Source: Acidobacteriota bacterium
Lineage (GTDB): Bacteria > Acidobacteriota > G020349885
Length of the DNA stretch: 64,000 bases
Direction: 5' to 3'
Assembly: GCA_020349885.1 (NCBI GenBank)
Contig: CP070701.1
Coordinates: 1,666,846 to 1,730,845, forward strand
In this document: positions 1 to 64,000 of the stretch, in pieces
Layout of the letters: every line of letters begins with the position of its first letter
Numbering within the stretch: position 1 is the first letter of the stretch
Made by a program: the position numbers and the translations under genes
The notes under the pieces: model-generated
The model's input: the letters and a program-made list of their open reading frames with translations, nothing else
Database searches by the model: none
Told to the model about the DNA's origin: nothing

Positions 1-1212
1 AAGGCCGCCGAGAAGTTCTACTCTGACCTTGGCCGCCTGAAGCTCCTCAAGCGCCGCCGCCCCGACCTTCTCCTCGTCGTCTGCGGGTGCGTGGCCCAGC
101 ACGACCGGGAGCGCGTTCTGGAGCGCGCGCCTTACGTGGACGTCGTCCTGGGGACGCGCGGCACGAACCACTTGCCCGAGCTCCTCGACCGCCGCATCGA
201 GGAGCAGACCCCGCAGGTCGATATGCGACGCTACGCCGATGCGCTCTACTACGATCCGCGGTACATCCGGCGCGGCTCGAAGGTGAAGGCGTACATAACG
301 GCTATGGAAGGCTGCAGCAAGGTCTGCACCTTCTGCATCGTGCCCGTGACGCGCGGCGCCGAGGTGAGCCGCCCGTTCGAGGACGTTCTCGCCGAGGCCC
401 GGTTGCTCGCCGAGCGGGGCTACAAGGAGGTGCAGATACTCGGGCAGAACGTCAGCTCCTATAGCTCGGGCGGCAGGGATTTTGCCGACTTGCTAGAAGC
501 GGTGGCGCGGGTGAAGGGGCTCGAGCGGGTGCGCTTCGTCACGTCCTACCCGAGCGAGTTCACCGAGCGGACGATGGACGTCATGGCCGCCTACGACACC
601 ATCGCCAAGGCCCTGCATTTTCCCGTGCAGGCCGGCTCGAACCGCGTGCTCCGGCGCATGAAGCGTTTCTATACGCGCGAGGAGTATCTCGAAAAGGCGG
701 CGCTTCTTCGCAAGAAGATGCCCCGAATCGCCCTCTCGACCGACGTCATCGTGGGCTTCCCCGGCGAGACGGAGGAAGATTTCCAGGAGACGATGTCGCT
801 CGTGCGCGAGGCGGGTTTCGAGTGGATGTATTCGTTCAAGTATTCTCCGCGCCGCGGCACGCCCGCCGCGCGCTACGAGGACACGGTGCCCGAGGCCGCG
901 AAGCGGGACCGCCTGGAGCGGCTCCAGGCCATGCATCGACCCATGCAGGAGCGGGCGCTGCGCGCCTGCGAGGGACGCACCGAGGAGGTGCTCGTGGAGG
1001 ACTCGAGCAAGAGGGGCGGGGGCGCCCTCACCGGCCGCACCGAGGCGAACTACGTGGTGAATTTCCCGGGCGACGCCGCGCTCGTCGGGCGGCTCGTGCC
1101 GGTGCGCATCGAGCGAGCCAACCCGAACAGCCTGTGGGGAGAAGTTGTTTCCAACTCCGCGTCGCGGTCCCTCCTCGGCGGCGCCCGGCCGCACGGACAG
1201 GCGGGCCTTTAG
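1..1212 (+). CDS. miaB: tRNA-2-methylthio-N6-dimethylallyladenosine synthase MiaB (5' end outside window)
   Basis: Radical-SAM methylthiotransferase that adds a methylthio group to i6A37 of tRNAs. The frame is open from base 1, so the N-terminus lies upstream of the window. The visible part starts inside the UPF0004 domain; GCVAQ near base 85 holds one of its cluster-binding cysteines. The radical-SAM signature EGCSKVCTFCIVPVTRG (CxxxCxxC) follows at about 310-360. A C-terminal TRAM-like region runs to the stop, with EANYVVNF and NPNSLWGEVV. The motif GxEVSRP after the cysteines fits MiaB rather than RimO or MtaB. A GTG at 91 is internal, not the start. A WecA-like gene follows 73 bp downstream on the same strand. 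Confidence 0.93.
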   Translation, partial: KAAEKFYSDLGRLKLLKRRRPDLLLVVCGCVAQHDRERVLERAPYVDVVLGTRGTNHLPELLDRRIEEQTPQVDMRRYADALYYDPRYIRRGSKVKAYITAMEGCSKVCTFCIVPVTRGAEVSRPFEDVLAEARLLAERGYKEVQILGQNVSSYSSGGRDFADLLEAVARVKGLERVRFVTSYPSEFTERTMDVMAAYDTIAKALHFPVQAGSNRVLRRMKRFYTREEYLEKAALLRKKMPRIALSTDVIVGFPGETEEDFQETMSLVREAGFEWMYSFKYSPRRGTPAARYEDTVPEAAKRDRLERLQAMHRPMQERALRACEGRTEEVLVEDSSKRGGGALTGRTEANYVVNFPGDAALVGRLVPVRIERANPNSLWGEVVSNSASRSLLGGARPHGQAGL

Positions 1213-1285
1213 GAGGAGGCTCACCTTGGAGGGAATTGTGCCGGGTCCATGAGAAAGCTCACGAAGAGCGCACCTTAAAGCGCCT

Positions 1286-2287
1286 ATGCTGCTCCTGCTC
1301 CTCGCCTTCGCGCTTTCTTTTCTTCTCTCCCTTTACGGGACGCCGCTGGCCGCGGCGGCCGCGCGCCGCTTCGGCATCGTGGACCGGCCGGATGGACACC
1401 TGAAGGTTCATACCGAGTCCGTTCCCTACCTCGGCGGCCTCGCCGTCTACATCGCCTTTCTTCTCTCCTACGGCGTCGTATTCGACTACGAGCCGCGAAT
1501 TTTGGGACTTCTGCTTTCCGCGAACATTGTGGTCACGCTGGGTCTTCTCGACGACTTCGGGGCCATCACACCCAAGGTCAAGTTCCTTGGCCAGCTTCTT
1601 GCCGCGTTCGTGCTGGTGCGCAGCGACATCGTCATCGAGCTCGCCATCCTGCCGCCGTGGCTCAACGCGGCGCTCACCGTCATCTGGGTCATAGGCATGA
1701 TGAACGCACTCAACATCATCGACATCATGGACGGCCTCGCCGGCGGTACGGCCCTGGTCGCGGCCGCGTTTTTCATGGGTATCTCCGTGCTCACGAACGC
1801 CTCTTTTATGAGCTTCGTGGCGGCGACGCTTCTTGGAAGCCTTCTCGGCTTCCTGCGCCACAACTATCATCCGGCGAGCATTTACCTGGGCGACACGGGA
1901 AGCATGTTCCTGGGCCTCGTACTGGCCACGTTCGCCCTGGTCGCCGACTACTCGGACCGAAATCCTTTGGGCTTCCTTAGTCCCCTTTTTATCCTGTGCG
2001 TTCCCCTGTTCGACATGGCTTACGTAAGCCTTTTGAGGACGCTTAAAGGACGCCCCTTCTATTTTGGCAGCAAGGACCATTACGCGCTCCGCCTCCAGGG
2101 GAAATGGCCCTCCGTTCCCGCCGTGGTGAACGTTTCGTGCCTGGTGGGAATCGCGGGGGGCGTGTTGGGGGTTGCGAATATGTTCGTCTCGCCGCGGACG
2201 AGCCTCGTCATGCTCGGCGGGGTGTTGGTTTTCTTTTCGGGCGTGGGCGTCTGGCTTGCGGGCGGGCGCGGGGACGAGGAGGCGTAG
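1286..2287 (+). CDS. Undecaprenyl-phosphate glycosylphosphotransferase (WecA/TagO/MraY family)
   Basis: Polytopic membrane enzyme of glycosyltransferase family 4. The family moves a sugar-1-phosphate (often GlcNAc-1-P) from a UDP-sugar to undecaprenyl phosphate and so starts O-antigen, teichoic-acid-like or exopolysaccharide synthesis at the inner membrane. The 333 residues hold about ten hydrophobic segments. Family motifs are present: LGLLDDFGAITPKVKFLGQ (Asp pair), NIIDIMDGLAGG, YLGDTGSMFLG, and a C-terminal loop SKDHYALRL resembling the His-rich substrate loop. MraY itself is less likely, because this gene is not in a mur cluster and the loop fits the WecA/TagO branch. The exact sugar cannot be told from sequence. 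Confidence 0.88.
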   Translation: MLLLLLAFALSFLLSLYGTPLAAAAARRFGIVDRPDGHLKVHTESVPYLGGLAVYIAFLLSYGVVFDYEPRILGLLLSANIVVTLGLLDDFGAITPKVKFLGQLLAAFVLVRSDIVIELAILPPWLNAALTVIWVIGMMNALNIIDIMDGLAGGTALVAAAFFMGISVLTNASFMSFVAATLLGSLLGFLRHNYHPASIYLGDTGSMFLGLVLATFALVADYSDRNPLGFLSPLFILCVPLFDMAYVSLLRTLKGRPFYFGSKDHYALRLQGKWPSVPAVVNVSCLVGIAGGVLGVANMFVSPRTSLVMLGGVLVFFSGVGVWLAGGRGDEEA

Positions 2288-2408
2288 GGCGTACCGCTAT
2301 GGGATGGCTGTACGTGAGCCTGGAGAAGGTCAGCGGCGATTTCCTGGAAGCCCTCAGGAGCCATTTCTCGAAACGCATGGCCCGGGATTCCCGAGGGGTG
2401 CCCTGTCC

Positions 2409-4376
2409 ATGATGTGGGAGAGCCGCTCGCTGGGGCGCGGCGCGGCCGCCGCCGCGGCGCTGTGGGGTGTGGGGATGCTGCTCGTGCAAGCGCATGCCCA
2501 TGTTCGTGTGTGGGCGGAAGCCCTCGGCGTCTGGGTGCTGCTCGGCGCGGCCGTGCTGGCGATGCGCGGCGTAGGCGAAGTGGTTCTCGACGCCGCCCTT
2601 GGAGAATGGAAAGAGGGTTTTCTCCTGAGAACGCTTGCGGCCGTCGGGGTGGGAATGGGAGTGCTGAGTCTTCTCATGTTCTTTCTGGGACTCGCTGGCC
2701 TGTACAACCCCTGGACGGCCTACGGCGCGCTGGCGGTGGCGCTCGCCGCGACGGCGGGGCGGACTCGCCGCTTTGTCCTGGCCGCATGGGAGCGAGGCGG
2801 AGCGTGGATTCGCTCGCTGAGCGCCGCGGAGGCGGCGCTCGGCCTCGCGCTCGCCGGCGTGCTCCTCGTCCCCGTCGTGCTGTCCTTCGTGCCGCCCACC
2901 TTTTACGACACGCTGGCGCTCAATCTGGGCCTTTCAAACCGTTACGTGCTGGAGGGCGGTCTTTCAACCTACCCTTACAACCACCACACGTTTTTTCCTC
3001 AGAACACCGAGATGCTCATCACGTTCTTTCTCCTGCTTTTTCCCTCCTACGAGCTGGCGCAGGCGTGGAACGCGCTGGCGGCGGTCTTCTCCGCGGCGGC
3101 CGTGTACGCGCTTGCGCGTATATGGCTCCCGCGCGCGTGGTCGTTCGCGGCTTCCCTCCTCTATATCACGACGCCCGCCGTGCTGGGCCTGGGAAGTATT
3201 CTTAAAAACGATACGACCATTGCCTTTATCTGCGTCTTGTCGCTCGCCTTTGCCGAGCGCGGATTAACGGAGCGACGCGGCGCGCTGCTTGCGCTGAGCG
3301 GCGTGCTCGCGGGCTGGGCCATGGGGGCGAAATACTCCGCCGTCGTGTTCGGCGCGGCGCTGGGGGTTGCCGTCACGTTGAGCGCCGGATGGCGCCGCCG
3401 CTCGCTCGGGGCCGCTGCGAAGGCCGCCGCGGTCTTCGGCACGGTGGCGGTCTTGGTGGCTTCGCCCTGGTACGTTCGAACCGCCGTCCGCACGGGGAAC
3501 CCCGTCTATCCCGCCTTCGGCCATGTTTTTCCCATGCCGCCGTTTGCGGGAACTCAGTACGAACATGATATCCTGAGCACGCGCGGGGTTTCGGAATTTT
3601 TTCTTCTTCCCTGGCGGCTCACGATGGAAAGCCGCCGCTACGGCCACTTCGGCGAGCCCGGAGTGTTCTATCTGGCCGCCGTTCCACTGGTGCTTTTCGC
3701 GGCGGCGAGGATGCGGTCCCTGCGCTGGCTTCTCGCGTGGTCGGCGCTCATGTACGTTTTGTGGGCGGCGACCCTCGTGTGGCTGCGGCTGTTGTTTCCG
3801 GCGCTTGCGGTCTGGGCCGTGGCGGCCGTGTGGGGCATGCGGCGGGCGGGCGAGGGTCGGCCGTGGCTCCGCCGGGCGCTCGGGGGGCTCGCCGGCTGGT
3901 GCGTTGCCGTCAATTTGTTCTCGTTTGCCGTGTACCACCACGCCGTTATCGAGCCGGCCGTGCCGCTCTTCGGCGCTCCGCACGAGCGCGAGGAATGGCT
4001 CGCGCGCCATGTCCCTTACCGCCCCGCGGCGCAGTGCGCCAACGAGAAGCTCGCGCCTTCGGACAAAATTCTTCTGGTCGGCGAAACCCGCACCTATTAT
4101 CTTCGCGTTCCCCACGAATCGGACACGGCCTACGACCGCACGGCGATCGTGGAATACGCGGCGGAGGCGGACTCCGCCGAGACGCTGGCCCGCGTCCTGC
4201 GCGAAAAAGGTTTTACCCATCTCCTCATCCATGCGCGGGAAGTCGAGCGCCTGCACCGCCAGTACGGCTATATGGCATTTCACGAAGGCGGGCACCTGGA
4301 GATTTTTCAGGCGCTTCTCGCGCAGTGCGCCCCCGTCTGCTCGGAAAACGGCGTGGAGCTTCTTCAGCTTCCCTGA
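2409..4376 (+). CDS. Polytopic membrane protein, GT-C-like glycosyltransferase
   Basis: About 655 residues with many hydrophobic helices and a hydrophilic C-terminal domain of roughly 150 residues. The pattern matches lipid-linked-sugar-dependent GT-C glycosyltransferases of the GT39/ArnT type or related uncharacterised families. A periplasmic loop rich in Tyr, Asn and His (around YPYNHHTFFPQNTE) may carry the active site. GAKYSA and LKNDTT are typical of these membrane proteins. The start is placed at the ATG of 2409 (a second ATG follows at 2412), because upstream codons are not hydrophobic; a weak GAGGGG lies upstream. It lies 121 bp after the WecA-like gene on the same strand, so a joint role in surface-glycan assembly is likely but inferred. 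Substrate unknown. Confidence 0.7.
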   Translation: MMWESRSLGRGAAAAAALWGVGMLLVQAHAHVRVWAEALGVWVLLGAAVLAMRGVGEVVLDAALGEWKEGFLLRTLAAVGVGMGVLSLLMFFLGLAGLYNPWTAYGALAVALAATAGRTRRFVLAAWERGGAWIRSLSAAEAALGLALAGVLLVPVVLSFVPPTFYDTLALNLGLSNRYVLEGGLSTYPYNHHTFFPQNTEMLITFFLLLFPSYELAQAWNALAAVFSAAAVYALARIWLPRAWSFAASLLYITTPAVLGLGSILKNDTTIAFICVLSLAFAERGLTERRGALLALSGVLAGWAMGAKYSAVVFGAALGVAVTLSAGWRRRSLGAAAKAAAVFGTVAVLVASPWYVRTAVRTGNPVYPAFGHVFPMPPFAGTQYEHDILSTRGVSEFFLLPWRLTMESRRYGHFGEPGVFYLAAVPLVLFAAARMRSLRWLLAWSALMYVLWAATLVWLRLLFPALAVWAVAAVWGMRRAGEGRPWLRRALGGLAGWCVAVNLFSFAVYHHAVIEPAVPLFGAPHEREEWLARHVPYRPAAQCANEKLAPSDKILLVGETRTYYLRVPHESDTAYDRTAIVEYAAEADSAETLARVLREKGFTHLLIHAREVERLHRQYGYMAFHEGGHLEIFQALLAQCAPVCSENGVELLQLP

Positions 4377-4455
4377 AGGGAAGCGTCCGCGCGTCTAGCC
4401 GGAGAACACGCTTAAATACTCGGGACGCTCGTGGTTCCGCAAAGCGCTGGAACTG

Positions 4456-5262
4456 CTATGTCTGCCGCAGGGTAAAGAGACCGCGCGCCAGGACGGGCGA
4501 GCCCTCGTTCTTCGAGACCCGAACGGGCTTCCGGGACTCGTCATCCTCGAAAAGGTAATACAACGGCGTGAGCACGAAGCGCTTGAGGGCGATGCGCTGT
4601 CCGAGGCGGACGGCCACGATGTTTCCCTCGGCGGTCGAGGCGCCGCGGTCGCTCCAGTCGAGGGCCAGCATGTCATCCGGGCGAAGGCTCGAGCGGAGCG
4701 CCTTCGTCTGCACCGTCACGAGGCACGTCTCGTCGGGGTGCATGAGCCAGGCTTTGGGCAGGAGAATCCGACGCTCGATCTGGGTCCGTTTGGGAGGCAG
4801 ATTCGCCAGCGCCGCGATGCGCTTGAGGAGCGGCACCGCCGCGGCTTCTACCAGGGCGTTGGGAGGAGGCGTCGTGCGGTAGTCCGCGAAGGGCGCGCGC
4901 ACGCTGGGTGAAATAGCGGAAGAAGCATCGTAAACTGCCGTGCTCGGCTCATCGTCCTTGGGCAGATACTGTGGGTCGTGCCCGAAGAGCAGCCAGCTTG
5001 GGTTGAGTTGAAAAAGCTCGGTGAGCTTCATCAGGATGTCGGCGCCCGGCGTCATGATCCCCTTCTCGTAGCGCAGCACGCTCTGGAAGTGAATACCCAG
5101 CAGATGGGCCATATTCTCTTGCGTGAGGTTCTGGCTTTTGCGAAAGCTGCGCATGCGCTCGCCGAGGGAGCCGCCGCTCGAGGCGGACGAGAAGCGTCGG
5201 GTCGTTTTAGTTTTTAGGAGAGAGGTTTTTTTAATGGGTCGTTGTGTGGTGGTGTGCCGCAA
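4456..5262 (-). CDS. XRE-family regulator with S24 (LexA/CI-like) C-terminal domain lacking the catalytic serine
   Basis: 268 residues. Residues about 32-93 form a Cro/CI helix-turn-helix (GERMRSFRKSQNLTQENMA, then FQSVLRYEKG). The C-terminal 100 residues look like an S24 peptidase/CI dimerisation fold. Where self-cleaving members have a GDSM-type serine motif, this protein has VQTKALRSSLRPDDMLALD, with Ala in place of Ser. The region of the general-base Lys (IALKRF) is kept. It therefore probably dimerises but does not self-cleave. The frame opens at TTG 5262; an internal Met about 37 residues in is a possible alternative start, so the N-terminus is uncertain. It is transcribed away from rluB, with a repeat-bearing AT-rich spacer between. 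Its targets are unknown. Confidence 0.75.
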   Translation of the reverse strand: MRHTTTQRPIKKTSLLKTKTTRRFSSASSGGSLGERMRSFRKSQNLTQENMAHLLGIHFQSVLRYEKGIMTPGADILMKLTELFQLNPSWLLFGHDPQYLPKDDEPSTAVYDASSAISPSVRAPFADYRTTPPPNALVEAAAVPLLKRIAALANLPPKRTQIERRILLPKAWLMHPDETCLVTVQTKALRSSLRPDDMLALDWSDRGASTAEGNIVAVRLGQRIALKRFVLTPLYYLFEDDESRKPVRVSKNEGSPVLARGLFTLRQT

Positions 5263-5390
5263 TTACGGTACGGGTCGTTTGCCGAAAGGCAACGGAAGAA
5301 AACCCGAAAACGCTGCGGCGTTGTTTCGTTGCGTCGAAAGGGAACATAACCATCTTCTGGGTACCATCCCGACCGTGTTAATGGCAGTAT

Positions 5391-5430
5391 CACTTTATAT
5401 ACATATACAGGAATATAATATACAGGATGG
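5391..5430. promoter_or_regulatory. AT-rich divergent promoter region with 9-bp direct repeats
   Basis: TATACAGGA occurs twice, at 5404-5412 and 5419-5427, 15 bp apart, in the only strongly AT-rich patch between the XRE/S24 gene and rluB. A TATAAT at 5414-5419 on the + strand sits between the repeats. Such repeats are reasonable operator half-sites for the adjacent regulator, with autoregulation inferred. Confidence 0.4.
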
Positions 5431-5483
5431 ACGGGCTGGATGTCAACCCCCCCGCGGCTGGGCGGGCCCGCCGGACCGCCGCG

Positions 5484-5492
5484 TGCTATCAT
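5484..5492 (+). promoter_or_regulatory. Extended -10 element of rluB
   Basis: TGCTATCAT (TGn plus a -10 hexamer at 5487-5492). There is no convincing -35. The rluB ATG begins at 5501, eight bases past the hexamer, so the message would have almost no leader. Confidence 0.45.
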
Positions 5493-5500
5493 GCCCTGCC

Positions 5501-6253
5501 ATGGAAGAGCGCCTTCAAAAGATTCTTGCGCGCGCCGGCGTCGCCTCCAGGAGGCGCGCCGAGCGGCTTCTCTCGGAGGGACGGGTCACGGTGAACGGCC
5601 GCGTCGTGCGCACGCCCGGGGCCAAGGCCGACGCGGCGCGCGATTCCATAAAGGTGGACGGAAAGCTCGTTAGCAGGCCGGAGCGCAAGGTCTATCTTCT
5701 TTTTCACAAGCCGCGGAACGTCGTGACCACGCTCGACGACCCGCGCGGACGGCCCTGCGTCCGGGATTTCCTCAAGCGCGTCAGGGAGCGCGTGTACCCG
5801 GTAGGAAGGCTCGATTTTGCGAGCGAGGGGGCGCTTCTTCTCACGAACGACGGCGAGCTCGCCCGGGCGCTCATGCACCCTCGGCACGGGGTCGAGAAAA
5901 TCTATCACGTGAAGGTGCAGGGCAGGCCAGGCGAGAAAACGCTCGACCGCCTGCGGCGTGGCATCCGCCTCGACGGCGTCCGCCTGCGGCCCTGCCGCAT
6001 CCGCCGCCTTCGGCAAAAGGAGCACACGTGGTTCGAGATAGCCCTGCGCGAGGGGCGCAACCGCCAGCTGCGGCGCATGTTCGGCGCCGCGGGGCATCCC
6101 GTGCTCAAGCTCAGGCGCGTCGCCGTCGGCCCCGTCGCGCTCGCGCGTCTTGAGCCCGGCGGGCGTCGCTCGCTCAGGCGCCGGGAGGTCGAGGCGCTCC
6201 GCCGCGCCTGCATGAGCGGAATTTGCAAACCAGGAAAGGCTGTGCTACCGTAG
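5501..6253 (+). CDS. rluB: 23S rRNA pseudouridine synthase, RsuA/RluB family
   Basis: 250-residue pseudouridine synthase. Residues 3-45 form an S4 RNA-binding domain (RLQKILARAGVASRRRAERL). The catalytic domain has the RsuA/RluB/E/F active-site motif YPVGRLDFASEGALLLTND with the nucleophilic Asp, then GRNRQLRRMF. RluB modifies U2605 of 23S rRNA (E. coli numbering). RluB is preferred over RsuA because of the typical S4 region and the 250-residue length, but substrate assignment within the family is never certain. The frame stays open upstream to 5123 with low-quality sequence; homology begins exactly at the ATG of 5501, so that start is used. Confidence 0.88.
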   Translation: MEERLQKILARAGVASRRRAERLLSEGRVTVNGRVVRTPGAKADAARDSIKVDGKLVSRPERKVYLLFHKPRNVVTTLDDPRGRPCVRDFLKRVRERVYPVGRLDFASEGALLLTNDGELARALMHPRHGVEKIYHVKVQGRPGEKTLDRLRRGIRLDGVRLRPCRIRRLRQKEHTWFEIALREGRNRQLRRMFGAAGHPVLKLRRVAVGPVALARLEPGGRRSLRRREVEALRRACMSGICKPGKAVLP

Positions 6254-6284
6254 CCGCGCCATGGTGATGGCAAAGGTTACGTCC

Positions 6285-6471
6285 GCTCACGAACGTCTAC
6301 GCTTGCGTTGCGCCAAGCCATGACCACGGCACGTACACTTCCTACGGGCGTCGAAACCGCCCGGAAGACGAGACGGCTTCCCGTCTATATGGCGGCGAAG
6401 CCGGGTCTTGTAATAGACGAAAAAACAATCCATGCTCACGAACGTTTACACCTGGAGTTTGTCAAGACATG
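6285..6471 (+). repeat. Duplicated 38-bp leader segment upstream of fhs
   Basis: GCTCACGAACGTCTACGC at 6285 recurs as GCTCACGAACGTTTACAC at 6434. Extended to 38 bp the two copies agree at about 28 positions. Each copy ends in CAAGNCATG, with the ATG at the same offset of 35 bases. The second ATG is the fhs start; the first opens a 50-codon frame. This looks like an old tandem duplication of the fhs initiation region. Confidence 0.5.
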
Positions 6472-6472
6472 A
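6320..6472 (+). CDS. Possible 50-residue upstream ORF overlapping the fhs start
   Basis: An ATG at 6320 opens a 50-codon frame whose TGA overlaps the fhs ATG as ATGA, the arrangement used for translational coupling. The product is basic (MTTARTLPTGVETARKTRR...) and matches no family I know. No clear ribosome-binding site precedes it. It could be a leader peptide, or a by-product of the leader duplication described for this spacer. Low confidence. Confidence 0.25.
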   Translation: MTTARTLPTGVETARKTRRLPVYMAAKPGLVIDEKTIHAHERLHLEFVKT

Positions 6473-8151
6473 GCCCAAAAACGCTTCCATCAGACATTGA
6501 AATAGCCCAGAAGGCGAAATTACTTCCCATCGAGAAGGTGGCTTCGAAGCTGGATCTCGGCAAGGACGAATATGAGCCCTACGGCCACCACATAGCCAAG
6601 GTGCGGCTCTCGGCCATCGAGAAACGGAAAAACAAGCCCGACGGGAATCTTATTCTTGTTACGGCCATGACGCCCACGCCGATGGGCGAGGGCAAGACCC
6701 TTACGACCATCGGGCTGGCGCAGGCGCTCACCAAGCTGGGGCTGAAGACGCTCGTGGCGATTCGCGAGCCTTCGATGGGCCCCGTCTTCGGCATCAAGGG
6801 CGGCGCGGCGGGCGGCGGCAATAGCCAGGTGGTGCCGATGGAGAACATCAACCTCCACTTCACGGGCGATTTGCATGCCCTCACCTCCGCGACGAACCTT
6901 CTTGCGGCCCTCATCGACAACCACATCCACTTCGGCAACGCCCTCGACATCGACCTCAAGTACGTTCTCTGGAATCGGGCCATGGACATGAACGAGCGCG
7001 CCCTGCGCAACGTCGTCGTCGCCCTGGGGGGAACCACGAACGGCGTCCCCCGCGCGGACGCTTTCGACATCACGGTGGCCTCGGAGACGATGGCCATTTT
7101 CTGCCTGGCTTCGGATGTGCCGGATCTCAAGAAGCGCCTGGGGAACATCCTCGTAGCCTACAACCGCAAGGGCGAGCCTGTCACCGCGGATAAGTTGAAG
7201 GTGCACGGCGCCATGGCGGTCCTCTTGCGCGACGCGCTCCAACCCAACCTCGTCCAGACGCTCGAGGGCGTGCCCGCCTTCGTGCACGGCGGCCCGTTCG
7301 CCAACATCGCCCACGGCTGCAACAGCCTCATCGCCACCCGGCTGGCGCTGAAGACCGCCGACTACGTGGTCACGGAGGCCGGCTTCGGGGCGGACCTGGG
7401 CGCCGAGAAATTTTTCGACATCAAGTGCCGCGCCGGGAACCTCAAGCCGCGCGCCACGGTGCTTGTGGCCACCATGCGCGCCCTGCGCTGGCACGGCGGC
7501 GCCGCGCGCGACGAGGTGCTGAAGCCGAACCTCGACGCCGTGAAGCGCGGAATCGTGAACCTCGAGAAACACATCGAGAACATCGGGAAGTTCGGCGTCC
7601 CCTGCGTGGTCGCCCTCAACCGCTTCACCCAGGATACCGACGAGGAGATCAAATGGGTGCTTTCCCATGTCAAGGGCCTCGGCGCGGAAATAGCCCTGTC
7701 GGAAGTGTGGGAAAAGGGAGGCGAAGGCGGGCTCGACCTCGGCCGCAGCGTCATGGAGGCCACGAAGAAAAAGTCGAAGTTCAGCCCCATCTACGACGTC
7801 AAGGAATCGATTCCCGACAAGATCAACAAGATCGCCACCGCGATCTACGGAGCCTCGGGCGTCGAGATCAGCCCCGCCGCCAAGAAGATGATCGCCCGCC
7901 TCGAGTCCTTCGGCCTCGACAAGCTCCCGGTCTGCATGGCGAAAACGCAGTACAGCCTCACCGACAACCCGAAGGTTCTCGGCCGCCCGACCGACTTCAC
8001 CATCCAGGTCCCCCGCATCCGGCCGAGCGCCGGCGCCGGCTTCCTGGTGGCCCTCACGGGCGAAATCATGACCATGCCGGGCCTTCCGCGCGTCCCGTGC
8101 GCCGAGGCCATCGACCTCGACGACAAGGGCCGGATCAAAGGGCTGTTCTAG
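6469..8151 (+). CDS. fhs: Formate-tetrahydrofolate ligase
   Basis: ATP-dependent ligase (560 residues, usual length) that makes 10-formyl-THF from formate and THF in cytosolic one-carbon metabolism; it also serves the methyl branch of the Wood-Ljungdahl pathway. Clear signatures are the P-loop TPMGEGKTLTTIGL at about residues 64-77, then EPSMGPVFGIKGGAAGGG and NINLHFTGDLHALT. The start at 6469 gives the expected N-terminus. Its 3' end overlaps the convergent membrane/TPR gene by 17 bp. No other Wood-Ljungdahl gene is nearby, so a general role in formyl-THF supply is as likely as acetogenesis. Confidence 0.97.
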   Translation: MSPKTLPSDIEIAQKAKLLPIEKVASKLDLGKDEYEPYGHHIAKVRLSAIEKRKNKPDGNLILVTAMTPTPMGEGKTLTTIGLAQALTKLGLKTLVAIREPSMGPVFGIKGGAAGGGNSQVVPMENINLHFTGDLHALTSATNLLAALIDNHIHFGNALDIDLKYVLWNRAMDMNERALRNVVVALGGTTNGVPRADAFDITVASETMAIFCLASDVPDLKKRLGNILVAYNRKGEPVTADKLKVHGAMAVLLRDALQPNLVQTLEGVPAFVHGGPFANIAHGCNSLIATRLALKTADYVVTEAGFGADLGAEKFFDIKCRAGNLKPRATVLVATMRALRWHGGAARDEVLKPNLDAVKRGIVNLEKHIENIGKFGVPCVVALNRFTQDTDEEIKWVLSHVKGLGAEIALSEVWEKGGEGGLDLGRSVMEATKKKSKFSPIYDVKESIPDKINKIATAIYGASGVEISPAAKKMIARLESFGLDKLPVCMAKTQYSLTDNPKVLGRPTDFTIQVPRIRPSAGAGFLVALTGEIMTMPGLPRVPCAEAIDLDDKGRIKGLF

Positions 8152-11100
8152 CAGAGGCCATCCCGGAGTCCTCTTCGCGCGCTCCCGAGCCAAAGGCGTC
8201 GTAGCGAGGGGTTGCGTGTTTGCGAAGGTTGCTTGCGAGGGGGCGCCTGGCGCCGAAATCCCTCCGTGCCTTCAGCAACGTGACTTCGTCCGGATTGTAG
8301 AAGAGCCCCTCCTTCAGAAGCTTCAAGGCCGATTCCGTTTCGCCCTGGCGGTGGAGCAGGCGGGCTTCGAGCTCGAAGGCTTGCGGGTAGTACGGATTCT
8401 TTTTCTTCGCGATTCGCGCGTAGATCAGGGCCTCATTCAAACGCCCCTGCTTTTCAAGCGCCTCGGCCAGTCCGATTGCCGCGCTATGGTACGAGTTGCT
8501 CCAGCGATATTCCAGCGTTCTGCGAAAATATTCTTCCGCCTGCGCGTAATCTTTTTCCTCGAGAGCGAATATTCCCGAGGCAAGCAAGGCATCCGGAAGA
8601 TCGGGCACCATGGCTAAGGCTTCTTTTACGAGCGTTTTGGGCCGCACCGACTTCTGCTGCAATTGGAGATTCTTGAGCGCCCGTGCAACGGCGATTGTGG
8701 CACGCAAGAAAGCCTTCCTTCGCTTTTCGCCTTCCTCTTTCCACGCACCTATGTTTTCCACCATCGCCTCGTTGCCTTCTTCTTCAAAAGCATCATGGAA
8801 TCCCGAGACAATCGGCCCGCGCCAATACTGCCAGTAGTCGAAGATCTCGGAGTCGCCACGCACCTCGAATCCGGATAAATACATGAAATTGATGATTGCC
8901 TCCACGGCTTCCTCCATGGGTATGCCGGGTACCGTCTTCTTAAGATCGGCCGCCCTGCTTTTTGCGAACCGCTTGACAAGTTCCGACCCTATGTCCTGCA
9001 ATCCCATATTGAAGAAGTCGTAAGGCATCCGGTGCTCCAGCCACGCGTTGTCGTCCGTGTTGCGCTCCACCGTATCGGCTATGTATTTTTCCACCCCGTC
9101 CGTACCGGCGAGAAAGAAGAAGAGAAGTTCGAGGGGATTCTGAATCTTGAAGTCGTAAAACGCTTCGCGGACATATTCCCGGTTGAAACGCTCCTCGAGA
9201 GTCTCCCACGGGATCGCGATCGGCTCACGCGAAGCGAGGGTCAGCGAATCGCCCGATCTTGTCATGAAGACGGCTACGTGCGGAAAGACTTCATGCAGGG
9301 TTGCCAGTACGGCCTTGAACGTTTCCTCGGAGACCTCGTAAAGCTGAAACCATTGGCAGAAGACGCCGTCGGGCGCCAACCGCGCGCGTACCAGCTTGTA
9401 AAAATCAACCGTAAAGAGATTGGCAATTCCTGCAATCCACGGATTGGAAGGCTCCGACGTTATCACGTCGTACACTTTGTCCGTGTAAGTCATCTGGATG
9501 CGCCCGTCTTCGAGTATCAGGCGCGTGCGGGAATCGGCAACGGGATCGTGGTTGAGGAACTTGAAATACAGGGTCGAGCCTTCCATGACGCTTTCCTCGA
9601 TCTCCACGATGTCGAGCGATTCGATGAAGGGATAGCGGAGCATGGTTCCGGTAGTCATGCCGCTTCCGAAACCGATGACGGCTACGCGGCGGGGATTGCG
9701 GGCGAACAGCATCGGAAGCTGCCCGCTGAGAAATTGCGTGTAAAGATCTGCGGCGTGTGAACTGGCATCCACCTTACCCGATATCCTCAGACTGACGGTG
9801 CCCGGGAATCTTAGAATCGCCACGGTCGTGTTGATGCCCTCGCGGTAATAAAGCATCGACTGTCCCTCAAGTATTTTCCTTTTGTCGAATTCTTTCGCAC
9901 GACGCATTTCACGATAGAATCCTTGGTTGAGAAGAAGCGCGTCCCAACCGGGAAGAATCGCAATGCCCACAACCGTGGCGAGGGCGGCGGTAAAGGCGAA
10001 CGCTGTCTTGGGAACTATCCTCACCTCATGCGCGGCCATGCACAGGATGATCCCCAACACCACGCTCAACCCGCTCGCTATCAGCACTGTCCTCCACATC
10101 CCTATCCCAGGCACCAGCCAAAACCCCGCAACCAAACTTCCCACGACCCCTCCCGCCGTGTTCAGCACGTACAACCCTCCCACGTTGCTCTCCGGCCTCA
10201 TTCCTTCTCTCGCCGCCTCCCGAAACACCCTCACCACCACCGGAAACAGCGCACCCATACCCAAAGTCGGCAACAGGACCACCATCCCCGCGATGACTCC
10301 CTGCGCGACGATGCTCCACTCCACTCCCTTTCCGCTTACCATCGTCCGGAACAAAGTAAAATACCACTTCGGCAACTCGTTGTAGAACGCCATCGTCCCT
10401 AGCGCCGTCAGTCCAATCGCCGCCTCCATTCCCGCCATCACCATCAACGGCCTCTTCACTTTCTGCACGCACCTCGCGGCCGCCACGCTTCCCAGTCCCA
10501 CTCCCGCCAGGAACATCGCCAGCATCACCGAAAACGCGTGCACGCTCGGCCCCAGCACCAGCGCCAGCAGCCGGCACCACCCCACCTCGTACACCATCGC
10601 TACCGCTCCCGACACCAGAAATACCCCCCCGATCAATTTCTGCATTCCCGTCCACCCTTTTTGCCCCGCCTTTTCCCCTCTTTCTCCTTCAGGCTTTTTC
10701 CTCTGCTTGATTCCCTTTGCCTCCGCGGCTTCCCGTGATCGCACATCCGTGATGGCTCCCACCCGCCGGTGTATCAACCACGCCGCCACGCCCACCACGC
10801 CGTCCGTCATCCCCACCGCCACGCACGTCTTCCACAACCCGAGCCACGGCACCAGCACAAACCCCGCCGCCAGCGTCCCCGTCACCGCTCCCAGCGTGTT
10901 CACCCCGTAGAGAATCCCCGCCTCGAAATCGTACCTCTTCTTCCTCCTACCGTACGCCCCCACCACCACCGGGAGCGTCATCCCCATCAGCGTCACCGGC
11001 ACCATCATCACCACGAACACCACCGCGAAGCGCGCCAGCAGGAACGTTCCGTGCCCGGGCTCCAGGGCGTTGTAGAGCACCCGAAACAGAGGCTCGGTCG

Positions 11101-11380
11101 AGCGGAACAGAGGGATGGAGGCCATTCCGCAGAGGGCGATGCCCCACTCCATCACGGCGTAGGCCATCAGGGGGGTGCGGACGAGCTTTGCGTAGCGTCC
11201 GGCGAGGCCGCTTCCGAGGCAGAGGCCGACCATGAAGGCGGCTACGACGGTGGAGACGGCGCAGAGGGTGTTGCCGAGAACGTAGGAGAGCTCCTTGGCC
11301 CAGACGACTTCGAGAGCGAGGCTCGTCGCTCCCGAGGCGAAGAAGCACAGACCAAGCAGCCACCTCTCGCGAATGCTCAT
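8135..11380 (-). CDS. Large membrane protein: duplicated spermidine-synthase-type membrane domain + aminopropyltransferase-like domain + TPR
   Basis: 1081 residues. The membrane part is an internal duplication: SGATSLALEVVWAKELSYVL near residue 17 and SGAVAMVYEVGWCRLLALVL near 257 start equivalent multi-helix halves. A cytoplasmic Rossmann domain of spermidine-synthase type follows (VAVIGFGSGMTTGT, then LILEDGR). Where true spermidine synthases carry a catalytic D-S/T-x-D-P, this protein reads SEPSNPW, so polyamine synthesis is doubtful. The last 200 residues hold TPR motifs (DALLASGIFALEEKDYAQAE). The family is widespread and uncharacterised. The coding strand is unusually G-rich over about 10.0-11.05 kb. 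The gene ends tail-to-tail inside fhs. Confidence 0.8.
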   Translation of the reverse strand: MSIRERWLLGLCFFASGATSLALEVVWAKELSYVLGNTLCAVSTVVAAFMVGLCLGSGLAGRYAKLVRTPLMAYAVMEWGIALCGMASIPLFRSTEPLFRVLYNALEPGHGTFLLARFAVVFVVMMVPVTLMGMTLPVVVGAYGRRKKRYDFEAGILYGVNTLGAVTGTLAAGFVLVPWLGLWKTCVAVGMTDGVVGVAAWLIHRRVGAITDVRSREAAEAKGIKQRKKPEGERGEKAGQKGWTGMQKLIGGVFLVSGAVAMVYEVGWCRLLALVLGPSVHAFSVMLAMFLAGVGLGSVAAARCVQKVKRPLMVMAGMEAAIGLTALGTMAFYNELPKWYFTLFRTMVSGKGVEWSIVAQGVIAGMVVLLPTLGMGALFPVVVRVFREAAREGMRPESNVGGLYVLNTAGGVVGSLVAGFWLVPGIGMWRTVLIASGLSVVLGIILCMAAHEVRIVPKTAFAFTAALATVVGIAILPGWDALLLNQGFYREMRRAKEFDKRKILEGQSMLYYREGINTTVAILRFPGTVSLRISGKVDASSHAADLYTQFLSGQLPMLFARNPRRVAVIGFGSGMTTGTMLRYPFIESLDIVEIEESVMEGSTLYFKFLNHDPVADSRTRLILEDGRIQMTYTDKVYDVITSEPSNPWIAGIANLFTVDFYKLVRARLAPDGVFCQWFQLYEVSEETFKAVLATLHEVFPHVAVFMTRSGDSLTLASREPIAIPWETLEERFNREYVREAFYDFKIQNPLELLFFFLAGTDGVEKYIADTVERNTDDNAWLEHRMPYDFFNMGLQDIGSELVKRFAKSRAADLKKTVPGIPMEEAVEAIINFMYLSGFEVRGDSEIFDYWQYWRGPIVSGFHDAFEEEGNEAMVENIGAWKEEGEKRRKAFLRATIAVARALKNLQLQQKSVRPKTLVKEALAMVPDLPDALLASGIFALEEKDYAQAEEYFRRTLEYRWSNSYHSAAIGLAEALEKQGRLNEALIYARIAKKKNPYYPQAFELEARLLHRQGETESALKLLKEGLFYNPDEVTLLKARRDFGARRPLASNLRKHATPRYDAFGSGAREEDSGMASARTAL

Positions 11381-11600
11381 GCAGAAATACCGTCCTTCAC
11401 CCTAGGGTGTAGGAATCCGCTTGTTTCACATAAGAGCAATTTCAGTATACGGCAGCCGAAAAGTGTTTGCAACTATGCTAAGATCCGATGTGTCGCCAGT
11501 TTTGGTATTGGGGAACTCGCTTGCGCGACGAGCGCAGCGTGTCACGGCGTTAGAAAGAATTGAGGCTTTATCGGAGTTTTCGGTTTGTAATTGAGTGCGG

Positions 11601-11642
11601 GCTTGCCCGACACAGGCGGGCTTGCCCCGACGAAGTCGCGGG
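11601..11642 (-). repeat. Tandem pair of GGGGCAAG-tailed palindromes
   Basis: Read on the - strand, 11621-11642 is CCCGCGACTTCG followed by TCGGGGCAAG, and 11601-11620 is a variant ending TCGGGCAAGC. They match palindromic elements at 15328, 16573 and 33911. The pair abuts the -35 of the ETF:quinone oxidoreductase promoter. Confidence 0.55.
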
Positions 11643-11671
11643 TTGACACCTCCTCTTACGCCCAACATACT
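11643..11671 (+). promoter_or_regulatory. Sigma-70-type promoter of the ETF:quinone oxidoreductase gene
   Basis: TTGACA at 11643-11648, 17-bp spacer, CATACT at 11666-11671. Only five bases separate the -10 from the ATG at 11677, so the transcription start should fall on or at the start codon. There is no Shine-Dalgarno sequence. This predicts a leaderless mRNA. Confidence 0.6.
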
Positions 11672-11676
11672 GGACG

Positions 11677-13398
11677 ATGAGCAAGGGAAACGACGTCCGG
11701 CGCGAAGTCCTCGACGCGGACGTGCTGTTCGTGGGAGGGGGGCCGGCGTCCCTCGCGGGGGCAGTGCGGCTGAAGCAGCTGGTGGACGCGCACAACGCGG
11801 CCGTCGAGGGCGGCGAGAAGCAGGGCGGGCGCCTCGACCCCGTTATCCTGGTCATCGAGAAGGGCGCGCACATGGGGGCGCACGGCATCTCGGGCGCCGT
11901 CATGGACCCGAGGGCGCTGGAGGAGCTTCTTCCCGACCACATGGAGAGAGGCTTTCCCCTCGAAAGCAGGGTCACCTCCGACGACGTGGCCTACCTGACG
12001 AAGCGGCGCGCGTGGAAATTGCCCTTCGTGCCGCGTTTTCTGGACAACCGCGGCCATTACGTCGTGTCGCTCTCGCGCGTGGCGGCGTGGCTATCCAAGC
12101 AGGCCGAGGCGATGGACGTCCAGGTTTTTCCGGAGTTCGCGGGCGCCCGGCCCCTTCTCGAAACTTGTCCCGACGCCTGCGTCGGGGGCAAGCGCCTCAT
12201 CGGCGTGCGCACGGGCGACAAGGGCGTCGGCGCCGACGGGAAGCGCAAGGCGAACTTCGAGCCGGGCGTGGACATCCACGCCGAGGTCACGGTCGTGGGG
12301 GAGGGCCCGCGCGGCACGATTACGAAAGTGCTCGCGGACGAGCTGAAGCTCGACGCGGGGAAAAACCCGCAGGTGTATTCCATAGGCGTCAAGGAGGTGT
12401 GGGAGGTCAGGCCCGAAAACCACGAGAAGGGCCGCGTGCTCCACACCATGGGCTGGCCGTTGGGGGGGAGCGTCTACGGCGGCGCCTTCGTCTATCACAT
12501 GGACAAGAATCTCGTCTCGCTCGGCCTGGTCGTCGGCCTCGACTACGCGAACCCTTACCTCGACCCGCAGGTCGAGCTCCAGCGCCTCAAGCGCCATCCC
12601 CGCATCGCGAAAGTGCTCGAGGGGGGGGAATGCGTCCAGTACGGCGCGAAGACCATCCCGGAGGGCGGGTGGTTCTCGGTGCCGCGCCTCTACGGCGAGG
12701 GCTTCATGCTCGCGGGCGACAGCGCCGGTCTTCTCGACTCGCGTCGCCTGAAGGGCATCCACCTCGCCATGAAGAGCGGCATGCTCGCGGCGGAGACGGC
12801 GTTCGAGACGCTCGTCGAGAAGGATTCCTCAGCCCGGGTGCTCTCGCGCTACGCCGGGCGCGTCGAGCGGAGCTGGATCAAAGAGGAACTCTGGCCCGTG
12901 CGCAACTTCCACCAGTGCTTCAAGGGCGGCCTGCTCCAGGGAATTGTCCGCTCATCGCTCCACTCGCTGCTCGGGGGCCGGGGTTTCCTAAAGCGCCTTC
13001 CTACGAGGCCCGACCCCTCGTACTACGGCAGGGCCGGGGATTTCGACCCGGCGTGCGCCGTGGACAAGTACGACGACCGCCTGACGTTCGACAAGCCGAA
13101 GTGCGTCTATCTCTCGGGCGCCATTCACAGCGAGGACCAGCCCGCCCACCTTCACGTCGCCGACACGGAGGTTTGCGTCACGCGCTGCCGCGAGGAATTC
13201 AAGAATCCCTGCGAGCGGTTCTGCCCGGCGAAGGTCTACGAGATCGTCGAGGACGCGGGCGCGCCGCGGGGCCTGCGCCTGCAGATTAATTTCTCGAACT
13301 GCGTCCACTGCAAGACCTGCGACATCAAGGACCCCTACCAGATAATCACCTGGGTGACGCCCGAGGGCGGCGGCGGCCCGAGGTACAGCGTGCTTTAG
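11677..13398 (+). CDS. Electron transfer flavoprotein:(ubi)quinone oxidoreductase
   Basis: FAD and 4Fe-4S enzyme of the inner membrane face that passes electrons from electron-transfer flavoprotein (beta-oxidation, amino-acid breakdown) to the quinone pool. The 573 residues are close to the usual 550-600. The FAD-binding motif DVLFVGGGPASLAGAVRL is near residue 15. The C-terminal ferredoxin-like cluster region has NPCERFCPAKVYE and NCVHCKTCDIKDPYQ, and the typical end GGGGP is present. etfA and etfB are not nearby. The protein implies aerobic or anaerobic respiration of fatty or amino acids. Confidence 0.95.
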   Translation: MSKGNDVRREVLDADVLFVGGGPASLAGAVRLKQLVDAHNAAVEGGEKQGGRLDPVILVIEKGAHMGAHGISGAVMDPRALEELLPDHMERGFPLESRVTSDDVAYLTKRRAWKLPFVPRFLDNRGHYVVSLSRVAAWLSKQAEAMDVQVFPEFAGARPLLETCPDACVGGKRLIGVRTGDKGVGADGKRKANFEPGVDIHAEVTVVGEGPRGTITKVLADELKLDAGKNPQVYSIGVKEVWEVRPENHEKGRVLHTMGWPLGGSVYGGAFVYHMDKNLVSLGLVVGLDYANPYLDPQVELQRLKRHPRIAKVLEGGECVQYGAKTIPEGGWFSVPRLYGEGFMLAGDSAGLLDSRRLKGIHLAMKSGMLAAETAFETLVEKDSSARVLSRYAGRVERSWIKEELWPVRNFHQCFKGGLLQGIVRSSLHSLLGGRGFLKRLPTRPDPSYYGRAGDFDPACAVDKYDDRLTFDKPKCVYLSGAIHSEDQPAHLHVADTEVCVTRCREEFKNPCERFCPAKVYEIVEDAGAPRGLRLQINFSNCVHCKTCDIKDPYQIITWVTPEGGGGPRYSVL

Positions 13399-13423
13399 CC
13401 GCCGGAGGCGGCAAAGCCGAACA

Positions 13424-13451
13424 GGGGTTAGGGGATAGGGGACAGGGGGTA
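13424..13451 (+). repeat. Heptamer repeat with G-quadruplex potential
   Basis: Four phased 7-nt units: GGGGTTA, GGGGATA, GGGGACA, GGGGGTA. Four runs of four or five Gs with 3-nt loops are a textbook intramolecular G-quadruplex motif. It lies 26 bp past the ETF:quinone oxidoreductase stop and before the WG-repeat gene promoter. Confidence 0.7.
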
Positions 13452-13472
13452 GCCCATAATCAGCACAATCGC

Positions 13473-13501
13473 TGTTTACTTCAGTAGAAAAGGCGTATAA
13501 T
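13473..13501 (+). promoter_or_regulatory. Probable promoter of the WG-repeat lipoprotein gene
   Basis: TGTTTA at 13473-13478, 17-bp spacer, perfect TATAAT at 13496-13501. The ATG is at 13517, giving a leader of only a few bases. Confidence 0.5.
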
Positions 13502-13516
13502 TTCGATTAGGACAAC

Positions 13517-14500
13517 ATGAATACGCTCAAAGGGATCGGGATCGATTCTACAATTGTGGGCCTTGGGCCACGGAACGTGCTGCAAATCGTTCTTTGCGTG
13601 CTTTGCATCGCATTCCTGACGATCAGTTGCGTCGAGAAGAAAACAGGGAATGCGCTTCCAGAGGCGCACGCGGAGGGTGCGGTGGACGAGAAGGAAGAGC
13701 CATGCGAGGGGCACGACCACGCCGACAAGGACACAAATTCCACGGACACACCACGCATCGAATTGCGTGGGAAGTATTCCGAAGGCCTGGCTCCAGCACT
13801 GATAGCCCATCATCCTGATAGTGGCATTGAAATCGGAATGGGTTACGTGAACTTAGACGGGGAAGTTGTGATAGACGGAAGGTTCTATCAGCCGGGAGAT
13901 TTTTCAGAGGGGTTGGCCCGTGTCGTGTCAATGGAAAACGAGAAGGTGGGATTTATCGACAAGAAAGGCAACTGGGTGGTCGAGCCTCAATTCATTCCTC
14001 ATGCGCTTGAGTCTTGCGGTCCCGACCCAGAGCTTGAGTATTTCTCGGAAGGCCGCGCGCTTGTTTACACGGAGGAAGCGTGTGGCTTTATCGACAAGAC
14101 CGGAAAATTCGTGATCGGCCCGAAGTTCACTCAAGCGGGGAAGTTCTCGGATGGCCTTGCACCCTTCATCAACCTCGTGAAGGACGAAGAGGATGAAAGC
14201 GGACGACGTGTCATGGACTGGGAAGCCGGATACATCGATCGCGAGGGCAACGTCGTTATAGAGCCGAAGTTTGAATGGGCACTGAGTTTCTCGGAAGGCT
14301 TGGCCGCTGTTGAGATCAACGATAAGTGGGGGTTTATTGACAAGACGGGGGAATTTGTCATTCCCCCTAAATTTCCTGTGGTCTATGGCGAGTATACCAA
14401 TCCAGGACCGTTCAAGGACGGCAAGGCAACTATTACTACAGAGAATGGTTATGGGACAATCGACCGCACGGGGAAGTTCGTGGATGAGGCGGCGGAGTAG
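13517..14500 (+). CDS. WG-repeat lipoprotein
   Basis: 327 residues. A hydrophobic N-terminal segment ends in the lipobox LTISC (Cys at about 38), so the protein is probably lipid-anchored. The rest is five or six WG/KWG beta repeats of the form YIDxxGNVVIxPKFxxAxxFSEGLAxV, for example VGFIDKKGNWVVEPQF and WGFIDKTGEFVIPPKF. The family is common in bacteria; its function is unknown and a binding or scaffold role is guessed. It starts the accessory stretch, and the next gene begins 4 bp after its stop, so the two are co-transcribed. GC content is lower than in neighbouring housekeeping genes. Confidence 0.85.
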   Translation: MNTLKGIGIDSTIVGLGPRNVLQIVLCVLCIAFLTISCVEKKTGNALPEAHAEGAVDEKEEPCEGHDHADKDTNSTDTPRIELRGKYSEGLAPALIAHHPDSGIEIGMGYVNLDGEVVIDGRFYQPGDFSEGLARVVSMENEKVGFIDKKGNWVVEPQFIPHALESCGPDPELEYFSEGRALVYTEEACGFIDKTGKFVIGPKFTQAGKFSDGLAPFINLVKDEEDESGRRVMDWEAGYIDREGNVVIEPKFEWALSFSEGLAAVEINDKWGFIDKTGEFVIPPKFPVVYGEYTNPGPFKDGKATITTENGYGTIDRTGKFVDEAAE

Positions 14501-14504
14501 AGGG

Positions 14505-15281
14505 ATGAAAAACACCATCCTGGTGATTCTCTGCCTCGCAGTTCTTGCTGCCTCGTGGGGAGTGGCTGCCGAGGCGAAGGAGAAAGCATCCGGCCCGGAG
14601 GAGGACGGAACGGCCGGGGAGACCTCTCTCTTCGACGACATCCGGAAGGAGGGGTGTACGGGCGTTCAGTACAATTTCTTTCTTAATACCCGGGACAATA
14701 AACTTTACGCCGAAATGAAGCGTGAACAGCAAGTACTTGCGTATTACCACGCCCACGGTGGTTTAGGAGATAAAGGGTATTCCGGTCCCACGTATGCCGA
14801 TATGCAGCGCGCAGGAATGCTCAAGGAATTCGAGATTCAACTCGACCAATTGGTCGTCAGCGAAGAATATATTTTCGCGCTCGACTCTGACGGATTTGTT
14901 CACGTGGCTACATTTGGAGACGATGGTGAGGTCGGTGAGCTTCAGGACCCCGATAAATTTGACCTGGATGTGTACGAATACATGGTATTGAATGAAGATA
15001 ATGCTCTCCAAGATCCAGACCTTACAATGCTTCTCGCCGAGCAAATGGTGGATGTGATGGAGGATCTAAACCTTTCCACGGTTCCTCATTCCGCAGGCTA
15101 TTTCCACCACACGAAGTACTACATTGGACATGTGCTCCTTCAGCAAGGGGGAATTTATCTTGTCCCCACCAAGAAAAAGAAATGGAAAGAATTAGTCATC
15201 TGGCACCCCACGGAAGTGTACATTTTCTTCGATAGTCAAACCTTGGAGATTATGGACGTTCGCATAGCACATTGCCGATGA
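14505..15281 (+). CDS. Secreted protein of unknown function
   Basis: 258 residues with a clear signal peptide (MKNTILVILCLAVLAASWG, cleavage near AAAEA). The mature part is acidic, with no repeats and no motif I recognise; it contains a single Cys early in the mature chain and a His/Tyr-rich stretch SAGYFHHTKYYIGHV. The ATG at 14505 is used because it starts the signal peptide. It lies 4 bp after the WG-repeat lipoprotein gene and probably works with it at the cell surface. GC content is visibly low for this window, which suggests recent acquisition. Confidence 0.65.
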   Translation: MKNTILVILCLAVLAASWGVAAEAKEKASGPEEDGTAGETSLFDDIRKEGCTGVQYNFFLNTRDNKLYAEMKREQQVLAYYHAHGGLGDKGYSGPTYADMQRAGMLKEFEIQLDQLVVSEEYIFALDSDGFVHVATFGDDGEVGELQDPDKFDLDVYEYMVLNEDNALQDPDLTMLLAEQMVDVMEDLNLSTVPHSAGYFHHTKYYIGHVLLQQGGIYLVPTKKKKWKELVIWHPTEVYIFFDSQTLEIMDVRIAHCR

Positions 15282-15327
15282 CCTGCAAGGGAGGGGCGCG
15301 GTAGGAGCCCCGCCCCGTCGGGCTCAA

Positions 15328-15349
15328 CCCCGACTAGAGTCGGGGCAAG
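15328..15349 (+). repeat. GGGGCAAG-tailed palindrome
   Basis: CCCCGACTAGAG followed by TCGGGGCAAG: a perfect CCCCGACT/AGTCGGGG stem plus CAAG. It is one of at least six related elements in this window. It lies 46 bp downstream of the secreted-protein gene and 38 bp before the 15388 heptamer array. No T-run follows, so it is not a typical terminator. Confidence 0.6.
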
Positions 15350-15387
15350 TCTTCCTCGTAGTGGTTTGGGCGGCGGCACAGCCGCCG

Positions 15388-15457
15388 ATGATTAATGACT
15401 GATGTTTAATGACTGATTTTTCATTAATCATTTTACATTTTTCATTAATCATTTCTT
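15388..15457 (+). repeat. Array of ten phased 7-nt units in two opposed arms
   Basis: Units in order: ATGATTA, ATGACTG, ATGTTTA, ATGACTG, ATTTTTC, ATTAATC, ATTTTAC, ATTTTTC, ATTAATC, ATTTCTT. Every unit begins with AT. The first four read ATGANTG-like and the rest ATTNNTC-like, so ATTAATGA and TCATTAAT can pair as a hairpin. The array runs into the last codons and stop (TAA at 15447-15445) of the leftward ankyrin lipoprotein. Confidence 0.7.
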
Positions 15458-16245
15458 AGGTCCTCCGCTCCGCCTTCGAGCAGAAGATTTTCTATCTCCG
15501 TATGGCCTTGCCTGGAGGCAAAAAACAAAGCGGTTCGATTCTGGTGTTTTGCGTTCACGTCCGCGCCCGCGTCGATCAGGGCCTCCACAATCTCGGTGCG
15601 GCCCCCCGTTGCCGCCCACATCAGGGTGGTCCTGCCGTGTCCGTCCCTCGCGTTCACGTCCGCGCCCGCGTTGATGAGGATCTTCGCCGTCCCGGTGCGG
15701 CCGTTCCGCGCCGCAACCGTCAGTGCGGTCCCGAGGTCCTCGGCCGCCGCGTCCACGTCCGCGCCAGCGTCAATCAGGGCCTTCACCGTCCCGGTGCGGC
15801 CCCCTCCCGTAGCGGAAATCAGCGCGGTCATACCGTCTTCGGCCGCCGCGTTCACGTCCGCGCCCGCGTCAATCAGGAACTTCGCCGTCTCGGTGCGGCC
15901 CCCCGCCGCCGCCCACATCAAGGCGGTCCCGCCGTATCCGTCCTTCGCGTCCGCGTCCGCGCCCGCGTCAATCAGGACCTTTGCCATATCGGTGTGGCCC
16001 CCTCTTGCGGCGGACATAAGCGCGGTCAGGCCGTCTTTGTTCTTCGTGTTCGGGCTCATGTCCGCACCCAGAAACAACTCGACTGCAACCAGGTCGTTTT
16101 CCTTCACCCGTTCCAGAAAACCGGCCTCGCTGTAGGAGATATTCATCCGCGCCAGCTCCTTGCGGGCGTCCTCCGGGCCCCCGCCGCAGGCGGTTGTTAA
16201 TAGCAGGATGCCCATCCAAAAAAGCAGTTTGTTCGGCTGGTTCAT
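15445..16245 (-). CDS. Ankyrin-repeat lipoprotein
   Basis: 266 residues. The start at 16245 gives a lipoprotein signal (MNQPNKLLFWMGILLLTTAC, lipobox LTTAC, Cys at 20) behind the ribosome-binding site AAGGAAG; the frame is open further upstream but that part is not hydrophobic. Six ankyrin repeats follow from about residue 45, such as GLTALMSAARGGHTDMAK and LIDAGADVNAAAEDGMTALI. Ankyrin repeats bind proteins; no catalytic domain is present. It resembles the ankyrin protein at 33956-35356 in sequence and repeat style, so the two are probably paralogues. Repeat-rich spacers lie on both sides. Confidence 0.88.
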   Translation of the reverse strand: MNQPNKLLFWMGILLLTTACGGGPEDARKELARMNISYSEAGFLERVKENDLVAVELFLGADMSPNTKNKDGLTALMSAARGGHTDMAKVLIDAGADADAKDGYGGTALMWAAAGGRTETAKFLIDAGADVNAAAEDGMTALISATGGGRTGTVKALIDAGADVDAAAEDLGTALTVAARNGRTGTAKILINAGADVNARDGHGRTTLMWAATGGRTEIVEALIDAGADVNAKHQNRTALFFASRQGHTEIENLLLEGGAEDLRND

Positions 16246-16387
16246 CGCGGCTTCCTTTTTCACCGGCGGTATTCGGGCGCGCCGGGGCCGGGGGAAAAAC
16301 ACATTCGTCTCAGCGCGAGAGTCTACCACCGGCCCCGGGGGGGAAGGCAAGCTTCCAGCCCGCAACGCCAAGCGCTTGTCGCGGCGT

Positions 16388-16422
16388 GTAGCCAGGGGCA
16401 AGTAGCCTGTAGCCAGCTATTC
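16388..16422 (+). repeat. Heptamer repeat, GTAGCCA family
   Basis: Five phased 7-nt units: GTAGCCA, GGGGCAA, GTAGCCT, GTAGCCA, GCTATTC. Three of five are near-identical; the outer ones are degenerate. Confidence 0.5.
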
Positions 16423-16465
16423 AGTTTTTCGGTTACTCCGTTACCCCGAACAGAGAAACAGGGAA

Positions 16466-16492
16466 ATCGGCAAATCCGGCAAAAGCGGCAAA
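16466..16492 (+). repeat. Nonamer repeat, NNCGGCAAA
   Basis: Three phased 9-nt units: ATCGGCAAA, TCCGGCAAA, AGCGGCAAA. The last seven positions are almost invariant. Confidence 0.5.
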
Positions 16493-16530
16493 ATGCTTGA
16501 CAAATCGCCGGAGCGGCATACATGGAGAAG

Positions 16531-16565
16531 TATGGAGTGTCGCGTATGGAGTATAGCGTATGAAG
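16531..16565 (+). repeat. Heptamer repeat, TATGGAG family
   Basis: Five phased 7-nt units: TATGGAG, TGTCGCG, TATGGAG, TATAGCG, TATGAAG. A further CATGGAG lies at 16521, out of phase by three bases. Confidence 0.55.
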
Positions 16566-16572
16566 GCACCGC

Positions 16573-16675
16573 CCCCGACGCGTTGGGGCAAGCCGTTAGC
16601 AGTTGGCAGTTAGCAGTTAGCGACTGGAAAATTTTAAATTCCGCTCGCCAACGGCCAAAGGCTAACGGCCAACGG
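16573..16675 (+). repeat. GGGGCAAG palindrome fused to inverted arms of heptamer repeats
   Basis: 16573-16592 is the palindrome CCCCGACGCGTTGGGGCAAG. It runs directly into arm 1 (16593-16627): CCGTTAG, CAGTTGG, CAGTTAG, CAGTTAG, CGACTGG. After an AT-rich 20-bp centre comes arm 2 (16648-16675): CCAACGG, CCAAAGG, CTAACGG, CCAACGG. On the other strand these read CCGTTGG, CCGTTAG, CCTTTGG, CCGTTGG. Both arms share the consensus CMGTTRG in opposite orientation, so the whole can fold as one imperfect hairpin. Confidence 0.7.
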
Positions 16676-16875
16676 CCCTTTGTCATCGGTTATCCGGTTC
16701 CGAGCCGCAGGCGAAGGACCGTGGAGAGAAACCCCAGGGAGGGGGCACCCCCCTCCCCCCTCAATTTACAGAACGAACCTACCAAGTGCGCGAAAACAAA
16801 GGATTTTTTAATTTACACCTAGGAACGAACCTACGAATCGAAGGACGTAGAACGATAGAACGTATGGGATTTTCG

Positions 16876-16903
16876 GTCATTGGTCATCTGTCATCTGGCA
16901 TTT
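16876..16903 (+). repeat. Heptamer repeat, GTCATCT family
   Basis: Four phased 7-nt units: GTCATTG, GTCATCT, GTCATCT, GGCATTT, ending 15 bp before the nuoA promoter. Confidence 0.5.
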
Positions 16904-16915
16904 CGTCGCGGGGTG

Positions 16916-16924
16916 TGCTACAAT
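16916..16924 (+). promoter_or_regulatory. Extended -10 element of nuoA
   Basis: TGCTACAAT (TGn plus TACAAT at 16919-16924). The nuoA ATG is at 16942, 17 bases past the hexamer. No good -35 is visible. Confidence 0.45.
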
Positions 16925-16941
16925 GCGCCGAGGTCAAGCCC

Positions 16942-17298
16942 ATGCTGAAACATTACCTTCCCGTGGCCATCGTGGCGGTCATCGCGACCGGAGCGGCGGC
17001 GGGGATGTTAATCCTCTCGTGGTTCCTCGGCCCGAAGCGCATGACGGCGGAGAAGGCCTTTCCCTACGAGAGCGGCATGCCCCTTCTCGACGAGCAGCGC
17101 AAGCGCCACTCCGTCCGCTTCTATCTCGTGGCGGCGCTCTTCATCCTCTTCGACATCGAGGTCGCGTTTCTCTTTCCGTGGTCGCTCGTGTTCCGGGACC
17201 TCGGCGTGGGCGGGTTCGTGGAGATGCTCGTCTTCATCGGGCTGCTCCTGGCGGGCTTCGTCTACGTATGGAGGCGGGGGGCCCTGGAGTGGCAGTAG
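16942..17298 (+). CDS. nuoA: NADH-quinone oxidoreductase subunit A
   Basis: 118 residues, the usual length, with three transmembrane helices. The diagnostic block is present: PYESGMPLLDEQRKRHSVRF, then FILFDIEVAFLFPW with the conserved acidic residues. NuoA is a small membrane subunit at the junction between the peripheral and membrane arms of complex I. The ATG at 16942 fits the family N-terminus. nuoB follows after 33 bp. The usual nuoC-N genes do not follow nuoB, so the complex I genes are split in this genome. Confidence 0.95.
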   Translation: MLKHYLPVAIVAVIATGAAAGMLILSWFLGPKRMTAEKAFPYESGMPLLDEQRKRHSVRFYLVAALFILFDIEVAFLFPWSLVFRDLGVGGFVEMLVFIGLLLAGFVYVWRRGALEWQ

Positions 17299-17331
17299 CG
17301 CGGCTCCGGTCACGATAGAAAGGAAACATAC

Positions 17332-18021
17332 ATGAGCAAGGCACCGAATGTACAGACCCGGTCGAGGTCGGAGGTGGCCGAGCAGCGGGCGGCCATGCGG
17401 GCCACGCTGGACGAGCGGGCCGCACGCGACAACATCCTCACGACGACGATCGACGCGCTCGTCAGCTGGTGCCAGAAGAATTCCCTCTGGCCGATGCCCA
17501 TGGGCCTCTCGTGCTGCGCCATCGAGATGATGGCGATGGCCGCCTCCCGCTACGACCTGGCGCGCTTCGGCGCCGAGGCCATGCGCTTCACCCCGCGCCA
17601 GTGCGACCTGATTATCGTGGCGGGCACCGTGACGAAGAAGATGGCCCCCGCGGTCGAGAAGATCTACCGCCAGATGCCCGACCCGAAGTGGGTCATCTCG
17701 ATGGGCGTCTGCGCCACCTCGGGCGGCATGTTCAACGTCTACAGCGTGCTCCAGGGCATCGACCTGGCCATCCCCGTGGACGTCTACATCGCGGGATGCC
17801 CCCCGCGGCCCGAGAGCATCCTTTACGCCCTCATGAGGATCCAGGAAAAGGTTCAGAAGAAGGGGAGCCCCCTGCGCGATATCCTCGGCAGGGAGAGGCC
17901 GTATCCGCCGGAGGAGGTGCGGGCTGACATCGACCGCCAGGTCGACGCGGCCAAGAAACGCCGCGAGGCCGCGCACATGGACCGGCCGGAGAGGGAGTTC
18001 CTTCCGCCGCCGCGCGCATGA
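17332..18021 (+). CDS. nuoB: NADH-quinone oxidoreductase subunit B
   Basis: 229 residues. NuoB carries the terminal 4Fe-4S cluster N2 that hands electrons to quinone. The ligand motifs are intact: [20 protein letters not shown] and AGCPPRPE, together with WCQKNSLWP and [13 protein letters not shown]- and C-terminal extensions (about 40 residues each, charged) make it a little longer than the 160-220 residue norm. The stop overlaps the next gene's ATG by 4 bp, so the caspase-like protein is translated from the same message. nuoC is absent here. Confidence 0.96.
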
Positions 18022-18665
18022 GAGTCGACAAGCGCGAGCCGGTCTTTCTCGTGCTCGAGGCGTACTGGGAGAAGGACATCGAGGACGATTCCACGGTCCG
18101 CCCCTTCGTCAAGGGGCTGTGCGACGCGTACGGATGGGAATATTTCCACCGGTTCTTCGACAGCGCGGACGACATTCGCCTCTGGATCAGGGAATTCGAC
18201 CACACCCGCCGCCCCGGCTGCCAGAAAATCGTCTACATCGCCGCCCACGGCTCCTCGGGCTTTTTGCACACGATAGAAACGAAGATCCCCGCAAGCCGCC
18301 TTCTTTCGATCATCGCGCACACCAGAAGCCTCACGGGCGTCCACCTCGGAAGCTGCAATCTCGCCAAGCAGCGCTTTTCGAGAAAACTGCTGAAATCCTC
18401 GAACGTGAAGTGGGTCGCGGCCTACCGGCGGGAGATCCCCTGGCTCGAGAGCATGGCGCTCGACCTGCTCTTTTGGAACTGGGTTTTTTCCGGGGTTCCC
18501 CGAACCAAGCGCTCCGTCCGCCTGTCCCCGGCGAGGGCGGCGAGCGAGATGTATTCCGGATTCGGCCTGGCCAGGGACATGGGCTTCCAGGTCGTCCACC
18601 GCAAAAGGGGCACGCGGAAAGTCGAGTCCTCCTGGGAAATTCTGAAAACGAAGGGAGACAAATGA
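18018..18665 (+). CDS. Caspase-like (His/Cys dyad) protein of unknown function
   Basis: 215 residues. The ATG at 18018 overlaps the nuoB stop (ATGA). A predicted beta strand ends in [13 protein letters not shown] (His77), and 36 residues later another ends in GVHLGSCNL (Cys113). His-Gly after a hydrophobic strand and Ser-Cys after the next is the layout of the caspase/CHAT/gingipain (clan CD) active site. The N-terminus [11 protein letters not shown] resembles a bacterial domain family of unknown function with the same dyad, which I recall as DUF6642-like. There is no signal peptide and no obvious effector domain. Function and target are unknown; the link to complex I is only genomic. Confidence 0.6.
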
Positions 18666-18737
18666 CCAGCATTAGGCGGCCCTCCGGTGGGCGCCGCAAT
18701 CTCCCTCGCGCCCGGGGGAAAGCGGCCGCGCAGGCCC

Positions 18738-19940
18738 CTACACCTTCGACAGGATGTGGCCCAGCTTGTTCTTCTTGGCCCGCAGGTAGCGGATGTTCTC
18801 GCCCGTGGGCTTGGCCTCCAGCGGCAGCCGCTTGACGATTTCGAGCCCGAAGCCCTTGAGCGCGACCTGCTTGCGCGGGTTGTTCGTAAGCACGCGAATC
18901 TTGCGGAGGCCGAGGTCGCTCAGGATTTGCGCCCCTACGCCGTAATCGCGCTGGTCTGGCTTGAACCCGAGCGCCTCGTTGGCCTCGACGGTGTCCTTGC
19001 CCTTGTCCTGGAGGGCGTAGGCCTGCAGCTTGTGCTTGAGGCCGATGCCGCGCCCCTCCTGGCGAAGATAGACCAGGACGCCCGCCCCCTCGTCCATGAT
19101 GTGCCTGAGCGCCAGGTCGAGCTGCTCGCGGCAGTCGCAGCGAAGCGAGTGGAACACCTCCCCCGTGAGGCATTCCGAGTGCACCCGCACGAGCGCCGCG
19201 CTCTGCTTGTCGACCTCCCCGTACACGAGGGCAAGGTGAATCTGCTTGTCGAGCTCGTTCTCGTAGCCGAAGAGCCGAAACTTCCCGTTGGGCGTGGGAA
19301 GCTCGGACTCGGAAATGCGCTGCACGAACCGCTCGTTCCGGATGCGGTGCTCGATGAGGGCCTGCACCGTGAGGATGGGAATGCCGTGCCGCTCGGAGAA
19401 CTCCTCGAGCTGCGGCATGCGGGCCATGGTGCCGTCCTCGTTCATAATCTCGCAGATGACGCCCGCGGGGCGGAGTCCCGCGAGGCGCGCCAGATCCACC
19501 GACGCCTCGGTCTGGCCCGCACGCCGGAGCACGCCTCCCCGGGCCGCCTGAAGGGGAAAGACGTGGCCCGGGCGCACCAGGTCGTCGGGCTTGGTGTCGG
19601 GATGGACGGCCGCCTGAATGGTGCGGGCGCGGTCGGCGGCCGAGATACCCGTCGTGGTGCCCGAGCGGGCGTCCACCGAAACGCAGAAGGCCGTGCCGTA
19701 AGGCGACGTGTTTTCATCGACCATGAGCTCGAGATCGAGCTCCTCCAGACGCTTCTCCGTCATGGCAAGGCAGATGAGCCCCCGCCCGTGGCGGGTCATG
19801 AAGTTGATCGCTTCGGGCGTCACGTGCTCCGCCGCGATGCAGAGGTCACCCTCGTTCTCGCGCTCCTCGTCGTCCACGAGAATGACCATCCGTCCTTCTC
19901 GAAGGGATTGAGCTGCTTCTTCAGCGCTGGTGAAAGGCAT
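18738..19940 (-). CDS. ribBA: Bifunctional riboflavin biosynthesis protein RibBA
   Basis: 400 residues. The N-terminal half is 3,4-dihydroxy-2-butanone-4-phosphate synthase ([11 protein letters not shown], then [11 protein letters not shown]). The C-terminal half is GTP cyclohydrolase II, with the zinc cysteines of [16 protein letters not shown] and RQEGRGIGL. Together they make the two precursors of the riboflavin ring. The GTP cyclohydrolase motifs are intact, so both activities are expected. It is a single gene, convergent with the nuoB/caspase-like group and divergent from pilB. I saw no FMN riboswitch in the 176-bp upstream spacer. Confidence 0.96.
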
Positions 19941-20065
19941 GGCGAATGTTCTATCCTATAGCTAACAATAGCAGAAAACGGGGGCCGGCGCAACGGGGCG
20001 TTTCCGCTGGTGGTTCTTGAGCCGAGGCGCGCGGCGGGTCTATATCGGGATTAGGCGCCCGGGAC

Positions 20066-20094
20066 TTGACAAGCACCTGTGAACTTCTTACACT
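20066..20094 (+). promoter_or_regulatory. Sigma-70-type promoter of pilBTC
   Basis: TTGACA at 20066-20071, 17-bp spacer, TACACT at 20089-20094. A good Shine-Dalgarno (GGAGAAGAAG from 20101) precedes the pilB ATG at 20117. Confidence 0.65.
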
Positions 20095-20116
20095 TAAACT
20101 GGAGAAGAAGACGAAT

Positions 20117-21871
20117 ATGGCTCTCAAGCTTGGCGAAATGCTCCTCGACAAGGATCTCATCACGAAGGAGCAGCTTGAGCATGCGCTCGAGTACCAGCAG
20201 GAGAACGGCGGCAAGCTGGGCTTCAACCTCGTTAAACTGGGCTACATCACGGATGAGGACATCACCCAGTTTCTGAGCGAGCAGTACAGCGTGCCGGCGG
20301 TTGACCTTGCGAACTTCGAGATTGATGAAAGCATCCTCAAGCTCATCCCGAGTGAAGTGGCCCAAAAATACAACGCCATTCCCCTGAGCCGAAGCGGCGC
20401 ATCGCTCACGGTGGCCATGAGCGATCCGGGCAACGTATTTGCAGTGGACGACATCAAATTCATGACGGGCTATGACGTCGAGACGGTGGTGGCTTCCGAG
20501 ATGGCCATCCGCGAGGCCATTGACAAGTACTACGGCAAATCCTCGGCGCTCCAGCTCAAGGAATTGATGGAGGAAATGGAGGCTTCGCCCACCTCGGGCA
20601 TGCCCGACATCGACGACTTGGACGACACCGAGATGGAGGTGGTGGAGGACATCGAGGATCTCGACATCCAGGACGCCGAGAAAGCGGCCGAGACGGCGCC
20701 CGTTATCAAGCTGGTCAACCACATCATCCGCATGGCCCTCGAGAAGAGCGCAAGCGACATCCATATCGAGCCCTACGAGAAGGACTACAGGCTGCGCTAC
20801 CGCGTGGACGGCGTCCTCTTCGAGGAGATGCGTCTGCCGATGAAGATGAAGGACGGCATTACGAGCCGCCTCAAAATCATGGCCAGCCTCGACATCGCCG
20901 AGAAGCGCTTGCCGCAGGACGGCCGCATCAAGGCAAAAATGACCATCAAAGGGGCGAAGAAAGAAATTGACTTCCGCTTCTCGGTCCTTCCGACGCTTTG
21001 GGGGGAGAAGATCGTCATGCGCATCCTCGACAAAGAGGGCCTCATGCTCGACATGACGAAGCTCGGCTTCGAGCCGGAATCACTTGAGCTCTTCATGGAG
21101 TGCCTTATGAAGCCCTACGGCATGATCCTCGTCACGGGCCCCACGGGAAGCGGAAAGACGAACACGCTGTACTCGGCCATGGCCACCGTGAACCAGCCCG
21201 AGGTCAACATCATGACCGCCGAAGATCCCGTCGAGTTCAACATCCACGGCATCAACCAGGTGCAGATGCGCGACCGCATCGGGCTGAACTTCGCCGCGGC
21301 GCTGCGCTCGTTTCTGCGCCAGGACCCCGACGTCATCCTCGTGGGGGAGGTTCGCGATTTCGAGACGGGCGAGATTTCTATCAAGGCCGCGCTCACGGGG
21401 CACCTCGTGCTCTCGACCCTTCACACGAACGACGCCCCCTCGACCGTGAGCCGCCTTATGAACATGGGGATCGAGCCGTTCCTGGTGGCCACCTCCGTGC
21501 TCTGCATCGTGGCACAGCGCCTCGCGCGGAAGATTTGCACGAACTGCAAAAAGGAGATTGAGCGGCCCCCGGCCCAGAGCCTTATCGACATCGGCTTCAC
21601 GCCGGAGGAAGCCGAAAGCACCACGCTCTACAAGGGGGAGGGATGTTCCAAGTGCCTCAACAAGGGTTACAAGGGGCGCATCGCGCTCTTCGAGGTGATG
21701 CGCAACACGGAGCAGATGCAGGACCTCATCCTCTGCGGCGCCAACTCGAACGAGCTGCGCCGCCTGGCGCTGGAGCAAGGCATGATTTCGCTCCGCGCAA
21801 GCGGCCTCGCGAAGATCAAAAGCGGCGTCACCACGATTGAGGAAGTCCTTCGGACCACGATGGTTGTGTAA
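20117..21871 (+). CDS. pilB: Type IV pilus extension ATPase PilB
   Basis: 584 residues, GspE/PilB family. The N-terminal MshEN-type domain (LGEMLLDKDLITKEQLEHAL, residues 4-150) is followed by the secretion ATPase with Walker A GPTGSGKTNTLYS, Asp box, Walker B DPDVILVGEVRD, and the zinc-binding cysteines CTNCKK and CSKCLNKGYKGR. It powers pilin polymerisation at the inner membrane. The ATG at 20117 has a strong ribosome-binding site. pilT follows after 12 bp and pilC after that, a common order in Deltaproteobacteria- and Acidobacteria-like genomes. Confidence 0.95.
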   Translation: MALKLGEMLLDKDLITKEQLEHALEYQQENGGKLGFNLVKLGYITDEDITQFLSEQYSVPAVDLANFEIDESILKLIPSEVAQKYNAIPLSRSGASLTVAMSDPGNVFAVDDIKFMTGYDVETVVASEMAIREAIDKYYGKSSALQLKELMEEMEASPTSGMPDIDDLDDTEMEVVEDIEDLDIQDAEKAAETAPVIKLVNHIIRMALEKSASDIHIEPYEKDYRLRYRVDGVLFEEMRLPMKMKDGITSRLKIMASLDIAEKRLPQDGRIKAKMTIKGAKKEIDFRFSVLPTLWGEKIVMRILDKEGLMLDMTKLGFEPESLELFMECLMKPYGMILVTGPTGSGKTNTLYSAMATVNQPEVNIMTAEDPVEFNIHGINQVQMRDRIGLNFAAALRSFLRQDPDVILVGEVRDFETGEISIKAALTGHLVLSTLHTNDAPSTVSRLMNMGIEPFLVATSVLCIVAQRLARKICTNCKKEIERPPAQSLIDIGFTPEEAESTTLYKGEGCSKCLNKGYKGRIALFEVMRNTEQMQDLILCGANSNELRRLALEQGMISLRASGLAKIKSGVTTIEEVLRTTMVV

Positions 21872-21883
21872 AGGAGCGTAACG

Positions 21884-23050
21884 ATGAGCTTAAGTCTGCA
21901 CTCGCTTTTCACCCGAATGTTTGAGGTCGACAATGGGGTGGCGACCGACCTGCACGTCACCGTCAACACCTGCCCCACGATTCGCATCCACGGTGACCTG
22001 CTTGCGCTTCCGGGCTATGAGGAGGTCGTGCTCACGGCCCCGCAGACCAAGAAGCTCATCTACAGCGTGATGACCGATCAGCAGAAGCACATGTTCGAGG
22101 AAAACCTTGAGATCGATTTTTCTTTCGGCATCAAGGACTTGGCGCGCTTTAGAACGAACGTGTTCATGCAGCGGGGAGCGGTGGCTGCGGCGTTCCGCAC
22201 CATTCCCCATCAAATTCTGGGCTTTGAAACGCTGGGGCTTCCCTCGGCGGTTCCGAAGCTGTGCGATCTGCCGCGCGGCCTTATCCTCTTGACGGGGCCG
22301 ACCGGTTCGGGAAAATCCACGACGCTCGCGGCCATGATCGACAAGGTTAATCAGGAGTACAAGAAACACATCATCACGATCGAGGATCCCATCGAGTACC
22401 TGCATTCGCACCGGTCCTGCGTTGTCAACCAGCGCGAGGTCCTAAGCGACACGCACTCGTTTGAGAACGCGATGCGCTCGATTCTGCGCCAGGACCCGGA
22501 CGTGGTCCTCATCGGAGAGATGCGCGACCTTGAAACCACGGAAACCTGCCTCAAGATCGCCGAAACCGGCCACTTGACCTTTGCCACCCTGCACACGAAC
22601 TCGGCCGCCCAGACCATCACGCGTATCATTGACATCTTCCCGGCGCACCAGCAGTCCCAGATTCGCACGCAGCTTTCCATGGTGATCGAAGGAATCCTGT
22701 GCCAGACGCTCCTTCCCCATCGAAGCGGCAAGGGGCGCGTCCTCGGCATCGAGTTCATGGTTCCCAACTCCTCGATTCGCAACCTGATCCGCGAGGACAA
22801 GATTCACCAGATTTATTCAGCCATGCAGACGGGCCAGGAGGTAAGCGGCATGCAGACGCTGAACCAATCCTTGTCGCAGCTTTACCTGGACGGAAAGATT
22901 ACGCTTGAGACGGCGTTGGGTCGCTCGTCGATGCCGGATGAGCTTCAAGAGTTGATCAACCGCGGGGTGGGAACGCTGGGGGCGCGCACGGCCGCGCGGT
23001 CTGCGGCGAAAGTAGCAGCGGGGGCCGCTCACTCCGCACGCAGGGGGTAA
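21884..23050 (+). CDS. pilT: Type IV pilus retraction ATPase PilT
   Basis: 388 residues. PilT-type N-terminal PAS-like domain (ATDLHVTVNTCPTIRIHGDL), Walker A LTGPTGSGKSTTLAAMID, Asp box EDPIEYLH, Walker B DPDVVLIGEMRD, and the His box ATLHTNSAAQTITR. PilT depolymerises pili and drives twitching motility. The last 25 residues are an Ala-rich tail absent from typical PilT. It lies between pilB and pilC in one operon. A second PilT-type gene is at 60669-61742. Confidence 0.93.
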   Translation: MSLSLHSLFTRMFEVDNGVATDLHVTVNTCPTIRIHGDLLALPGYEEVVLTAPQTKKLIYSVMTDQQKHMFEENLEIDFSFGIKDLARFRTNVFMQRGAVAAAFRTIPHQILGFETLGLPSAVPKLCDLPRGLILLTGPTGSGKSTTLAAMIDKVNQEYKKHIITIEDPIEYLHSHRSCVVNQREVLSDTHSFENAMRSILRQDPDVVLIGEMRDLETTETCLKIAETGHLTFATLHTNSAAQTITRIIDIFPAHQQSQIRTQLSMVIEGILCQTLLPHRSGKGRVLGIEFMVPNSSIRNLIREDKIHQIYSAMQTGQEVSGMQTLNQSLSQLYLDGKITLETALGRSSMPDELQELINRGVGTLGARTAARSAAKVAAGAAHSARRG

Positions 23051-23076
23051 TCCATACACGCTAAGGGAGTATAGCC

Positions 23077-24273
23077 ATGCCAACGTTTGTTTGGAAGGGA
23101 ACGCAGGCGGGGATCATCAAGGAAGGCACCATCGTCGCCGCCGCGAAAGAGGACGTGCGCGCCATGCTCGCCCGCCAGCAGATTGTCGTAAGCGGCATCA
23201 AGGAAAAGGGCAAGGAGTTGGCGCTGCCCAAGTTCGGGGGCGGAGTCACGCCCAAGGAAATAGCCGTCTTTACGCGCCAGTTCTCGGTCATGGTCGACGC
23301 CGGCCTTCCTCTGGTGCAGTGCATTGAAATCCTGGGCGGCCAGCAGCCCAATCCCGCCTTCCAGAAGGCGCTTCTGCAGATTCGAACGGACGTTGAGGGT
23401 GGCGCTTCGCTCTCCGACGCCATGCGTAAGCACCCCAAGATTTTCGACGACCTCTACTGCAACCTCGTCAAGGCGGGCGAGGCGGGCGGTATCCTGGACA
23501 CCATTCTCCGGCGTCTCTCCGCCTATATCGAGAAAGCGGTCAAATTGAAGAGTGCCGTGAAAAGCGCGCTGATCTATCCCGTGGCGATCGTGGTTGTGGC
23601 GTGCATCGTGGTCGGGGTGATTTTGAGATTCGTTATTCCCACGTTCGCCGATTTGTTTGCGGGGCTGGGGGTGGAGCTGCCGCTTCTGACCCGAATCATC
23701 ATTGCCGCCAGCAATATCCTGAAGACCTTTTTCCTGCCTCTCATTTTCGTGTTTATTGCCCTCGGGTTTTTCCTTAACCGCTACTACAAGACGTACAACG
23801 GAAGGCGCGTGATCGACGGCATTCTGCTCAAAACGCCCATCCTGGGAGAGCTTCTTCGCAAAATTGCGGTGGCCCGGTTTTGCCGAACCCTTGCGACCTT
23901 GACGACGAGCGGCGTTCCCATTCTCGAGGGATTGGAGATTACGGCCAAAACGTCCGGCAACGCCATCATCGAGGATGCCATCATGGTCACGCGCAAAGCG
24001 GTCGAGGAGGGAAAAACCATTTCCGAGCCGCTCGAGAGAACGAAGCAGTTTCCCTCGATGGTGTGCCAGATGCTTTCGGTCGGGGAGAAAACGGGCGCCC
24101 TGGACACGATGCTCGGCAAGGTGGCCGACTTTTACGAGGACGAGGTGGACGAGGCGGTGGAGAACCTGATGTCGCTCCTCGAGCCGGTGATTATTGTCTT
24201 CCTCGGCGGCATCATCGGCTGCATCGTCATTGCGATGTACTTGCCCATGTTCAAACTCATTCAGACGCTCTAA
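23077..24273 (+). CDS. pilC: Type IV pilus inner-membrane platform protein PilC
   Basis: 398 residues, GspF/PilC family, with two T2SSF domains. The first starts near residue 68 (FTRQFSVMVDAGLPLVQCIE) and the second near 270 (FCRRLATLTTSGVPILEGLE in style; here FCRTLATLTTSGVPILEGLE). Three membrane helices are visible: about 170-195, 220-240, and at the C-terminus (EPVIIVFLGGIIGCIVIAMY). PilC couples the PilB/PilT motors to the pilus base. It ends the pilBTC transcript, since a terminator hairpin follows 26 bp later. Confidence 0.95.
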   Translation: MPTFVWKGTQAGIIKEGTIVAAAKEDVRAMLARQQIVVSGIKEKGKELALPKFGGGVTPKEIAVFTRQFSVMVDAGLPLVQCIEILGGQQPNPAFQKALLQIRTDVEGGASLSDAMRKHPKIFDDLYCNLVKAGEAGGILDTILRRLSAYIEKAVKLKSAVKSALIYPVAIVVVACIVVGVILRFVIPTFADLFAGLGVELPLLTRIIIAASNILKTFFLPLIFVFIALGFFLNRYYKTYNGRRVIDGILLKTPILGELLRKIAVARFCRTLATLTTSGVPILEGLEITAKTSGNAIIEDAIMVTRKAVEEGKTISEPLERTKQFPSMVCQMLSVGEKTGALDTMLGKVADFYEDEVDEAVENLMSLLEPVIIVFLGGIIGCIVIAMYLPMFKLIQTL

Positions 24274-24299
24274 CGCTTGCTTGGATACACATTAACGGG

Positions 24300-24345
24300 A
24301 AAGGCAGCTTGGCGATCGTGCAAGATTGGCAACGCTGCCTTTTTC
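24300..24345 (+). terminator. Rho-independent terminator between pilC and pilS
   Basis: AAAGGCAGC at 24300-24308 pairs with GCTGCCTTT at 24334-24342 around a 25-nt loop whose ends (TTG/CAA) can extend the stem; TTTTT follows. It separates pilBTC from pilSR, although some read-through could still supply pilSR. Confidence 0.7.
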
Positions 24346-24374
24346 GCTTTCTGCGCCGCTTGGAGGCATAACGC

Positions 24375-26069
24375 ATGAGGCCGGAGAAAGCAAAGCGCCT
24401 TCCCTCGAAGCTCAAGCGTCAGTCGGTGATGTGGCTGATGTCCCTGCGCATCGTCGTCGTCAGCACGCTGTTCATCGCCGCGTTCATCCTGCAGTTCCTC
24501 ATCGAAGTCCCTTTTCCCCTGCTCAAGCCCCTCATCTACTTCATCGGCGTCGTCTATGGGATTTCGATTTTCTACCTGGCGGCCTTCGTCGCGCTGCCGC
24601 GCTTTGCCGAGCACCGCGTGTTTGCCTACACGCAGCTTGTGGGAGACGCGGCGGCGACGACATGGCTCGTCTACCTGACCGGCGGAGCGGAAAGCTCGTT
24701 TTCCTTTCTCTACCACATTCCCATCATCGTGGCGAGCGTGCTTCTCGGTCGGCGCGGCGCGCTGGCCGTGGCTTCCGCGAGCGCCATAGCCTACGGCGGC
24801 CTCGTGGACCTCGTCTACTACGGCGTGGTGTCCCCTTTCCGCGCGGCTCATTTCCTGCATTCGCTTCCAATGCTCTACTATTATCTCCTCGTCAACCTTG
24901 CGGGGTTTTTTCTTGTGGCCCTCATGAGCGGCTACTTGACGGAGCGCCTGCGGCACCAGGACATTGCGCTTGAGAGGGCCTCGCACGAGCTTACCAGTCT
25001 TCAAGTCCTCCACCAGAACGTTCTTGAAAGCATGGGAAGCGGCCTGATGACGACGGACTCTTCAGGGAGAATCGAGTTCGTCAACAAGGCCGGCTTGGAA
25101 CTCCTGGAACAGCCTTTTTATTCTCTAAAAAATCTCGCCGTGGGAGAATGTTTTCCCTCCTTTCCTGTGGATGTTGACGCCGCGCCGTCTTCCCGCATAA
25201 GGCGCGCGGAAGTGACGTATCGGCCGCCCGCGGGGCGGGAGAAGGTGTTGGGGTTTGGGGTGTCGTCCTTGAAAGCCCCCGGTGGAGAGCATGCGGGCTG
25301 GATTCTGGTTTTCGAGGACTTGACCGAGTTCAAGGCCATGGAGAGGGAGCTCCGCATGAAGGACCGGATGGCCGCACTGGGAGAGATGGCGGCGGGCCTC
25401 GCGCATGAGATACGCAACCCGCTCGCGTCCATCCGCGGCTCCGCGCAGATGCTCCAGCGCGACCTCAACCTCCGCGAGGAGGAGGGGCGCCTGTTTGACG
25501 TCCTGGTGCGTGAAACCGAGCGCCTCAACCGGACCATAGAGGCCTTCCTCCACTATGCCCGTGGGGGACGCTCCACCCGCTTTGAACGCGTGGACGTGTT
25601 GGCGCTTCTTGAGGACACGACGTCCCTTCTGCGCCACAGCGGGGAATGCCGCCCTGAGCACGTGATAACCGTTTCGGGCGAGGGCGGCGGACCGTTTTGG
25701 TGCCGGGGCGATTCGGACCGGCTCAAGCAGGTGTTTTGGAATCTATCCCTGAACGCCCTCCAGGCCATGCCGCAGGGAGGCCCGCTCTCGATTTCCGCTT
25801 GCGAAAACGGATCGGAGATCGAGATTCTCTTCCGCGACGCCGGCAGGGGCATCCCGCGCGATGAGATCTCGAACATCTTCTTGCCGTTTCGGAGCGGCTC
25901 GGCGCGGGGGCTCGGGCTTGGGCTTCCCATCGCCTATCGGGTCGTTGAAAGCCACGGGGGGAGCATTCACGTCGATGCCGCTGAGGGCGAGGGAACCGTG
26001 GTGCGCGTGCGCCTTCCGCGCGTGGAAGCGAAGAAGACTCCGGCCCAGCTTGCGGGAGGAGGGTGCTGA
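24375..26069 (+). CDS. pilS: Sensor histidine kinase PilS-like
   Basis: 564 residues. Six hydrophobic helices fill the first 190 residues, as in PilS. A PAS-like domain follows (VLESMGSGLMTTDSSGRIEF), then HisKA with the phospho-accepting His in GLAHEIRNPLASIRGSAQML, and an HATPase domain (NLSLNALQAM, then GRGIPRDE and GLGLGLPIAY). The kinase probably senses pilin or a membrane signal and phosphorylates the adjacent PilR-type activator, whose gene begins 2 bp downstream. It belongs to the pil cluster by position; the true signal is unknown. Confidence 0.9.
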   Translation: MRPEKAKRLPSKLKRQSVMWLMSLRIVVVSTLFIAAFILQFLIEVPFPLLKPLIYFIGVVYGISIFYLAAFVALPRFAEHRVFAYTQLVGDAAATTWLVYLTGGAESSFSFLYHIPIIVASVLLGRRGALAVASASAIAYGGLVDLVYYGVVSPFRAAHFLHSLPMLYYYLLVNLAGFFLVALMSGYLTERLRHQDIALERASHELTSLQVLHQNVLESMGSGLMTTDSSGRIEFVNKAGLELLEQPFYSLKNLAVGECFPSFPVDVDAAPSSRIRRAEVTYRPPAGREKVLGFGVSSLKAPGGEHAGWILVFEDLTEFKAMERELRMKDRMAALGEMAAGLAHEIRNPLASIRGSAQMLQRDLNLREEEGRLFDVLVRETERLNRTIEAFLHYARGGRSTRFERVDVLALLEDTTSLLRHSGECRPEHVITVSGEGGGPFWCRGDSDRLKQVFWNLSLNALQAMPQGGPLSISACENGSEIEILFRDAGRGIPRDEISNIFLPFRSGSARGLGLGLPIAYRVVESHGGSIHVDAAEGEGTVVRVRLPRVEAKKTPAQLAGGGC

Positions 26070-26071
26070 CC

Positions 26072-27451
26072 ATGCCAGAGAAAGCTCAAAAGATTCTCAT
26101 CGTGGACGACGAGCCGGCCATGCAGGAATGGCTGGCCATTTTCCTCAGGAAGGAAGGCCATCACCCCGTCTCGGCCGAAACGGCCGATTCGGCGTGCCGC
26201 GCGCTTGAGCGCGACGCCTATACCATTGCCCTGTGCGACGTCCGGCTGCCCGACGGAAACGGCCTCGACGTTTTGCGCCACGGCCGCAATGCTTCGCCGG
26301 AGACGATCTTCGTCATGATGACGGCTTACTCCTCAACAGAGGACGCCGTTGAGGCCATGAAGCTCGGCGCGTCGGACTATCTCATTAAGCCTTTCGATTT
26401 GGACGAGTTTCGGCTTCGCCTGGACGCGGCCCTCGAGCGCCGCTTGTTGCGGGAGGAAAACGTCTACCTTCGCAAGACGCTCGCCATGGAAACCTCGCTC
26501 GAGAACATCGTCGCGGTGAGCGGGAAGATGCGCGACGTTCTCGACCTGGCGCGGCGCGTGGCCCCGACGGACAGCACCGTGCTCCTCGAGGGCGAGAGTG
26601 GAACTGGGAAGGAGCTTGTGGCGCGGGCCCTGCATAAGCTAAGCCCTCGGAGTCCTCATACTTTCGTTTCCATCAACTGCGGCGCGCTTCCCGAGACGCT
26701 TCTGGAAAGCGAGCTGTTCGGCCACCTCAAGGGCTCCTTCACTGGAGCCGTGGAAAACAAGAAGGGGCTTTTCGAGGTGGCCCACCGTGGGACCATCTTC
26801 CTCGACGAGATCAGTGAAATGTCCCCAGCCATGCAGGTCAAGCTCCTGCGCGCTCTTCAGGAGCGGACCGTTCGTCGCATCGGAAGCGAGGAGGAAACCG
26901 AGGTGGATCTGCGTGTCATCGCGGCCACGAACAAAGTCATGCAAACCTTGGTCGAGGAGGGAATGTTCCGGGAAGACCTCTACTACCGCATCAACGTCAT
27001 CGCCGTCCACATCCCGCCCCTGCGGGAGCGACGGGAAGACATTCTTCCGCTGGCCCGGAGCTTCCTGAAAGAGTTTTGCGGGTCGGCGGGCAAGAAGCTT
27101 CGGGACTTCTCTGGCGAGACCAAGGTGCTCCTGGAACGGTATCCTTGGCCGGGCAACGTGAGAGAGCTTAAAAACGCGGTGGAGCGCGCCGTGGCGCTTG
27201 AGAGCACCGACGTGGTTCTGCCCGAAAGTCTTCCGGACGCGCTTCGGGGCGAGGGATGGCATCTACCCTCGGAGGACGAGATTACCCTGCCCGAGGGATT
27301 CAAGCTCGAAGAGCATTCCGAGGAAGTGTGGCGCCGTTACCTGCGGGCGGCCCTCAGGCGCTCGGGCGGCGTCAAGACCAAGGCGGCGGAAATGCTCGGC
27401 ATGAGCCTGCGCTCATTCCGCTACCATGCCAAGCGGCTCGGTGTCGGCTGA
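26072..27451 (+). CDS. pilR: Sigma-54-dependent response regulator PilR-like
   Basis: 459 residues. Receiver domain ([20 protein letters not shown]; acceptor Asp in [11 protein letters not shown]), AAA+ domain with Walker [14 protein letters not shown], the sigma-54 contact loop GSFTGA (variant of GAFTGA) and Walker [12 protein letters not shown], then a Fis-type HTH ([20 protein letters not shown]). In other bacteria PilR activates the major pilin gene from a -24/-12 promoter. The start at 26072 is preferred over a GTG at 26063. pilS lies 2 bp upstream. No pilin gene is present in this window, so its target promoter lies elsewhere. Confidence 0.9.
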
Positions 27452-27481
27452 GCGCGCCGCCCGAGCCGCCAGCGAACCCCC

Positions 27482-28945
27482 CTACACCAGCGCCTCCGCC
27501 GCCCGCTTCGCCGAGCTGACGCAGTCCGGAATCCCAACGCCGCGGTAGGCGTTGCCGGCCAGGGCGAGGCCGCCGAGCCGGGCCGCGAGCGATTCGATTC
27601 TTTCCACCTTTCTCAAATGGCCGACGTGGTATTGCGCGATGGATTTCGGGTAACGGCGGATGTGCACCTCGATGGGGGCCGCCGAGAGGCCGAGGATTCT
27701 TTTAAGCTCGCCCAACACGCTCTCGCGCAACGCTTCGTCGGATGCTTCGAGCTGCGCGGCATGGGCTTCGCCGCCCACGAAGGCGCGCAGCAGGGCGAGG
27801 CCTTCCGGGGCGCGTCCCTCGAACTTGACGTGGCTGAAGGAGCAGGACATGAGTGCGCGCTTTTCCACGCTCGGCGCGACGAATCCCATGCCGTCAAGCG
27901 GATGGGCGATGTCCCGTCTCCGGCACAGGACGTTTAAGACCGCGCAGGAGCCGTAGGAAATCGTTCGGAGCTCTTCGGCCAGGGGCGGCGCGGCGGACTC
28001 GAGCAGCGCGGCGGCGGCATAGGCGGGCAGTGCCAGGCACACGGCCTCCGCCTCGACCGCCTCGCGGTTTTGAAGAGTCAGGCGCCACGTCCCAGCGCGG
28101 CGCTCGAGCGAGGCGACCCTCGCGCCGAGCCTCATTTTTGCCGCCCCGAGGCGCTTGCGGAGCGATTCGGCCAGGGCGTCGGTCAGCGTCTGCACGCCGC
28201 GCCGGAACGATAGAAAGAGGCTGTAGCGGGGGCCGCTCGCGTGCCGCATCTCGCCTTCGCCCTCGCTTTTGCGCGCGGCGCGGCTTCGCGCCGAAAGGCC
28301 GCGAATGACGCTTCCGTACTCGCGTTCCATTTCGAGAAACTGCGGAAACGTCGCCGACAGGCTCAGCTTCTCCGGATCCGCCGTGTAAATGCTCGCCACC
28401 ATGGGTTCGGCGAAGCGCTCCAGCGCCTCCCGTCCCAGGCGCCGCCGCACGAAACCCGCAAGGCTCACGTCGTCGTCCCCGCCTCGCCGGGGAATGACGA
28501 GGTCCATGGCCATGCGGAGTTTCCCGGGAAAACTGAACAGCGGCGCCCGCACAAGCGCCCACAGCGAAATCGGAGCCAGCAGAAAGAATCCTTCCGGGAT
28601 GGGCTGCAGCCTTCCCCTCTTTAGGATGAAGCTTCGGCGATGCTCCGGGTTGGTGCCCAGGATTTCCTCCTTGAGGCCGAGCGCTTCGGCCAGCTCTTTC
28701 GCCCCGGGCTTGCTTGAAAGAAAGCAATCGGGGCCGTGCTCCATGAGGACATCCCCGTGCCGTGTCGTCTCGACGACGCCGCCCCACCGCGACGAGCCTT
28801 CCAGGAGCGTGATGTCGAGCGGCGAGCCGGTCTCGCGGGCTTTCTTTTCGAGAAAGTGGCACGCGGCGAGGCCCGTGACGCCGCCTCCCACGACGGCAAC
28901 GCGCCGCGGCTTGGAGGCAGGGCTGGAAGAGGAGCGCTCTTGCAT
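27482..28945 (-). CDS. hemY: Protoporphyrinogen/coproporphyrinogen oxidase, HemY type
   Basis: 487-residue FAD enzyme. The N-terminal dinucleotide motif VAVVGGGVTGLAACHFLE is followed by LLEGSSRWGGVVET and HGPDCFL; the C-terminus has the FAD-contact region LALAGNAYRGVGIPDCV. It oxidises the porphyrinogen late in haem synthesis. HemY-type enzymes act on coproporphyrinogen III in Gram-positive-like routes and on protoporphyrinogen IX in others; the choice cannot be made here. It is the last gene of hemE-hemH-hemY, 20 bp after hemH, the same order as the Bacillus hemEHY operon. Confidence 0.93.
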   Translation of the reverse strand: MQERSSSSPASKPRRVAVVGGGVTGLAACHFLEKKARETGSPLDITLLEGSSRWGGVVETTRHGDVLMEHGPDCFLSSKPGAKELAEALGLKEEILGTNPEHRRSFILKRGRLQPIPEGFFLLAPISLWALVRAPLFSFPGKLRMAMDLVIPRRGGDDDVSLAGFVRRRLGREALERFAEPMVASIYTADPEKLSLSATFPQFLEMEREYGSVIRGLSARSRAARKSEGEGEMRHASGPRYSLFLSFRRGVQTLTDALAESLRKRLGAAKMRLGARVASLERRAGTWRLTLQNREAVEAEAVCLALPAYAAAALLESAAPPLAEELRTISYGSCAVLNVLCRRRDIAHPLDGMGFVAPSVEKRALMSCSFSHVKFEGRAPEGLALLRAFVGGEAHAAQLEASDEALRESVLGELKRILGLSAAPIEVHIRRYPKSIAQYHVGHLRKVERIESLAARLGGLALAGNAYRGVGIPDCVSSAKRAAEALV

Positions 28946-28965
28946 GGGAAATCAGCGCCTCTGCG

Positions 28966-29940
28966 CTATATCGAGGAAGCTTCGGCCCGTGCGGCGACGC
29001 GTTCGGCCAGCATGCCGACGAAGGCCGGGTGGTTTCCGACGGTGGGCACTCGGTAGAAGCCCAGGCCGCACTCCGCGGCCGCCTCCTTCGCCGCAACGTC
29101 GAGATCGTAGAGCACCTCGACGTGGTCGCACCAAAACCCGATGGGTGCAACCACGACGTCCGCGACGCCTTCTTCTCCCGCGCGCCGGATGGCGTCGCGC
29201 ACGTCGGGGCCGAGCCATGGAATGCGCACCCCTTCGGGCGCGCTCTGGTAACTTAATTCGTAGCGACCCACGCCCAGGGCTTGCGCGACGAGCGCGGCCG
29301 TCTCGCCGTATTGCTGCACGTAGGGGCTGCGCGCAGCGACCGATTCCGGTAGGGAGTGGGCCGTGAAGATCAATCTCGCCTTGTGCCGCCGCGCGGAATC
29401 CGTTTGCGCCAATGTTTTCCTTGCGAGATCGCTGATGGCCTCGATAAGGCCCTTTTCGTTCCACCATGGGGGAAGAAAGTCCACGGCGGGCGCGGCTTCG
29501 CCGAGTTCTTGTCTTCCCTTTTCGACCGTTTCGATGTAGCTGTCCCAGCTCGCGGCGCTCTGGTGCGGCGCGAGAATCACCCCGACGCAGCGCCGGTGCC
29601 CCTTCACGCCCATCTCGCGGAGCGTGTCCTTGAGCCACGGAGGCCAGTACCGCATGCCCGCGTAGACGGGAAGCGTTCTTCCTTTTTCCCGAAGCTTCTT
29701 TTCGAGCGATTCGGCCAGCGCGAAAGTATGGTCGTTGTAAGGCGAATACCCTCCGAGGACCTCGTAGTGGCGCGCGACCTCCTCGATGCGCGCGGGGTCG
29801 GGGGGTTGGGGGGAAACCGACTGCAGGATGCTCCGGACGAAGCAGTAGGCGGCGCTAGGACACGGCGGCTCGCAGCGGCATGCGTTTTCCCGGGTCGGGC
29901 CTCCATAGCCCACGAGCAGGACGCTGTCGCAGGCGCTCAT
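28966..29940 (-). CDS. hemH: Ferrochelatase
   Basis: 324 residues. Inserts Fe(II) into the porphyrin. Motifs present: LLVGYGGPT at the N-terminus, GGYSPYND, the metal-site His in FTAHSLP, and SYQSAPEGVRIPWLGPD. An odd feature is a Cys-rich stretch at residues 21-33 (CRCEPPCPSAAYC) in place of the usual loop that follows GGP. It could bind a metal or FeS cluster, though this is inference. The ATG overlaps the hemE stop by 4 bp. The product may be haem or coprohaem, depending on the order of the HemY step. Confidence 0.93.
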   Translation of the reverse strand: MSACDSVLLVGYGGPTRENACRCEPPCPSAAYCFVRSILQSVSPQPPDPARIEEVARHYEVLGGYSPYNDHTFALAESLEKKLREKGRTLPVYAGMRYWPPWLKDTLREMGVKGHRRCVGVILAPHQSAASWDSYIETVEKGRQELGEAAPAVDFLPPWWNEKGLIEAISDLARKTLAQTDSARRHKARLIFTAHSLPESVAARSPYVQQYGETAALVAQALGVGRYELSYQSAPEGVRIPWLGPDVRDAIRRAGEEGVADVVVAPIGFWCDHVEVLYDLDVAAKEAAAECGLGFYRVPTVGNHPAFVGMLAERVAARAEASSI

Positions 29941-30974
29941 TGCCGGAGCTTTTCTGAAATCTCGTGGACGAAATCCACCAGCGCTACGGCGTTTTCCTCC
30001 GGCGTCTGGGGCATGATGCCATGGCCGAGGTTAAAGATGTGGCCGGAGCGCTTTCCGACCTGCTCCAGAATCTCTTTCGCCCTCTTCTGCAGATACTCTC
30101 GGCTCGAGAGTAGAACGCAGGGGTCGAGGTTGCCCTGCACGGCCGAGTCCCCGATGACCTTCCAGGCGGGGCCGATCTCCACGTGGTGGTCGACGCCGAT
30201 GACCTGGGCGCCGCAGTCCTTCATGAGATGAAGGAACGGCCCGGTCCCCACGCCGAAATAGATGACGGGAATTTTTTCGGGAAGCGCGGCGACGAGTTTC
30301 TTCACATGCGGCAGCACGAATTCCTTGTAGTCCGACGGCCCGAGGTGTCCGGCCCAGCTGTCGAAAAGCTGCAAAGCCTGCGCGCCGGCCTTGACCTGAA
30401 GGCAGAGGTAGGGCGCAAGCGCGGCGCAGAGGCGCTCCATCAGGGCGTGCCATGCGCCCGGGTCCCGGTACATGAAAGACTTCGCTTGCCCGAAGGAGCG
30501 GGAATACTTTCCTTCGAGCATGTAAGCCGCGAGGGTGAAGGGAGCACCCGCGAAGCCGATGAGCGGCGTTCGGGCCGGGAGCGCATGCCGCGTCTGCTCG
30601 ACCGCCTCGTACACGAAGGCCATGGATTCCTCGACGCGGGGTTCGCGCAGGCGCTTGAGGTCGTCGGCTTCCCGGATGGGGTTGTGGAAGACGGGTCCCG
30701 CCTTGTCCGGAAACTCGAGCTGCATCCCCATGGCTTCGGGAAGAAGCAGGATGTCGGAAAAGAGGATGGCCGCGTCCACGCCGAGGCGCTCCGCCGCCGA
30801 AACCGCTGCTTCCGCCGCGAGCTCCGGGGTTTTGCAAAGCTCCAGGAAAGGGGTCTTTTTGCGGATCTCGCGGTAACTCTTCATGTAACGCCCCGCCTGG
30901 CGCATGAACCAGACGGGCGTCACCGAAACCGGCTCGCGCCGGCATGCCTTCAGGAAGATGGGCGTTTCTTGCAC
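29937..30974 (-). CDS. hemE: Uroporphyrinogen decarboxylase
   Basis: 345 residues with a GTG start at 30974. Converts uroporphyrinogen III to coproporphyrinogen III. The N-terminal signature PVWFMRQAGRYMKSYREI holds the substrate-binding arginines; FSDILLLPEAMGM and FAGAPFTLAAYMLEG are typical. The frame runs open further upstream (to 31478), but that sequence overlaps nrnA, is unlike any HemE and is rejected. Overlap with hemH (ATGA) shows translational coupling. It lies 101 bp after nrnA, within the pepA-nrnA-hemEHY run. Confidence 0.95.
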   Translation of the reverse strand: MQETPIFLKACRREPVSVTPVWFMRQAGRYMKSYREIRKKTPFLELCKTPELAAEAAVSAAERLGVDAAILFSDILLLPEAMGMQLEFPDKAGPVFHNPIREADDLKRLREPRVEESMAFVYEAVEQTRHALPARTPLIGFAGAPFTLAAYMLEGKYSRSFGQAKSFMYRDPGAWHALMERLCAALAPYLCLQVKAGAQALQLFDSWAGHLGPSDYKEFVLPHVKKLVAALPEKIPVIYFGVGTGPFLHLMKDCGAQVIGVDHHVEIGPAWKVIGDSAVQGNLDPCVLLSSREYLQKRAKEILEQVGKRSGHIFNLGHGIMPQTPEENAVALVDFVHEISEKLRQ

Positions 30975-31075
30975 CGACTTTAGAGTAACGGCTCGGAAAG
31001 AAGCTTGCAAGCTGTTCGGCGGCTGAGCGCCCCAGTTTTTCCCTCGGCTTTTTCGGAGCCGCCCCTCCCGAGCGA

Positions 31076-32122
31076 TTATCGACGCGTCCCGCGCCGTTTT
31101 CGCGACGCCGCCTTCTCGGCCGCGGCAACCACCTTGCGGACGGCGCCGGGAAGGGAAGCGGCGATGTTGAAACCGGAGCTTTTTCGATGGCCGCCTCCGC
31201 CGAACTCGCACGCCAGCGCGCTCACGTCCACGAAGTTCTTGGAGCGAAGGCTCACCTTGATTTCGCGCCGGGCCAATTCTACAAACAGGACGGCGACTTC
31301 TATGGATTGAAGCGTGAGCACGTGGTCGATGATGCGTGGAAGATTGAGCGGCTTGACGCGGTGCTTTCGAAGGAGCGTTTGGGGGGCGGTGCACCATGCC
31401 ACGCGTCCCGAGGGCGTGGTGCGAACACCGGCGAGCGTCTCCGCGATGAGCCGCAGTTGTTCCACGCTGCGCCAGCACCGCGTGGCCTTGAACACCTGGT
31501 AGGGTTGCACACCGCGCTCGACGAGATCCGCCGCCACCCGGAACGTGCGGGCGTTCGTGCGGTCGTAGTTGAAATCGCCGGTGTCGTGGACGATGGCCGC
31601 GTAGAGCGGCTGGGCGATGCTGGGCGTGACGGCGCGGGGATCCAAGGTGGTAATGAGGTCGTAAACCATCTCGCCCGACGAGGAGGCGTTCTCGCGCACC
31701 CAGCGCCAGTCGAACGTCCGGTCGCGCCGGACATGATGGTCGATGAGAAGCTTTTTGGCCGGACTCGTGAGGATGGCCTCGCCCATCTTGTCAATCTTTT
31801 CCACGGACCCGATGTCGATGGCGGCTATGACGTCGGCCTGCTGGAGAATTTTCTTGTGAACGTGGGGCCGGTAGCGCTTCACGTCCTGGTTTGAGCAGAG
31901 AAACCGCAGGTTGACCGGCGTGTCCGATACGTTCACGATGTGGGAAATTTTTCCTATGCGTCGCAGGAAGCGATGAAGCGCAAGCTCGGAGCCCAGGCCG
32001 TCGGCGTCGGGCTTAGAGTGCGTCGTGAGGACGAAGCGGCGGTTTTGGCGAATGAGACGGGCCACGTCTCCCATGGTTACGTCGCGCGGCATGGCTTTCC
32101 TGCGTTTCCGTGCCTTCGTCAT
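31076..32122 (-). CDS. nrnA: DHH-family phosphoesterase NrnA-like (oligoribonuclease / pAp phosphatase)
   Basis: 348 residues. DHH domain with THSKPDADGLGSELAL, DIGS and the name motif LIDHHVR, then the DHHA1 domain with the RNA-binding glycine loop FGGGGHRKSSGF. NrnA-type enzymes degrade short RNA oligonucleotides and 3'-phosphoadenosine 5'-phosphate, and need Mn(II). The strongly basic N- and C-termini (KARKRRK and SRKRRGTRR) are unusual. It starts 7 bp after the pepA stop, so the two are one transcript. RecJ-like and RecJ proper are longer, so NrnA is the better call. Confidence 0.88.
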   Translation of the reverse strand: MTKARKRRKAMPRDVTMGDVARLIRQNRRFVLTTHSKPDADGLGSELALHRFLRRIGKISHIVNVSDTPVNLRFLCSNQDVKRYRPHVHKKILQQADVIAAIDIGSVEKIDKMGEAILTSPAKKLLIDHHVRRDRTFDWRWVRENASSSGEMVYDLITTLDPRAVTPSIAQPLYAAIVHDTGDFNYDRTNARTFRVAADLVERGVQPYQVFKATRCWRSVEQLRLIAETLAGVRTTPSGRVAWCTAPQTLLRKHRVKPLNLPRIIDHVLTLQSIEVAVLFVELARREIKVSLRSKNFVDVSALACEFGGGGHRKSSGFNIAASLPGAVRKVVAAAEKAASRKRRGTRR

Positions 32123-32129
32123 GGGGATT

Positions 32130-33635
32130 TCATCCGCGGCGCGCTTTCGCCCGCTTCGGTTTCTTGCGCAACGAGGCGAGCGCCGCCTCGCTCGTCAGGA
32201 AAGTCAAAAGGGTCCGCACGCCGAAGCCCGTGCCGCCCGTGCGGGCGAGCGGCGTGTCCTTCGTCGCGTAGGCCGGCCCGGCGATGTCCAGGTGCGCCCA
32301 GCGCACTCCGGGCTCCACGAACTCCGAGAGGAAGAGCGCCGCCGTGATGGCCCCTGCCCAGCCGGCGCCGCAGTTCTTGATGTCGGCGATGGGGGAGCGG
32401 AGGCTTTCGCGGTATTCCTCGATGAGCGGAAGCGGGGCGATGCGTTCGCCCGCGAGGCGGGCCGCTTCGATAAGGCTCTCCGAGAGCTCGGCGTCGTTGC
32501 TCATAAGACCGGCGCACTTCTCTCCAAGCGCGACCACGCAGGCGCCCGTCAGCGTGGCCAAGTCAATGACGGCGCTCACCTTCAGGCGGTGCAGGTACGC
32601 TAGGCCGTCGGCCAGGACGAGGCGCCCCTCCGCGTCCGTGTTCACGACCTCGACGGTCTTGCCGCTCATCGAGCGCAAGACGTCGCCAGGGCGGATGGCG
32701 TGGCCGCCCGGCATGTTCTCGGCCATGCACATGACGCCTTCGAGGTGCACCTCGGGCCGCAGGCGGGCCGCACCGAGGAGCGTGGCGAGCACGGCGGCCG
32801 CGCCGGCCATGTCTTCCTTCATGGTTTCCATGTGCTTGGCGCTTTTGAGCGAGAGGCCGCCGCTGTCGAACGTGATGCCCTTGCCCAGAAGGCCGAGACG
32901 CGGCGCGTCCTTTCGGGACGCGCGGCAGGAAAGATGGATGAGGCGCGGCGGGTGGGCGCTTCCCTGTCCGACGCCGAGGAGGCATCCCATGCCCATGCGC
33001 CCGGCCTGCTTTTCGTCGATGACCTTCACCTTGAGGCCGGCCTTCCGGCCCTCGCGGGCGGCGATCTCGACCATCCGCTCGGGCGTTAGATACCCCGAAG
33101 GCTCGCACACGAGGTCGCGCGCGAGCTTTGTGTACTCCGAAAAGAGTCGGCCGCGCTCAACGGCCGCCCCCGCCGCTTTGCGCCCCCTTCCCTCGAAGCG
33201 AATCTTGACCTCGTGCAGCGAGGCCGCGTCGTGGTCCTTGGAAAGGTATTTTTTGAAGCGGTACAGGCCCAGCTCGCAGCCTTCGACGACGGCCTGCAGC
33301 CAGCGGTGCTCCGTCCCGCCGGTGGGGGGAAAGGCGAGCGCAACCTTTTTAACGGTAATTTCCTCGGCGCGGTGCGCGCAGACCGCCGCCGCGGTGGCGT
33401 AGGTGCCCGCCTCATGCTCGCGGGGCTTTCCCAAGCCGACCACCAGGATGTTCCGGGCCGCGTAGCCCCTGGGAGAAGGCAAAAGAACGCTTTTGCCGAG
33501 CCCCGGCTGGAAGGAGCGCCGTTTGAGCTCCTGCTCCAGGCGCTTGTCTTCGAGCACACGGCCTTCCGCCCTTGCGAAGCACAAGAGCTCCGTTTGAATT
33601 TTACGCGGCGTATTCGGCTCCAGTCGGTAGTTCAT
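32130..33635 (-). CDS. pepA: Leucyl aminopeptidase (M17 family)
   Basis: 501 residues. Cytosolic hexameric di-metal aminopeptidase. The M17 signature NTDAEGRLVLADGL is present, along with the metal-site GKGITFDSGGLSLK and ATLTGA. The 170-residue N-terminal domain is less conserved, as usual. PepA proteins can also bind DNA in Enterobacteria; nothing here shows that. It is the first gene of the leftward operon pepA-nrnA-hemE-hemH-hemY and has a very clear promoter at 33699-33726. Confidence 0.95.
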   Translation of the reverse strand: MNYRLEPNTPRKIQTELLCFARAEGRVLEDKRLEQELKRRSFQPGLGKSVLLPSPRGYAARNILVVGLGKPREHEAGTYATAAAVCAHRAEEITVKKVALAFPPTGGTEHRWLQAVVEGCELGLYRFKKYLSKDHDAASLHEVKIRFEGRGRKAAGAAVERGRLFSEYTKLARDLVCEPSGYLTPERMVEIAAREGRKAGLKVKVIDEKQAGRMGMGCLLGVGQGSAHPPRLIHLSCRASRKDAPRLGLLGKGITFDSGGLSLKSAKHMETMKEDMAGAAAVLATLLGAARLRPEVHLEGVMCMAENMPGGHAIRPGDVLRSMSGKTVEVVNTDAEGRLVLADGLAYLHRLKVSAVIDLATLTGACVVALGEKCAGLMSNDAELSESLIEAARLAGERIAPLPLIEEYRESLRSPIADIKNCGAGWAGAITAALFLSEFVEPGVRWAHLDIAGPAYATKDTPLARTGGTGFGVRTLLTFLTSEAALASLRKKPKRAKARRG

Positions 33636-33680
33636 AGAATCCCCCGAGTGTGTTTTCCTGTGCGGGGTATTCAGAAAATG

Positions 33681-33742
33681 AATGCTCAGTTAGGCAGTAT
33701 TATAGAGCAGGAACAAGAAAATGCAAGTGAAAACTGAGCATT
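33681..33742 (-). promoter_or_regulatory. Promoter of pepA-nrnA-hemEHY bracketed by an 11-bp inverted repeat
   Basis: On the - strand: -35 TTGCAT (33726-33721), 16-bp spacer, perfect -10 TATAAT (33704-33699), predicted start near 33692. AATGCTCAGTT at 33681-33691 and its exact inverse AACTGAGCATT at 33732-33742 sit just past the start site and just before the -35. Such symmetry suggests two operator sites for one dimeric regulator, possibly with looping. The regulator is unknown. Confidence 0.6.
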
Positions 33743-33847
33743 CTGCCCCCGGTCGGCGGGGTCATCCATCGGATTTGGCGTTTTTAGGTCGTTTCTGATA
33801 ATCTTCTTGTGGATTCACAATGGCATATCAATTGGTCTATGGTCAAA

Positions 33848-33930
33848 CGGACGTCGGGTGTCGGATGACTGCCATCTGCTAGCGGCTTATCCGCCATCCG
33901 GATCTACCCTCCCGACATGGTCGGGGCAAG
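33848..33930 (+). repeat. Degenerate heptamer array plus GGGGCAAG palindrome
   Basis: Heptamers from 33848: CGGACGT, CGGGTGT, CGGATGA, CTGCCAT, CTGCTAG, CGGCTTA, TCCGCCA, TCCGGAT; six in a row begin with C(G/T)G. Seven bases later comes the palindrome CCCGACATGGTCGGGGCAAG (33911-33930), ending 11 bp before the ankyrin gene's ribosome-binding site. In the remainder of the 33636-33955 spacer I see only the pepA promoter and a weak GATAAT at 33797. Confidence 0.55.
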
Positions 33931-33955
33931 CATCGGAAAATAAGGAGTGCAACAA

Positions 33956-35356
33956 ATGATGAACATAAAACCTTTACTTAAGATGGTTCTGTTGTTGATC
34001 CCCTTGCTTTTCGCGCAGACGGCCTACGGTGGTATCAATGAAAAACTGCTCGAAGCGGCGAAGATCGGCGATACCGCCGAAGTGGAACGATTGCTTGAAC
34101 AAGGCGCGGACGTGAACGCGAAGGACGAAGACAGCCAGGCCGCCCTGATGATTGCGGCAATGGAGGGCTACACCGAGACGGTAAAGACCCTAGTAGATGC
34201 GGGAGCGGACGTGAACGCGAAGGACAAGAATGGCTGGACCGCCCTGATGATTGCGGCAATGGAGGGCTACGCCGAGATGGTAAAGACCCTGATGGATGCG
34301 GGAGCGGACGTGAACGCGAAGGACAAGAATGGCTGGACCGCCCTGATGGGTGCGGCAGTGACAGGCTTCACCGGGGTTGCGAGGGACTTGATTAACGCGG
34401 GCGCGGACGTGAACGCGAAAGAATACGAACACGGCTCGACCGCCCTGATGATGGTGGAATCTTCGGGCCGCACCGCGATTGTGGTGCTTCTCGAACATGC
34501 TGATACTAATTTAAAACTGCTCGGAGCGGCGAAGGCCGGCGGTACCACCGACGTGGAACGATTGCTTGCACAGGGAGCGGACGTGAACACGAAGGACAAA
34601 GACGGCCAGACCGCCCTGATGATTGCGGCAAAAGGGGGCCACGCCGAGAAGGTAAGGGTCCTGATGGATGCGGGAGCGGACGTAAACGTGAAGGACAAGA
34701 ATGGCTGGACCGCCCTGATGATTGCGGCAAAAGGGGGCCACGCCGAGATTGCGAAGGCCTTGATTGACGCGGGAGCGGACGTGAACGCGAAAGAATACGA
34801 ATACGGCTCGACCGTCCTGATGATGGCTGAATCTTCGGGCCACACCGCGATTGTGGGGCTTCTCAAACATGCTGATATTAATTCAAAACTGCTCGGAGCG
34901 GCAAAGGCCGGCGGTACCACCGAAGTGGAACGATTGCTTGAACAAGGCGCGGACGTGAACGCGAAGGACAAAGACGGCCAGACCGCCTTGATGATTGCGG
35001 TACAGGAGAACCGCACCGAGACGGTGAAGACCCTAATGGATGCGGGAGCGGACGTGAGCGTGAAGGACGGATTCGGCCGGACCGCCCTGATGTGGGCGGC
35101 ATGGATGGGCCGCGCCGATATGGTGAAAACCTTGCTGGGGGCGGGAGCGGACGTGAACGTGAGGGACGGATTCGGCCGGACCGCCCTGATGTGGGCGGCA
35201 TGGATGGGCCACGCCGATATAGTGAAAGCCTTGCTGGGGGCGGGCGCGGACGTGAACGCGAAGGATAAATGGAGCCGGACCGCCCTGATGGCTGCGACAC
35301 AGAAAGGCCACACCGAGGTTGTGGAGATTCTCAAGCAGGCCGTGGCAGAGGAGTGA
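33956..35356 (+). CDS. Secreted ankyrin-repeat protein with three tandem modules
   Basis: 466 residues with a signal peptide (LLKMVLLLIPLLFAQTAYG, cleavage near 25). The start at 33956 follows the ribosome-binding site AAGGAG by 8 nt. About a dozen ankyrin repeats of the form GxTALMIAAxxGxxExVKxLxDAGADVNAKD follow. They are grouped in three modules beginning near residues 30, 188 and 324, each opening with KLLxAAKxGxTxxVERLLxQGADVN. Modules 1 and 2 end with a short EYExGSTxLMM...SSGxTAIVxLLxHAD repeat. This shows duplication of whole modules, not only single repeats. Related to the ankyrin lipoprotein at 15445-16245. Binding partner unknown. Confidence 0.9.
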   Translation: MMNIKPLLKMVLLLIPLLFAQTAYGGINEKLLEAAKIGDTAEVERLLEQGADVNAKDEDSQAALMIAAMEGYTETVKTLVDAGADVNAKDKNGWTALMIAAMEGYAEMVKTLMDAGADVNAKDKNGWTALMGAAVTGFTGVARDLINAGADVNAKEYEHGSTALMMVESSGRTAIVVLLEHADTNLKLLGAAKAGGTTDVERLLAQGADVNTKDKDGQTALMIAAKGGHAEKVRVLMDAGADVNVKDKNGWTALMIAAKGGHAEIAKALIDAGADVNAKEYEYGSTVLMMAESSGHTAIVGLLKHADINSKLLGAAKAGGTTEVERLLEQGADVNAKDKDGQTALMIAVQENRTETVKTLMDAGADVSVKDGFGRTALMWAAWMGRADMVKTLLGAGADVNVRDGFGRTALMWAAWMGHADIVKALLGAGADVNAKDKWSRTALMAATQKGHTEVVEILKQAVAEE

Positions 35357-35379
35357 CGGGGAGGCCGGCGGGTTTCCAG

Positions 35380-35412
35380 CAGGGGCGCCCCTGTGCGGGT
35401 GCCCTGTTTTTT
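35380..35412 (+). terminator. Probable terminator after the ankyrin gene
   Basis: CAGGGGC from 35380 can pair with GCCCTG at 35401-35406 (one bulge), directly followed by TTTTTT (35407-35412). A perfect 14-bp palindrome CAGGGGCGCCCCTG overlaps the 5' arm. Confidence 0.55.
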
Positions 35413-35470
35413 CGGGGGTGAATTCGGGCGGTTGCGCAAGGCCGCCCCACCGGTGAAAATCCGCCGAAGT

Positions 35471-35487
35471 CCCGACATGGGCAAGCC
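35471..35487 (+). repeat. Partial GGGGCAAG-type palindrome
   Basis: CCCGACATGGGCAAGCC matches the element at 33911 with an internal loss (CCCGACAT then GGGCAAG). It lies between the ankyrin terminator and the pheT promoter. Confidence 0.4.
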
Positions 35488-35527
35488 TGCCCGAGTCGTG
35501 TCCGCTTTCGGCAGCCCCGGCTTTTTG

Positions 35528-35536
35528 TGCTATCCT
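35528..35536 (+). promoter_or_regulatory. Extended -10 element of pheT
   Basis: TGCTATCCT; hexamer at 35531-35536, 33 bases before the pheT ATG. It matches the TGCTAYNNT pattern seen before rluB, nuoA and the nucleoside kinase gene. No tRNA-like or T-box structure was seen. Confidence 0.4.
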
Positions 35537-35569
35537 ACACGGCTTCGAGAATCACCGGAGCGATGACCG

Positions 35570-37648
35570 ATGCGCTTTAGCTACAACTGGCTTCGAGAGT
35601 ACGTCGAGATTTCCGCGACGCCGCCCGCCCTCGGAGAGGCGCTCACCATGCTGGGCTTTCCTCTCGACGGGCTGGAGGCGGACGGCGGGGACGCGCTCCT
35701 CGATGTGGACATCACGACGAACCGCCCCGACGTGATGAACCACGTGGGGCTCGCGCGGGAGATCGCCGCGAAGTACGCGCTTTCGCTCAAGGCGCCGTCG
35801 CCGCGCTCTTTCAAGCCGAAGGATAATGTTTCGGTCACCGTTGAGGCCCCCGATTTGTGCCCGCGCTACTCGGCGCGCCTTGTGCGCGGCCTGCGGAACG
35901 CTCCCGCTCCCGCGTGGATGCGCGAGCGGCTCGAGCGGGCCGGGATGCGCCCCATCAACGGCGTCGTGGACGTGACCAATTACGTCCTGTTCGAGCTGGG
36001 TCAACCGCTTCACGCCTTCGATTTTTCCCGCCTGCGCGAGGGGCGCGTCGTCGTCCGCCGGGCGCGCGAGGGCGAAGCGATGGCTATGCTCGACGGGCAG
36101 GAGCGGAAATTCTCCTCTTCGGCGCTCGTCATCGCCGACGCGAAAGCCCCCGTGGCACTTGCGGGGGTGATGGGGGGAGCGGAGTCGGAAGTCGGGGCGG
36201 CGACGACGGACGTCCTTCTCGAAAGCGCCCATTTCGATCCGCTCTCCGTCTGCCGCACTGCGAGGACGCTCGGCCTCAAAACCGAAGCCTCGCTCCGCTT
36301 CGAGCGCGGTGCCGACTTTGGCATCACGATGCACGCGCTAGACCGGACCTGCGAGCTTCTTCTGGAAAACTTCGGCGGCGAAGTGGTCGGCGAGGCCGAC
36401 GTCGTCGCAAAATCCCTTTCCGCGCGGGAGGTTTCCTTGCGTTGCGAGCGCTTGAAGGCGTTCCTCGGGTCCGCCCCGGGCCTTGAGCGCAGGTGGGTGG
36501 GGGAATTGTTCGGGAGGCTCGGATTCGAGGTGCTCGAAGAAAAAGACGACGTGATGCACCTGCGCGTTCCGACGTTCCGGAGCGACGTGGAGCGGGAAGA
36601 AGATCTCTTCGAGGAGGTGGCGCGGCACTACGGCTACGACCGCATTGCACCCGAGCTTCCCGCCCTCGCCGAGCCCGGCGCCGGCGTTCTCCGCGAGGAG
36701 AAGCTGGAGCGCGCCGCCCGGCAGGCCGTGGTCGAGGCCGGTTACCAGGAAGTCGTGAGCTACAGCATGGTGGACGCGAAGAGGGAAGAGCTTCTTGGAA
36801 GTGATTCCCGAGACCTCGTGTCTCTCGCCAATCCGCTTTCGGAAGAAATCGCCGTTCTGCGCCGAAGCCTCTACCAGGGGCTCCTCGATTCGCTTGCGCG
36901 GAATCTCAACCGGGGGGCGCGCGACGTGCGGCTGTTCGAGATGGGCGCGACGTTCTCCTTGCCGAAGAGCAGCGACGACCTGGCCGACGAGTCGCCGGCG
37001 CTTGCGGCGGTGGCCTGCGGCGCAAGCGCCCCCCGGCAGTGGCGCCGCGAGCCTGAAGAGATAGATTTCTACGACGTTCGGGCCGTGGTCGAGCGCCTCT
37101 TCGAGCGTCTGCGCCTCTCCCCCGCGGTCGGGTTTCGCCGGGCCTCCCACCCCCTTTACCACCCGCATCGCTGCGCCGAGATTTTTCTCTCCTCCGCGCC
37201 GGAGGGATCTGGAGAGGAGCGGGTGGGCGAGTGCGGCGAGCTCGCCTCGCGCGTGACGCGGGCGTGGGACATCGAAGTTCCCGTGTACGCCTTTCATGTG
37301 GCGCTTGCGCGCGTGTGGGAGCGGGCGTGGCCTTCCGTCGTGTTCGCTCCCGTGTCGAGGCTCAATCCGCTCCGGCGCGACATGTCGTTCCTGGCGGACG
37401 CCGCGTTGCCTTTCGCCCGCGTGGATGCTATGCTGAAGTCTACGCGCTGGCCGGACGTGCGGCGCATTGACGTGGTGGATGTTTATGAAGGATCGAGTCT
37501 TCCGAAAGGCAGGAGAAGCCTTACGCTTGAGGTGGAGTTCCAGCCGGAGGCGAGAACCCTGAGCGAGGCGGACGTCGCGGGCGTGATGCGCCGCATCGCG
37601 GAGGCTCTTGAGAAAGAGCTGGGGCTCGAATTGCGGGGAATGCTGTGA
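35570..37648 (+). CDS. pheT: Phenylalanine-tRNA ligase beta subunit, short form
   Basis: 692 residues against about 800 in most bacteria. The N-terminus MRFSYNWLREYVEI leads directly to DVDITTNRPDVMNHVGLARE, so the OB-fold tRNA-binding (EMAP-like) insert of about 110 residues is absent. B3/B4 editing (RPINGVVDVTNYVLFELGQP), B5, the catalytic-core-like domain, and the C-terminal FDX-ACB anticodon domain (SRLNPLRRDMSF) are all present. It forms the alpha2beta2 PheRS with PheS, which is not next door (unusual, since pheS-pheT are normally adjacent). Its stop overlaps the GTG of the next small gene. Confidence 0.93.
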   Translation: MRFSYNWLREYVEISATPPALGEALTMLGFPLDGLEADGGDALLDVDITTNRPDVMNHVGLAREIAAKYALSLKAPSPRSFKPKDNVSVTVEAPDLCPRYSARLVRGLRNAPAPAWMRERLERAGMRPINGVVDVTNYVLFELGQPLHAFDFSRLREGRVVVRRAREGEAMAMLDGQERKFSSSALVIADAKAPVALAGVMGGAESEVGAATTDVLLESAHFDPLSVCRTARTLGLKTEASLRFERGADFGITMHALDRTCELLLENFGGEVVGEADVVAKSLSAREVSLRCERLKAFLGSAPGLERRWVGELFGRLGFEVLEEKDDVMHLRVPTFRSDVEREEDLFEEVARHYGYDRIAPELPALAEPGAGVLREEKLERAARQAVVEAGYQEVVSYSMVDAKREELLGSDSRDLVSLANPLSEEIAVLRRSLYQGLLDSLARNLNRGARDVRLFEMGATFSLPKSSDDLADESPALAAVACGASAPRQWRREPEEIDFYDVRAVVERLFERLRLSPAVGFRRASHPLYHPHRCAEIFLSSAPEGSGEERVGECGELASRVTRAWDIEVPVYAFHVALARVWERAWPSVVFAPVSRLNPLRRDMSFLADAALPFARVDAMLKSTRWPDVRRIDVVDVYEGSSLPKGRRSLTLEVEFQPEARTLSEADVAGVMRRIAEALEKELGLELRGML

Positions 37649-37884
37649 ATGTAAGCGAAGCCATAGAGCAGCTTGAGGCGAAGGCCCGCGAGGTGGCCGG
37701 GCGGGCGCGCGCCCTGCGAGAGGAAAACGCTCGCGTCATTGAGGAGAACCGCCTCCTGCGCGGGCGCATGGAGGAAACCGAAGCGGGCGGCGTGGACCGG
37801 AAGGCCGTGGCGGAGCGCATTGAGCGGTGCGTGCAGATTTTGGAGCAGGCGCTTGCCGAGGAGGGGGCGAACACCCCGGAGTAG
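37645..37884 (+). CDS. Small coiled-coil protein
   Basis: 79 residues, GTG start overlapping the pheT stop (GTGA). The sequence is one long amphipathic helix with heptads (EAIEQLEAKAREVAGRARAL, then ENARVIEENRLLRGRM). Its position between pheT and zapA matches short coiled-coil proteins, sometimes called ZapB-like or cell-division coiled coils, in other genomes. A partner role with ZapA at the division ring is plausible but inferred. zapA starts 3 bp later. Confidence 0.7.
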   Translation: MNVSEAIEQLEAKAREVAGRARALREENARVIEENRLLRGRMEETEAGGVDRKAVAERIERCVQILEQALAEEGANTPE

Positions 37885-37887
37885 CCC

Positions 37888-38184
37888 ATGCCAGAGGGAC
37901 GCTTGGTGACGGTCGAGATTTTTGGACAGACGTACCGGCTGCGCGGCGTGCATGACGCCGAGGCGCTCGAGCGCCTTGCTTCTTACGTGGACGGTAAGAT
38001 GAACGCCGTCGCCGACCAGATGCAGGTTAGCGACACGATTAAAATTGCCATTTTGGCTGCTTTGAACATTGCGGACGAATACTTTCAGGCGCTTGAGCGT
38101 TCCGGCGAACCGCAGGACGCCCAAGCCGTCGAGGAAAAAATCGAGGAAATTAACCACATTTTGGATTCTTGTCTGGAAGAATAG
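37888..38184 (+). CDS. zapA: Cell division protein ZapA
   Basis: 98 residues. ZapA bundles FtsZ filaments. Family features: N-terminal beta strand VTVEIFGQTYRLRG, the helix with LERLASYVDGKMNAVADQ, then KIAILAALNIADEYF and a C-terminal coiled coil (VEEKIEEINHIL). It lies downstream of pheT and the small coiled-coil gene and upstream of rny, a gene order seen in several bacterial phyla. Confidence 0.9.
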   Translation: MPEGRLVTVEIFGQTYRLRGVHDAEALERLASYVDGKMNAVADQMQVSDTIKIAILAALNIADEYFQALERSGEPQDAQAVEEKIEEINHILDSCLEE

Positions 38185-38378
38185 CTGTGAGACATCTGGA
38201 TTTTCTCCGACGCCGTCCCGAGGCTTTGGGACGAATCGGCCGCCTTTCCTGAATTCTTTCCTCTGAAAGTTTCCCGTCCGCCTTGTCCCGCAGAGCGAGG
38301 ATCCTCGATCCCGCCTTGGCGGGATCGGGACTCGTGCAAGCGAGCCGTAGCGCTGTCAACAAGGAAAAGGGTGTTGCG
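38185..38378 (+). other. zapA-rny spacer, hairpin-rich; possible 6S RNA site
   Basis: 194 bp with no coding signal. Visible hairpins: CGTCCC..GGGACG near 38214-38233, a near-perfect one at 38304-38323 (GATCCCGC/GCGGGATC), and CTCG..CGAG near 38331-38344. Many bacteria encode 6S RNA (ssrS) right after zapA, but I could not build the long closing stem with a central bubble, so I do not call the RNA. Confidence 0.3.
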
Positions 38379-39977
38379 ATGGCGGAAGCATTTATAGTCG
38401 GTGCGGGCTTTGCGGTGTTGCTCGCCGCGGCCTATCTGGGCGTGTGGTATGTGCGCCGCTGGCTCAGGGAGCGCGACGCGCTGGCCCGCGATCGCCGCCT
38501 CATGGAAGAGGAGCGCCGCCGCTCCATGGAGGAAGGACAAGCTTTCCTGGCGAGGATGGAGGAAGAGGGGAAGGCGGCGCTTCAGCAGGCGCGCGAGCGC
38601 ATGCTCGAAGACATCCGGCAGCGCCGCGATAAGCTCTTCGCGAAGGAGAAAGCCCTCGCGCGCCGGGAGAAGGACCTGCGGCTTCGCGCCCAGTTCGTGG
38701 CGCAGAAAGAGGCGGCGCTTCAGAATCAGGAGGAGACTCTCTCGGCGCGCCAGGATGCCCTGGGGGCGCGCGAGGCGGCCCAGGGTGCGAAGTCGGAGAA
38801 ACTGCGCGCCCGTCTTGAGCAGGCCGCGGGGCTTGGCGCCAAGCAGGCGCACCAGGAGCTTCTTCGGCATATGGAGCGCGACGCGCGCCGAACCCTGGAC
38901 GAGGTCCTTGAGCGGTGGGGGAGCGAGGTGCGCGCCGAAGCGCGCTCCCGCGCGCGCGAAATCATTGCTTCAGCACTGGCCCAGGAAGCACCCGAAGCAG
39001 CGGTGTACCATGCGACGCTCACGTTGCCTCTTCCGAACGAGGAGATGAAGGCGAGGATCGTCGGCCGCGACGGGCGGAACGTCCGCACCTTTGAGAGACT
39101 GACGGGCGTCGAGGTGTTTGTTAACGACCTTCCGCACGCCCCTCCGACGCCGGGTCCGGCCGTCATGCTCTCATGCTATCATCCGCGGCGCCGCGCCGTG
39201 GCGCAACGCGCCATGGAGCGCCTCATCGAGAGCAGCCGAATCTATCCGACTAGCATTGAAGAGGCGGTTGAGGAAGCCCGCCGCGCCGTCGAGGAGGGCG
39301 TGGAGGAGGACGGAAAGGTGTTCGCCGAAAGACTCGGCGTGGACGACGTGCCTTCCGAGGCGCTACGGCTACTCGGGGAACTTCGGTTTTACCTCGAGCA
39401 CGGCTGCGACCTGGCGTCTCACACGTGGGACGTGACACGCCTGGCCTCCCGCATGGCGACGGAGCTGGGTGCAGACGCCTCCTTCGCGCGGCGGGTCGCA
39501 CTCCTTCACGACATCGGCAAGGTGTCGGGCGAGCGGACGCTGCGAGGCACGGCCGCGGAGCGGGCCGTGGAGGTGCTGCGGCGCTGCGGCGAGCCGGAAA
39601 GAATTCAGCGGGCCGTCGCGAACGTGCTGGACCGCGACGCGCCTCTCCTGGGCGTGGAGGAAGCGGTGGTCCGGACGGCGCATGGGCTCGTCGAGGGACG
39701 CCCCGGGGCGACCGACGACGCTCTGCAAAAGTGCTTTGAGCGCATGCAGGCCATGGAGGCCGCCGCGCGGGAAGTCGCCGGCAAGGGCGTCGAGGCCTTT
39801 GCCTTCCGCACCGGCCACGAGATACATCTTTTCGTGGCCCCGAAGCGTCTCAGCGATGCTCACCTGCCCGTACTCGCGAACACGGTCGCCCGGACTCTCG
39901 GCGAGCAGTTCCCCGATTTCCGCCCCATCCGCGTAAGCGCATTCCGCGAGGTGCGCGCCGCAAGCGCGGCGTTGTGA
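38379..39977 (+). CDS. rny: Ribonuclease Y with partly degenerate HD domain
   Basis: 532 residues. N-terminal membrane helix (AGFAVLLAAAYLGVWYV), a long coiled coil (to about 210), KH domain (EEMKARIVGRDGRNVRTFER) and HD domain. RNase Y starts mRNA decay at the membrane. First-half HD ligands are kept (His348 in ASHTWDV; His377-Asp378 in LLHDIGK). The later ones appear lost: where RNase Y has GSHxxIG this protein has GTAAERA, the HHG motif reads NVLD (415-418), and the Asp before RPGA is replaced (TAHGLVEGRPGA). Activity may be altered. The KH and C-terminal strands (FAFRTGHEIHLFV) are normal. fmt follows. Confidence 0.88.
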   Translation: MAEAFIVGAGFAVLLAAAYLGVWYVRRWLRERDALARDRRLMEEERRRSMEEGQAFLARMEEEGKAALQQARERMLEDIRQRRDKLFAKEKALARREKDLRLRAQFVAQKEAALQNQEETLSARQDALGAREAAQGAKSEKLRARLEQAAGLGAKQAHQELLRHMERDARRTLDEVLERWGSEVRAEARSRAREIIASALAQEAPEAAVYHATLTLPLPNEEMKARIVGRDGRNVRTFERLTGVEVFVNDLPHAPPTPGPAVMLSCYHPRRRAVAQRAMERLIESSRIYPTSIEEAVEEARRAVEEGVEEDGKVFAERLGVDDVPSEALRLLGELRFYLEHGCDLASHTWDVTRLASRMATELGADASFARRVALLHDIGKVSGERTLRGTAAERAVEVLRRCGEPERIQRAVANVLDRDAPLLGVEEAVVRTAHGLVEGRPGATDDALQKCFERMQAMEAAAREVAGKGVEAFAFRTGHEIHLFVAPKRLSDAHLPVLANTVARTLGEQFPDFRPIRVSAFREVRAASAAL

Positions 39978-40000
39978 AGCACGGAAAAACTCAGGTGGCG

Positions 40001-40945
40001 ATGAAGCTGGTCTTTTTCGGCACACCCGAATTTGCCGTCCCCTCGCTTCGAGCCCTGCTCGAAAGCGGCCATGCGGTCGTCCGGGTCATCACGCAGCCCG
40101 ACGAGCCGAAGGGGCGGGGGCGCAGGCTCGCGCCGCCGCCCGTCAAGGTAGCGGCGCAGGAGGCGGGCGTTCCCGTGCTCCAGCCAGCGGGGCTGGATGA
40201 ATCCCTTCTGCCGGGGCAGGTCGACGCCGCCGTGGTGGTCGCGTACGGAAAGATTATTCCCGAGTCACTTCTGAAAATCCCGCGGCGGGGCTTCGTCAAC
40301 GTCCACGCCTCGCTCCTGCCCAAGTACCGGGGCGCCGCGCCCGTCTCCTGGGCGATTCGCAACGGGGAATCCGTCACGGGCGTCACCACGATGCGGATGG
40401 CGAAAAGTCTCGATACCGGCGACATCCTCCTTCAAAAGGAGTGCGAGATCTCTCCCCGCGAAACGGCGGGGGAGCTTCACGACCGCCTGGCGGAGACGGG
40501 AGCGGGGCTTCTCGTGGAAACGCTTCGGCAGTGGGAGGCGGGCGCGCTCGCGCCCAAGCCGCAGGACGACTCGCAGGCCACCTATGCCCCTAAGCTCACG
40601 AAGCGGGACGGCCTCGTGCCGTGGGACCGAAGCGCCCGCGCGGTGGACTGCCACGTGCGCGCCATGACGCCCTGGCCGGGCGCTTTCGGCTATCTCGAAG
40701 GCCGCATCGTCAAAATTTTACGCGGTCTGCCCGCCGAGCGTGCGATAGAGGAAGCGTCGGGGCCGTCCGCGGCGGGCGAAATTCTCGCCCTCGAGGCCGA
40801 CGACCTTCTCGTCCGTTGCGGCGAGGGCGCATACCGGGTGGAGCAGATACAGCCCGAGGGGCGCAGGGCGATGTCGGGGCGCGAATTTCTCGCTGGCCGC
40901 CCGAAAGTCATAGGCCAGCGCTTTGAGGGAAAAGCGCCTTCGTAA
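40001..40945 (+). CDS. fmt: Methionyl-tRNA formyltransferase
   Basis: 314 residues. Formylates initiator Met-tRNA with 10-formyl-THF. MKLVFFGTPEFAVPSL is the usual N-terminus, so the ATG at 40001 is chosen over a GTG at 39974 that overlaps the rny stop. HASLLPKYRGAAPVSWAI and LDTGDILLQ carry the active-site residues; the C-terminal tRNA-binding domain starts near 205. The convergent GT39-like gene ends 16 bp away. Confidence 0.96.
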   Translation: MKLVFFGTPEFAVPSLRALLESGHAVVRVITQPDEPKGRGRRLAPPPVKVAAQEAGVPVLQPAGLDESLLPGQVDAAVVVAYGKIIPESLLKIPRRGFVNVHASLLPKYRGAAPVSWAIRNGESVTGVTTMRMAKSLDTGDILLQKECEISPRETAGELHDRLAETGAGLLVETLRQWEAGALAPKPQDDSQATYAPKLTKRDGLVPWDRSARAVDCHVRAMTPWPGAFGYLEGRIVKILRGLPAERAIEEASGPSAAGEILALEADDLLVRCGEGAYRVEQIQPEGRRAMSGREFLAGRPKVIGQRFEGKAPS

Positions 40946-40960
40946 GGGGAGCGGGGCTCT

Positions 40961-42289
40961 CTAGGCCTTGGCGCGGTTTTTTCGGCCCGTCAGGGCGTAG
41001 GCCCATGCTGGGGCTCGACGCTCCCGGAGCTCGTGGAAGAAGCCGACGCTCAGGAGCATCACGAGCGGATACATGGTCGCGCCGTAGCGGAACTCGGTGT
41101 GGAAGGGGAAGTGCGCAAGGGCGTAGTACACGACGGGCACCCAGAGGGGGTGATACTTCGGGTCGCGCCAAGCGAGGGCGATGCATCCGACAGTGAGCGC
41201 AAAGAACGTCCAGCCGAAAAACGCGTTGAGCGCGAAGGGGTTGGCCACCCAGTCGCCCCAGTTGGCGAAAGGAGGCCGCCAGAGGAGAGGCGCTTCCTTG
41301 AAGCGCAGGCGAAGCCACTTGAGTGGGTTTCGGCGGATGCGCTCGAGCGCCATGTCCCGAAGCACGGCGCCGGGGTTGCGCCCCTCGAACTTCGCGTCGG
41401 GATCTTCGCAAACGAACTTTCTAAAGGCGTGGACGGCCGCACGGGCCCGCCGCCCTTCCCCGGGGCTGTCGTACGCCTCAGGCGGAAGAACATAGGTCAT
41501 GGCGCCACCGCGCATTTCCTCGGTCCACAGCCGTCCCTCCTCGCCCCAGGTTCCCACCCAGAGGGCCGCGCCCACGTTTCCCCGCGCGGCTGGCGTCCAT
41601 GCCCCTGCGCTCCAGGCGTTTCGCACCGTCCAGGGGACGACCACGGCGAGCCACCCGACGGCGAGCCACACCGGAAAGCGCCACTGGCGCTTTTCTATCC
41701 ACAGCCATGCGCCGATTGCGACGGGAAAAAGCAAGAACTCCAGACGCGCGTAGGCCAGAACGCCGCTCACAAGTCCGAGGGCGAGGCCGTGCTTCGGGCC
41801 TTTCCGCTTGCCTTGAAGCCACAGCCAGGCGAGAAGCGCCAAGAGGAACGCGGCGAACGTGTCCGGAATGAGGTAGCGCGCGTAGACCTGCGACGGCAGG
41901 AGGCAGGCGGCGAGGGCGAGGCTCGCGAGCGCGAGCGGCCGCGAGGCGAACAGCCGCCGCGCCATGGCGAACACCAGCGTGCAGGTTATCGCGTCGAGAA
42001 TGCCCTGGGCGATCCATACCGCTTTGGGCTGGCGTCCCGCCAGCGCGTAAACCGAGGCTATGAAAAAGGGGTACGAGGGTGGGCGGAAGAGGTTGGGGCG
42101 GTGGGGTGGCGCTTCGTCCATGGTGTAGCCCCGCCCGTTGGCCAGGTTCCATGCGACGGCCTCGTACACCACTGCGTCACCGCCGATGGGGGGCGGCGGG
42201 AGCGTGAGGGCGGGGACGAGCCGGAGCACGAGCCCCAGCGCGAGGACGAGCGCCACCAGTCTCTTGTCTCGCCGCGACCACGTTTTCAT
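40961..42289 (-). CDS. GT39/ArnT-like membrane glycosyltransferase
   Basis: 442 residues, about ten to twelve hydrophobic helices. The first periplasmic loop carries the acidic pair region PIGGDAVVYE, followed by RPPSYPFFIA, as in dolichyl/undecaprenyl-phosphate-sugar GT-C enzymes (PMT/ArnT). The C-terminal loop FPFHTEFRYGATMYPL is typical of the PMT_2 group. It probably transfers a sugar from a lipid carrier to a surface glycan or protein. Substrate unknown. A TATACT -10 lies 8 bases before the ATG. Confidence 0.75.
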   Translation of the reverse strand: MKTWSRRDKRLVALVLALGLVLRLVPALTLPPPPIGGDAVVYEAVAWNLANGRGYTMDEAPPHRPNLFRPPSYPFFIASVYALAGRQPKAVWIAQGILDAITCTLVFAMARRLFASRPLALASLALAACLLPSQVYARYLIPDTFAAFLLALLAWLWLQGKRKGPKHGLALGLVSGVLAYARLEFLLFPVAIGAWLWIEKRQWRFPVWLAVGWLAVVVPWTVRNAWSAGAWTPAARGNVGAALWVGTWGEEGRLWTEEMRGGAMTYVLPPEAYDSPGEGRRARAAVHAFRKFVCEDPDAKFEGRNPGAVLRDMALERIRRNPLKWLRLRFKEAPLLWRPPFANWGDWVANPFALNAFFGWTFFALTVGCIALAWRDPKYHPLWVPVVYYALAHFPFHTEFRYGATMYPLVMLLSVGFFHELRERRAPAWAYALTGRKNRAKA

Positions 42290-42297
42290 GAATGCTC

Positions 42298-42303
42298 AGT
42301 ATA
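42298..42303 (-). promoter_or_regulatory. -10 element of the GT39-like gene
   Basis: TATACT on the - strand, eight bases upstream of the ATG at 42289, so the message would be nearly leaderless. The stretch ACTGAGCATTCAT right after it also occurs at the pepA transcription start (33690-33678). Confidence 0.4.
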
Positions 42304-42439
42304 GCCGAACGGAGCGAGGGCTTGCCTCCGTGCAGGGGAATTGCAGAAAAAGCGTTGCGTTTGCGGGTGCCTGCGCCTATGCTAAGGCGTGCAGTGCGGT
42401 AAAATCGATGCCATTGTGAGGAACTGCAGCGGGCGAAGC

Positions 42440-44212
42440 ATGCGGCAGGAAAGGCGGAGCGGGAAGAGTGCGCGGCGCTGTGCGCTCTTGCTCATAGCCC
42501 TTGCCTTCACGGGGGTCCTGGCCGGGCCGCGCGGCGCGGAGCGCACGGTGCGCATCGACGAGACCCTCAAGGCCGTTCATGAAGGCAAGGAGTTTTTCCT
42601 CTCCGTCCACGTCAAGCGCGGCGACACGTACCAGGGGCTGGCCGAGCGGTACACCGGCTCCAAGAGGAACTGGAAAAGAATTCGCGCCGACTCGAAGCAA
42701 CGAACGCTCCGCGCCGGAACAAGGGTCCGCATCGCCTACACGATCCTGAAAAATGAATACAAGCGCAAGGTCGTCGAGGCGCTTTTCCCCCGGGACGGCT
42801 ACCGGGACGGCGCCTGGGTGCACCACGTGCGCGACGTCCCGTACCGCGAGAGCGGCGAGACGCTCTGGCGCATCGCCGAGTGGTTCACGGGCGACGGGAA
42901 GAACTACCGCCGGATCATGGAAGCGAACGACATGCGAAGCGACGCCCTCGCGCCCGGGCAGACGGTGCGCGTCCCGAGAGCGCTGCTGCTTGCGGCGTTC
43001 GTGGACGAGGAGGCGGCGCCCTCCGGGGAAGAACCGCTCGTCCTGGGCGAGGGGCACCCAGAGCTCGGCTACGGCGAGGACGCGCGTGGGCCTTTCGCGG
43101 TCTATCGTCTCAAGCAGGGCGAGGCGCTCTATTCCGCCGTCGTGGTGCGCTTCACGGGGCTCCTTTCCGCCGACGAGGTCAACCAGACGGCCTTGAAAAT
43201 TGCCAGGCGGAGCGGCATCGAGGACGTGACGGCCATCCCCGTCGGCTTCGCCGTGAAGATTCCGCTCGACCTGCTCCTCGCCGAGTATCTTCCCGAAGGC
43301 CATCCCCGCCGCGCCGAATACGAAGAGATTCAAACAAGCGCCGCGCGCTACCGCTCGCGCGCCGTCACGGAGAACCTCGAAGGCGTCTACGTCTTCCTCG
43401 ACGCGGGGCACGGGGGCATTGACAGCGGGGCCGCGCACCACGGCGTGTGGGAAAGCGACTACGTTTACGATATCATGTGCCGCGTCCACCGCCTCTTGGG
43501 CGAGACGGCGAAGGCCACGGTCATCCCCGTCGTCCGAAACCGCGAGCGCAAATACCGTCCCGTCGACCGGGAGCGCCTGTCGAGGAGCAAGGCGACGGAG
43601 GTGCTCACGACGCCTCCGTTCCGCTACACTAGCCGCTCGGAGCGCTCCATGTTCGTGAACCTGCGGTGGTACGTGGCGAACGACCACGCCCGGGCGCTCC
43701 GCAAGCGCGGCGTCTCCGAGGACCGCTTGGTCTTCCTGAGCCTTCACGCCGACGCGCTTCACACCGCGGTGCGGGGAGCAATGGTCTACATTCCGGGTGC
43801 GCGCTACGTGTCCTCGACGATCAGCAAGCGGGGGCGGCCCTATTCGAAGTACCGCGAAGTGCGCTCGCACCCCTACGTCCGCGTGAACCACAAGGACAAA
43901 GTCAAATCGCAGGGCTACTCGAACGGCTTCGCGCAGACGCTGGTGCGCGAGCTGCGCCGGCGCAAGCTCCGCGTCCATCCCCACAATCCCGTGCGCGACG
44001 CCATCGTCCGCACGCGGGGCCGCCCGTGGGTGCCGGCGGTGCTTCGAAACAACACCGTGCCCACGAAAATTCTTCTTGAAACCGTCAACCTCGCCAACCG
44101 CAAGGACGCCGAGCTCATGCGAAAGCCGTCCTTCCGCGAGGCGATGGCCGAGGCCATCGTCGAGGCGCTCCGCGCGCACTACGCGGGCGGCAGGGGCAAG
44201 CGCGCCGCCTAG
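42440..44212 (+). CDS. LysM-containing N-acetylmuramoyl-L-alanine amidase (Amidase_3)
   Basis: 590 residues. Signal peptide (CALLLIALAFTGVLAGPRG). Two clear and one weak LysM-like modules lie near residues 55, 135 and 220 (VKRGDTYQGLAERYTG; ESGETLWRIAEWFTG; KQGEALYSAVVVRFTG). The Amidase_3 zinc domain starts near 318: FLDAGHGGIDSGA (first His), ESDYVYDI (Glu), LSLHADAL (second His), and ILLETVNLANRKDAE with the catalytic Glu. It should cut the peptide from MurNAc in the periplasm during wall turnover or division. An insertion (residues 430-470, Arg/Lys/Tyr-rich) enlarges the catalytic domain. Confidence 0.85.
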   Translation: MRQERRSGKSARRCALLLIALAFTGVLAGPRGAERTVRIDETLKAVHEGKEFFLSVHVKRGDTYQGLAERYTGSKRNWKRIRADSKQRTLRAGTRVRIAYTILKNEYKRKVVEALFPRDGYRDGAWVHHVRDVPYRESGETLWRIAEWFTGDGKNYRRIMEANDMRSDALAPGQTVRVPRALLLAAFVDEEAAPSGEEPLVLGEGHPELGYGEDARGPFAVYRLKQGEALYSAVVVRFTGLLSADEVNQTALKIARRSGIEDVTAIPVGFAVKIPLDLLLAEYLPEGHPRRAEYEEIQTSAARYRSRAVTENLEGVYVFLDAGHGGIDSGAAHHGVWESDYVYDIMCRVHRLLGETAKATVIPVVRNRERKYRPVDRERLSRSKATEVLTTPPFRYTSRSERSMFVNLRWYVANDHARALRKRGVSEDRLVFLSLHADALHTAVRGAMVYIPGARYVSSTISKRGRPYSKYREVRSHPYVRVNHKDKVKSQGYSNGFAQTLVRELRRRKLRVHPHNPVRDAIVRTRGRPWVPAVLRNNTVPTKILLETVNLANRKDAELMRKPSFREAMAEAIVEALRAHYAGGRGKRAA

Positions 44213-44262
44213 CGGGCGGGTGCTTCGGAGTATGTATTTGTGCGCTGACGCTTCGCGGTGAC

Positions 44263-44291
44263 AAAAAAGCCCTCGACCGAAAGTCGGGGGC
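44263..44291 (-). terminator. Rho-independent terminator of the OmpA-like gene
   Basis: On the - strand: GCCCCCGAC, loop TTTCG, GTCGAGGGC (one G-T pair), then TTTTTT (44268-44263). It lies 24 bp past the OmpA-like stop. Confidence 0.75.
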
Positions 44292-44315
44292 CTTCTTCAA
44301 GAGCGGGGCGGCGGT

Positions 44316-46088
44316 TTATTCGGAGAATTGGAACTCGGCGCGGCGGTTGAAGCGGCGCGTCTCTTCGACCGAGTTGTCGAAGGCCGGATTCGATTCGCCG
44401 CGGCCAATCGCCGTAATGCGGCCCCGCGGGACGCCCTGGCGCACTAGGTCCTGCTTGACCATCTCCGCGCGCCGTTTCGAGAGGGCCAAATTGTAGGCGT
44501 CGCTGCCGATGTTGCAGGTGTATCCATTGATGTACACCCACAGTCTGGGGTTGTCCAGAAGCTGCTTCGCGATGCGGTTCAGGACGACGGTCGCCTCTTC
44601 CGTGATGCTGTAGCGGTCGAACTCGAAGAACACGCGGTCGATAGGTGTTGGAATCTCGGGGCAAAACACTTTAAGGATGGTAGTGGCGCCCGCCGATGCC
44701 CCGTGGGGGTCGCTGACGCTCCCGCGGATGACGACGGGCTCGTCGCAGTCCTCGGGCGCCTGCCAGAGGACGTCCTGGCCCTCGCCGATGATGCGGCCCT
44801 TCTCGGGCGCCCACGCGTAGGCCAAGTCCTCGCCCTCGGGGTCCTCGCCGAGCCCCCGGATGCGCACCGTCTGGCCGGGGCGGACGATTTCGACTTCGGG
44901 CTCGAGGCGCAGGTGCGGCGGCAGGTTGGCCATCTCCACCTCCGGCCGCACCTCCTTCTCGGCAAGCTCGCGCTCGGCGATGATGTCGGGGCGCGGCTTC
45001 TTCACCTCGCGCACCTTGCAGCCCGAGGTGTAGGAGATTTTCGCGATTATGCCCCAGCCTTCAATATCCTTGATTCTGCCGTCTATCGTGGCACCGTCCA
45101 GAATGTCGTCCATGCTCGTATAGCGCCCCGCGCAGCTCAGCGTGACGCCGTTTCGGAACTGCCACTGGGCGCCCAGATGGTAATAGATGCGGTCGTCGTC
45201 CGGAATCTCTTTTCCTATCTCGGAACTCAGGGTGCCAGCGGTCAGGGCAAGGAGTGTTTCCAGGTTTGCCGCTATCTCGGGCGTCACTTTTTTGTCCTCC
45301 GCGAGCGAATATCCCCATATCTCGCCGAGGACCTGGAAAGGCTTCCTTATAGGCACCCGCAGGCCTAGGCCGTAGGTAATCCAGTCGTTCATGGAATAGC
45401 GGTTCGGGATGCTCGTCTTGTCAAACGCGACGTAGCCTGCGTTAAGGGATACCTCCAGGAGGCCGAGTTTTTTCGTGGCGATGAGCGTCCCGCCGTACTC
45501 GGTCTTGCCCGTGCCCTTGAAGCCGCCCAGGCACTCATCGGATTCGTCCACCATGCCGTCCCCGTCGTTGTCTATGTTGTCGGTGCAAGCGTTCGGTTCT
45601 TCGTCGCCGCGAGGAAGCTCAAAGTAGGCATGCACGGCGAGGCCGATGCGCCCTTTTCGCTCGGGGAGGAAATTGTATTTGACGCCCATGTGGGGATTGC
45701 CCGTCCCTTCGTTTTCCTCGGGTTCCGTGATGAATTTGCCCCGGAAGAAGGGGGGTATAAGGGAACCGGTTTCCGGCGTAGGGTTGCGCATGTCGAGCTC
45801 GACGGCCCGGAGGCTGAGGCTCACTTCCAGCTTGTCCGTGAGGCCGTAGCCGAACGAGAGGGCGTACTCGTCGTAGGAAATATCACCCGGGTCGCGGTCC
45901 CAGTTTTCCAGGGAAACCTGCACCGTGAGCTGGCGAGCGCACAGCGTGTCGGCGCGGAGCACCTTATAGAGGCCGGTTTCGCCGGAAAGGCTTGGCGTGG
46001 GGCGCTCCTCGAAAGGCTCTCGCGCCCACAAAATACACGAGAACGCAAGCCAAACCGAGACACACCAGAAGACCCGTTGCTTCTGCAT
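44316..46088 (-). CDS. OmpA-family outer-membrane protein with calcium-loop insert
   Basis: 590 residues. Signal peptide MQKQRVFWCVSVWLAFSCIL; the ATG at 46088 follows GAGAGGATAAT. The first 330 residues alternate like a beta barrel. Between strands lies NIDNDGDGMVDESDECLGG, an Asp-rich calcium-binding loop of thrombospondin-3/dockerin type. A linker with an Ig/PKD-like domain (LAYAWAPEKGRIIG) leads to the C-terminal OmpA domain (FFEFDRYSITEEATVVLNRI; LALSKRRAEMVKQDL; GRGESNP) that binds peptidoglycan. It joins the outer membrane to the wall. The PEGA/PDZ gene lies 144 bp upstream on the same strand. Confidence 0.88.
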   Translation of the reverse strand: MQKQRVFWCVSVWLAFSCILWAREPFEERPTPSLSGETGLYKVLRADTLCARQLTVQVSLENWDRDPGDISYDEYALSFGYGLTDKLEVSLSLRAVELDMRNPTPETGSLIPPFFRGKFITEPEENEGTGNPHMGVKYNFLPERKGRIGLAVHAYFELPRGDEEPNACTDNIDNDGDGMVDESDECLGGFKGTGKTEYGGTLIATKKLGLLEVSLNAGYVAFDKTSIPNRYSMNDWITYGLGLRVPIRKPFQVLGEIWGYSLAEDKKVTPEIAANLETLLALTAGTLSSEIGKEIPDDDRIYYHLGAQWQFRNGVTLSCAGRYTSMDDILDGATIDGRIKDIEGWGIIAKISYTSGCKVREVKKPRPDIIAERELAEKEVRPEVEMANLPPHLRLEPEVEIVRPGQTVRIRGLGEDPEGEDLAYAWAPEKGRIIGEGQDVLWQAPEDCDEPVVIRGSVSDPHGASAGATTILKVFCPEIPTPIDRVFFEFDRYSITEEATVVLNRIAKQLLDNPRLWVYINGYTCNIGSDAYNLALSKRRAEMVKQDLVRQGVPRGRITAIGRGESNPAFDNSVEETRRFNRRAEFQFSE

Positions 46089-46232
46089 CAGATTATCCTC
46101 TCGGAAGGGGCTATGTATTCCCACATACCTTCAACGAAAAACAGGTCGCAGTATATCCATAAGCTTGGGACTTTGTCAAGCCGAAAATGGAAAAACCGGG
46201 ATTTTGCCGAAATAGCTCAATATGGAGCGATC

Positions 46233-48311
46233 CTACGGCTCCAGGTGGCGCAGGAGGCGCTCGGCGAGGGAGGCGACGGGCAGGTCGAAGTCGCTCTCGA
46301 GCGTCGAAGCGCTTGAAGCGGCGGCGCGAAGGGCGTCGTGCGCAGAGGACGTGTCGCCGCGCTTCAGGTAGGCAAGACCGAAAAGGTACTGGAGCGTCCC
46401 GTGCCCGATGCCCGCGCGCCTCGTGCCGTCCGCCGCGTCGGGAATCTCCACCTCGGAGAGAATCTCGAGGGCCTCGTCGGGGCGATCGAGGCGGCAGAGA
46501 GCGGCGCCCAGGTTCAAAAGCGCCACCTCGCGCTCGAGCGGATCCCGCGCCGTTCGCGCCAGGAAGCGCATATGGGAGACGAAAGAGTGGAGCGACGCGT
46601 GGGTTTCGGAAAGAATTGTAAGCGTGGGCGTGGCCACGGGGCGCAGGGGCAGCGGCTCCTCTTGGCCCGCCATGCTGAGCGAAACCTCCTCGCCCGGCTT
46701 GAGCGCTTCGAGCGCGGCGTGGAAGTCCTCCGCGGAACCGAGGGAGCGTCCGTCGACGGCCAGCAGCACGCCGCCGGGGGCAATTCCGGCCTCTGCCGCC
46801 GGCCCCTTCGGCGCCACGTAATAGACGTAGACCCCTTCGGCGAAGCGGACGTCCATGACGCTCATTCCGAGCGATGCCGAGAAGACGGAAACGTCGGTTT
46901 TAAGCACATCCTTGAGGGCTCTGCGCGAGTGAAACTCGTCGGGCGGTGCGTTGGGAGCGGCGGCTATGAAAAAGCGGGTCTCGTGCCCCCGGTCGAGCGC
47001 CGTCAGGGCGAGCTCGGCTGCTGAAAACTTCCCTATCGCGCGTCCGAGGAACGTTTCGGGATTCTCCTTGTCCCAGGGGACGAATTCGCCGGGAACGTCC
47101 AGAAGGTTGTAACGCCCGAGTGCACGCAGCTCCTTGGCGAGCGTTTTTGTCTTTTTCTCCTGCCGCTCAAGCGTTCCCTCGCGGAAAATTCCTAGGAAAG
47201 CAAGCGTTGGACGCGGGCTCACGTCGAGCGTCACGACCGAGTCGCGGGCGAAGGTGACCGTTTCAAACCACGCGCTTTCCACCTCCGGGTCGCGGACGCG
47301 CACCCGGCGCTCGCCGCTGCATATGTCCTCCGCCCGAAACGGCGTCCTTCCGAGCGTCCTGCCGTCCACGGCGACTTCCAGCCCTTCGGGCTTCGAGGAG
47401 ATTTCAAGCGCCGCGGTGCTTCGCTTGAGCACCACGGGGTCGAATTCCGCGGGCGCGAGGCGCGCTTCGGGGTCGATCGAGATGTCCACGTCGAGCGACG
47501 CCGGCTCGTAGCACGGTCGCTCGAAGCGCACCGCGTGCCTCCCTTCCGTGAGGGGAGGCGTGATGAACGGGGCGGACAGCTCTTCCAGGGCGATGCCGCG
47601 CTTCTCCGCCGCTTCCGCGAATTTCATCGCGGCGTGTCCTTCGGTCCGCCCCGCGAGCTCTCCGTCCACCAGGATTTCGACGTCGGAGGGCGCGGTCAGA
47701 AACAGGGCTTTTCGGTGCGTGGGAGAGAGCACGGGCTTGAGGTCGGCGCGCTCGCCGATTTCGAGCTCAAGCGCCTCCTCGTGCTCCTTGAAGCCCTCCA
47801 GCTCAATGCGCACAACGCGGTGCCCCGAAAGAACGGGCACCGATTCGAGGGGTGCCGCGCCAACGTGCACGCCGTCCACAAACACCGCCGCTCCCGCCGG
47901 ATCGCTCCGTACCGTGAGGCGCGCGACGCGGTTCTTTCGAATTTCCTCGAAAAGGTCGGCGGCGCGCGAAGGGAGCGCCGCGTCGAAGACATGGGCCGGC
48001 GCCAGCTCCGCCAAAGCGGTGAAATCCTTCTCGGCCCGCTCCGATTGGCCCATGTTGTAGAAGCACGCGCCCCGCAGCTCGTGGGCGCGCACGAGGATGG
48101 GGCGCGCCTCCTCGGGATACGCCTTGCTCCACGGGTCGTCGAGAATCTGTCCCAAGAGGGCCGCTGCGTCCTCCAGCGCGAGGGCCTCGTACTGCTCGGC
48201 CGCGCGGGCGAGAAGCCCTTCCAGGCGCGCCGCATCGCCCGTCTGCGGGATTTCGGCGCTTGCCGCCGTGCATGTTACGCCCAAGGCGAGAATGCAACAA
48301 AAAATGCGCAT
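46233..48311 (-). CDS. Secreted multidomain protein: TPR, PEGA repeats, PDZ
   Basis: 692 residues. Signal peptide (MRIFCCILALGVTCTAASA). A short TPR-like helical region (30-110), then PEGA domains, with RLTVRSDPAGAAVFVDGVHV the clearest and ALEISSKPEGLEVAVDGRTL a second, then a PDZ domain (VYYVAPKGPAAEAGIAPGGV) near residue 495, and TPR-like helices at the end. No protease triad is visible. PEGA and PDZ suggest peptide or wall binding in the periplasm. It lies between uvrC and the OmpA-like gene, all leftward, and may work with the OmpA-like protein. Function unknown. Confidence 0.8.
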   Translation of the reverse strand: MRIFCCILALGVTCTAASAEIPQTGDAARLEGLLARAAEQYEALALEDAAALLGQILDDPWSKAYPEEARPILVRAHELRGACFYNMGQSERAEKDFTALAELAPAHVFDAALPSRAADLFEEIRKNRVARLTVRSDPAGAAVFVDGVHVGAAPLESVPVLSGHRVVRIELEGFKEHEEALELEIGERADLKPVLSPTHRKALFLTAPSDVEILVDGELAGRTEGHAAMKFAEAAEKRGIALEELSAPFITPPLTEGRHAVRFERPCYEPASLDVDISIDPEARLAPAEFDPVVLKRSTAALEISSKPEGLEVAVDGRTLGRTPFRAEDICSGERRVRVRDPEVESAWFETVTFARDSVVTLDVSPRPTLAFLGIFREGTLERQEKKTKTLAKELRALGRYNLLDVPGEFVPWDKENPETFLGRAIGKFSAAELALTALDRGHETRFFIAAAPNAPPDEFHSRRALKDVLKTDVSVFSASLGMSVMDVRFAEGVYVYYVAPKGPAAEAGIAPGGVLLAVDGRSLGSAEDFHAALEALKPGEEVSLSMAGQEEPLPLRPVATPTLTILSETHASLHSFVSHMRFLARTARDPLEREVALLNLGAALCRLDRPDEALEILSEVEIPDAADGTRRAGIGHGTLQYLFGLAYLKRGDTSSAHDALRAAASSASTLESDFDLPVASLAERLLRHLEP

Positions 48312-48380
48312 ACTTTCGCGCCTATTTTACCTCAAGTGAGGGCATCTTGCCACATGTCCGGCACGGCAGGGACCGGGACC

Positions 48381-48391
48381 GCCGGGGCAAG
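48381..48391 (+). repeat. Degenerate GGGGCAAG element
   Basis: GCCGGGGCAAG, preceded by CGGGACC, in the 116-bp spacer between uvrC and the PEGA/PDZ gene. It keeps the tail of the palindrome family but the stem is weak. Confidence 0.3.
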
Positions 48392-48427
48392 CCTCGCGGG
48401 CTCGAAAAAGTGCCTTTTTCGGCGGCC

Positions 48428-50263
48428 TCATTTCAAAACCTCCCTGATCCTCCTCGCCAGCTTCTTGCCGAGCACCGGCGTGAGCGCGCTTTCCTCGGCG
48501 CGGGCGACGGCCTCGGCGGAGCCGAAGATTCTCAGGAGGCGTCGGGCGCGCTTCTCGCCGATGCCGGGAATTTCCGTGAGCGCCGTCTGGAACGTGCGCT
48601 TCGCGCGGCGCTTGCGGTGGTACGCAACGGCGAAACGGTGCGCCTCGTCCCTCAGCCGCTGAAGCGTCCTCAGCACGGGCGAGGTGCGCGGCAGGTGAAG
48701 CGGCTCCCTGCGCTCCGGAAAATACAGTAGCTCCTCCCGCTTCGCGAGCCCAACGAGCGGCAGGCGGTCGAGGTGGAATTCTTTCAGAGCCTCGCGCGCC
48801 GCGCCCACCTGACCGGCGCCCCCGTCCACGAGCACGAGGTCGGGCATCTCGGAAGCTTCCTCGATGGCGCGGCGGAAGCGGCGGCCGATGACCTCGCGCA
48901 TCGCGGCGAGGTCGTCGCTCGCCGGGGCCTCCCGAACGCCGTAGCGCCGGTACTCGCCCTTGGCGAACTTTTTGTTTTTCCAGACCACCATGGACGCCAC
49001 CGTCTCGGCGCCCCGCCAGTGCGACACGTCGAAGGCGTCGACGCGCTGCGGCGCGGCTTCGAGCCCGAGCACGGCCCAGGGCTCGGAAGGAGTCTCCTGC
49101 GCCAGGGCGACGGCCGGGTCTTCGAGGCAGAGGCGCGCGTTGCGCTCGGCGAGCACAAGCAATTTCTTTTTTTCTCCGCGCTCGGGAACGACGAGGCGCA
49201 CGCGGAGGGCGGTGCGCCTAGGCCGCAGGCGGCTTCGCTTCTCCCGAAGCCATGCCTCGAGGGTCTCGTGCGCCGGAGGAAGGCACGGCAGAAGAACCTC
49301 GCGCGGCACGTCGTCGGTCAGGTTGTAGTACTGGGACACCGCCGTCTCGACTAGAGCCGCCTCGCTTCCCGGCCGTGCGGGCGCGCCGTCGAGGCTTTTC
49401 CAGACGAAACGCCGGTGGTGGACGATGTCGCCCCCGCGGATGACGAATACGTGGAGCGCCGCCCGGCGGCCCCGCCCACGGCGAGTCTGGGCCTCGCGGG
49501 CGAAGCCGAACACGTCGGCCTCCTTCTCCGTGGCCGTCGCCGCCTTCTGGACGCCGGGGGCCGTGGTTTCGAGCGTCCGCACGAGGTCCCTCAAATTCGC
49601 CGCCTCCTCGTAGCGCATGGCGGCGGAGGCCTCGCCCATGCGCCTAAGGAGCGCCTTCGCGAGCTCTCCGCGCCGCCCGCGCAGGAACATGACGGCGTCC
49701 TCCACCTGGCGGCGATAGGCCCGCTTCGGGATGAGTTTCGAGCATGGGCCGTCGCACTGGTGGAGCTGGTAGTAGAGGCAGCTCCGGGCGCGTTTTTTGG
49801 AAATGTCGCCGGTGCACTGGCGAATCTTGAAGTGGGTGTGCAGGAACCGCAGGAGCCGCTTGGCCGAGGCGGGCGGGATGTAGGGGCCGAAGTGGCCGTG
49901 GCCGTCCCGCTCGACGCGGCGCGTGATGACCGCCTCGGGAAACGCCTCGCCCGTCGTGATTTTGATGTAAGGGTAAGTTTTATCGTCGCGCAGGAGGACG
50001 TTGTAGGGCGGGCGGTGCTCCTTGATGAGGTTGTTTTCGAGCCCCAGGGCCTCGACGTCGCTGTCCGTCACGACGCACTCCACGTCCGCCGCCCCGCGCA
50101 GCATCTTCTCGATGCGCGGCGACGCCGCCCCCCCGGTGAAGTACGAGCGGACGCGGGCGCGCAGGTTCTTGGCTTTGCCGACGTAGAGAATCTTTCCCCG
50201 GCCGTCCTTGAAGAGATAGACGCCCGGCTCCGCGGGAAGGGTCTTCGCCTGTGCGGCCTCCAT
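48428..50263 (-). CDS. uvrC: Excinuclease ABC subunit C
   Basis: 611 residues. Makes both incisions in nucleotide-excision repair. GIY-YIG domain (GVYLFKDGRGKILYVGKAKN, residues 15-35), UVR motif near 200, the RNase H-like 5' incision domain with VDGGAGQVGAAREAL, and a C-terminal helix-hairpin-helix (IPGIGEKRARRLLRIFGS). A start at 50263 gives the standard N-terminus; the frame opens 36 bp further up. The divergent sigma-54 activator gene begins 94 bp away. Confidence 0.96.
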   Translation of the reverse strand: MEAAQAKTLPAEPGVYLFKDGRGKILYVGKAKNLRARVRSYFTGGAASPRIEKMLRGAADVECVVTDSDVEALGLENNLIKEHRPPYNVLLRDDKTYPYIKITTGEAFPEAVITRRVERDGHGHFGPYIPPASAKRLLRFLHTHFKIRQCTGDISKKRARSCLYYQLHQCDGPCSKLIPKRAYRRQVEDAVMFLRGRRGELAKALLRRMGEASAAMRYEEAANLRDLVRTLETTAPGVQKAATATEKEADVFGFAREAQTRRGRGRRAALHVFVIRGGDIVHHRRFVWKSLDGAPARPGSEAALVETAVSQYYNLTDDVPREVLLPCLPPAHETLEAWLREKRSRLRPRRTALRVRLVVPERGEKKKLLVLAERNARLCLEDPAVALAQETPSEPWAVLGLEAAPQRVDAFDVSHWRGAETVASMVVWKNKKFAKGEYRRYGVREAPASDDLAAMREVIGRRFRRAIEEASEMPDLVLVDGGAGQVGAAREALKEFHLDRLPLVGLAKREELLYFPERREPLHLPRTSPVLRTLQRLRDEAHRFAVAYHRKRRAKRTFQTALTEIPGIGEKRARRLLRIFGSAEAVARAEESALTPVLGKKLARRIREVLK

Positions 50264-50336
50264 GCTGCTTAATGTAGCGGTTTCCGGGGGGCGAGGCAAA
50301 AGGAGCCGCCGGCGGACTGCGTAGCGCCCCCGCGCA

Positions 50337-50345
50337 TGTTACAAT
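50337..50345 (+). promoter_or_regulatory. Extended -10 of the orphan sigma-54 activator gene
   Basis: TGTTACAAT, hexamer TACAAT at 50340-50345, 11 bases before the ATG at 50357. Confidence 0.4.
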
Positions 50346-50356
50346 CGAGCTAGCCC

Positions 50357-51727
50357 ATGGACATTCTCATCGTCGAGGACAAGGCGAGCCTGCGCAAGGC
50401 GCTCGTCGAGGCGCTGCGGGGCGAGGGCTACAGCGTCGAGGAGGCGGCCGACGGGGCGGCGGCGCTCGAGCACCTCAAGGCGCGCCGCTTCCGCCTCGTG
50501 CTCACCGATCTGAAGCTTCCCAAAAAGGACGGCCTCGAAGTGCTCGAGGCGGCGCGCGGCGTAGACCCCCCTTCGGCCGTGGTCGTGATGACGGCCTACG
50601 GCACGGTGGGCGACGCCGTGCGCGCCGTCAAGGGCGGCGCCGTCGATTTCCTGGAAAAACCCGTGGACATCGAGCGCCTCCTCGCCGTCGTCCGGCGCGC
50701 CATGCGCGAGCAGGCGCTCCTGTACGAGCACCTTCTTTTGAAGGAGGAGATGGCCGAGCGCTACGACCTGCCGCGGATTGTGGGCGAATCGGAGGGCCTC
50801 AAGGAGGTGGCGGCGGCGCTCCAGAAGGCCGCGACCACGGACGCCACCGTGCTCCTCCAGGGAGAAAGCGGCACGGGGAAAGAGCTGTTTGCTCACGCCG
50901 TCCATGCCCTGAGCGCGCGCAAGGACGCGCCTTTCGTCGCGCTCAACTGCGCCGCCATTCCCGACGCGCTTCTGGAGAACGAGCTCTTCGGCCACGAAAA
51001 AGGCTCCTACACTGGCGCGCACGAGGCGCGCATCGGAAAGTTCGAGCTCGCGCACCGCGGCACGCTCTTCATGGACGAGATATCGGAGCTCCATCCCAAT
51101 CTGCAGGGAAAGGTGTTGCGCGTCATCCAGGAGAAAACGTTCGAGCGCATCGGCGGCCTCGCCTCCATCGAGGTGAACGTCCGGCTCGTGGTGGCCACGA
51201 ACCGAAACCTCGAGGAGGAGACCAAGGCCGGCCGCTTCCGCGAAGACCTCTTCTACCGCCTGAACGTTTTTCCCCTGACCGTTCCCCCTCTGCGCGAGCG
51301 GCGCGGCGACATTTTGCTCCTTGCGGCGCATTTTCTGGAGCGCGCGGCGCGGCAGGCGGGAAAGAAGGGGCTTTCCCTGTCCGGGGCCGCCGAGGAGGTG
51401 CTTCTCGCCTACGATTGGCCGGGGAACGTGAGAGAACTTCAAAACGCCGTGGAGCGCGCCGTGATCCTCGCCGACGGGGAGCACATCGAGCCCGCGCACC
51501 TCATGCTCGAAAGCGCCTCGTCTCTCGGCGAGAAGTCCTGGCTCGCCTCGGCGCCCCTCGAGGGAGCGCTCAAGGAAGCGGTCGAGCGCGTAAAGAACGC
51601 CGTCGAGAAGGAGAAGATCGTGCGTGCCCTGCGTGCGGCGGACGGCGACGCGGCGCGAGCCGCCAAGGCGCTCGGCCTCGGCGCGAAGACTTTCGCCACA
51701 AAGTGCCGGACCCACGGGATTTCGTGA
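50357..51727 (+). CDS. Orphan NtrC-family sigma-54 response regulator
   Basis: 456 residues. Receiver domain (ILIVEDKASLRKALVEAL; acceptor Asp in LTDLKLPKKDG), AAA+ domain (Walker [14 protein letters not shown]; Walker B GTLFMDEISEL), and Fis-type HTH (AARAAKALGLGAKTFATK). The sigma-54 contact loop is GSYTGA, with Tyr in place of the usual Phe; such variants exist but can change activator strength. No histidine kinase gene is next to it. It differs from pilR of this window in the HTH, so its target set differs. The target is unknown. Confidence 0.9.
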   Translation: MDILIVEDKASLRKALVEALRGEGYSVEEAADGAAALEHLKARRFRLVLTDLKLPKKDGLEVLEAARGVDPPSAVVVMTAYGTVGDAVRAVKGGAVDFLEKPVDIERLLAVVRRAMREQALLYEHLLLKEEMAERYDLPRIVGESEGLKEVAAALQKAATTDATVLLQGESGTGKELFAHAVHALSARKDAPFVALNCAAIPDALLENELFGHEKGSYTGAHEARIGKFELAHRGTLFMDEISELHPNLQGKVLRVIQEKTFERIGGLASIEVNVRLVVATNRNLEEETKAGRFREDLFYRLNVFPLTVPPLRERRGDILLLAAHFLERAARQAGKKGLSLSGAAEEVLLAYDWPGNVRELQNAVERAVILADGEHIEPAHLMLESASSLGEKSWLASAPLEGALKEAVERVKNAVEKEKIVRALRAADGDAARAAKALGLGAKTFATKCRTHGIS

Positions 51728-51831
51728 GCGGAGACGACATTCCGGCGTGGGCGGGGACGGTACCCGGCCTGCCGTTTCCTTGATTGCTGAGTCGGGATTA
51801 GGAAAGTTCTCTTTTGCTCGACTTTGCTTCG

Positions 51832-51840
51832 TGCTATCAT
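51832..51840 (+). promoter_or_regulatory. Extended -10 of the deoxynucleoside kinase-panBC genes
   Basis: TGCTATCAT, identical to the element before rluB. Hexamer 51835-51840; a TTTTGC lies 17 bp upstream as a poor -35. Confidence 0.45.
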
Positions 51841-51898
51841 AAAGGGCTAAAGCCACGCGGGGCGCTTTCGCGCAGCGTGGATGGGAGAAACACCAGCG

Positions 51899-52537
51899 AT
51901 GAACGTGCGCTTTCATCACATTGCCGTCGAGGGGCCCGTCGGCGTCGGGAAAACGGCGCTTGTGAACCTCATGGTCGAGCGGCTGGGAGCGGAGAAAATT
52001 AACGAGGTGGACAACAATCCCTTTTTGGAGAGCTTCTACGAAGGCGAGGCCGAGGCTGCTTTTCTGACGCAGCTCTTCTTTCTCCTGAGCCGCTACCAGC
52101 AGCAGCAAAAGCTCCGGCAGAAGCCCCTCTTCGACCGCCTCACGGTCGCCGACTACCTCTTCGACAAGGACCGCATCTTCGCGTACGTGAACCTCTCGGA
52201 CAGCGAGCTGATGCTCTACGAGCGCCTCTACGCCATCTTGAGCCGGGAGGTACCTAGGCCCGACTTGGTCATCTACCTTCAGGCCGACACCTCCGTGCTC
52301 GTGAAGCGCATTCGCGCGCGCGGCCGGGAGTTCGAGCGGCGCATCTCGGAGGACTATTTGAAGGCCCTGAACGACGCCTATAACAATTACTTCTTTAATT
52401 ACAACCGGACACCGCTTCTGGTGGTGAACACGTCGGAAATCGATTTCGTGCACCGAAAGGAAGACCTCGAAGATTTGTTGAAGCAAATTGAAGTCATGGA
52501 CGGGGGCACGCGCTACTACGTGCCATGTGGAGCGTAG
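51899..52537 (+). CDS. Deoxynucleoside kinase (dNK/dGK family)
   Basis: 212 residues. P-loop HHIAVEGPVGVGKTAL at the N-terminus, the conserved DRLTVADYLFDKDRIF region, and the lid RIRARGREFERRI with its arginines. Phosphorylates deoxynucleosides in nucleotide salvage; the exact base cannot be told. The ATG at 51899 has GGGAGA ten bases upstream; another ATG at 51881 is in frame and possible. panB follows 98 bp later; kinase-panB-panC linkage is found in several phyla and may reflect only a shared promoter. Confidence 0.85.
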   Translation: MNVRFHHIAVEGPVGVGKTALVNLMVERLGAEKINEVDNNPFLESFYEGEAEAAFLTQLFFLLSRYQQQQKLRQKPLFDRLTVADYLFDKDRIFAYVNLSDSELMLYERLYAILSREVPRPDLVIYLQADTSVLVKRIRARGREFERRISEDYLKALNDAYNNYFFNYNRTPLLVVNTSEIDFVHRKEDLEDLLKQIEVMDGGTRYYVPCGA

Positions 52538-52635
52538 CGCCCGCCATGTCCACGGCTTAGCCCCGAAAACCCGTTCCCTTGATCCGCGATACCCGCACCC
52601 GGGGCATCGGGACAGGGAGAAAGGAGTATCGAACG

Positions 52636-53526
52636 ATGAACGCACACTCAGGCGACGCGGCGGCTGCCGGAGCAGGCCAGCGCGTCACCGTGTCAAGCAT
52701 CCGCGAGCGGAAAACCTCCGAGCGGCCCATCGCGGCCCTTACGGCCTACGACTACGCCTCCGCTCGCCTCGCCGACGAGGCGGGAATGGACATCATCCTG
52801 GTGGGCGACTCGCTCGCGATGGTCGTGCTCGGCTACGAGAACACGCTGCCTGTCACCGTGGACGAGATGCTCCACCACATGCGCGCCGTGGCGCGCGGCG
52901 CGAAGCGCGCGCTCCTGGTGGCCGACATGCCCTACATGTCCTACCACGCCAGCGTCGAGGAGGCCGTGCGGAACGCCGGGCGCTTCGTGAAGGAAGGCGG
53001 CGCCCAGGCCGTGAAAATCGAGGGGGGCCGGAAACGCCTGCCCGCGGTACGCGCCATCCTCGACGCCGAGGTGCCCGTCATGGGGCACATCGGCCTGACG
53101 CCGCAGTCGCTTCACCGCATGGGCGGCTACAAGGTGCAGGGCAGAGTGCCTCCGGAGGCGCAGGCGCTCCTCGACGACGCGCGCGCGCTTGAGGAGGCGG
53201 GAATTTTTTCGCTCGTTCTGGAAGGGATGCCGCGCGAGCTTGCCTGCGACATCACACGGGCCGTCTCCATCCCCACTATCGGCATCGGCGCCGGCCCCGG
53301 CTGCGGCGGGCAAATACTTGTTTTCCACGACGTGCTCGGCCTGTGCGAAGGGAATTCTCCCAAGTTCGCCCGCCGTTACCTGAAAGGTTTTTCCGTGATG
53401 AAGGAGGCGCTCGAGCGCTACGCCGAGGACGTGCGCGCGGGAAAGTTTCCCTCGGACGACGAATCGTACCACTCGCCAAAAGGTGCCCCCCTGCGCTTTC
53501 CCGCCAGGCGGGAGACGAAGAGATAG
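52636..53526 (+). CDS. panB: 3-methyl-2-oxobutanoate hydroxymethyltransferase
   Basis: 296 residues. Adds a hydroxymethyl group from 5,10-methylene-THF to alpha-ketoisovalerate, the first step to pantothenate. TAYDYASARLADEAGMD, ILVGDSLAMVVLGYENT (metal Asp) and MGHIGLTPQS are conserved, as is TIGIGAGPGCGGQILV. The ATG at 52636 has AAGGAG nine bases upstream. panC starts 12 bp after the stop. Confidence 0.96.
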   Translation: MNAHSGDAAAAGAGQRVTVSSIRERKTSERPIAALTAYDYASARLADEAGMDIILVGDSLAMVVLGYENTLPVTVDEMLHHMRAVARGAKRALLVADMPYMSYHASVEEAVRNAGRFVKEGGAQAVKIEGGRKRLPAVRAILDAEVPVMGHIGLTPQSLHRMGGYKVQGRVPPEAQALLDDARALEEAGIFSLVLEGMPRELACDITRAVSIPTIGIGAGPGCGGQILVFHDVLGLCEGNSPKFARRYLKGFSVMKEALERYAEDVRAGKFPSDDESYHSPKGAPLRFPARRETKR

Positions 53527-53538
53527 GAAGGTGAGCCG

Positions 53539-54393
53539 ATGGAAATCGTCCGAAAGCTGAACCGCATGCGAAGCCTCGCCCGCCAGGGGCGGCGCGAGGG
53601 AAAGACCATCGGCCTCGTGCCCACCATGGGGTGCTTTCATGAAGGGCATTTATCGCTCATGCGCAGGAGCCGCGAAATGGCCGACGTGACGGTCGTGAGC
53701 ATCCTCGTCAATCCCACCCAGTTCGGCTCTGACGAGGATTATGAGAAATATCCCCGCGACATCGTCCGCGACGCAGAGCTCGCCTCGCAGGAGGGGGTGG
53801 ATTACCTCTTTGTGCCCGAGGTGGAAGAAATGTACCCGCAGCCTTTTTACGCTTACGTCAACGTAAGCAGCCTCTCGAAGGTGCTTTGCGGCGCGCACCG
53901 CGCGGGTCACTTCCGCGGCGTGGCGACGGTGGTCATGAAGTTTCTTCATATCGTGGCGCCGCACTTCGCGTTCTTCGGGTTCAAGGACGCCCAGCAGTCC
54001 GTCCTCATCGAGACCATGGTGCGGGATCTCAACATGGACGTCGAGATGGTCGTCTGCCCCACCGTGCGCGAGGCCGACGGCCTCGCCATGGGCTCCCGGA
54101 ACACGCATCTCTCGAAGGAGGAGCGCCAGAGCGCCACATCGCTCTACCGCGCCCTTCAGGCCGCCGAGGAGCTTTTCCATGAGGGCGAGCGGGAGGCATC
54201 GGTGCTGCGGGACAAGATGCGCGAGGTCATGGAAGCCGCGCTGCACACGCGCGTAGACTACGCCGAAATCTCCCACCCTCGGACGCTCGAGGCCCTCGAG
54301 CACGTCGACCACGAGGCGCTCGCGAGCGTGGCGGCCTTCGTGGGCTCGACGCGTCTCATCGACAATCTTTTCCTGAAAACGCCCGATGTCTAG
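53539..54393 (+). CDS. panC: Pantothenate synthetase (pantoate-beta-alanine ligase)
   Basis: 284 residues. Joins pantoate and beta-alanine with ATP. Nucleotide-binding motifs LVPTMGCFHEGHLSLM (HxGH; the usual Ala-Leu is Cys-Phe), FGFKDAQQ and GLAMGSRNTHLS are intact. ILVNPTQFG binds pantoate. It forms the end of the kinase-panB-panC run. panD is not present here. Confidence 0.96.
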   Translation: MEIVRKLNRMRSLARQGRREGKTIGLVPTMGCFHEGHLSLMRRSREMADVTVVSILVNPTQFGSDEDYEKYPRDIVRDAELASQEGVDYLFVPEVEEMYPQPFYAYVNVSSLSKVLCGAHRAGHFRGVATVVMKFLHIVAPHFAFFGFKDAQQSVLIETMVRDLNMDVEMVVCPTVREADGLAMGSRNTHLSKEERQSATSLYRALQAAEELFHEGEREASVLRDKMREVMEAALHTRVDYAEISHPRTLEALEHVDHEALASVAAFVGSTRLIDNLFLKTPDV

Positions 54394-54454
54394 TGCCGTT
54401 TCACCGTACTAATCGGAGCGCAAAATAGTTTTGAGGCTGCCGCATTCGACGAAC

Positions 54455-54554
54455 GTGCAGAAAGTGCGGGAGGTGCAGAAGGTGCGGGAAGTGCGTGACG
54501 TGCTGTCGGCACCTTCCGAACCTTCCGTACCCCTGGCCTGTCTGCCAGGACAAG
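54455..54554 (+). repeat. Array of nine phased 9-nt units plus palindrome ending CAAG
   Basis: Units from 54455: GTGCAGAAA, GTGCGGGAG, GTGCAGAAG, GTGCGGGAA, GTGCGTGAC, GTGCTGTCG, GCACCTTCC, GAACCTTCC, GTACCCCTG. Units 7-8 are the reverse complement of the GGAAGGTGC junction in units 1-4, so the array is two opposed arms. The hairpin CCTGGC..GCCAGG (54532-54549) followed by ACAAG ends it. This is the same plan as at 16573-16675, with nonamers instead of heptamers. Confidence 0.65.
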
Positions 54555-54596
54555 CTTCTGCACTCCGAGGGCCGCGTCTTCGGCTGGCCCCCCCCT

Positions 54597-55598
54597 TTAT
54601 TTAATCGCCCAGCGCAGGAGGACGGAGCCCCACGTGAGGCCGCCCCCGAAGGCCGTCAAGAGCACCAGGTCGCCCTGCCGGACGCGGCCTTGGCGCACGG
54701 CCTCGTCGAGCGCGATGGGAATGGAGCCGGCCGAGGTGTTCCCGACTCGCTCTATGTTTTCGTAGACCCGGTCGGGAGAAAGGCCCAGGCGATCGACCAC
54801 GGCATCCGAGATGCGCTTGTTGGCCTGGTGGGCGATGAAGAGCTTAACGTCCTCGACCCCGTAGCCGGCTTGCCTGAGCGCATCCTCGGCGGAACGCTCC
54901 ATGCTGCGCACGGCGATCTTGAAAGTCGCCTTCCCCTCCATCCGGACGAAATGCAGACGCTGCTCGACGGTCTCGTGCGAGGCAGGGAGGAGCGAGCCGC
55001 CCGCGGGAACGGTTAAAAATTGGCCCTGTGCGCCGTCGCTATGAATGTTTGACGCCAGAATGCCGAACTCCGGCTCCACGTCCCGCATGACGACGGCGCC
55101 CGCGCCGTCGCCGAAAAGGATGCACGTCGTGCGGTCCGTGAAATCGGTCACGCGCGAGAGCAGGTCGGCCCCCACCGCCAGCACTCTTCGGTACTTTCCC
55201 GTCTCGATGAACTGCTGCGCCACGACGGCCGCATAGACGAAACCCGAGCACGCGGCCTGAAGGTCGAAGGCCGCGGCGCGCTTGGCGGCGAGGTTGGCCT
55301 GGATAAGGTTGGAGCTTCCCGGAATGGGCACATCCGGCGTGAACGTGCCGCAGATGATGAGGTCAAGCTCTTCGGCGGCAAGGTTCGCCATCTCAAGCGC
55401 CCGCTTTGCGGCCTCCGTGGCGTAAAGGGAGAGTCCCTCCCCCGGGGCTGCCTTGCGGCGCTCGCGTATGCCCGTGTGCTCGATAATCCATTGATCGCTC
55501 GTGCGCAGCTCGGGCAGGCTTTCGAAATAGGCGTTCGTCAGAACGGTCGGGGGCAGGGCGGAACCTGTCCCCACGATTCCCGCGCGGCGCCGCGTCAT
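54597..55598 (-). CDS. fabH: Beta-ketoacyl-ACP synthase III
   Basis: 333 residues. Starts fatty-acid synthesis by condensing acetyl- (or branched) CoA with malonyl-ACP. Catalytic Cys in DLQAACSGFVYA, His in FIAHQANKRI and Asn in GNTSAGSIP form the triad. The start at 55598 is used: the ATG overlaps the plsX stop (ATGA) and begins the conserved RAGIVGTGSALP. The frame opens further upstream within plsX but that part is not homologous. Last gene of yceD-rpmF-plsX-fabH. Confidence 0.96.
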   Translation of the reverse strand: MTRRRAGIVGTGSALPPTVLTNAYFESLPELRTSDQWIIEHTGIRERRKAAPGEGLSLYATEAAKRALEMANLAAEELDLIICGTFTPDVPIPGSSNLIQANLAAKRAAAFDLQAACSGFVYAAVVAQQFIETGKYRRVLAVGADLLSRVTDFTDRTTCILFGDGAGAVVMRDVEPEFGILASNIHSDGAQGQFLTVPAGGSLLPASHETVEQRLHFVRMEGKATFKIAVRSMERSAEDALRQAGYGVEDVKLFIAHQANKRISDAVVDRLGLSPDRVYENIERVGNTSAGSIPIALDEAVRQGRVRQGDLVLLTAFGGGLTWGSVLLRWAIK

Positions 55599-56641
55599 GG
55601 CTGGATGGCCTTTTTTACCGGCGTCGGGAAATAGTCCGCTTCCGTTTCCGCGAGTCGGGCGACTTCGGCGAGGATGCGGTCGTTTACCTTGCGGCGCTCG
55701 CACTCGATGGCGGCCCCGAGGGCGCTCTGGATGGCGCGGGCGTTCGAGCGGCCGTGGCAGACGACCGTCGTGCCCCGGATTCCCAGGAGCGGAACGCCGC
55801 CGTACTCGGTGTAATCCAGGCGCTTGCGTATCCGTGAAAGTACGGGGCGGGACAGGAGATATCCCAATCGCGTCCACAGGCTCGCGGAGAATTCGGAGCG
55901 CATGATGCCCTCCAACGTCTCGACCAGGCTTTCGCACGTCTTCAAGACGACGTTTCCCAGAACGCCGTCGCAGACGATGACGTCGGCCTTGCCGCTGAAA
56001 AGATCTTTTCCGTCGATGTTGCCCACGAAGTTGAGGCTGGTTCCCTTGAGCACCTTGTGAACGGTGCGAATCAGGTCGTCCCCCTTGCTCTCCTCTTCCC
56101 CGATGCTCAGGAGCGCGATTCGGGGGTTGTCGCTTCCCAAGATGCGGGCGTAGAGGGAGCCCATGACCGCAAACTGCAGCAGGTGGTGCGCCTTGCAGTC
56201 CACGTTAGCGCCCACGTCCGTCAGGACGGTCAGCCCCGAGCGTGTCGGAAGAGACCAGGCGAGGGCGGGCCGGTCCACGCCTTCGATGGTCCCCATGACC
56301 ACCTTGGCCGCCGCCATCGCGGCGCCCGTGTTCCCCGCGCTCACGAGGGCGTCGGCCTTGCCTTCGCGCACGAGGTTCGCGGCCACGCGAATCGAGGAGT
56401 TGGGCTTCTGGCGCAGGGGAGCCGTGGCCGGGTCGGCCATCGAAACAACCTCGGACGCCTCCACCAATTCGATTCGATTCCGGTCCGTCTCCGCGCGGGA
56501 AAGCGCCCGCTCGACTTCGCTTCGCGGCCCCACGAAGAGCACCGCGAGGTCCGGCCACTCCCGGAGCGCATGCGACGCACCCCTCACGTTGGGCTCTACG
56601 CCGCGGTCTCCGCCCACCGCATCAAGGGCTACGCGAATCAT
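55595..56641 (-). CDS. plsX: Phosphate acyltransferase PlsX
   Basis: 348 residues. Makes acyl-phosphate from acyl-ACP for phospholipid synthesis. MIRVALDAVGGDRGVEPNV at the N-terminus and VSAGNTGAAMAAAKV, DVGANVDCK and GNVVLKTCES are typical. The ATG at 56641 has GAGGAG eight bases upstream. It overlaps fabH by 4 bp and follows rpmF by 39 bp. Confidence 0.96.
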   Translation of the reverse strand: MIRVALDAVGGDRGVEPNVRGASHALREWPDLAVLFVGPRSEVERALSRAETDRNRIELVEASEVVSMADPATAPLRQKPNSSIRVAANLVREGKADALVSAGNTGAAMAAAKVVMGTIEGVDRPALAWSLPTRSGLTVLTDVGANVDCKAHHLLQFAVMGSLYARILGSDNPRIALLSIGEEESKGDDLIRTVHKVLKGTSLNFVGNIDGKDLFSGKADVIVCDGVLGNVVLKTCESLVETLEGIMRSEFSASLWTRLGYLLSRPVLSRIRKRLDYTEYGGVPLLGIRGTTVVCHGRSNARAIQSALGAAIECERRKVNDRILAEVARLAETEADYFPTPVKKAIQP

Positions 56642-56680
56642 GGCGCTCCTCTTCCCAAGCAAATCAATCGAGCCAAGAAT

Positions 56681-56863
56681 TTACTCTTCCTTGGAGGGCA
56701 GAACCGACGTCCCAGCGTAGTAACCGCACTTCGGACACACGCGATGCGGAAGCTTCGGCTCCATGCACTGCGGGCACGCCGTCAGGCGCGGAGCCACAAG
56801 ACGCTGCTGACCCTGGCGTTTTCGCTTGCGCTGTTTAGAAAATTTCCGACGGGGATTTGCCAT
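56681..56863 (-). CDS. rpmF: 50S ribosomal protein L32
   Basis: 60 residues. MANPRRKFSKQRKRKRQGQ is the usual basic N-terminus; the zinc ribbon cysteines CPQC and CPKC are both present, so this is the zinc-binding form. It is encoded between yceD and plsX, the common bacterial order. Confidence 0.96.
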   Translation of the reverse strand: MANPRRKFSKQRKRKRQGQQRLVAPRLTACPQCMEPKLPHRVCPKCGYYAGTSVLPSKEE

Positions 56864-56933
56864 GGGATTAGAGAATTTCCGGATTAAGGAGCCGGGTGGA
56901 AAGACTGGCGGCGCGTCCCCTCGTCATGGAGCT

Positions 56934-57506
56934 TCACGGCGAGTGTTTCCGAGCCAGACGCGGGCGGAGCATGCGCAGGGGCAGAAGGCGCGGGTCGAAC
57001 GGGGCGTCCTCTTCCCCCTCATGCGCGCAGCGCGTCTCGTTTCGATTCGCACCGCACCGCGGACAAAGGCCGCGGCAGTCTTCCCGACACAGGGGTTTCA
57101 GGGGATAATGCAAAAAAATTTCCTCTTCCAAGAACGGCAGGAGGGCCACCTCCATGTTGGAATCGTAGCGCAGGGCAATGTCCTCCTCGGGATTCCTTTC
57201 CGTTTCACCTGGATCCTCGCCCGGGCAGTCGGGGAGAAGGAGCGTCCCGAGCCGATGCGCCACCTCATGCTCCATGGCCGCCAGGCATCGTGCGCATGCG
57301 CTACGGGTTTTCCCTCGAAGCTCGCCTTCGAGGTAAAAGCGCTCGCCGCCCACGTGGCGCACGGTGTAGTCCGCGTCGAGACCCTTGGCAACGACCGCCT
57401 GTCCTTCTTTGGAAAGGTCCTCGTGCGGCACGCGCAGGCGCTCCGAGAAACTCCCGCTTTGCTTCGCGGCATGGAGCGACAGAATATACATGCTTTTTTT
57501 CTGCAT
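56934..57506 (-). CDS. yceD: YceD/DUF177 family protein
   Basis: 190 residues. The family is linked to 23S rRNA/ribosome maturation through its constant position before rpmF. Two cysteine pairs are seen: SACARCLAAMEH, and the C-terminal CREDCRGLCPRCGANRN, typical for the family (CxxxCxGLCxxCG). An Arg-rich tail (RMLRPRLARKHSP) follows. An ATG 15 bases inside (57491) may be the true start, as TAGAAT lies only four bases before the outer ATG. Confidence 0.85.
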   Translation of the reverse strand: MQKKSMYILSLHAAKQSGSFSERLRVPHEDLSKEGQAVVAKGLDADYTVRHVGGERFYLEGELRGKTRSACARCLAAMEHEVAHRLGTLLLPDCPGEDPGETERNPEEDIALRYDSNMEVALLPFLEEEIFLHYPLKPLCREDCRGLCPRCGANRNETRCAHEGEEDAPFDPRLLPLRMLRPRLARKHSP

Positions 57507-57739
57507 AGGATTCTACCTTTTTATTCCCGCTTCCCGAATTCCGAAACGCCGGAACACGCTGAAACGGAAAGCAAAGTGAATACAAGCAGTAATTATCTTC
57601 AGCGAGTCTACCTCAAGCAAATCAAGAACGCAAGCTGCCGGTCAAGCCGGGCAGCGTAGGGGAAATTGTGTAAATTTATTATTAAGCCATCCCAACACTC
57701 TCCGGTAGGGCAGGGTGGGGTGCCCGCGGGGGAATTTTC

Positions 57740-58387
57740 CTACTTCGCTTCCCTCAGGAACGTAAAATGGACGCCCAGGGACTCTCCCGGGAAGCGCTTG
57801 GGAAGGGGCGGCATGGGGGAGGCGCCCAGCACGGCGCGGAGCGCCGCGTGGTCGTAGGCCGTCGAGCCGCTCGACTGCGCGAGCTCCACGCCCGTGATGC
57901 GCCCGCCGCGCCCGATTCGAAAGTAGACGACGGCGTCGGCCGAGACGCCGGCCGTCCCCGGCTTGTACCAGGTCTGCGCAATCTTTCGCTGGATGGTGTC
58001 CAGGTACCAGAGGTAGGTGAAATCCTTCGCGTCGAGCCGGCTCACGCCCCCGCCCGGCCCCGCGCCCGCGCCCTGGATGCCGAGCTTCGGGGAAGGCGCC
58101 TTCTTCGGTTCGCGGACGGCGGGCTTGGGTTTTTCCTGTTTTTTCTCCGCTTTTTTCTCCGGCGCGGCCTTCGGAGGAATTTTCTTTTTGACCGACACGC
58201 TCTTTCGAGGGATCGCAGCCGGCAAATCCGAAGGGCCGCGAAGGGACGCCAGGCTGATGCGGTAGGCGCGGATGGGGGGAAGCAGTTTGGGGCGCGGCTT
58301 CTCCCACGTGAAAGAAAGCGCCGCCACGAGCACCGCGTGCGCGGCGAAGGAGACCCCGAGCGCCCGATGGAGAGGATTCCCGAGCAT
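57740..58387 (-). CDS. TonB-like protein (energy transducer/TolA-like C-terminus)
   Basis: 215 residues from the ATG at 58387 (another in-frame ATG is at 58405). An N-terminal membrane anchor (ALGVSFAAHAVLVAALSFTW) is followed by a Lys/Pro/Glu-rich periplasm-spanning stretch and a C-terminal TonB domain (YLDTIQRKIAQTWYKPG, then VVYFRIGRGGRITGVEL). Such proteins carry inner-membrane energy to outer-membrane transporters; some instead act like TolA. No exbB/exbD or tonB-dependent receptor lies nearby. A -10 six bases before 58387 favours that start. Confidence 0.8.
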   Translation of the reverse strand: MLGNPLHRALGVSFAAHAVLVAALSFTWEKPRPKLLPPIRAYRISLASLRGPSDLPAAIPRKSVSVKKKIPPKAAPEKKAEKKQEKPKPAVREPKKAPSPKLGIQGAGAGPGGGVSRLDAKDFTYLWYLDTIQRKIAQTWYKPGTAGVSADAVVYFRIGRGGRITGVELAQSSGSTAYDHAALRAVLGASPMPPLPKRFPGESLGVHFTFLREAK

Positions 58388-58393
58388 CGGGAC

Positions 58394-58402
58394 AGCATAG
58401 CA
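58394..58402 (-). promoter_or_regulatory. Extended -10 of the TonB-like gene
   Basis: TGCTATGCT on the - strand; the hexamer TATGCT ends six bases before the ATG at 58387, putting the start of transcription on the start codon. No ribosome-binding site is visible. Confidence 0.45.
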
Positions 58403-58527
58403 CATGGCGGCCGCACGGCATCACGGAAAGGTGAAGCGCCGAGGCTGCGGAGTGCCGCTTGCGCCGTCAGGGTCCGCTTCCGACAATTTCCCGTAAACGC
58501 TTCCTCCCCTCAGGCGTAACAAGGGTG

Positions 58528-58533
58528 TACAAT
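58528..58533 (+). promoter_or_regulatory. -10 of the serpin gene
   Basis: TACAAT, preceded by TG. The serpin ATG at 58565 has AAGGAG from 58553, so a normal 25-30 nt leader is expected. Confidence 0.4.
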
Positions 58534-58564
58534 CGTGAGAACCCCTTTCTTTAAGGAGAACGCT

Positions 58565-59941
58565 ATGGAACGACGTAACGTTGTAACGAAGTCGCAGTGG
58601 GCGGGCATCATCACGGGCGCAGCGGCGATCGGGATTTTGATGGGGCTCCCGGGATACGTGTCCGGAGAAGAACACCATGAGAAAGGCCCCGTTTCGGAAA
58701 ACCGGACGGCCGCTCCGGAGAGTCGCACGGGAAAGCCCGAGCCTGTCTCGAAAGAAGGCGTCGCAGCCCGGTTGAACGGGTTTGCGTTCGATCTTCACGC
58801 CGAACTGCGTGCCGAGGAGGGAAATCTTTTCTTCTCTCCTTTCAGCATCTCGAGCGCGCTCGCCATGACCTACGCCGGCGCGCGGGGCGACACCGCCGCC
58901 CAGATGGCCGCCGTGCTTCGGCTTCCGCCGGCCGACGAGGGCGTCCACTCGAAACTGGGGGCGCTGGTCTCGGAGCTTCACGCCCGCGGCGAGGAGACCG
59001 ACTGCGCCCTCCACGTCGCAAACGCCTTGTGGGGCCAGCGGGGGCTGGGCTTTCGACCGGAATACCTCGAGCTAATAAAAACGTCTTATGATGGGGACCT
59101 CCGCGAGCTCGATTTCAAGAAGGACACCGAAGGGGCGCGAAGGACGATCAACGCGTGGGTTGAGGAAAAAACTTTCGAAAAAATCAAAAATCTCATCCCT
59201 CGCGGCATATTGAAGAAGCTCACGCGCCTCGTGCTGACGAACGCAATCTACTTCAAGGGCAAATGGGCCCGCACCTTCGATGAGGCCTCCACCCGCCCCG
59301 CCCCCTTCCACAGCCCCACCGGGGAGCGCGAGGTTCCCATGATGCACCAGACCGGCCGGTTTGGGTACACGGAAGATGGAGCCGTTCAGGTGCTTGAGAT
59401 GCCCTACGGGACGCCGGATTCCGGCGCCGCCTCCGAGCGGAGTCCGGAACGCCTCTCGATGCTGGTGGTGCTTCCGAAAGACGAGAGCAGCCTCGGCGCG
59501 CTTGAGGACTCCGTCAACGCGGAGAAGCTCGAAAGGTGGATCAACCGGCTGCGAAACGAAAAGGTTAAAGTTTACCTGCCGAAGTTCAAACTCACGGAAC
59601 GATTCCTCCTGGGTAAGATTCTTCAGGAGATGGGAATGACGTATGCGTTTCAGACCGTCGAGCCGAGCAGGGCGGATTTTTCCGGCATCACAACGGAGGA
59701 GAAATTAGCCATCTCGGAAGTCATTCACAAGGCGTTCGTGGACGTGAACGAGGAGGGCACGGAGGCCGCCGCGGCGACGGCGGTCGTCATGGCAAGGGTG
59801 GTTGGGGGTACCTTCAAACCGTCCACCCCCGTGTTTCGCGCCGACCATCCGTTCCTGTTCTTCATCCGGGACAACGGAACGAACGCGATTCTCTTCATGG
59901 GGCGCGTCGTCGATCCGAAGGCCTCAGCGGAAGGCAGCTAG
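58565..59941 (+). CDS. Secreted/membrane-anchored serpin, inhibitory type
   Basis: 458 residues. N-terminal hydrophobic segment (WAGIITGAAAIGILMGLPG) as signal or anchor. The serpin fold runs from about residue 75 (NLFFSPFSISSALAMTYAGA) through NAIYFKGKWARTF to DHPFLFFIRDN. The reactive-loop hinge at residues 396-405 reads EEGTEAAAAT, the exact consensus of inhibitory serpins. Counting from P15 Gly398 puts P1 at Val412 (P2 Arg), which predicts an elastase-like target, or a trypsin-like one if the loop shifts by one. The 3' end overlaps nth tail-to-tail (CTAG holds both stops). Serpins are rare in bacteria; transfer is possible. Confidence 0.93.
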   Translation: MERRNVVTKSQWAGIITGAAAIGILMGLPGYVSGEEHHEKGPVSENRTAAPESRTGKPEPVSKEGVAARLNGFAFDLHAELRAEEGNLFFSPFSISSALAMTYAGARGDTAAQMAAVLRLPPADEGVHSKLGALVSELHARGEETDCALHVANALWGQRGLGFRPEYLELIKTSYDGDLRELDFKKDTEGARRTINAWVEEKTFEKIKNLIPRGILKKLTRLVLTNAIYFKGKWARTFDEASTRPAPFHSPTGEREVPMMHQTGRFGYTEDGAVQVLEMPYGTPDSGAASERSPERLSMLVVLPKDESSLGALEDSVNAEKLERWINRLRNEKVKVYLPKFKLTERFLLGKILQEMGMTYAFQTVEPSRADFSGITTEEKLAISEVIHKAFVDVNEEGTEAAAATAVVMARVVGGTFKPSTPVFRADHPFLFFIRDNGTNAILFMGRVVDPKASAEGS

Positions 59942-60591
59942 TTGCCGACGCCCGCCTTCGCGCACCAGCGCTCGGCGGAGCACGAGCCGCAGCGCGGGCC
60001 GATGGGCCGGCACACCGTGCGTCCGTGACTTACGAGGAGGTCGTTCACGCGCCGCCAGTAGCGTCGGGGCACGATTTTCTGGAGCGCGATTTCCGTCTCC
60101 TCGGGCGTTTTCGTGCGCACCCAGCCGAGGCGGTTCGAGATGCGGTGCACGTGGGTGTCTACGGGGATGGCGTCCTTCGCGAAGCCGTACACCAGCACGC
60201 ATCCTGCCGTCTTGCGTCCGACGCCTGGAAGCGCCGTGAGCTCATCCATCGTCTCCGGCACGCGCCCTCCGTGGCGCTCGATCAGCAGGCGCGCCACCCT
60301 GCGGATGGTGTCGGTCTTGACGCGATAGAAACCGCACGCCCGGATGAGCGGAAGAATTTCCGATTTCCGGGCCCGCGCCAGCTCTTCGGGCGTACGGAAC
60401 CGGGCGAAGAGCCGCCGCGCCGCCTCGTCGGTAATCTCGTCGCGCGTGCGCTGCGAAAGGATGGTGCCAATGAGCGCGTGGAACGGGTTGCGCTCTTCCT
60501 CGCTCAGCCGGTCGAGCGCCGTCCAATCGTACGTGCGCCCTAGGGCGCGCAGGACGGAAATTATCGAATTCCTTGAGACGCTACGCGGCAT
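59938..60591 (-). CDS. nth: Endonuclease III
   Basis: 217 residues. DNA glycosylase/AP lyase for oxidised pyrimidines. The helix-hairpin-helix LPGVGRKTAGCVL contains the catalytic Lys and VDTHVHRISNRLGW the catalytic Asp. The 4Fe-4S cluster loop is intact: C-x6-C-x2-C-x5-C (CRPIGPRC, then GSC and ERWC). Start ATG 60591. Convergent with the serpin gene, overlapping by 4 bp. Confidence 0.95.
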   Translation of the reverse strand: MPRSVSRNSIISVLRALGRTYDWTALDRLSEEERNPFHALIGTILSQRTRDEITDEAARRLFARFRTPEELARARKSEILPLIRACGFYRVKTDTIRRVARLLIERHGGRVPETMDELTALPGVGRKTAGCVLVYGFAKDAIPVDTHVHRISNRLGWVRTKTPEETEIALQKIVPRRYWRRVNDLLVSHGRTVCRPIGPRCGSCSAERWCAKAGVGN

Positions 60592-60668
60592 TCATACCTC
60601 GTGCGCGACACACGGAGGGGGCAAGGGGGAAGCTCCTTCGGAAAAACTGCGCGGGAGCGGAGGACGCC

Positions 60669-61742
60669 CTACTCCACCATCACCATGCGCTCGAACTGCT
60701 CGGGGCTCGTCGCGTGGGCCTTGGCGATGGGAAGCGCCACCTTGTCCTCCTTGTAGAGCTGCAAAAGGTGCTGGTCGAAGGTCTGCATGCCGAGTTCCGT
60801 GCTCTTGGCCATGTATTCGTGAAGGGTTTTCATTTTCTCGGAGTCCTTGAGATGCTCCTGCACGGTTTTGTTGGTGCGCAGAACCTCGACCGCGGGAATG
60901 AGCCCCGTGCCGCTCTTCGCCATCAAAAGCCGGAGCGAGACCACGGCCATCAGGTTGTCCGCGAGGCGAACGCGGACGCCTTCCCGCTCCTCCATGGGAA
61001 AGAAGCCAAGGAAGCGATTAATGCTCTTCATCACGTCGGGCGTGTGGAGCGTGCTCAGCACCAGGTGCCCCGTCTCGGCCGCCCTCAAGACGGTGTCGGC
61101 CGTCGTGGAGTCGCGCATCTCGCCCACCATGACGACGTCGGGATCCTGGCGGAGCGAGGCGCGCACGGCCACGCTGAAGTCCTTGGTGTCGTAGCCGATC
61201 TCGCGCTGCGAGATGACGCTCATCTCGTGCTGGAAGAGAAATTCGATGGGGTCCTCGATGGTGAGGACGTGGGCGCGGCGGTGCTTGTTGATGTGGTCGA
61301 TGACGGCCGCGAGCGTGGTGGACTTGCCCATGCCCGTGGCGCCGGTGACGAGGACCAGGCCGCGCCGCAGGTTCGAGATGCTCTTGAGCACGGACGGCAG
61401 GTTGAGCTCGTCGAAGCTGCGAATCTTGATGGGGATGGCGCGCATCACGATGCTCACGGTGCCGCGCTGCTTGAAGATGTTGGCGCGGAAGCGGCCGATC
61501 TCGGGCGCCCCGTAGGAGGTGTCGATTTCCTCGAACTTGGCGAAATCCACTTCGAGGTTCCGCTGCGCCACGATGAGCGTGGCAATCTCGATGGTCTCCT
61601 TGGGCTCGAGCGCCTTGTATTTGACCTCCACCAGCTCGCCGTGCAGACGGAAGAGCGGCGGGTAGCCTACCTGGAGATGAACGTCCGAGACGTTGCGCTC
61701 CATCATCGCGCTGAGGATCTTGTGGAAGGTCTCTTGGTTCAT
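60669..61742 (-). CDS. pilT: Second PilT-type retraction ATPase (PilT/PilU)
   Basis: 357 residues. VSDVHLQVGYPPLFRLHGEL at the N-terminus, Walker A VTGATGMGKSTTLAAVID, Asp box EDPIEFLF, Walker B DPDVVMVGEMRD, and STLHTPDVMKSINR (His box). It resembles PilT/PilU but is clearly different from the PilT in pilBTC (Walker A GATGMGKS against GPTGSGKS). It stands apart from the pil operon, as accessory PilU/PilT2 genes often do. Its specific role is not known. Confidence 0.9.
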   Translation of the reverse strand: MNQETFHKILSAMMERNVSDVHLQVGYPPLFRLHGELVEVKYKALEPKETIEIATLIVAQRNLEVDFAKFEEIDTSYGAPEIGRFRANIFKQRGTVSIVMRAIPIKIRSFDELNLPSVLKSISNLRRGLVLVTGATGMGKSTTLAAVIDHINKHRRAHVLTIEDPIEFLFQHEMSVISQREIGYDTKDFSVAVRASLRQDPDVVMVGEMRDSTTADTVLRAAETGHLVLSTLHTPDVMKSINRFLGFFPMEEREGVRVRLADNLMAVVSLRLLMAKSGTGLIPAVEVLRTNKTVQEHLKDSEKMKTLHEYMAKSTELGMQTFDQHLLQLYKEDKVALPIAKAHATSPEQFERMVMVE

Positions 61743-61807
61743 AAAAACCTCTTATACCACAAAAAGCTCCGCTCCTGCAAATCCGGTGAAATACTGTGGA
61801 GGCGCGT

Positions 61808-62701
61808 TCACACCCCGGTGGCTTCGGTTTGGGCCTCGTTCTTTTGCGCAAGGCACAACATTTCTCCGATGTTCCATCGAAAGGGCCGGCTGCGCAGCCG
61901 GGCCGGTGCTCGTTCCGCTATGGGCCTGAGCCACGCCCCTCCGACCACGTGGGGATAAATTTCCCAGTGCCGAAGCAGCATGTCGAGGCACACGTGCTTC
62001 CAGGCGAAACGTCTTGAAACAAGCCGGAGGCCGTGGGCGGCGCAAAGCTTTCGGAGGGCGCGCGGCGTATAGAGGCAGGCATGCTCGAGGAGCAGATGGG
62101 GCCACCGCCCGCGAAGCAAACGGCAGGAGAGGGAAGCCGCGTTCGGCGTGACGATGAGCAGGCAGCCCGAGGGGCGGAGACGCTCCGCCAAAAGGCTCAT
62201 CGCCTCGTGCGGGCGGGGAAAGTGCTCCAAAACATCGAAAAGCGCGATGGCGTCGAACGCCGCCTCGGGCGGCGCTTCTTCCTCGCCCCACCCGGCATGC
62301 CAGACCCGGGCTTCCGGAACCCTTCGCTGCGCTTCCCGGGCGGCCGGGGCCACGGGCTCGATGCCCTCTACGCGCCAGCCCAGCGCTGCGGCTGCCTCAA
62401 GCCCGAGCCCCGTTCCGCACCCTACCTCCAGAAGGCGCGGCGAGGAACGCGACGGCCGGGGGAGTTGTTCGTAGAATTTTGCAAAGCCGAGCCGTTTGCA
62501 ACGCTCGATAGCCGGATGAAGGACGTGGCCGCGTTCGGCGTGGTAAGAGTCAGGATAGAGGGACGTTTCCTCGCGGAGGGTTTCTCTAAACACAAGGCCG
62601 CAGGCACCGCAGCGTCCGTAGGGCGCGCGCCCCACCCGCGCCCAAGGCCGAACCTGTCTCCGCGCCCCCACACCGGGAAAGGAGCAGACGGGGCATTCCA
62701 T
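61808..62701 (-). CDS. SAM-dependent methyltransferase with zinc ribbon
   Basis: 297 residues. An N-terminal zinc ribbon (CPVC ... CGACGLVFRE) is followed by a class I Rossmann domain (LLEVGCGTGLGLEAAAALGW, motif I) and LFDVLEHFPRPHEAM (motif IV). This layout is common in methyltransferases of surface-polysaccharide clusters. The ATG at 62701 overlaps the stop of the upstream GT9 gene (TAATG), so the two are coupled. An in-frame ATG at 62722 is less likely. Substrate unknown. Confidence 0.82.
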   Translation of the reverse strand: MECPVCSFPGVGARRQVRPWARVGRAPYGRCGACGLVFRETLREETSLYPDSYHAERGHVLHPAIERCKRLGFAKFYEQLPRPSRSSPRLLEVGCGTGLGLEAAAALGWRVEGIEPVAPAAREAQRRVPEARVWHAGWGEEEAPPEAAFDAIALFDVLEHFPRPHEAMSLLAERLRPSGCLLIVTPNAASLSCRLLRGRWPHLLLEHACLYTPRALRKLCAAHGLRLVSRRFAWKHVCLDMLLRHWEIYPHVVGGAWLRPIAERAPARLRSRPFRWNIGEMLCLAQKNEAQTEATGV

Positions 62702-63900
62702 TAAGCGTCTGCCCCTTGCCATGCCCGCTGCAGGGCTTCAAAGACGATGTCCTCGCCCAGGGTTTCCATGCACGGATGCTCGAAGTTGCAGTAGCGACCC
62801 GCCTCCGTACGGTAAATGTACATGCAGGGAGAACAGGGATAGTGGAGATAGACCGTGTGATGCTCGGGCCCGCGGGGAGCGTACAGGCCGGGATTTACCG
62901 GGCCCCAAATAGATACCGTGGGCGTTCCTATTACGGCGGCCAGGTGAAGGGGTCCGCTGTCGTTCGTAAGGAGAACCCGCACGCATCGCAGCAACTCGAG
63001 GAGTTCGTCCAGCGTGGTGGCACCGGCGGCGTTAAAGGCTTGGGTGCGGACGTCCGGAGCAAGCATGGCGATGCACCGCTCGGAGCGAGGGCGCTCCTGA
63101 GCCGAGCCGGTAAATACGATATATGCTCCCAACTCCCGCACCGCCCGCTCGACCACCCGCGCAAATTTTTCCAGGGACCATCTCCGTGCAAGCACCATTT
63201 CGCCCGCGTGAACATTCACGGCAAGCCAGCGGGCTTCGCCGTCTCCCCCGCTCCATTCCTCGAACATCGCACGAACCCTTTCGTGCGCCTCCCGGCGGGG
63301 AGACGCTGCGGGAGACTCGTCGGGACGGTAAAACGCCTGGGCGTCGAGCGAGGAGGCCACCATGCCGTAGATATCCTGAATGTGCCTAGCGCAGTTAAAG
63401 TAGATGATGTCCGTCAGAATGCCCCGCCGCCAGAACGACGCAAGGTCGAAGCCGATTCGCCTCTTCCGGGAGGCGAAGAAGGCCATCATGGTCGAGTACT
63501 TGCTTAAGAATTCAAGGTCCACGACAACGTCCGCAGGGCGCATGATTCTTCGGAGAAGGCAGCAGAGGGTCTGGGCGACGAACCGAGCGGGGCGGTCGGG
63601 GGAAATGCCGGTGGTCTTGGTTATCTCGAAGCGCCGAAGCAGCGGCACGTTCGATTCGAACGTGACCAGCTCGATCTCGCATTCAGGGTAGCGTTCCCGG
63701 AGGGCGCGCAGGAGGGGCATCATGAGCGCAAGGGAACCCAGGCCGAAGAACTTCTGGACCACGACGCGCCGTGGCGCCCAGCCACTTCCAGGCAGAGGCG
63801 CCCTGCGAAGCCTTTTCTCAACCGTTGCGACCACCGCCAAGGCGGTGCAAAGCGGAAGGCCGAGGGCATGGTCGAGCGCCTTCATGAGGCGGATGGTCAT
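62701..63900 (-). CDS. Glycosyltransferase family 9 (ADP-heptose:LPS heptosyltransferase-like)
   Basis: 399 residues. VVVQKFFGLGSLALMMPLLR is the N-terminal GT9 block. LLTNDSGPLHLAAVIGTPTVSIWG near residue 310 is the family signature for the nucleotide-sugar site. LPS heptosyltransferases (WaaC/F/Q type) are the best-known members. The Cys-rich tail (YPCSPCMYIYRTEAGRYC) is typical of this subfamily. A methyltransferase gene follows and an upstream gene overlaps its ATG, so it belongs to a surface-glycan operon extending beyond the window. Confidence 0.85.
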   Translation of the reverse strand: MTIRLMKALDHALGLPLCTALAVVATVEKRLRRAPLPGSGWAPRRVVVQKFFGLGSLALMMPLLRALRERYPECEIELVTFESNVPLLRRFEITKTTGISPDRPARFVAQTLCCLLRRIMRPADVVVDLEFLSKYSTMMAFFASRKRRIGFDLASFWRRGILTDIIYFNCARHIQDIYGMVASSLDAQAFYRPDESPAASPRREAHERVRAMFEEWSGGDGEARWLAVNVHAGEMVLARRWSLEKFARVVERAVRELGAYIVFTGSAQERPRSERCIAMLAPDVRTQAFNAAGATTLDELLELLRCVRVLLTNDSGPLHLAAVIGTPTVSIWGPVNPGLYAPRGPEHHTVYLHYPCSPCMYIYRTEAGRYCNFEHPCMETLGEDIVFEALQRAWQGADA

Positions 63901-63998
63901 GGGAGTTCTCCCTTGCTCTTGGGTGCCGCAGAAGCTCGTCCGGCCGATTGACGCTCCAGAAGCTCCAGAATGGCCGGCACATTCAACTCGTACACCTC
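63897..63998 (-). CDS. 3' end of a gene in the same glycan operon (truncated by window edge)
   Basis: The last 33 codons of an unidentified gene; the stop overlaps the GT9 ATG (ATGA). The visible tail is EVYELNVPAILELLERQSAG then a basic end. It may be a glycosyltransferase but too little is present to say. Confidence 0.5.
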   Translation of the reverse strand, partial: EVYELNVPAILELLERQSAGRASAAPKSKGELP

Positions 63999-64000
63999 AA

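Follow-up and report, generated by a model that had tools for sequence, protein, structure and literature searches.

Heptameric repeats are familiar from heterocystous cyanobacteria, where they are known as STRRs. The TAACTGA repeats of Beggiatoaceae lie mostly just upstream of start codons (PMC4679880), and the long simple sequence repeats (SSRs) of Mrazek 2007, as cited in two later papers (PMC4692102, PMC4679880), include heptanucleotides, for which it was proposed that 7 nt matches the DNA held by the polymerase. Like the elements reported here, all three have a period of 7 and are intergenic and dispersed. However, they are described as direct arrays, and a general architecture of inverted arms is not among their descriptions. 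Inverted pairs are known from Xanthomonas, in which G-rich GGGAATC heptamers form 70-75 pairs per genome near stop codons, G-rich on the coding side (Rehm et al. 2015, PMC4692102). The elements described here likewise consist of two convergent heptamer arrays near a stop codon, although the copy at our starting locus is not itself near one. The Xanthomonas repeats represent one unit in one genus and were read as G-quadruplex formers. In contrast, the units studied here differ by lineage and by locus, mostly lack G-runs, occur in several phyla and are inserted or replaced at orthologous slots. Because heptameric repeats beyond the cyanobacteria, and inverted heptamer pairs near stop codons, were already described for Xanthomonas (PMC4692102), the "undescribed class" of an earlier, preliminary description of this locus was too strong a term.

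Among mobile repeats, REP, REPIN and BIME elements are similar in being dispersed, multi-copy, lineage-specific intergenic hairpins that often sit at gene 3′ ends, and the termini of GTAG REPs supply TAG stop codons (PMC3733652), as do many copies of one family below. A REP is a palindrome of 20-40 bp that carries a tetranucleotide tag and has an associated RAYT, whereas the present stems are heptamer arrays of variable length. No constant tag such as GTAG or CGTC recurs across the hairpin families, and no RAYT (Y1_Tnp) gene flanked by the same repeat was found in the genome under study or in relatives. MITEs share the short, non-coding, dispersed form and inverted ends. Unlike MITEs, the present elements showed neither a target-site duplication nor a parent transposase, and loops differ among same-armed copies in one genome (G028).

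The starting locus lies in a window of 64,000 nt, the whole stretch that was analysed, from an Acidobacteriota genome of one 2.4-Mb contig. One spacer of this window holds several phased repeats (Table 1). It contains three period-7 segments against 0.001 expected, one period-9 segment (p=0.019) and three period-14 segments, two of which are the same heptamer arms, against 0 in shuffles (1000 dinucleotide shuffles). No Rfam family matched at E<=1 within 16200-17000.

Table 1. Features of the window spacer (positions in the window).
Feature	Position (strand)	Basis and remarks
Host spacer, 651 nt	between ankyrin-repeat gene (minus, end near 16246-16263) and nuoA (plus)	divergent genes
GTAGCC words x3, irregular	16388..16414 (+)	starts 16388, 16402, 16409 (gaps 14 and 7); weak
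Nonamer array NNCGGCAAA, 3 units	16464..16493 (+)	TRF and lag-autocorrelation, period 9; ends 4 nt 5′ of TTGACA
Predicted sigma70-like core promoter	16497..16524 (+)	TTGACA 16497-16502, 16-nt spacer, TACATG 16519-16524
Phased repeat GTATGGAG/GTATAGC, part of module A	16530..16565 (+)	period 14 fits better than 7; recurs in other module A copies
Short palindrome CCCCGACGCGTTGGGG, then CAAG	16573..16592 (+)	read from sequence; dispersed hairpin type of this genome
Left heptamer arm (GTTRGCA)n of hairpin element B	16592..16622 (+)	TRF and lag-autocorrelation, period 7 at 16591-16621; ~10 genome places
Element B core GCGACTGGAAAATTTTAAATTCCGCTCGC	16620..16648 (+)	conserved in L010, L018, L022, L029 and others
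Right heptamer arm (GCCAACG)n, inverted partner of left arm	16647..16677 (+)	TRF and lag-autocorrelation, period 7
G/C-rich stretch GGAGGGGGCACCCCCCTCCCCCCT, opens right half of module A	16737..16762 (+)	BLAST matches to query 358-458 and similar
~51-nt unit AACGAACCTACCAAGTGCGCGAAAACAAAGGATTTTT..., 1 full and 1 partial copy	16772..16840 (+)	tandem at other loci
Heptamer array GGTCATY	16875..16901 (+)	TRF and lag-autocorrelation, period 7

The preliminary description had reported an array at 16466 and a GTCATCT array at 16876, both of which were recovered, the first with a nonamer unit. Its two opposed CMGTTRG arms at 16593 and 16648 do have period 7 and represent a theme common to many loci. 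A TATGGAG repeat at 16531 is present and fits period 14 better than the heptamer phase proposed for it. The GTAGCCA array at 16388 dissolved into irregular words that TRF did not call; similar words are present at L023 and L029, and the window's GTAGCC(AGGGGC) resembles an inverted repeat flanking a Y1_Tnp gene at L334. Of the arrays claimed elsewhere in the window, those at 13424, 15388 and 54455 exist, the last with period 9/18/27, but none was called at 33848 at a TRF score of 30. The latter two are phased repeats in spacers, at 15387-15453 (period 14/7) and 54451-54503 (period 9/18).

Taken alone, the inverted relation of the two arms in the window is only modestly above chance: 28 of 38 positions match, and the best inverted score in the spacer is 13, compared to a mean of 8.4 and a maximum of 14 in shuffles. 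The pairing is compelling only through the many other loci described below. Within the core, GCGA/TCGC and GGAA/TTCC are able to pair. For the GGTCATY array no inverted partner was called at this locus; at L048 and L018 of the same genome, however, hairpins have arms built from this unit.

A BLAST search of the spacer against its own genome returned 61 matches at ~34 intergenic places, which carry its pieces in differing combinations. Several repeat modules, each dispersed independently, have piled up in the spacer and make it a mosaic. Module A (16464-16565 and 16737-16840) runs from a nonamer array through TTGACA-N16-TANNNN, variable heptamers and a G/C-rich stretch to the ~51-nt unit. Module B (16592-16677) consists of the opposed heptamer arms around the core GCGACTGGAAA..TTCCGCTCGC. 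Because module B is absent from other copies of module A, it sits inside module A at this locus, and an AAAGG variant unit of the right arm common to L010, L022, L027, L029 and L038 indicates that module B is copied as a block. The ~51-nt unit has 12 close matches genome-wide, with up to ~4 tandem units at L016 and L028; as AACGAASCCNCTAAGTGCGCATGAATAAAGGATTTTTTAA..CCTAGG it stands behind module A in at most ~4 tandem copies at L016, L024, L028 and L036. Thus, the proposal of one common class for the arrays of this spacer stood for the opposed arms, which share a theme, but gave way for the spacer as a whole, which combines several dispersed modules and a promoter-like nonamer repeat.

The preliminary description had also argued that different units of the same period point to a common mechanism, and that a lack of period-7 excess over shuffled spacers would speak against it. 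We therefore counted lag-k segments in spacers and in their shuffles, relaxing an initial period-spectrum threshold that was too strict. The sample from the genome under study comprised 26 spaced 20-kb stretches and the window, giving 52-54 kb of unbiased spacer, with genes called approximately by a simple home-made codon-usage finder (88.6% coding). Its spacers contain 10 period-7 arrays and their shuffles 0. Periods 14 and 21 appear as harmonics, 9 and 18 come second and other periods are near zero, whereas coding DNA of the sample shows mainly multiples of three. The excess recurs in some genomes of the phylum (17 period-7 arrays versus 0) and in 80 NuoB contigs from many phyla (18 versus ~0.5). 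Tandem 7-nt units therefore lie between genes well above chance, with different units sharing one period. An "AGT" core common to heptamer units across phyla was considered and rejected, as it is not enriched. TGA/TCA is modestly over-represented in the units (24 versus 13.8, z=3.4, 32 words tested).

Could these arrays be plain simple-sequence repeats, lengthened by replication slippage in steps of the 7 nt held by the polymerase, neutral and tolerated between genes? An excess of heptanucleotides has been documented across the genomes of many bacteria, and period 8 ranks second in the survey below. However, slippage yields direct arrays. In a survey of ~18 data sets (the genome under study, 15 genomes of the same phylum and 73 NuoB contigs), 59 of 145 intergenic period-7 arrays have an inverted partner within 150 nt, compared to 3.7 when flanks were exchanged between loci, and only 11 have a direct partner. 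Period-8 arrays behave alike (12/37 paired). Slippage also leaves unexplained a conserved core between arms, ~40 dispersed copies of one element and the arrival of an entire 120-nt hairpin at a junction that is otherwise 0-14 nt long, all described below. Slippage alone is already disfavored for the paired arrays, and as a full explanation we think it unlikely.

The survey defines a common architecture: [7-mer]n, a short core stem and loop, and [reverse-complement 7-mer]n. It comprises 53 hairpins whose arms consist of units of 7 or 8 nt, including some on contigs titled Bacteroidetes (L096), Chthoniobacterales (L100) and Ignavibacteriae (L105, L117). The heptamer arms have no internal palindrome. 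Forty of the 53 lie between same-strand genes, at a median of 9 nt from the stop codon versus 37.5 nt to the next start (Wilcoxon p=3e-5, counting copies as independent in an uneven spacer sample to which G050 and G028 contribute most hairpins). Of these, 34 are nearer the stop. G exceeds C in the 5′ arm of 42 of 52 hairpins, copies of one family not being independent. The window copy, in a divergent spacer and 245-328 nt from the neighboring genes, does not display the stop-codon rule.

The comparison of orthologous spacers, previously suggested as a check on unit number and on degraded genes, was made within the phylum and revealed gain and replacement instead. A NuoB search of GTDB contigs for close relatives of the genome under study gave at best 64% identity, in other phyla, and so no usable sister genome; insertion against an empty site is accordingly seen at the slots of relatives rather than at the window copy. 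The first slot, a gene pair of G028 (L264), was located in same-family relatives, 12 related genomes in all. Downstream of the same gene, it is occupied by heptamer hairpins with the units AGTCCTG (G028), GTTGCTG (G069), AGCTGTT (G072), GGGGNGT (G064) and GGCTCTT (G070), by an octamer GGCGCATR hairpin (G068) and by a non-heptamer palindrome, CACAGACA (G060). In five of the 12 genomes (G061, G041, G062, G073, G066) it has no hairpin and measures merely 30-100 nt. At the second slot (L255), the matched genes are separated by 0-14 nt in most relatives, several of them with an ATGA-type overlap, while G028 carries a 120-nt GATCGCA hairpin and retains both the upstream gene's stop and the downstream gene's start. 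This hairpin (position 13810 of L255, compared with L361-L374) parts two genes that in relatives either overlap or lie almost end to end. Its flanks include one possible imperfect 9-nt duplication, and the downstream gene, to judge from a motif, may be radC.

Individual families are confined to single lineages. The GTTGCTG element occurs ~40 times in G069, whereas searches of 12 further genomes, 11 from the same family plus the genome under study (G000), returned no copy. Its copies share a 37-nt core that in most of them starts with CT[TC]G and ends with CAAG, a CAAG end like that of the palindrome in the window, and the outer ends often read TAGTTGC. The first unit includes the TAG stop of the gene itself at 12 of the 24 edges that face a stop codon. 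Unit number varies between copies, from 0 to 11 called units per arm, and is loosely correlated between left and right arms (r=0.42), a variation in keeping with slippage as a process acting on the arms. Mirrored unit variants between arms, a prediction of fold-back copying, were dropped as a test because the register had been chosen beforehand to maximize matches, which biased it; the G069 arms are clearly not mirror copies. In G028, arms of the same unit enclose unrelated loops of 8-62 nt. Either the loops were replaced after insertion or the arms were added around existing sequence.

A second alternative holds that these are selected 3′-end RNA hairpins, bidirectional terminators or mRNA stabilizers, that came about separately in the same slots, the heptamers providing stem material that is easy to expand. 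Their location just 3′ of stop codons, the non-homologous hairpins at one slot in different genera and the consistently G-rich 5′ side would fit. Nevertheless, no T-run follows the hairpins (2.8 T in the 10 nt after the 3′ arm versus 2.5 further on), and the intrinsic-terminator signature of a G/C-rich stem with a T-run was not found for them. RNA-level selection through G.U mismatches in the arms was rejected, as the trend is the opposite (17 G.U versus 32 A.C). With neither a T-tract nor a G.U bias, a terminator role is not supported. In addition, the first slot is hairpin-free in several genomes, and families of one sequence per lineage look like spread rather than repeated invention. Independent selection is therefore quite improbable as the origin of the hairpins. 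Their position still argues for a role at the 3′ end or for tolerance there; mRNA stabilization or neutrality remain, and the window copy need not act on nuoA. One loop, at L048, holds a terminator-like AAGGAA..TTCCTTTTT.

If the hairpins spread, they might belong to the REP/REPIN elements that RAYT-type Y1 (HUH) transposases mobilize. Across 13 genomes, array density tracks the number of Y1_Tnp genes (Spearman 0.74, p=0.004), although array-rich genomes are repeat-rich in general and the correlation may be indirect. GTAG REPs likewise provide TAG stops to neighboring ORFs (PMC3733652), and a general target-site duplication is missing, as for HUH elements: the mean shared flank word is 3.47 nt versus 3.40 permuted, with 5 words of at least 6 nt versus 1.6. 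However, a search for Y1_Tnp in the genome under study found none. The Y1 genes of relatives have perfect terminal inverted repeats (TIRs) of their own, many containing TAGCC, at their flanks and not heptamer arrays, and heptamer arms are not themselves palindromes. A Y1_Tnp/RAYT protein as the mover was consequently rejected, and we regard this origin as very unlikely. Most Y1_Tnp genes at L321-L340, in genomes of the same phylum, have perfect or near-perfect inverted repeats of 30-48 nt and are TIRYT-like. That the spacer is the remnant of a degraded gene is scarcely credible: a spurious ORF of 81 aa runs through the region, but pieces of the spacer are found, variously combined, at ~34 intergenic places, the period of 7 is not divisible by three, and in other genomes the orthologous slots either lack an insert or contain unrelated hairpins.

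We consider it probable that the opposed arms in the window are one copy of a widespread kind of hairpin insertion element, REPIN-like and mobile, in a spacer that is a pile-up of dispersed modules. Such hairpins are gained by insertion into intergenic junctions, mostly directly 3′ of a stop codon, as at the slots of relatives. Each lineage amplifies its own unit sequence or sequences, with arm unit numbers differing from copy to copy, as in G069. Against this reading, the unrelated loops within the same G028 arms are unusual for copies of one transposon. A cut-and-join or copying activity may move the hairpins, and polymerase slippage favoring 7-nt steps could lengthen and shorten the arms. 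Gene 3′ ends would be the sites at which copies survive, either because a transcribed hairpin is harmless there or because a 3′-end structure buffers mRNA decay or read-through.

A bolder version can be put forward only tentatively. Here, mobile "heptamer-armed hairpins" would cross phyla: a dedicated activity with a 7-nt copying step would write lineage-specific words as inverted arms and seat them at stop codons, and non-homologous elements would swap at the same slots.

As far as the literature compared here shows, the inverted-arm hairpin as a form general across phyla with different units, and its gain and replacement at orthologous slots, are new. A heptamer excess between bacterial genes has long been on record, explained at most by a guess at polymerase slippage. 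That a large share of the arrays are the two arms of gene-end hairpins makes them an element whose boundaries, core, empty sites and target preference can be defined, so that the identity of the mover, the reason for 7 nt and the effect on mRNA 3′ ends become testable. That overlapping genes were parted precisely, without loss of either the stop or the start codon, bears on the evolution of operon junctions.

The nonamer array at the left end of module A is separate from the heptamer class. It appears, from its sequence, to be a variable-number repeat in fixed register 5′ of a sigma70-like promoter. Approximately two dozen arrays like NNCGGCAAA, of 0-14 units, occur genome-wide, most in fixed register upstream of TTGAC. 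The pattern CTTGACAAATCGCNGGNNNGGCA matches 22 places with at most three mismatches, and a reversed-pattern control matches 0. TTGACA and the spacing of this predicted promoter are conserved in 23 copies of module A. The −10 position reads TATAAT or TATATT in two sister copies (L042, L030) and TACATG in about half. The nonamer array and promoter together look like a tunable or dispersing promoter cassette. Apart from the window copy (16464-16524), nonamer-promoter repeats lie at L019, L027, L030, L037, L042 and other loci; at L042 the sequence is TTGAAA-N16-TATAAT, with a Shine-Dalgarno-like GGAG and an ATG after it.

Short palindromes with a CAAG end, such as CCCAGACTAAGAGTCTGGGCAAG, are numerous in this genome, nested in nonamer arrays or adjoining heptamer arms; besides the window palindrome, they lie at L009, L011, L013, L022 and L027. 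At L027 and L030, paralogous genes of the "..NARRSTGPRSERGKA..NAIRHGVL" type stand directly 3′ of the nonamer-promoter repeat and may be its original cargo.
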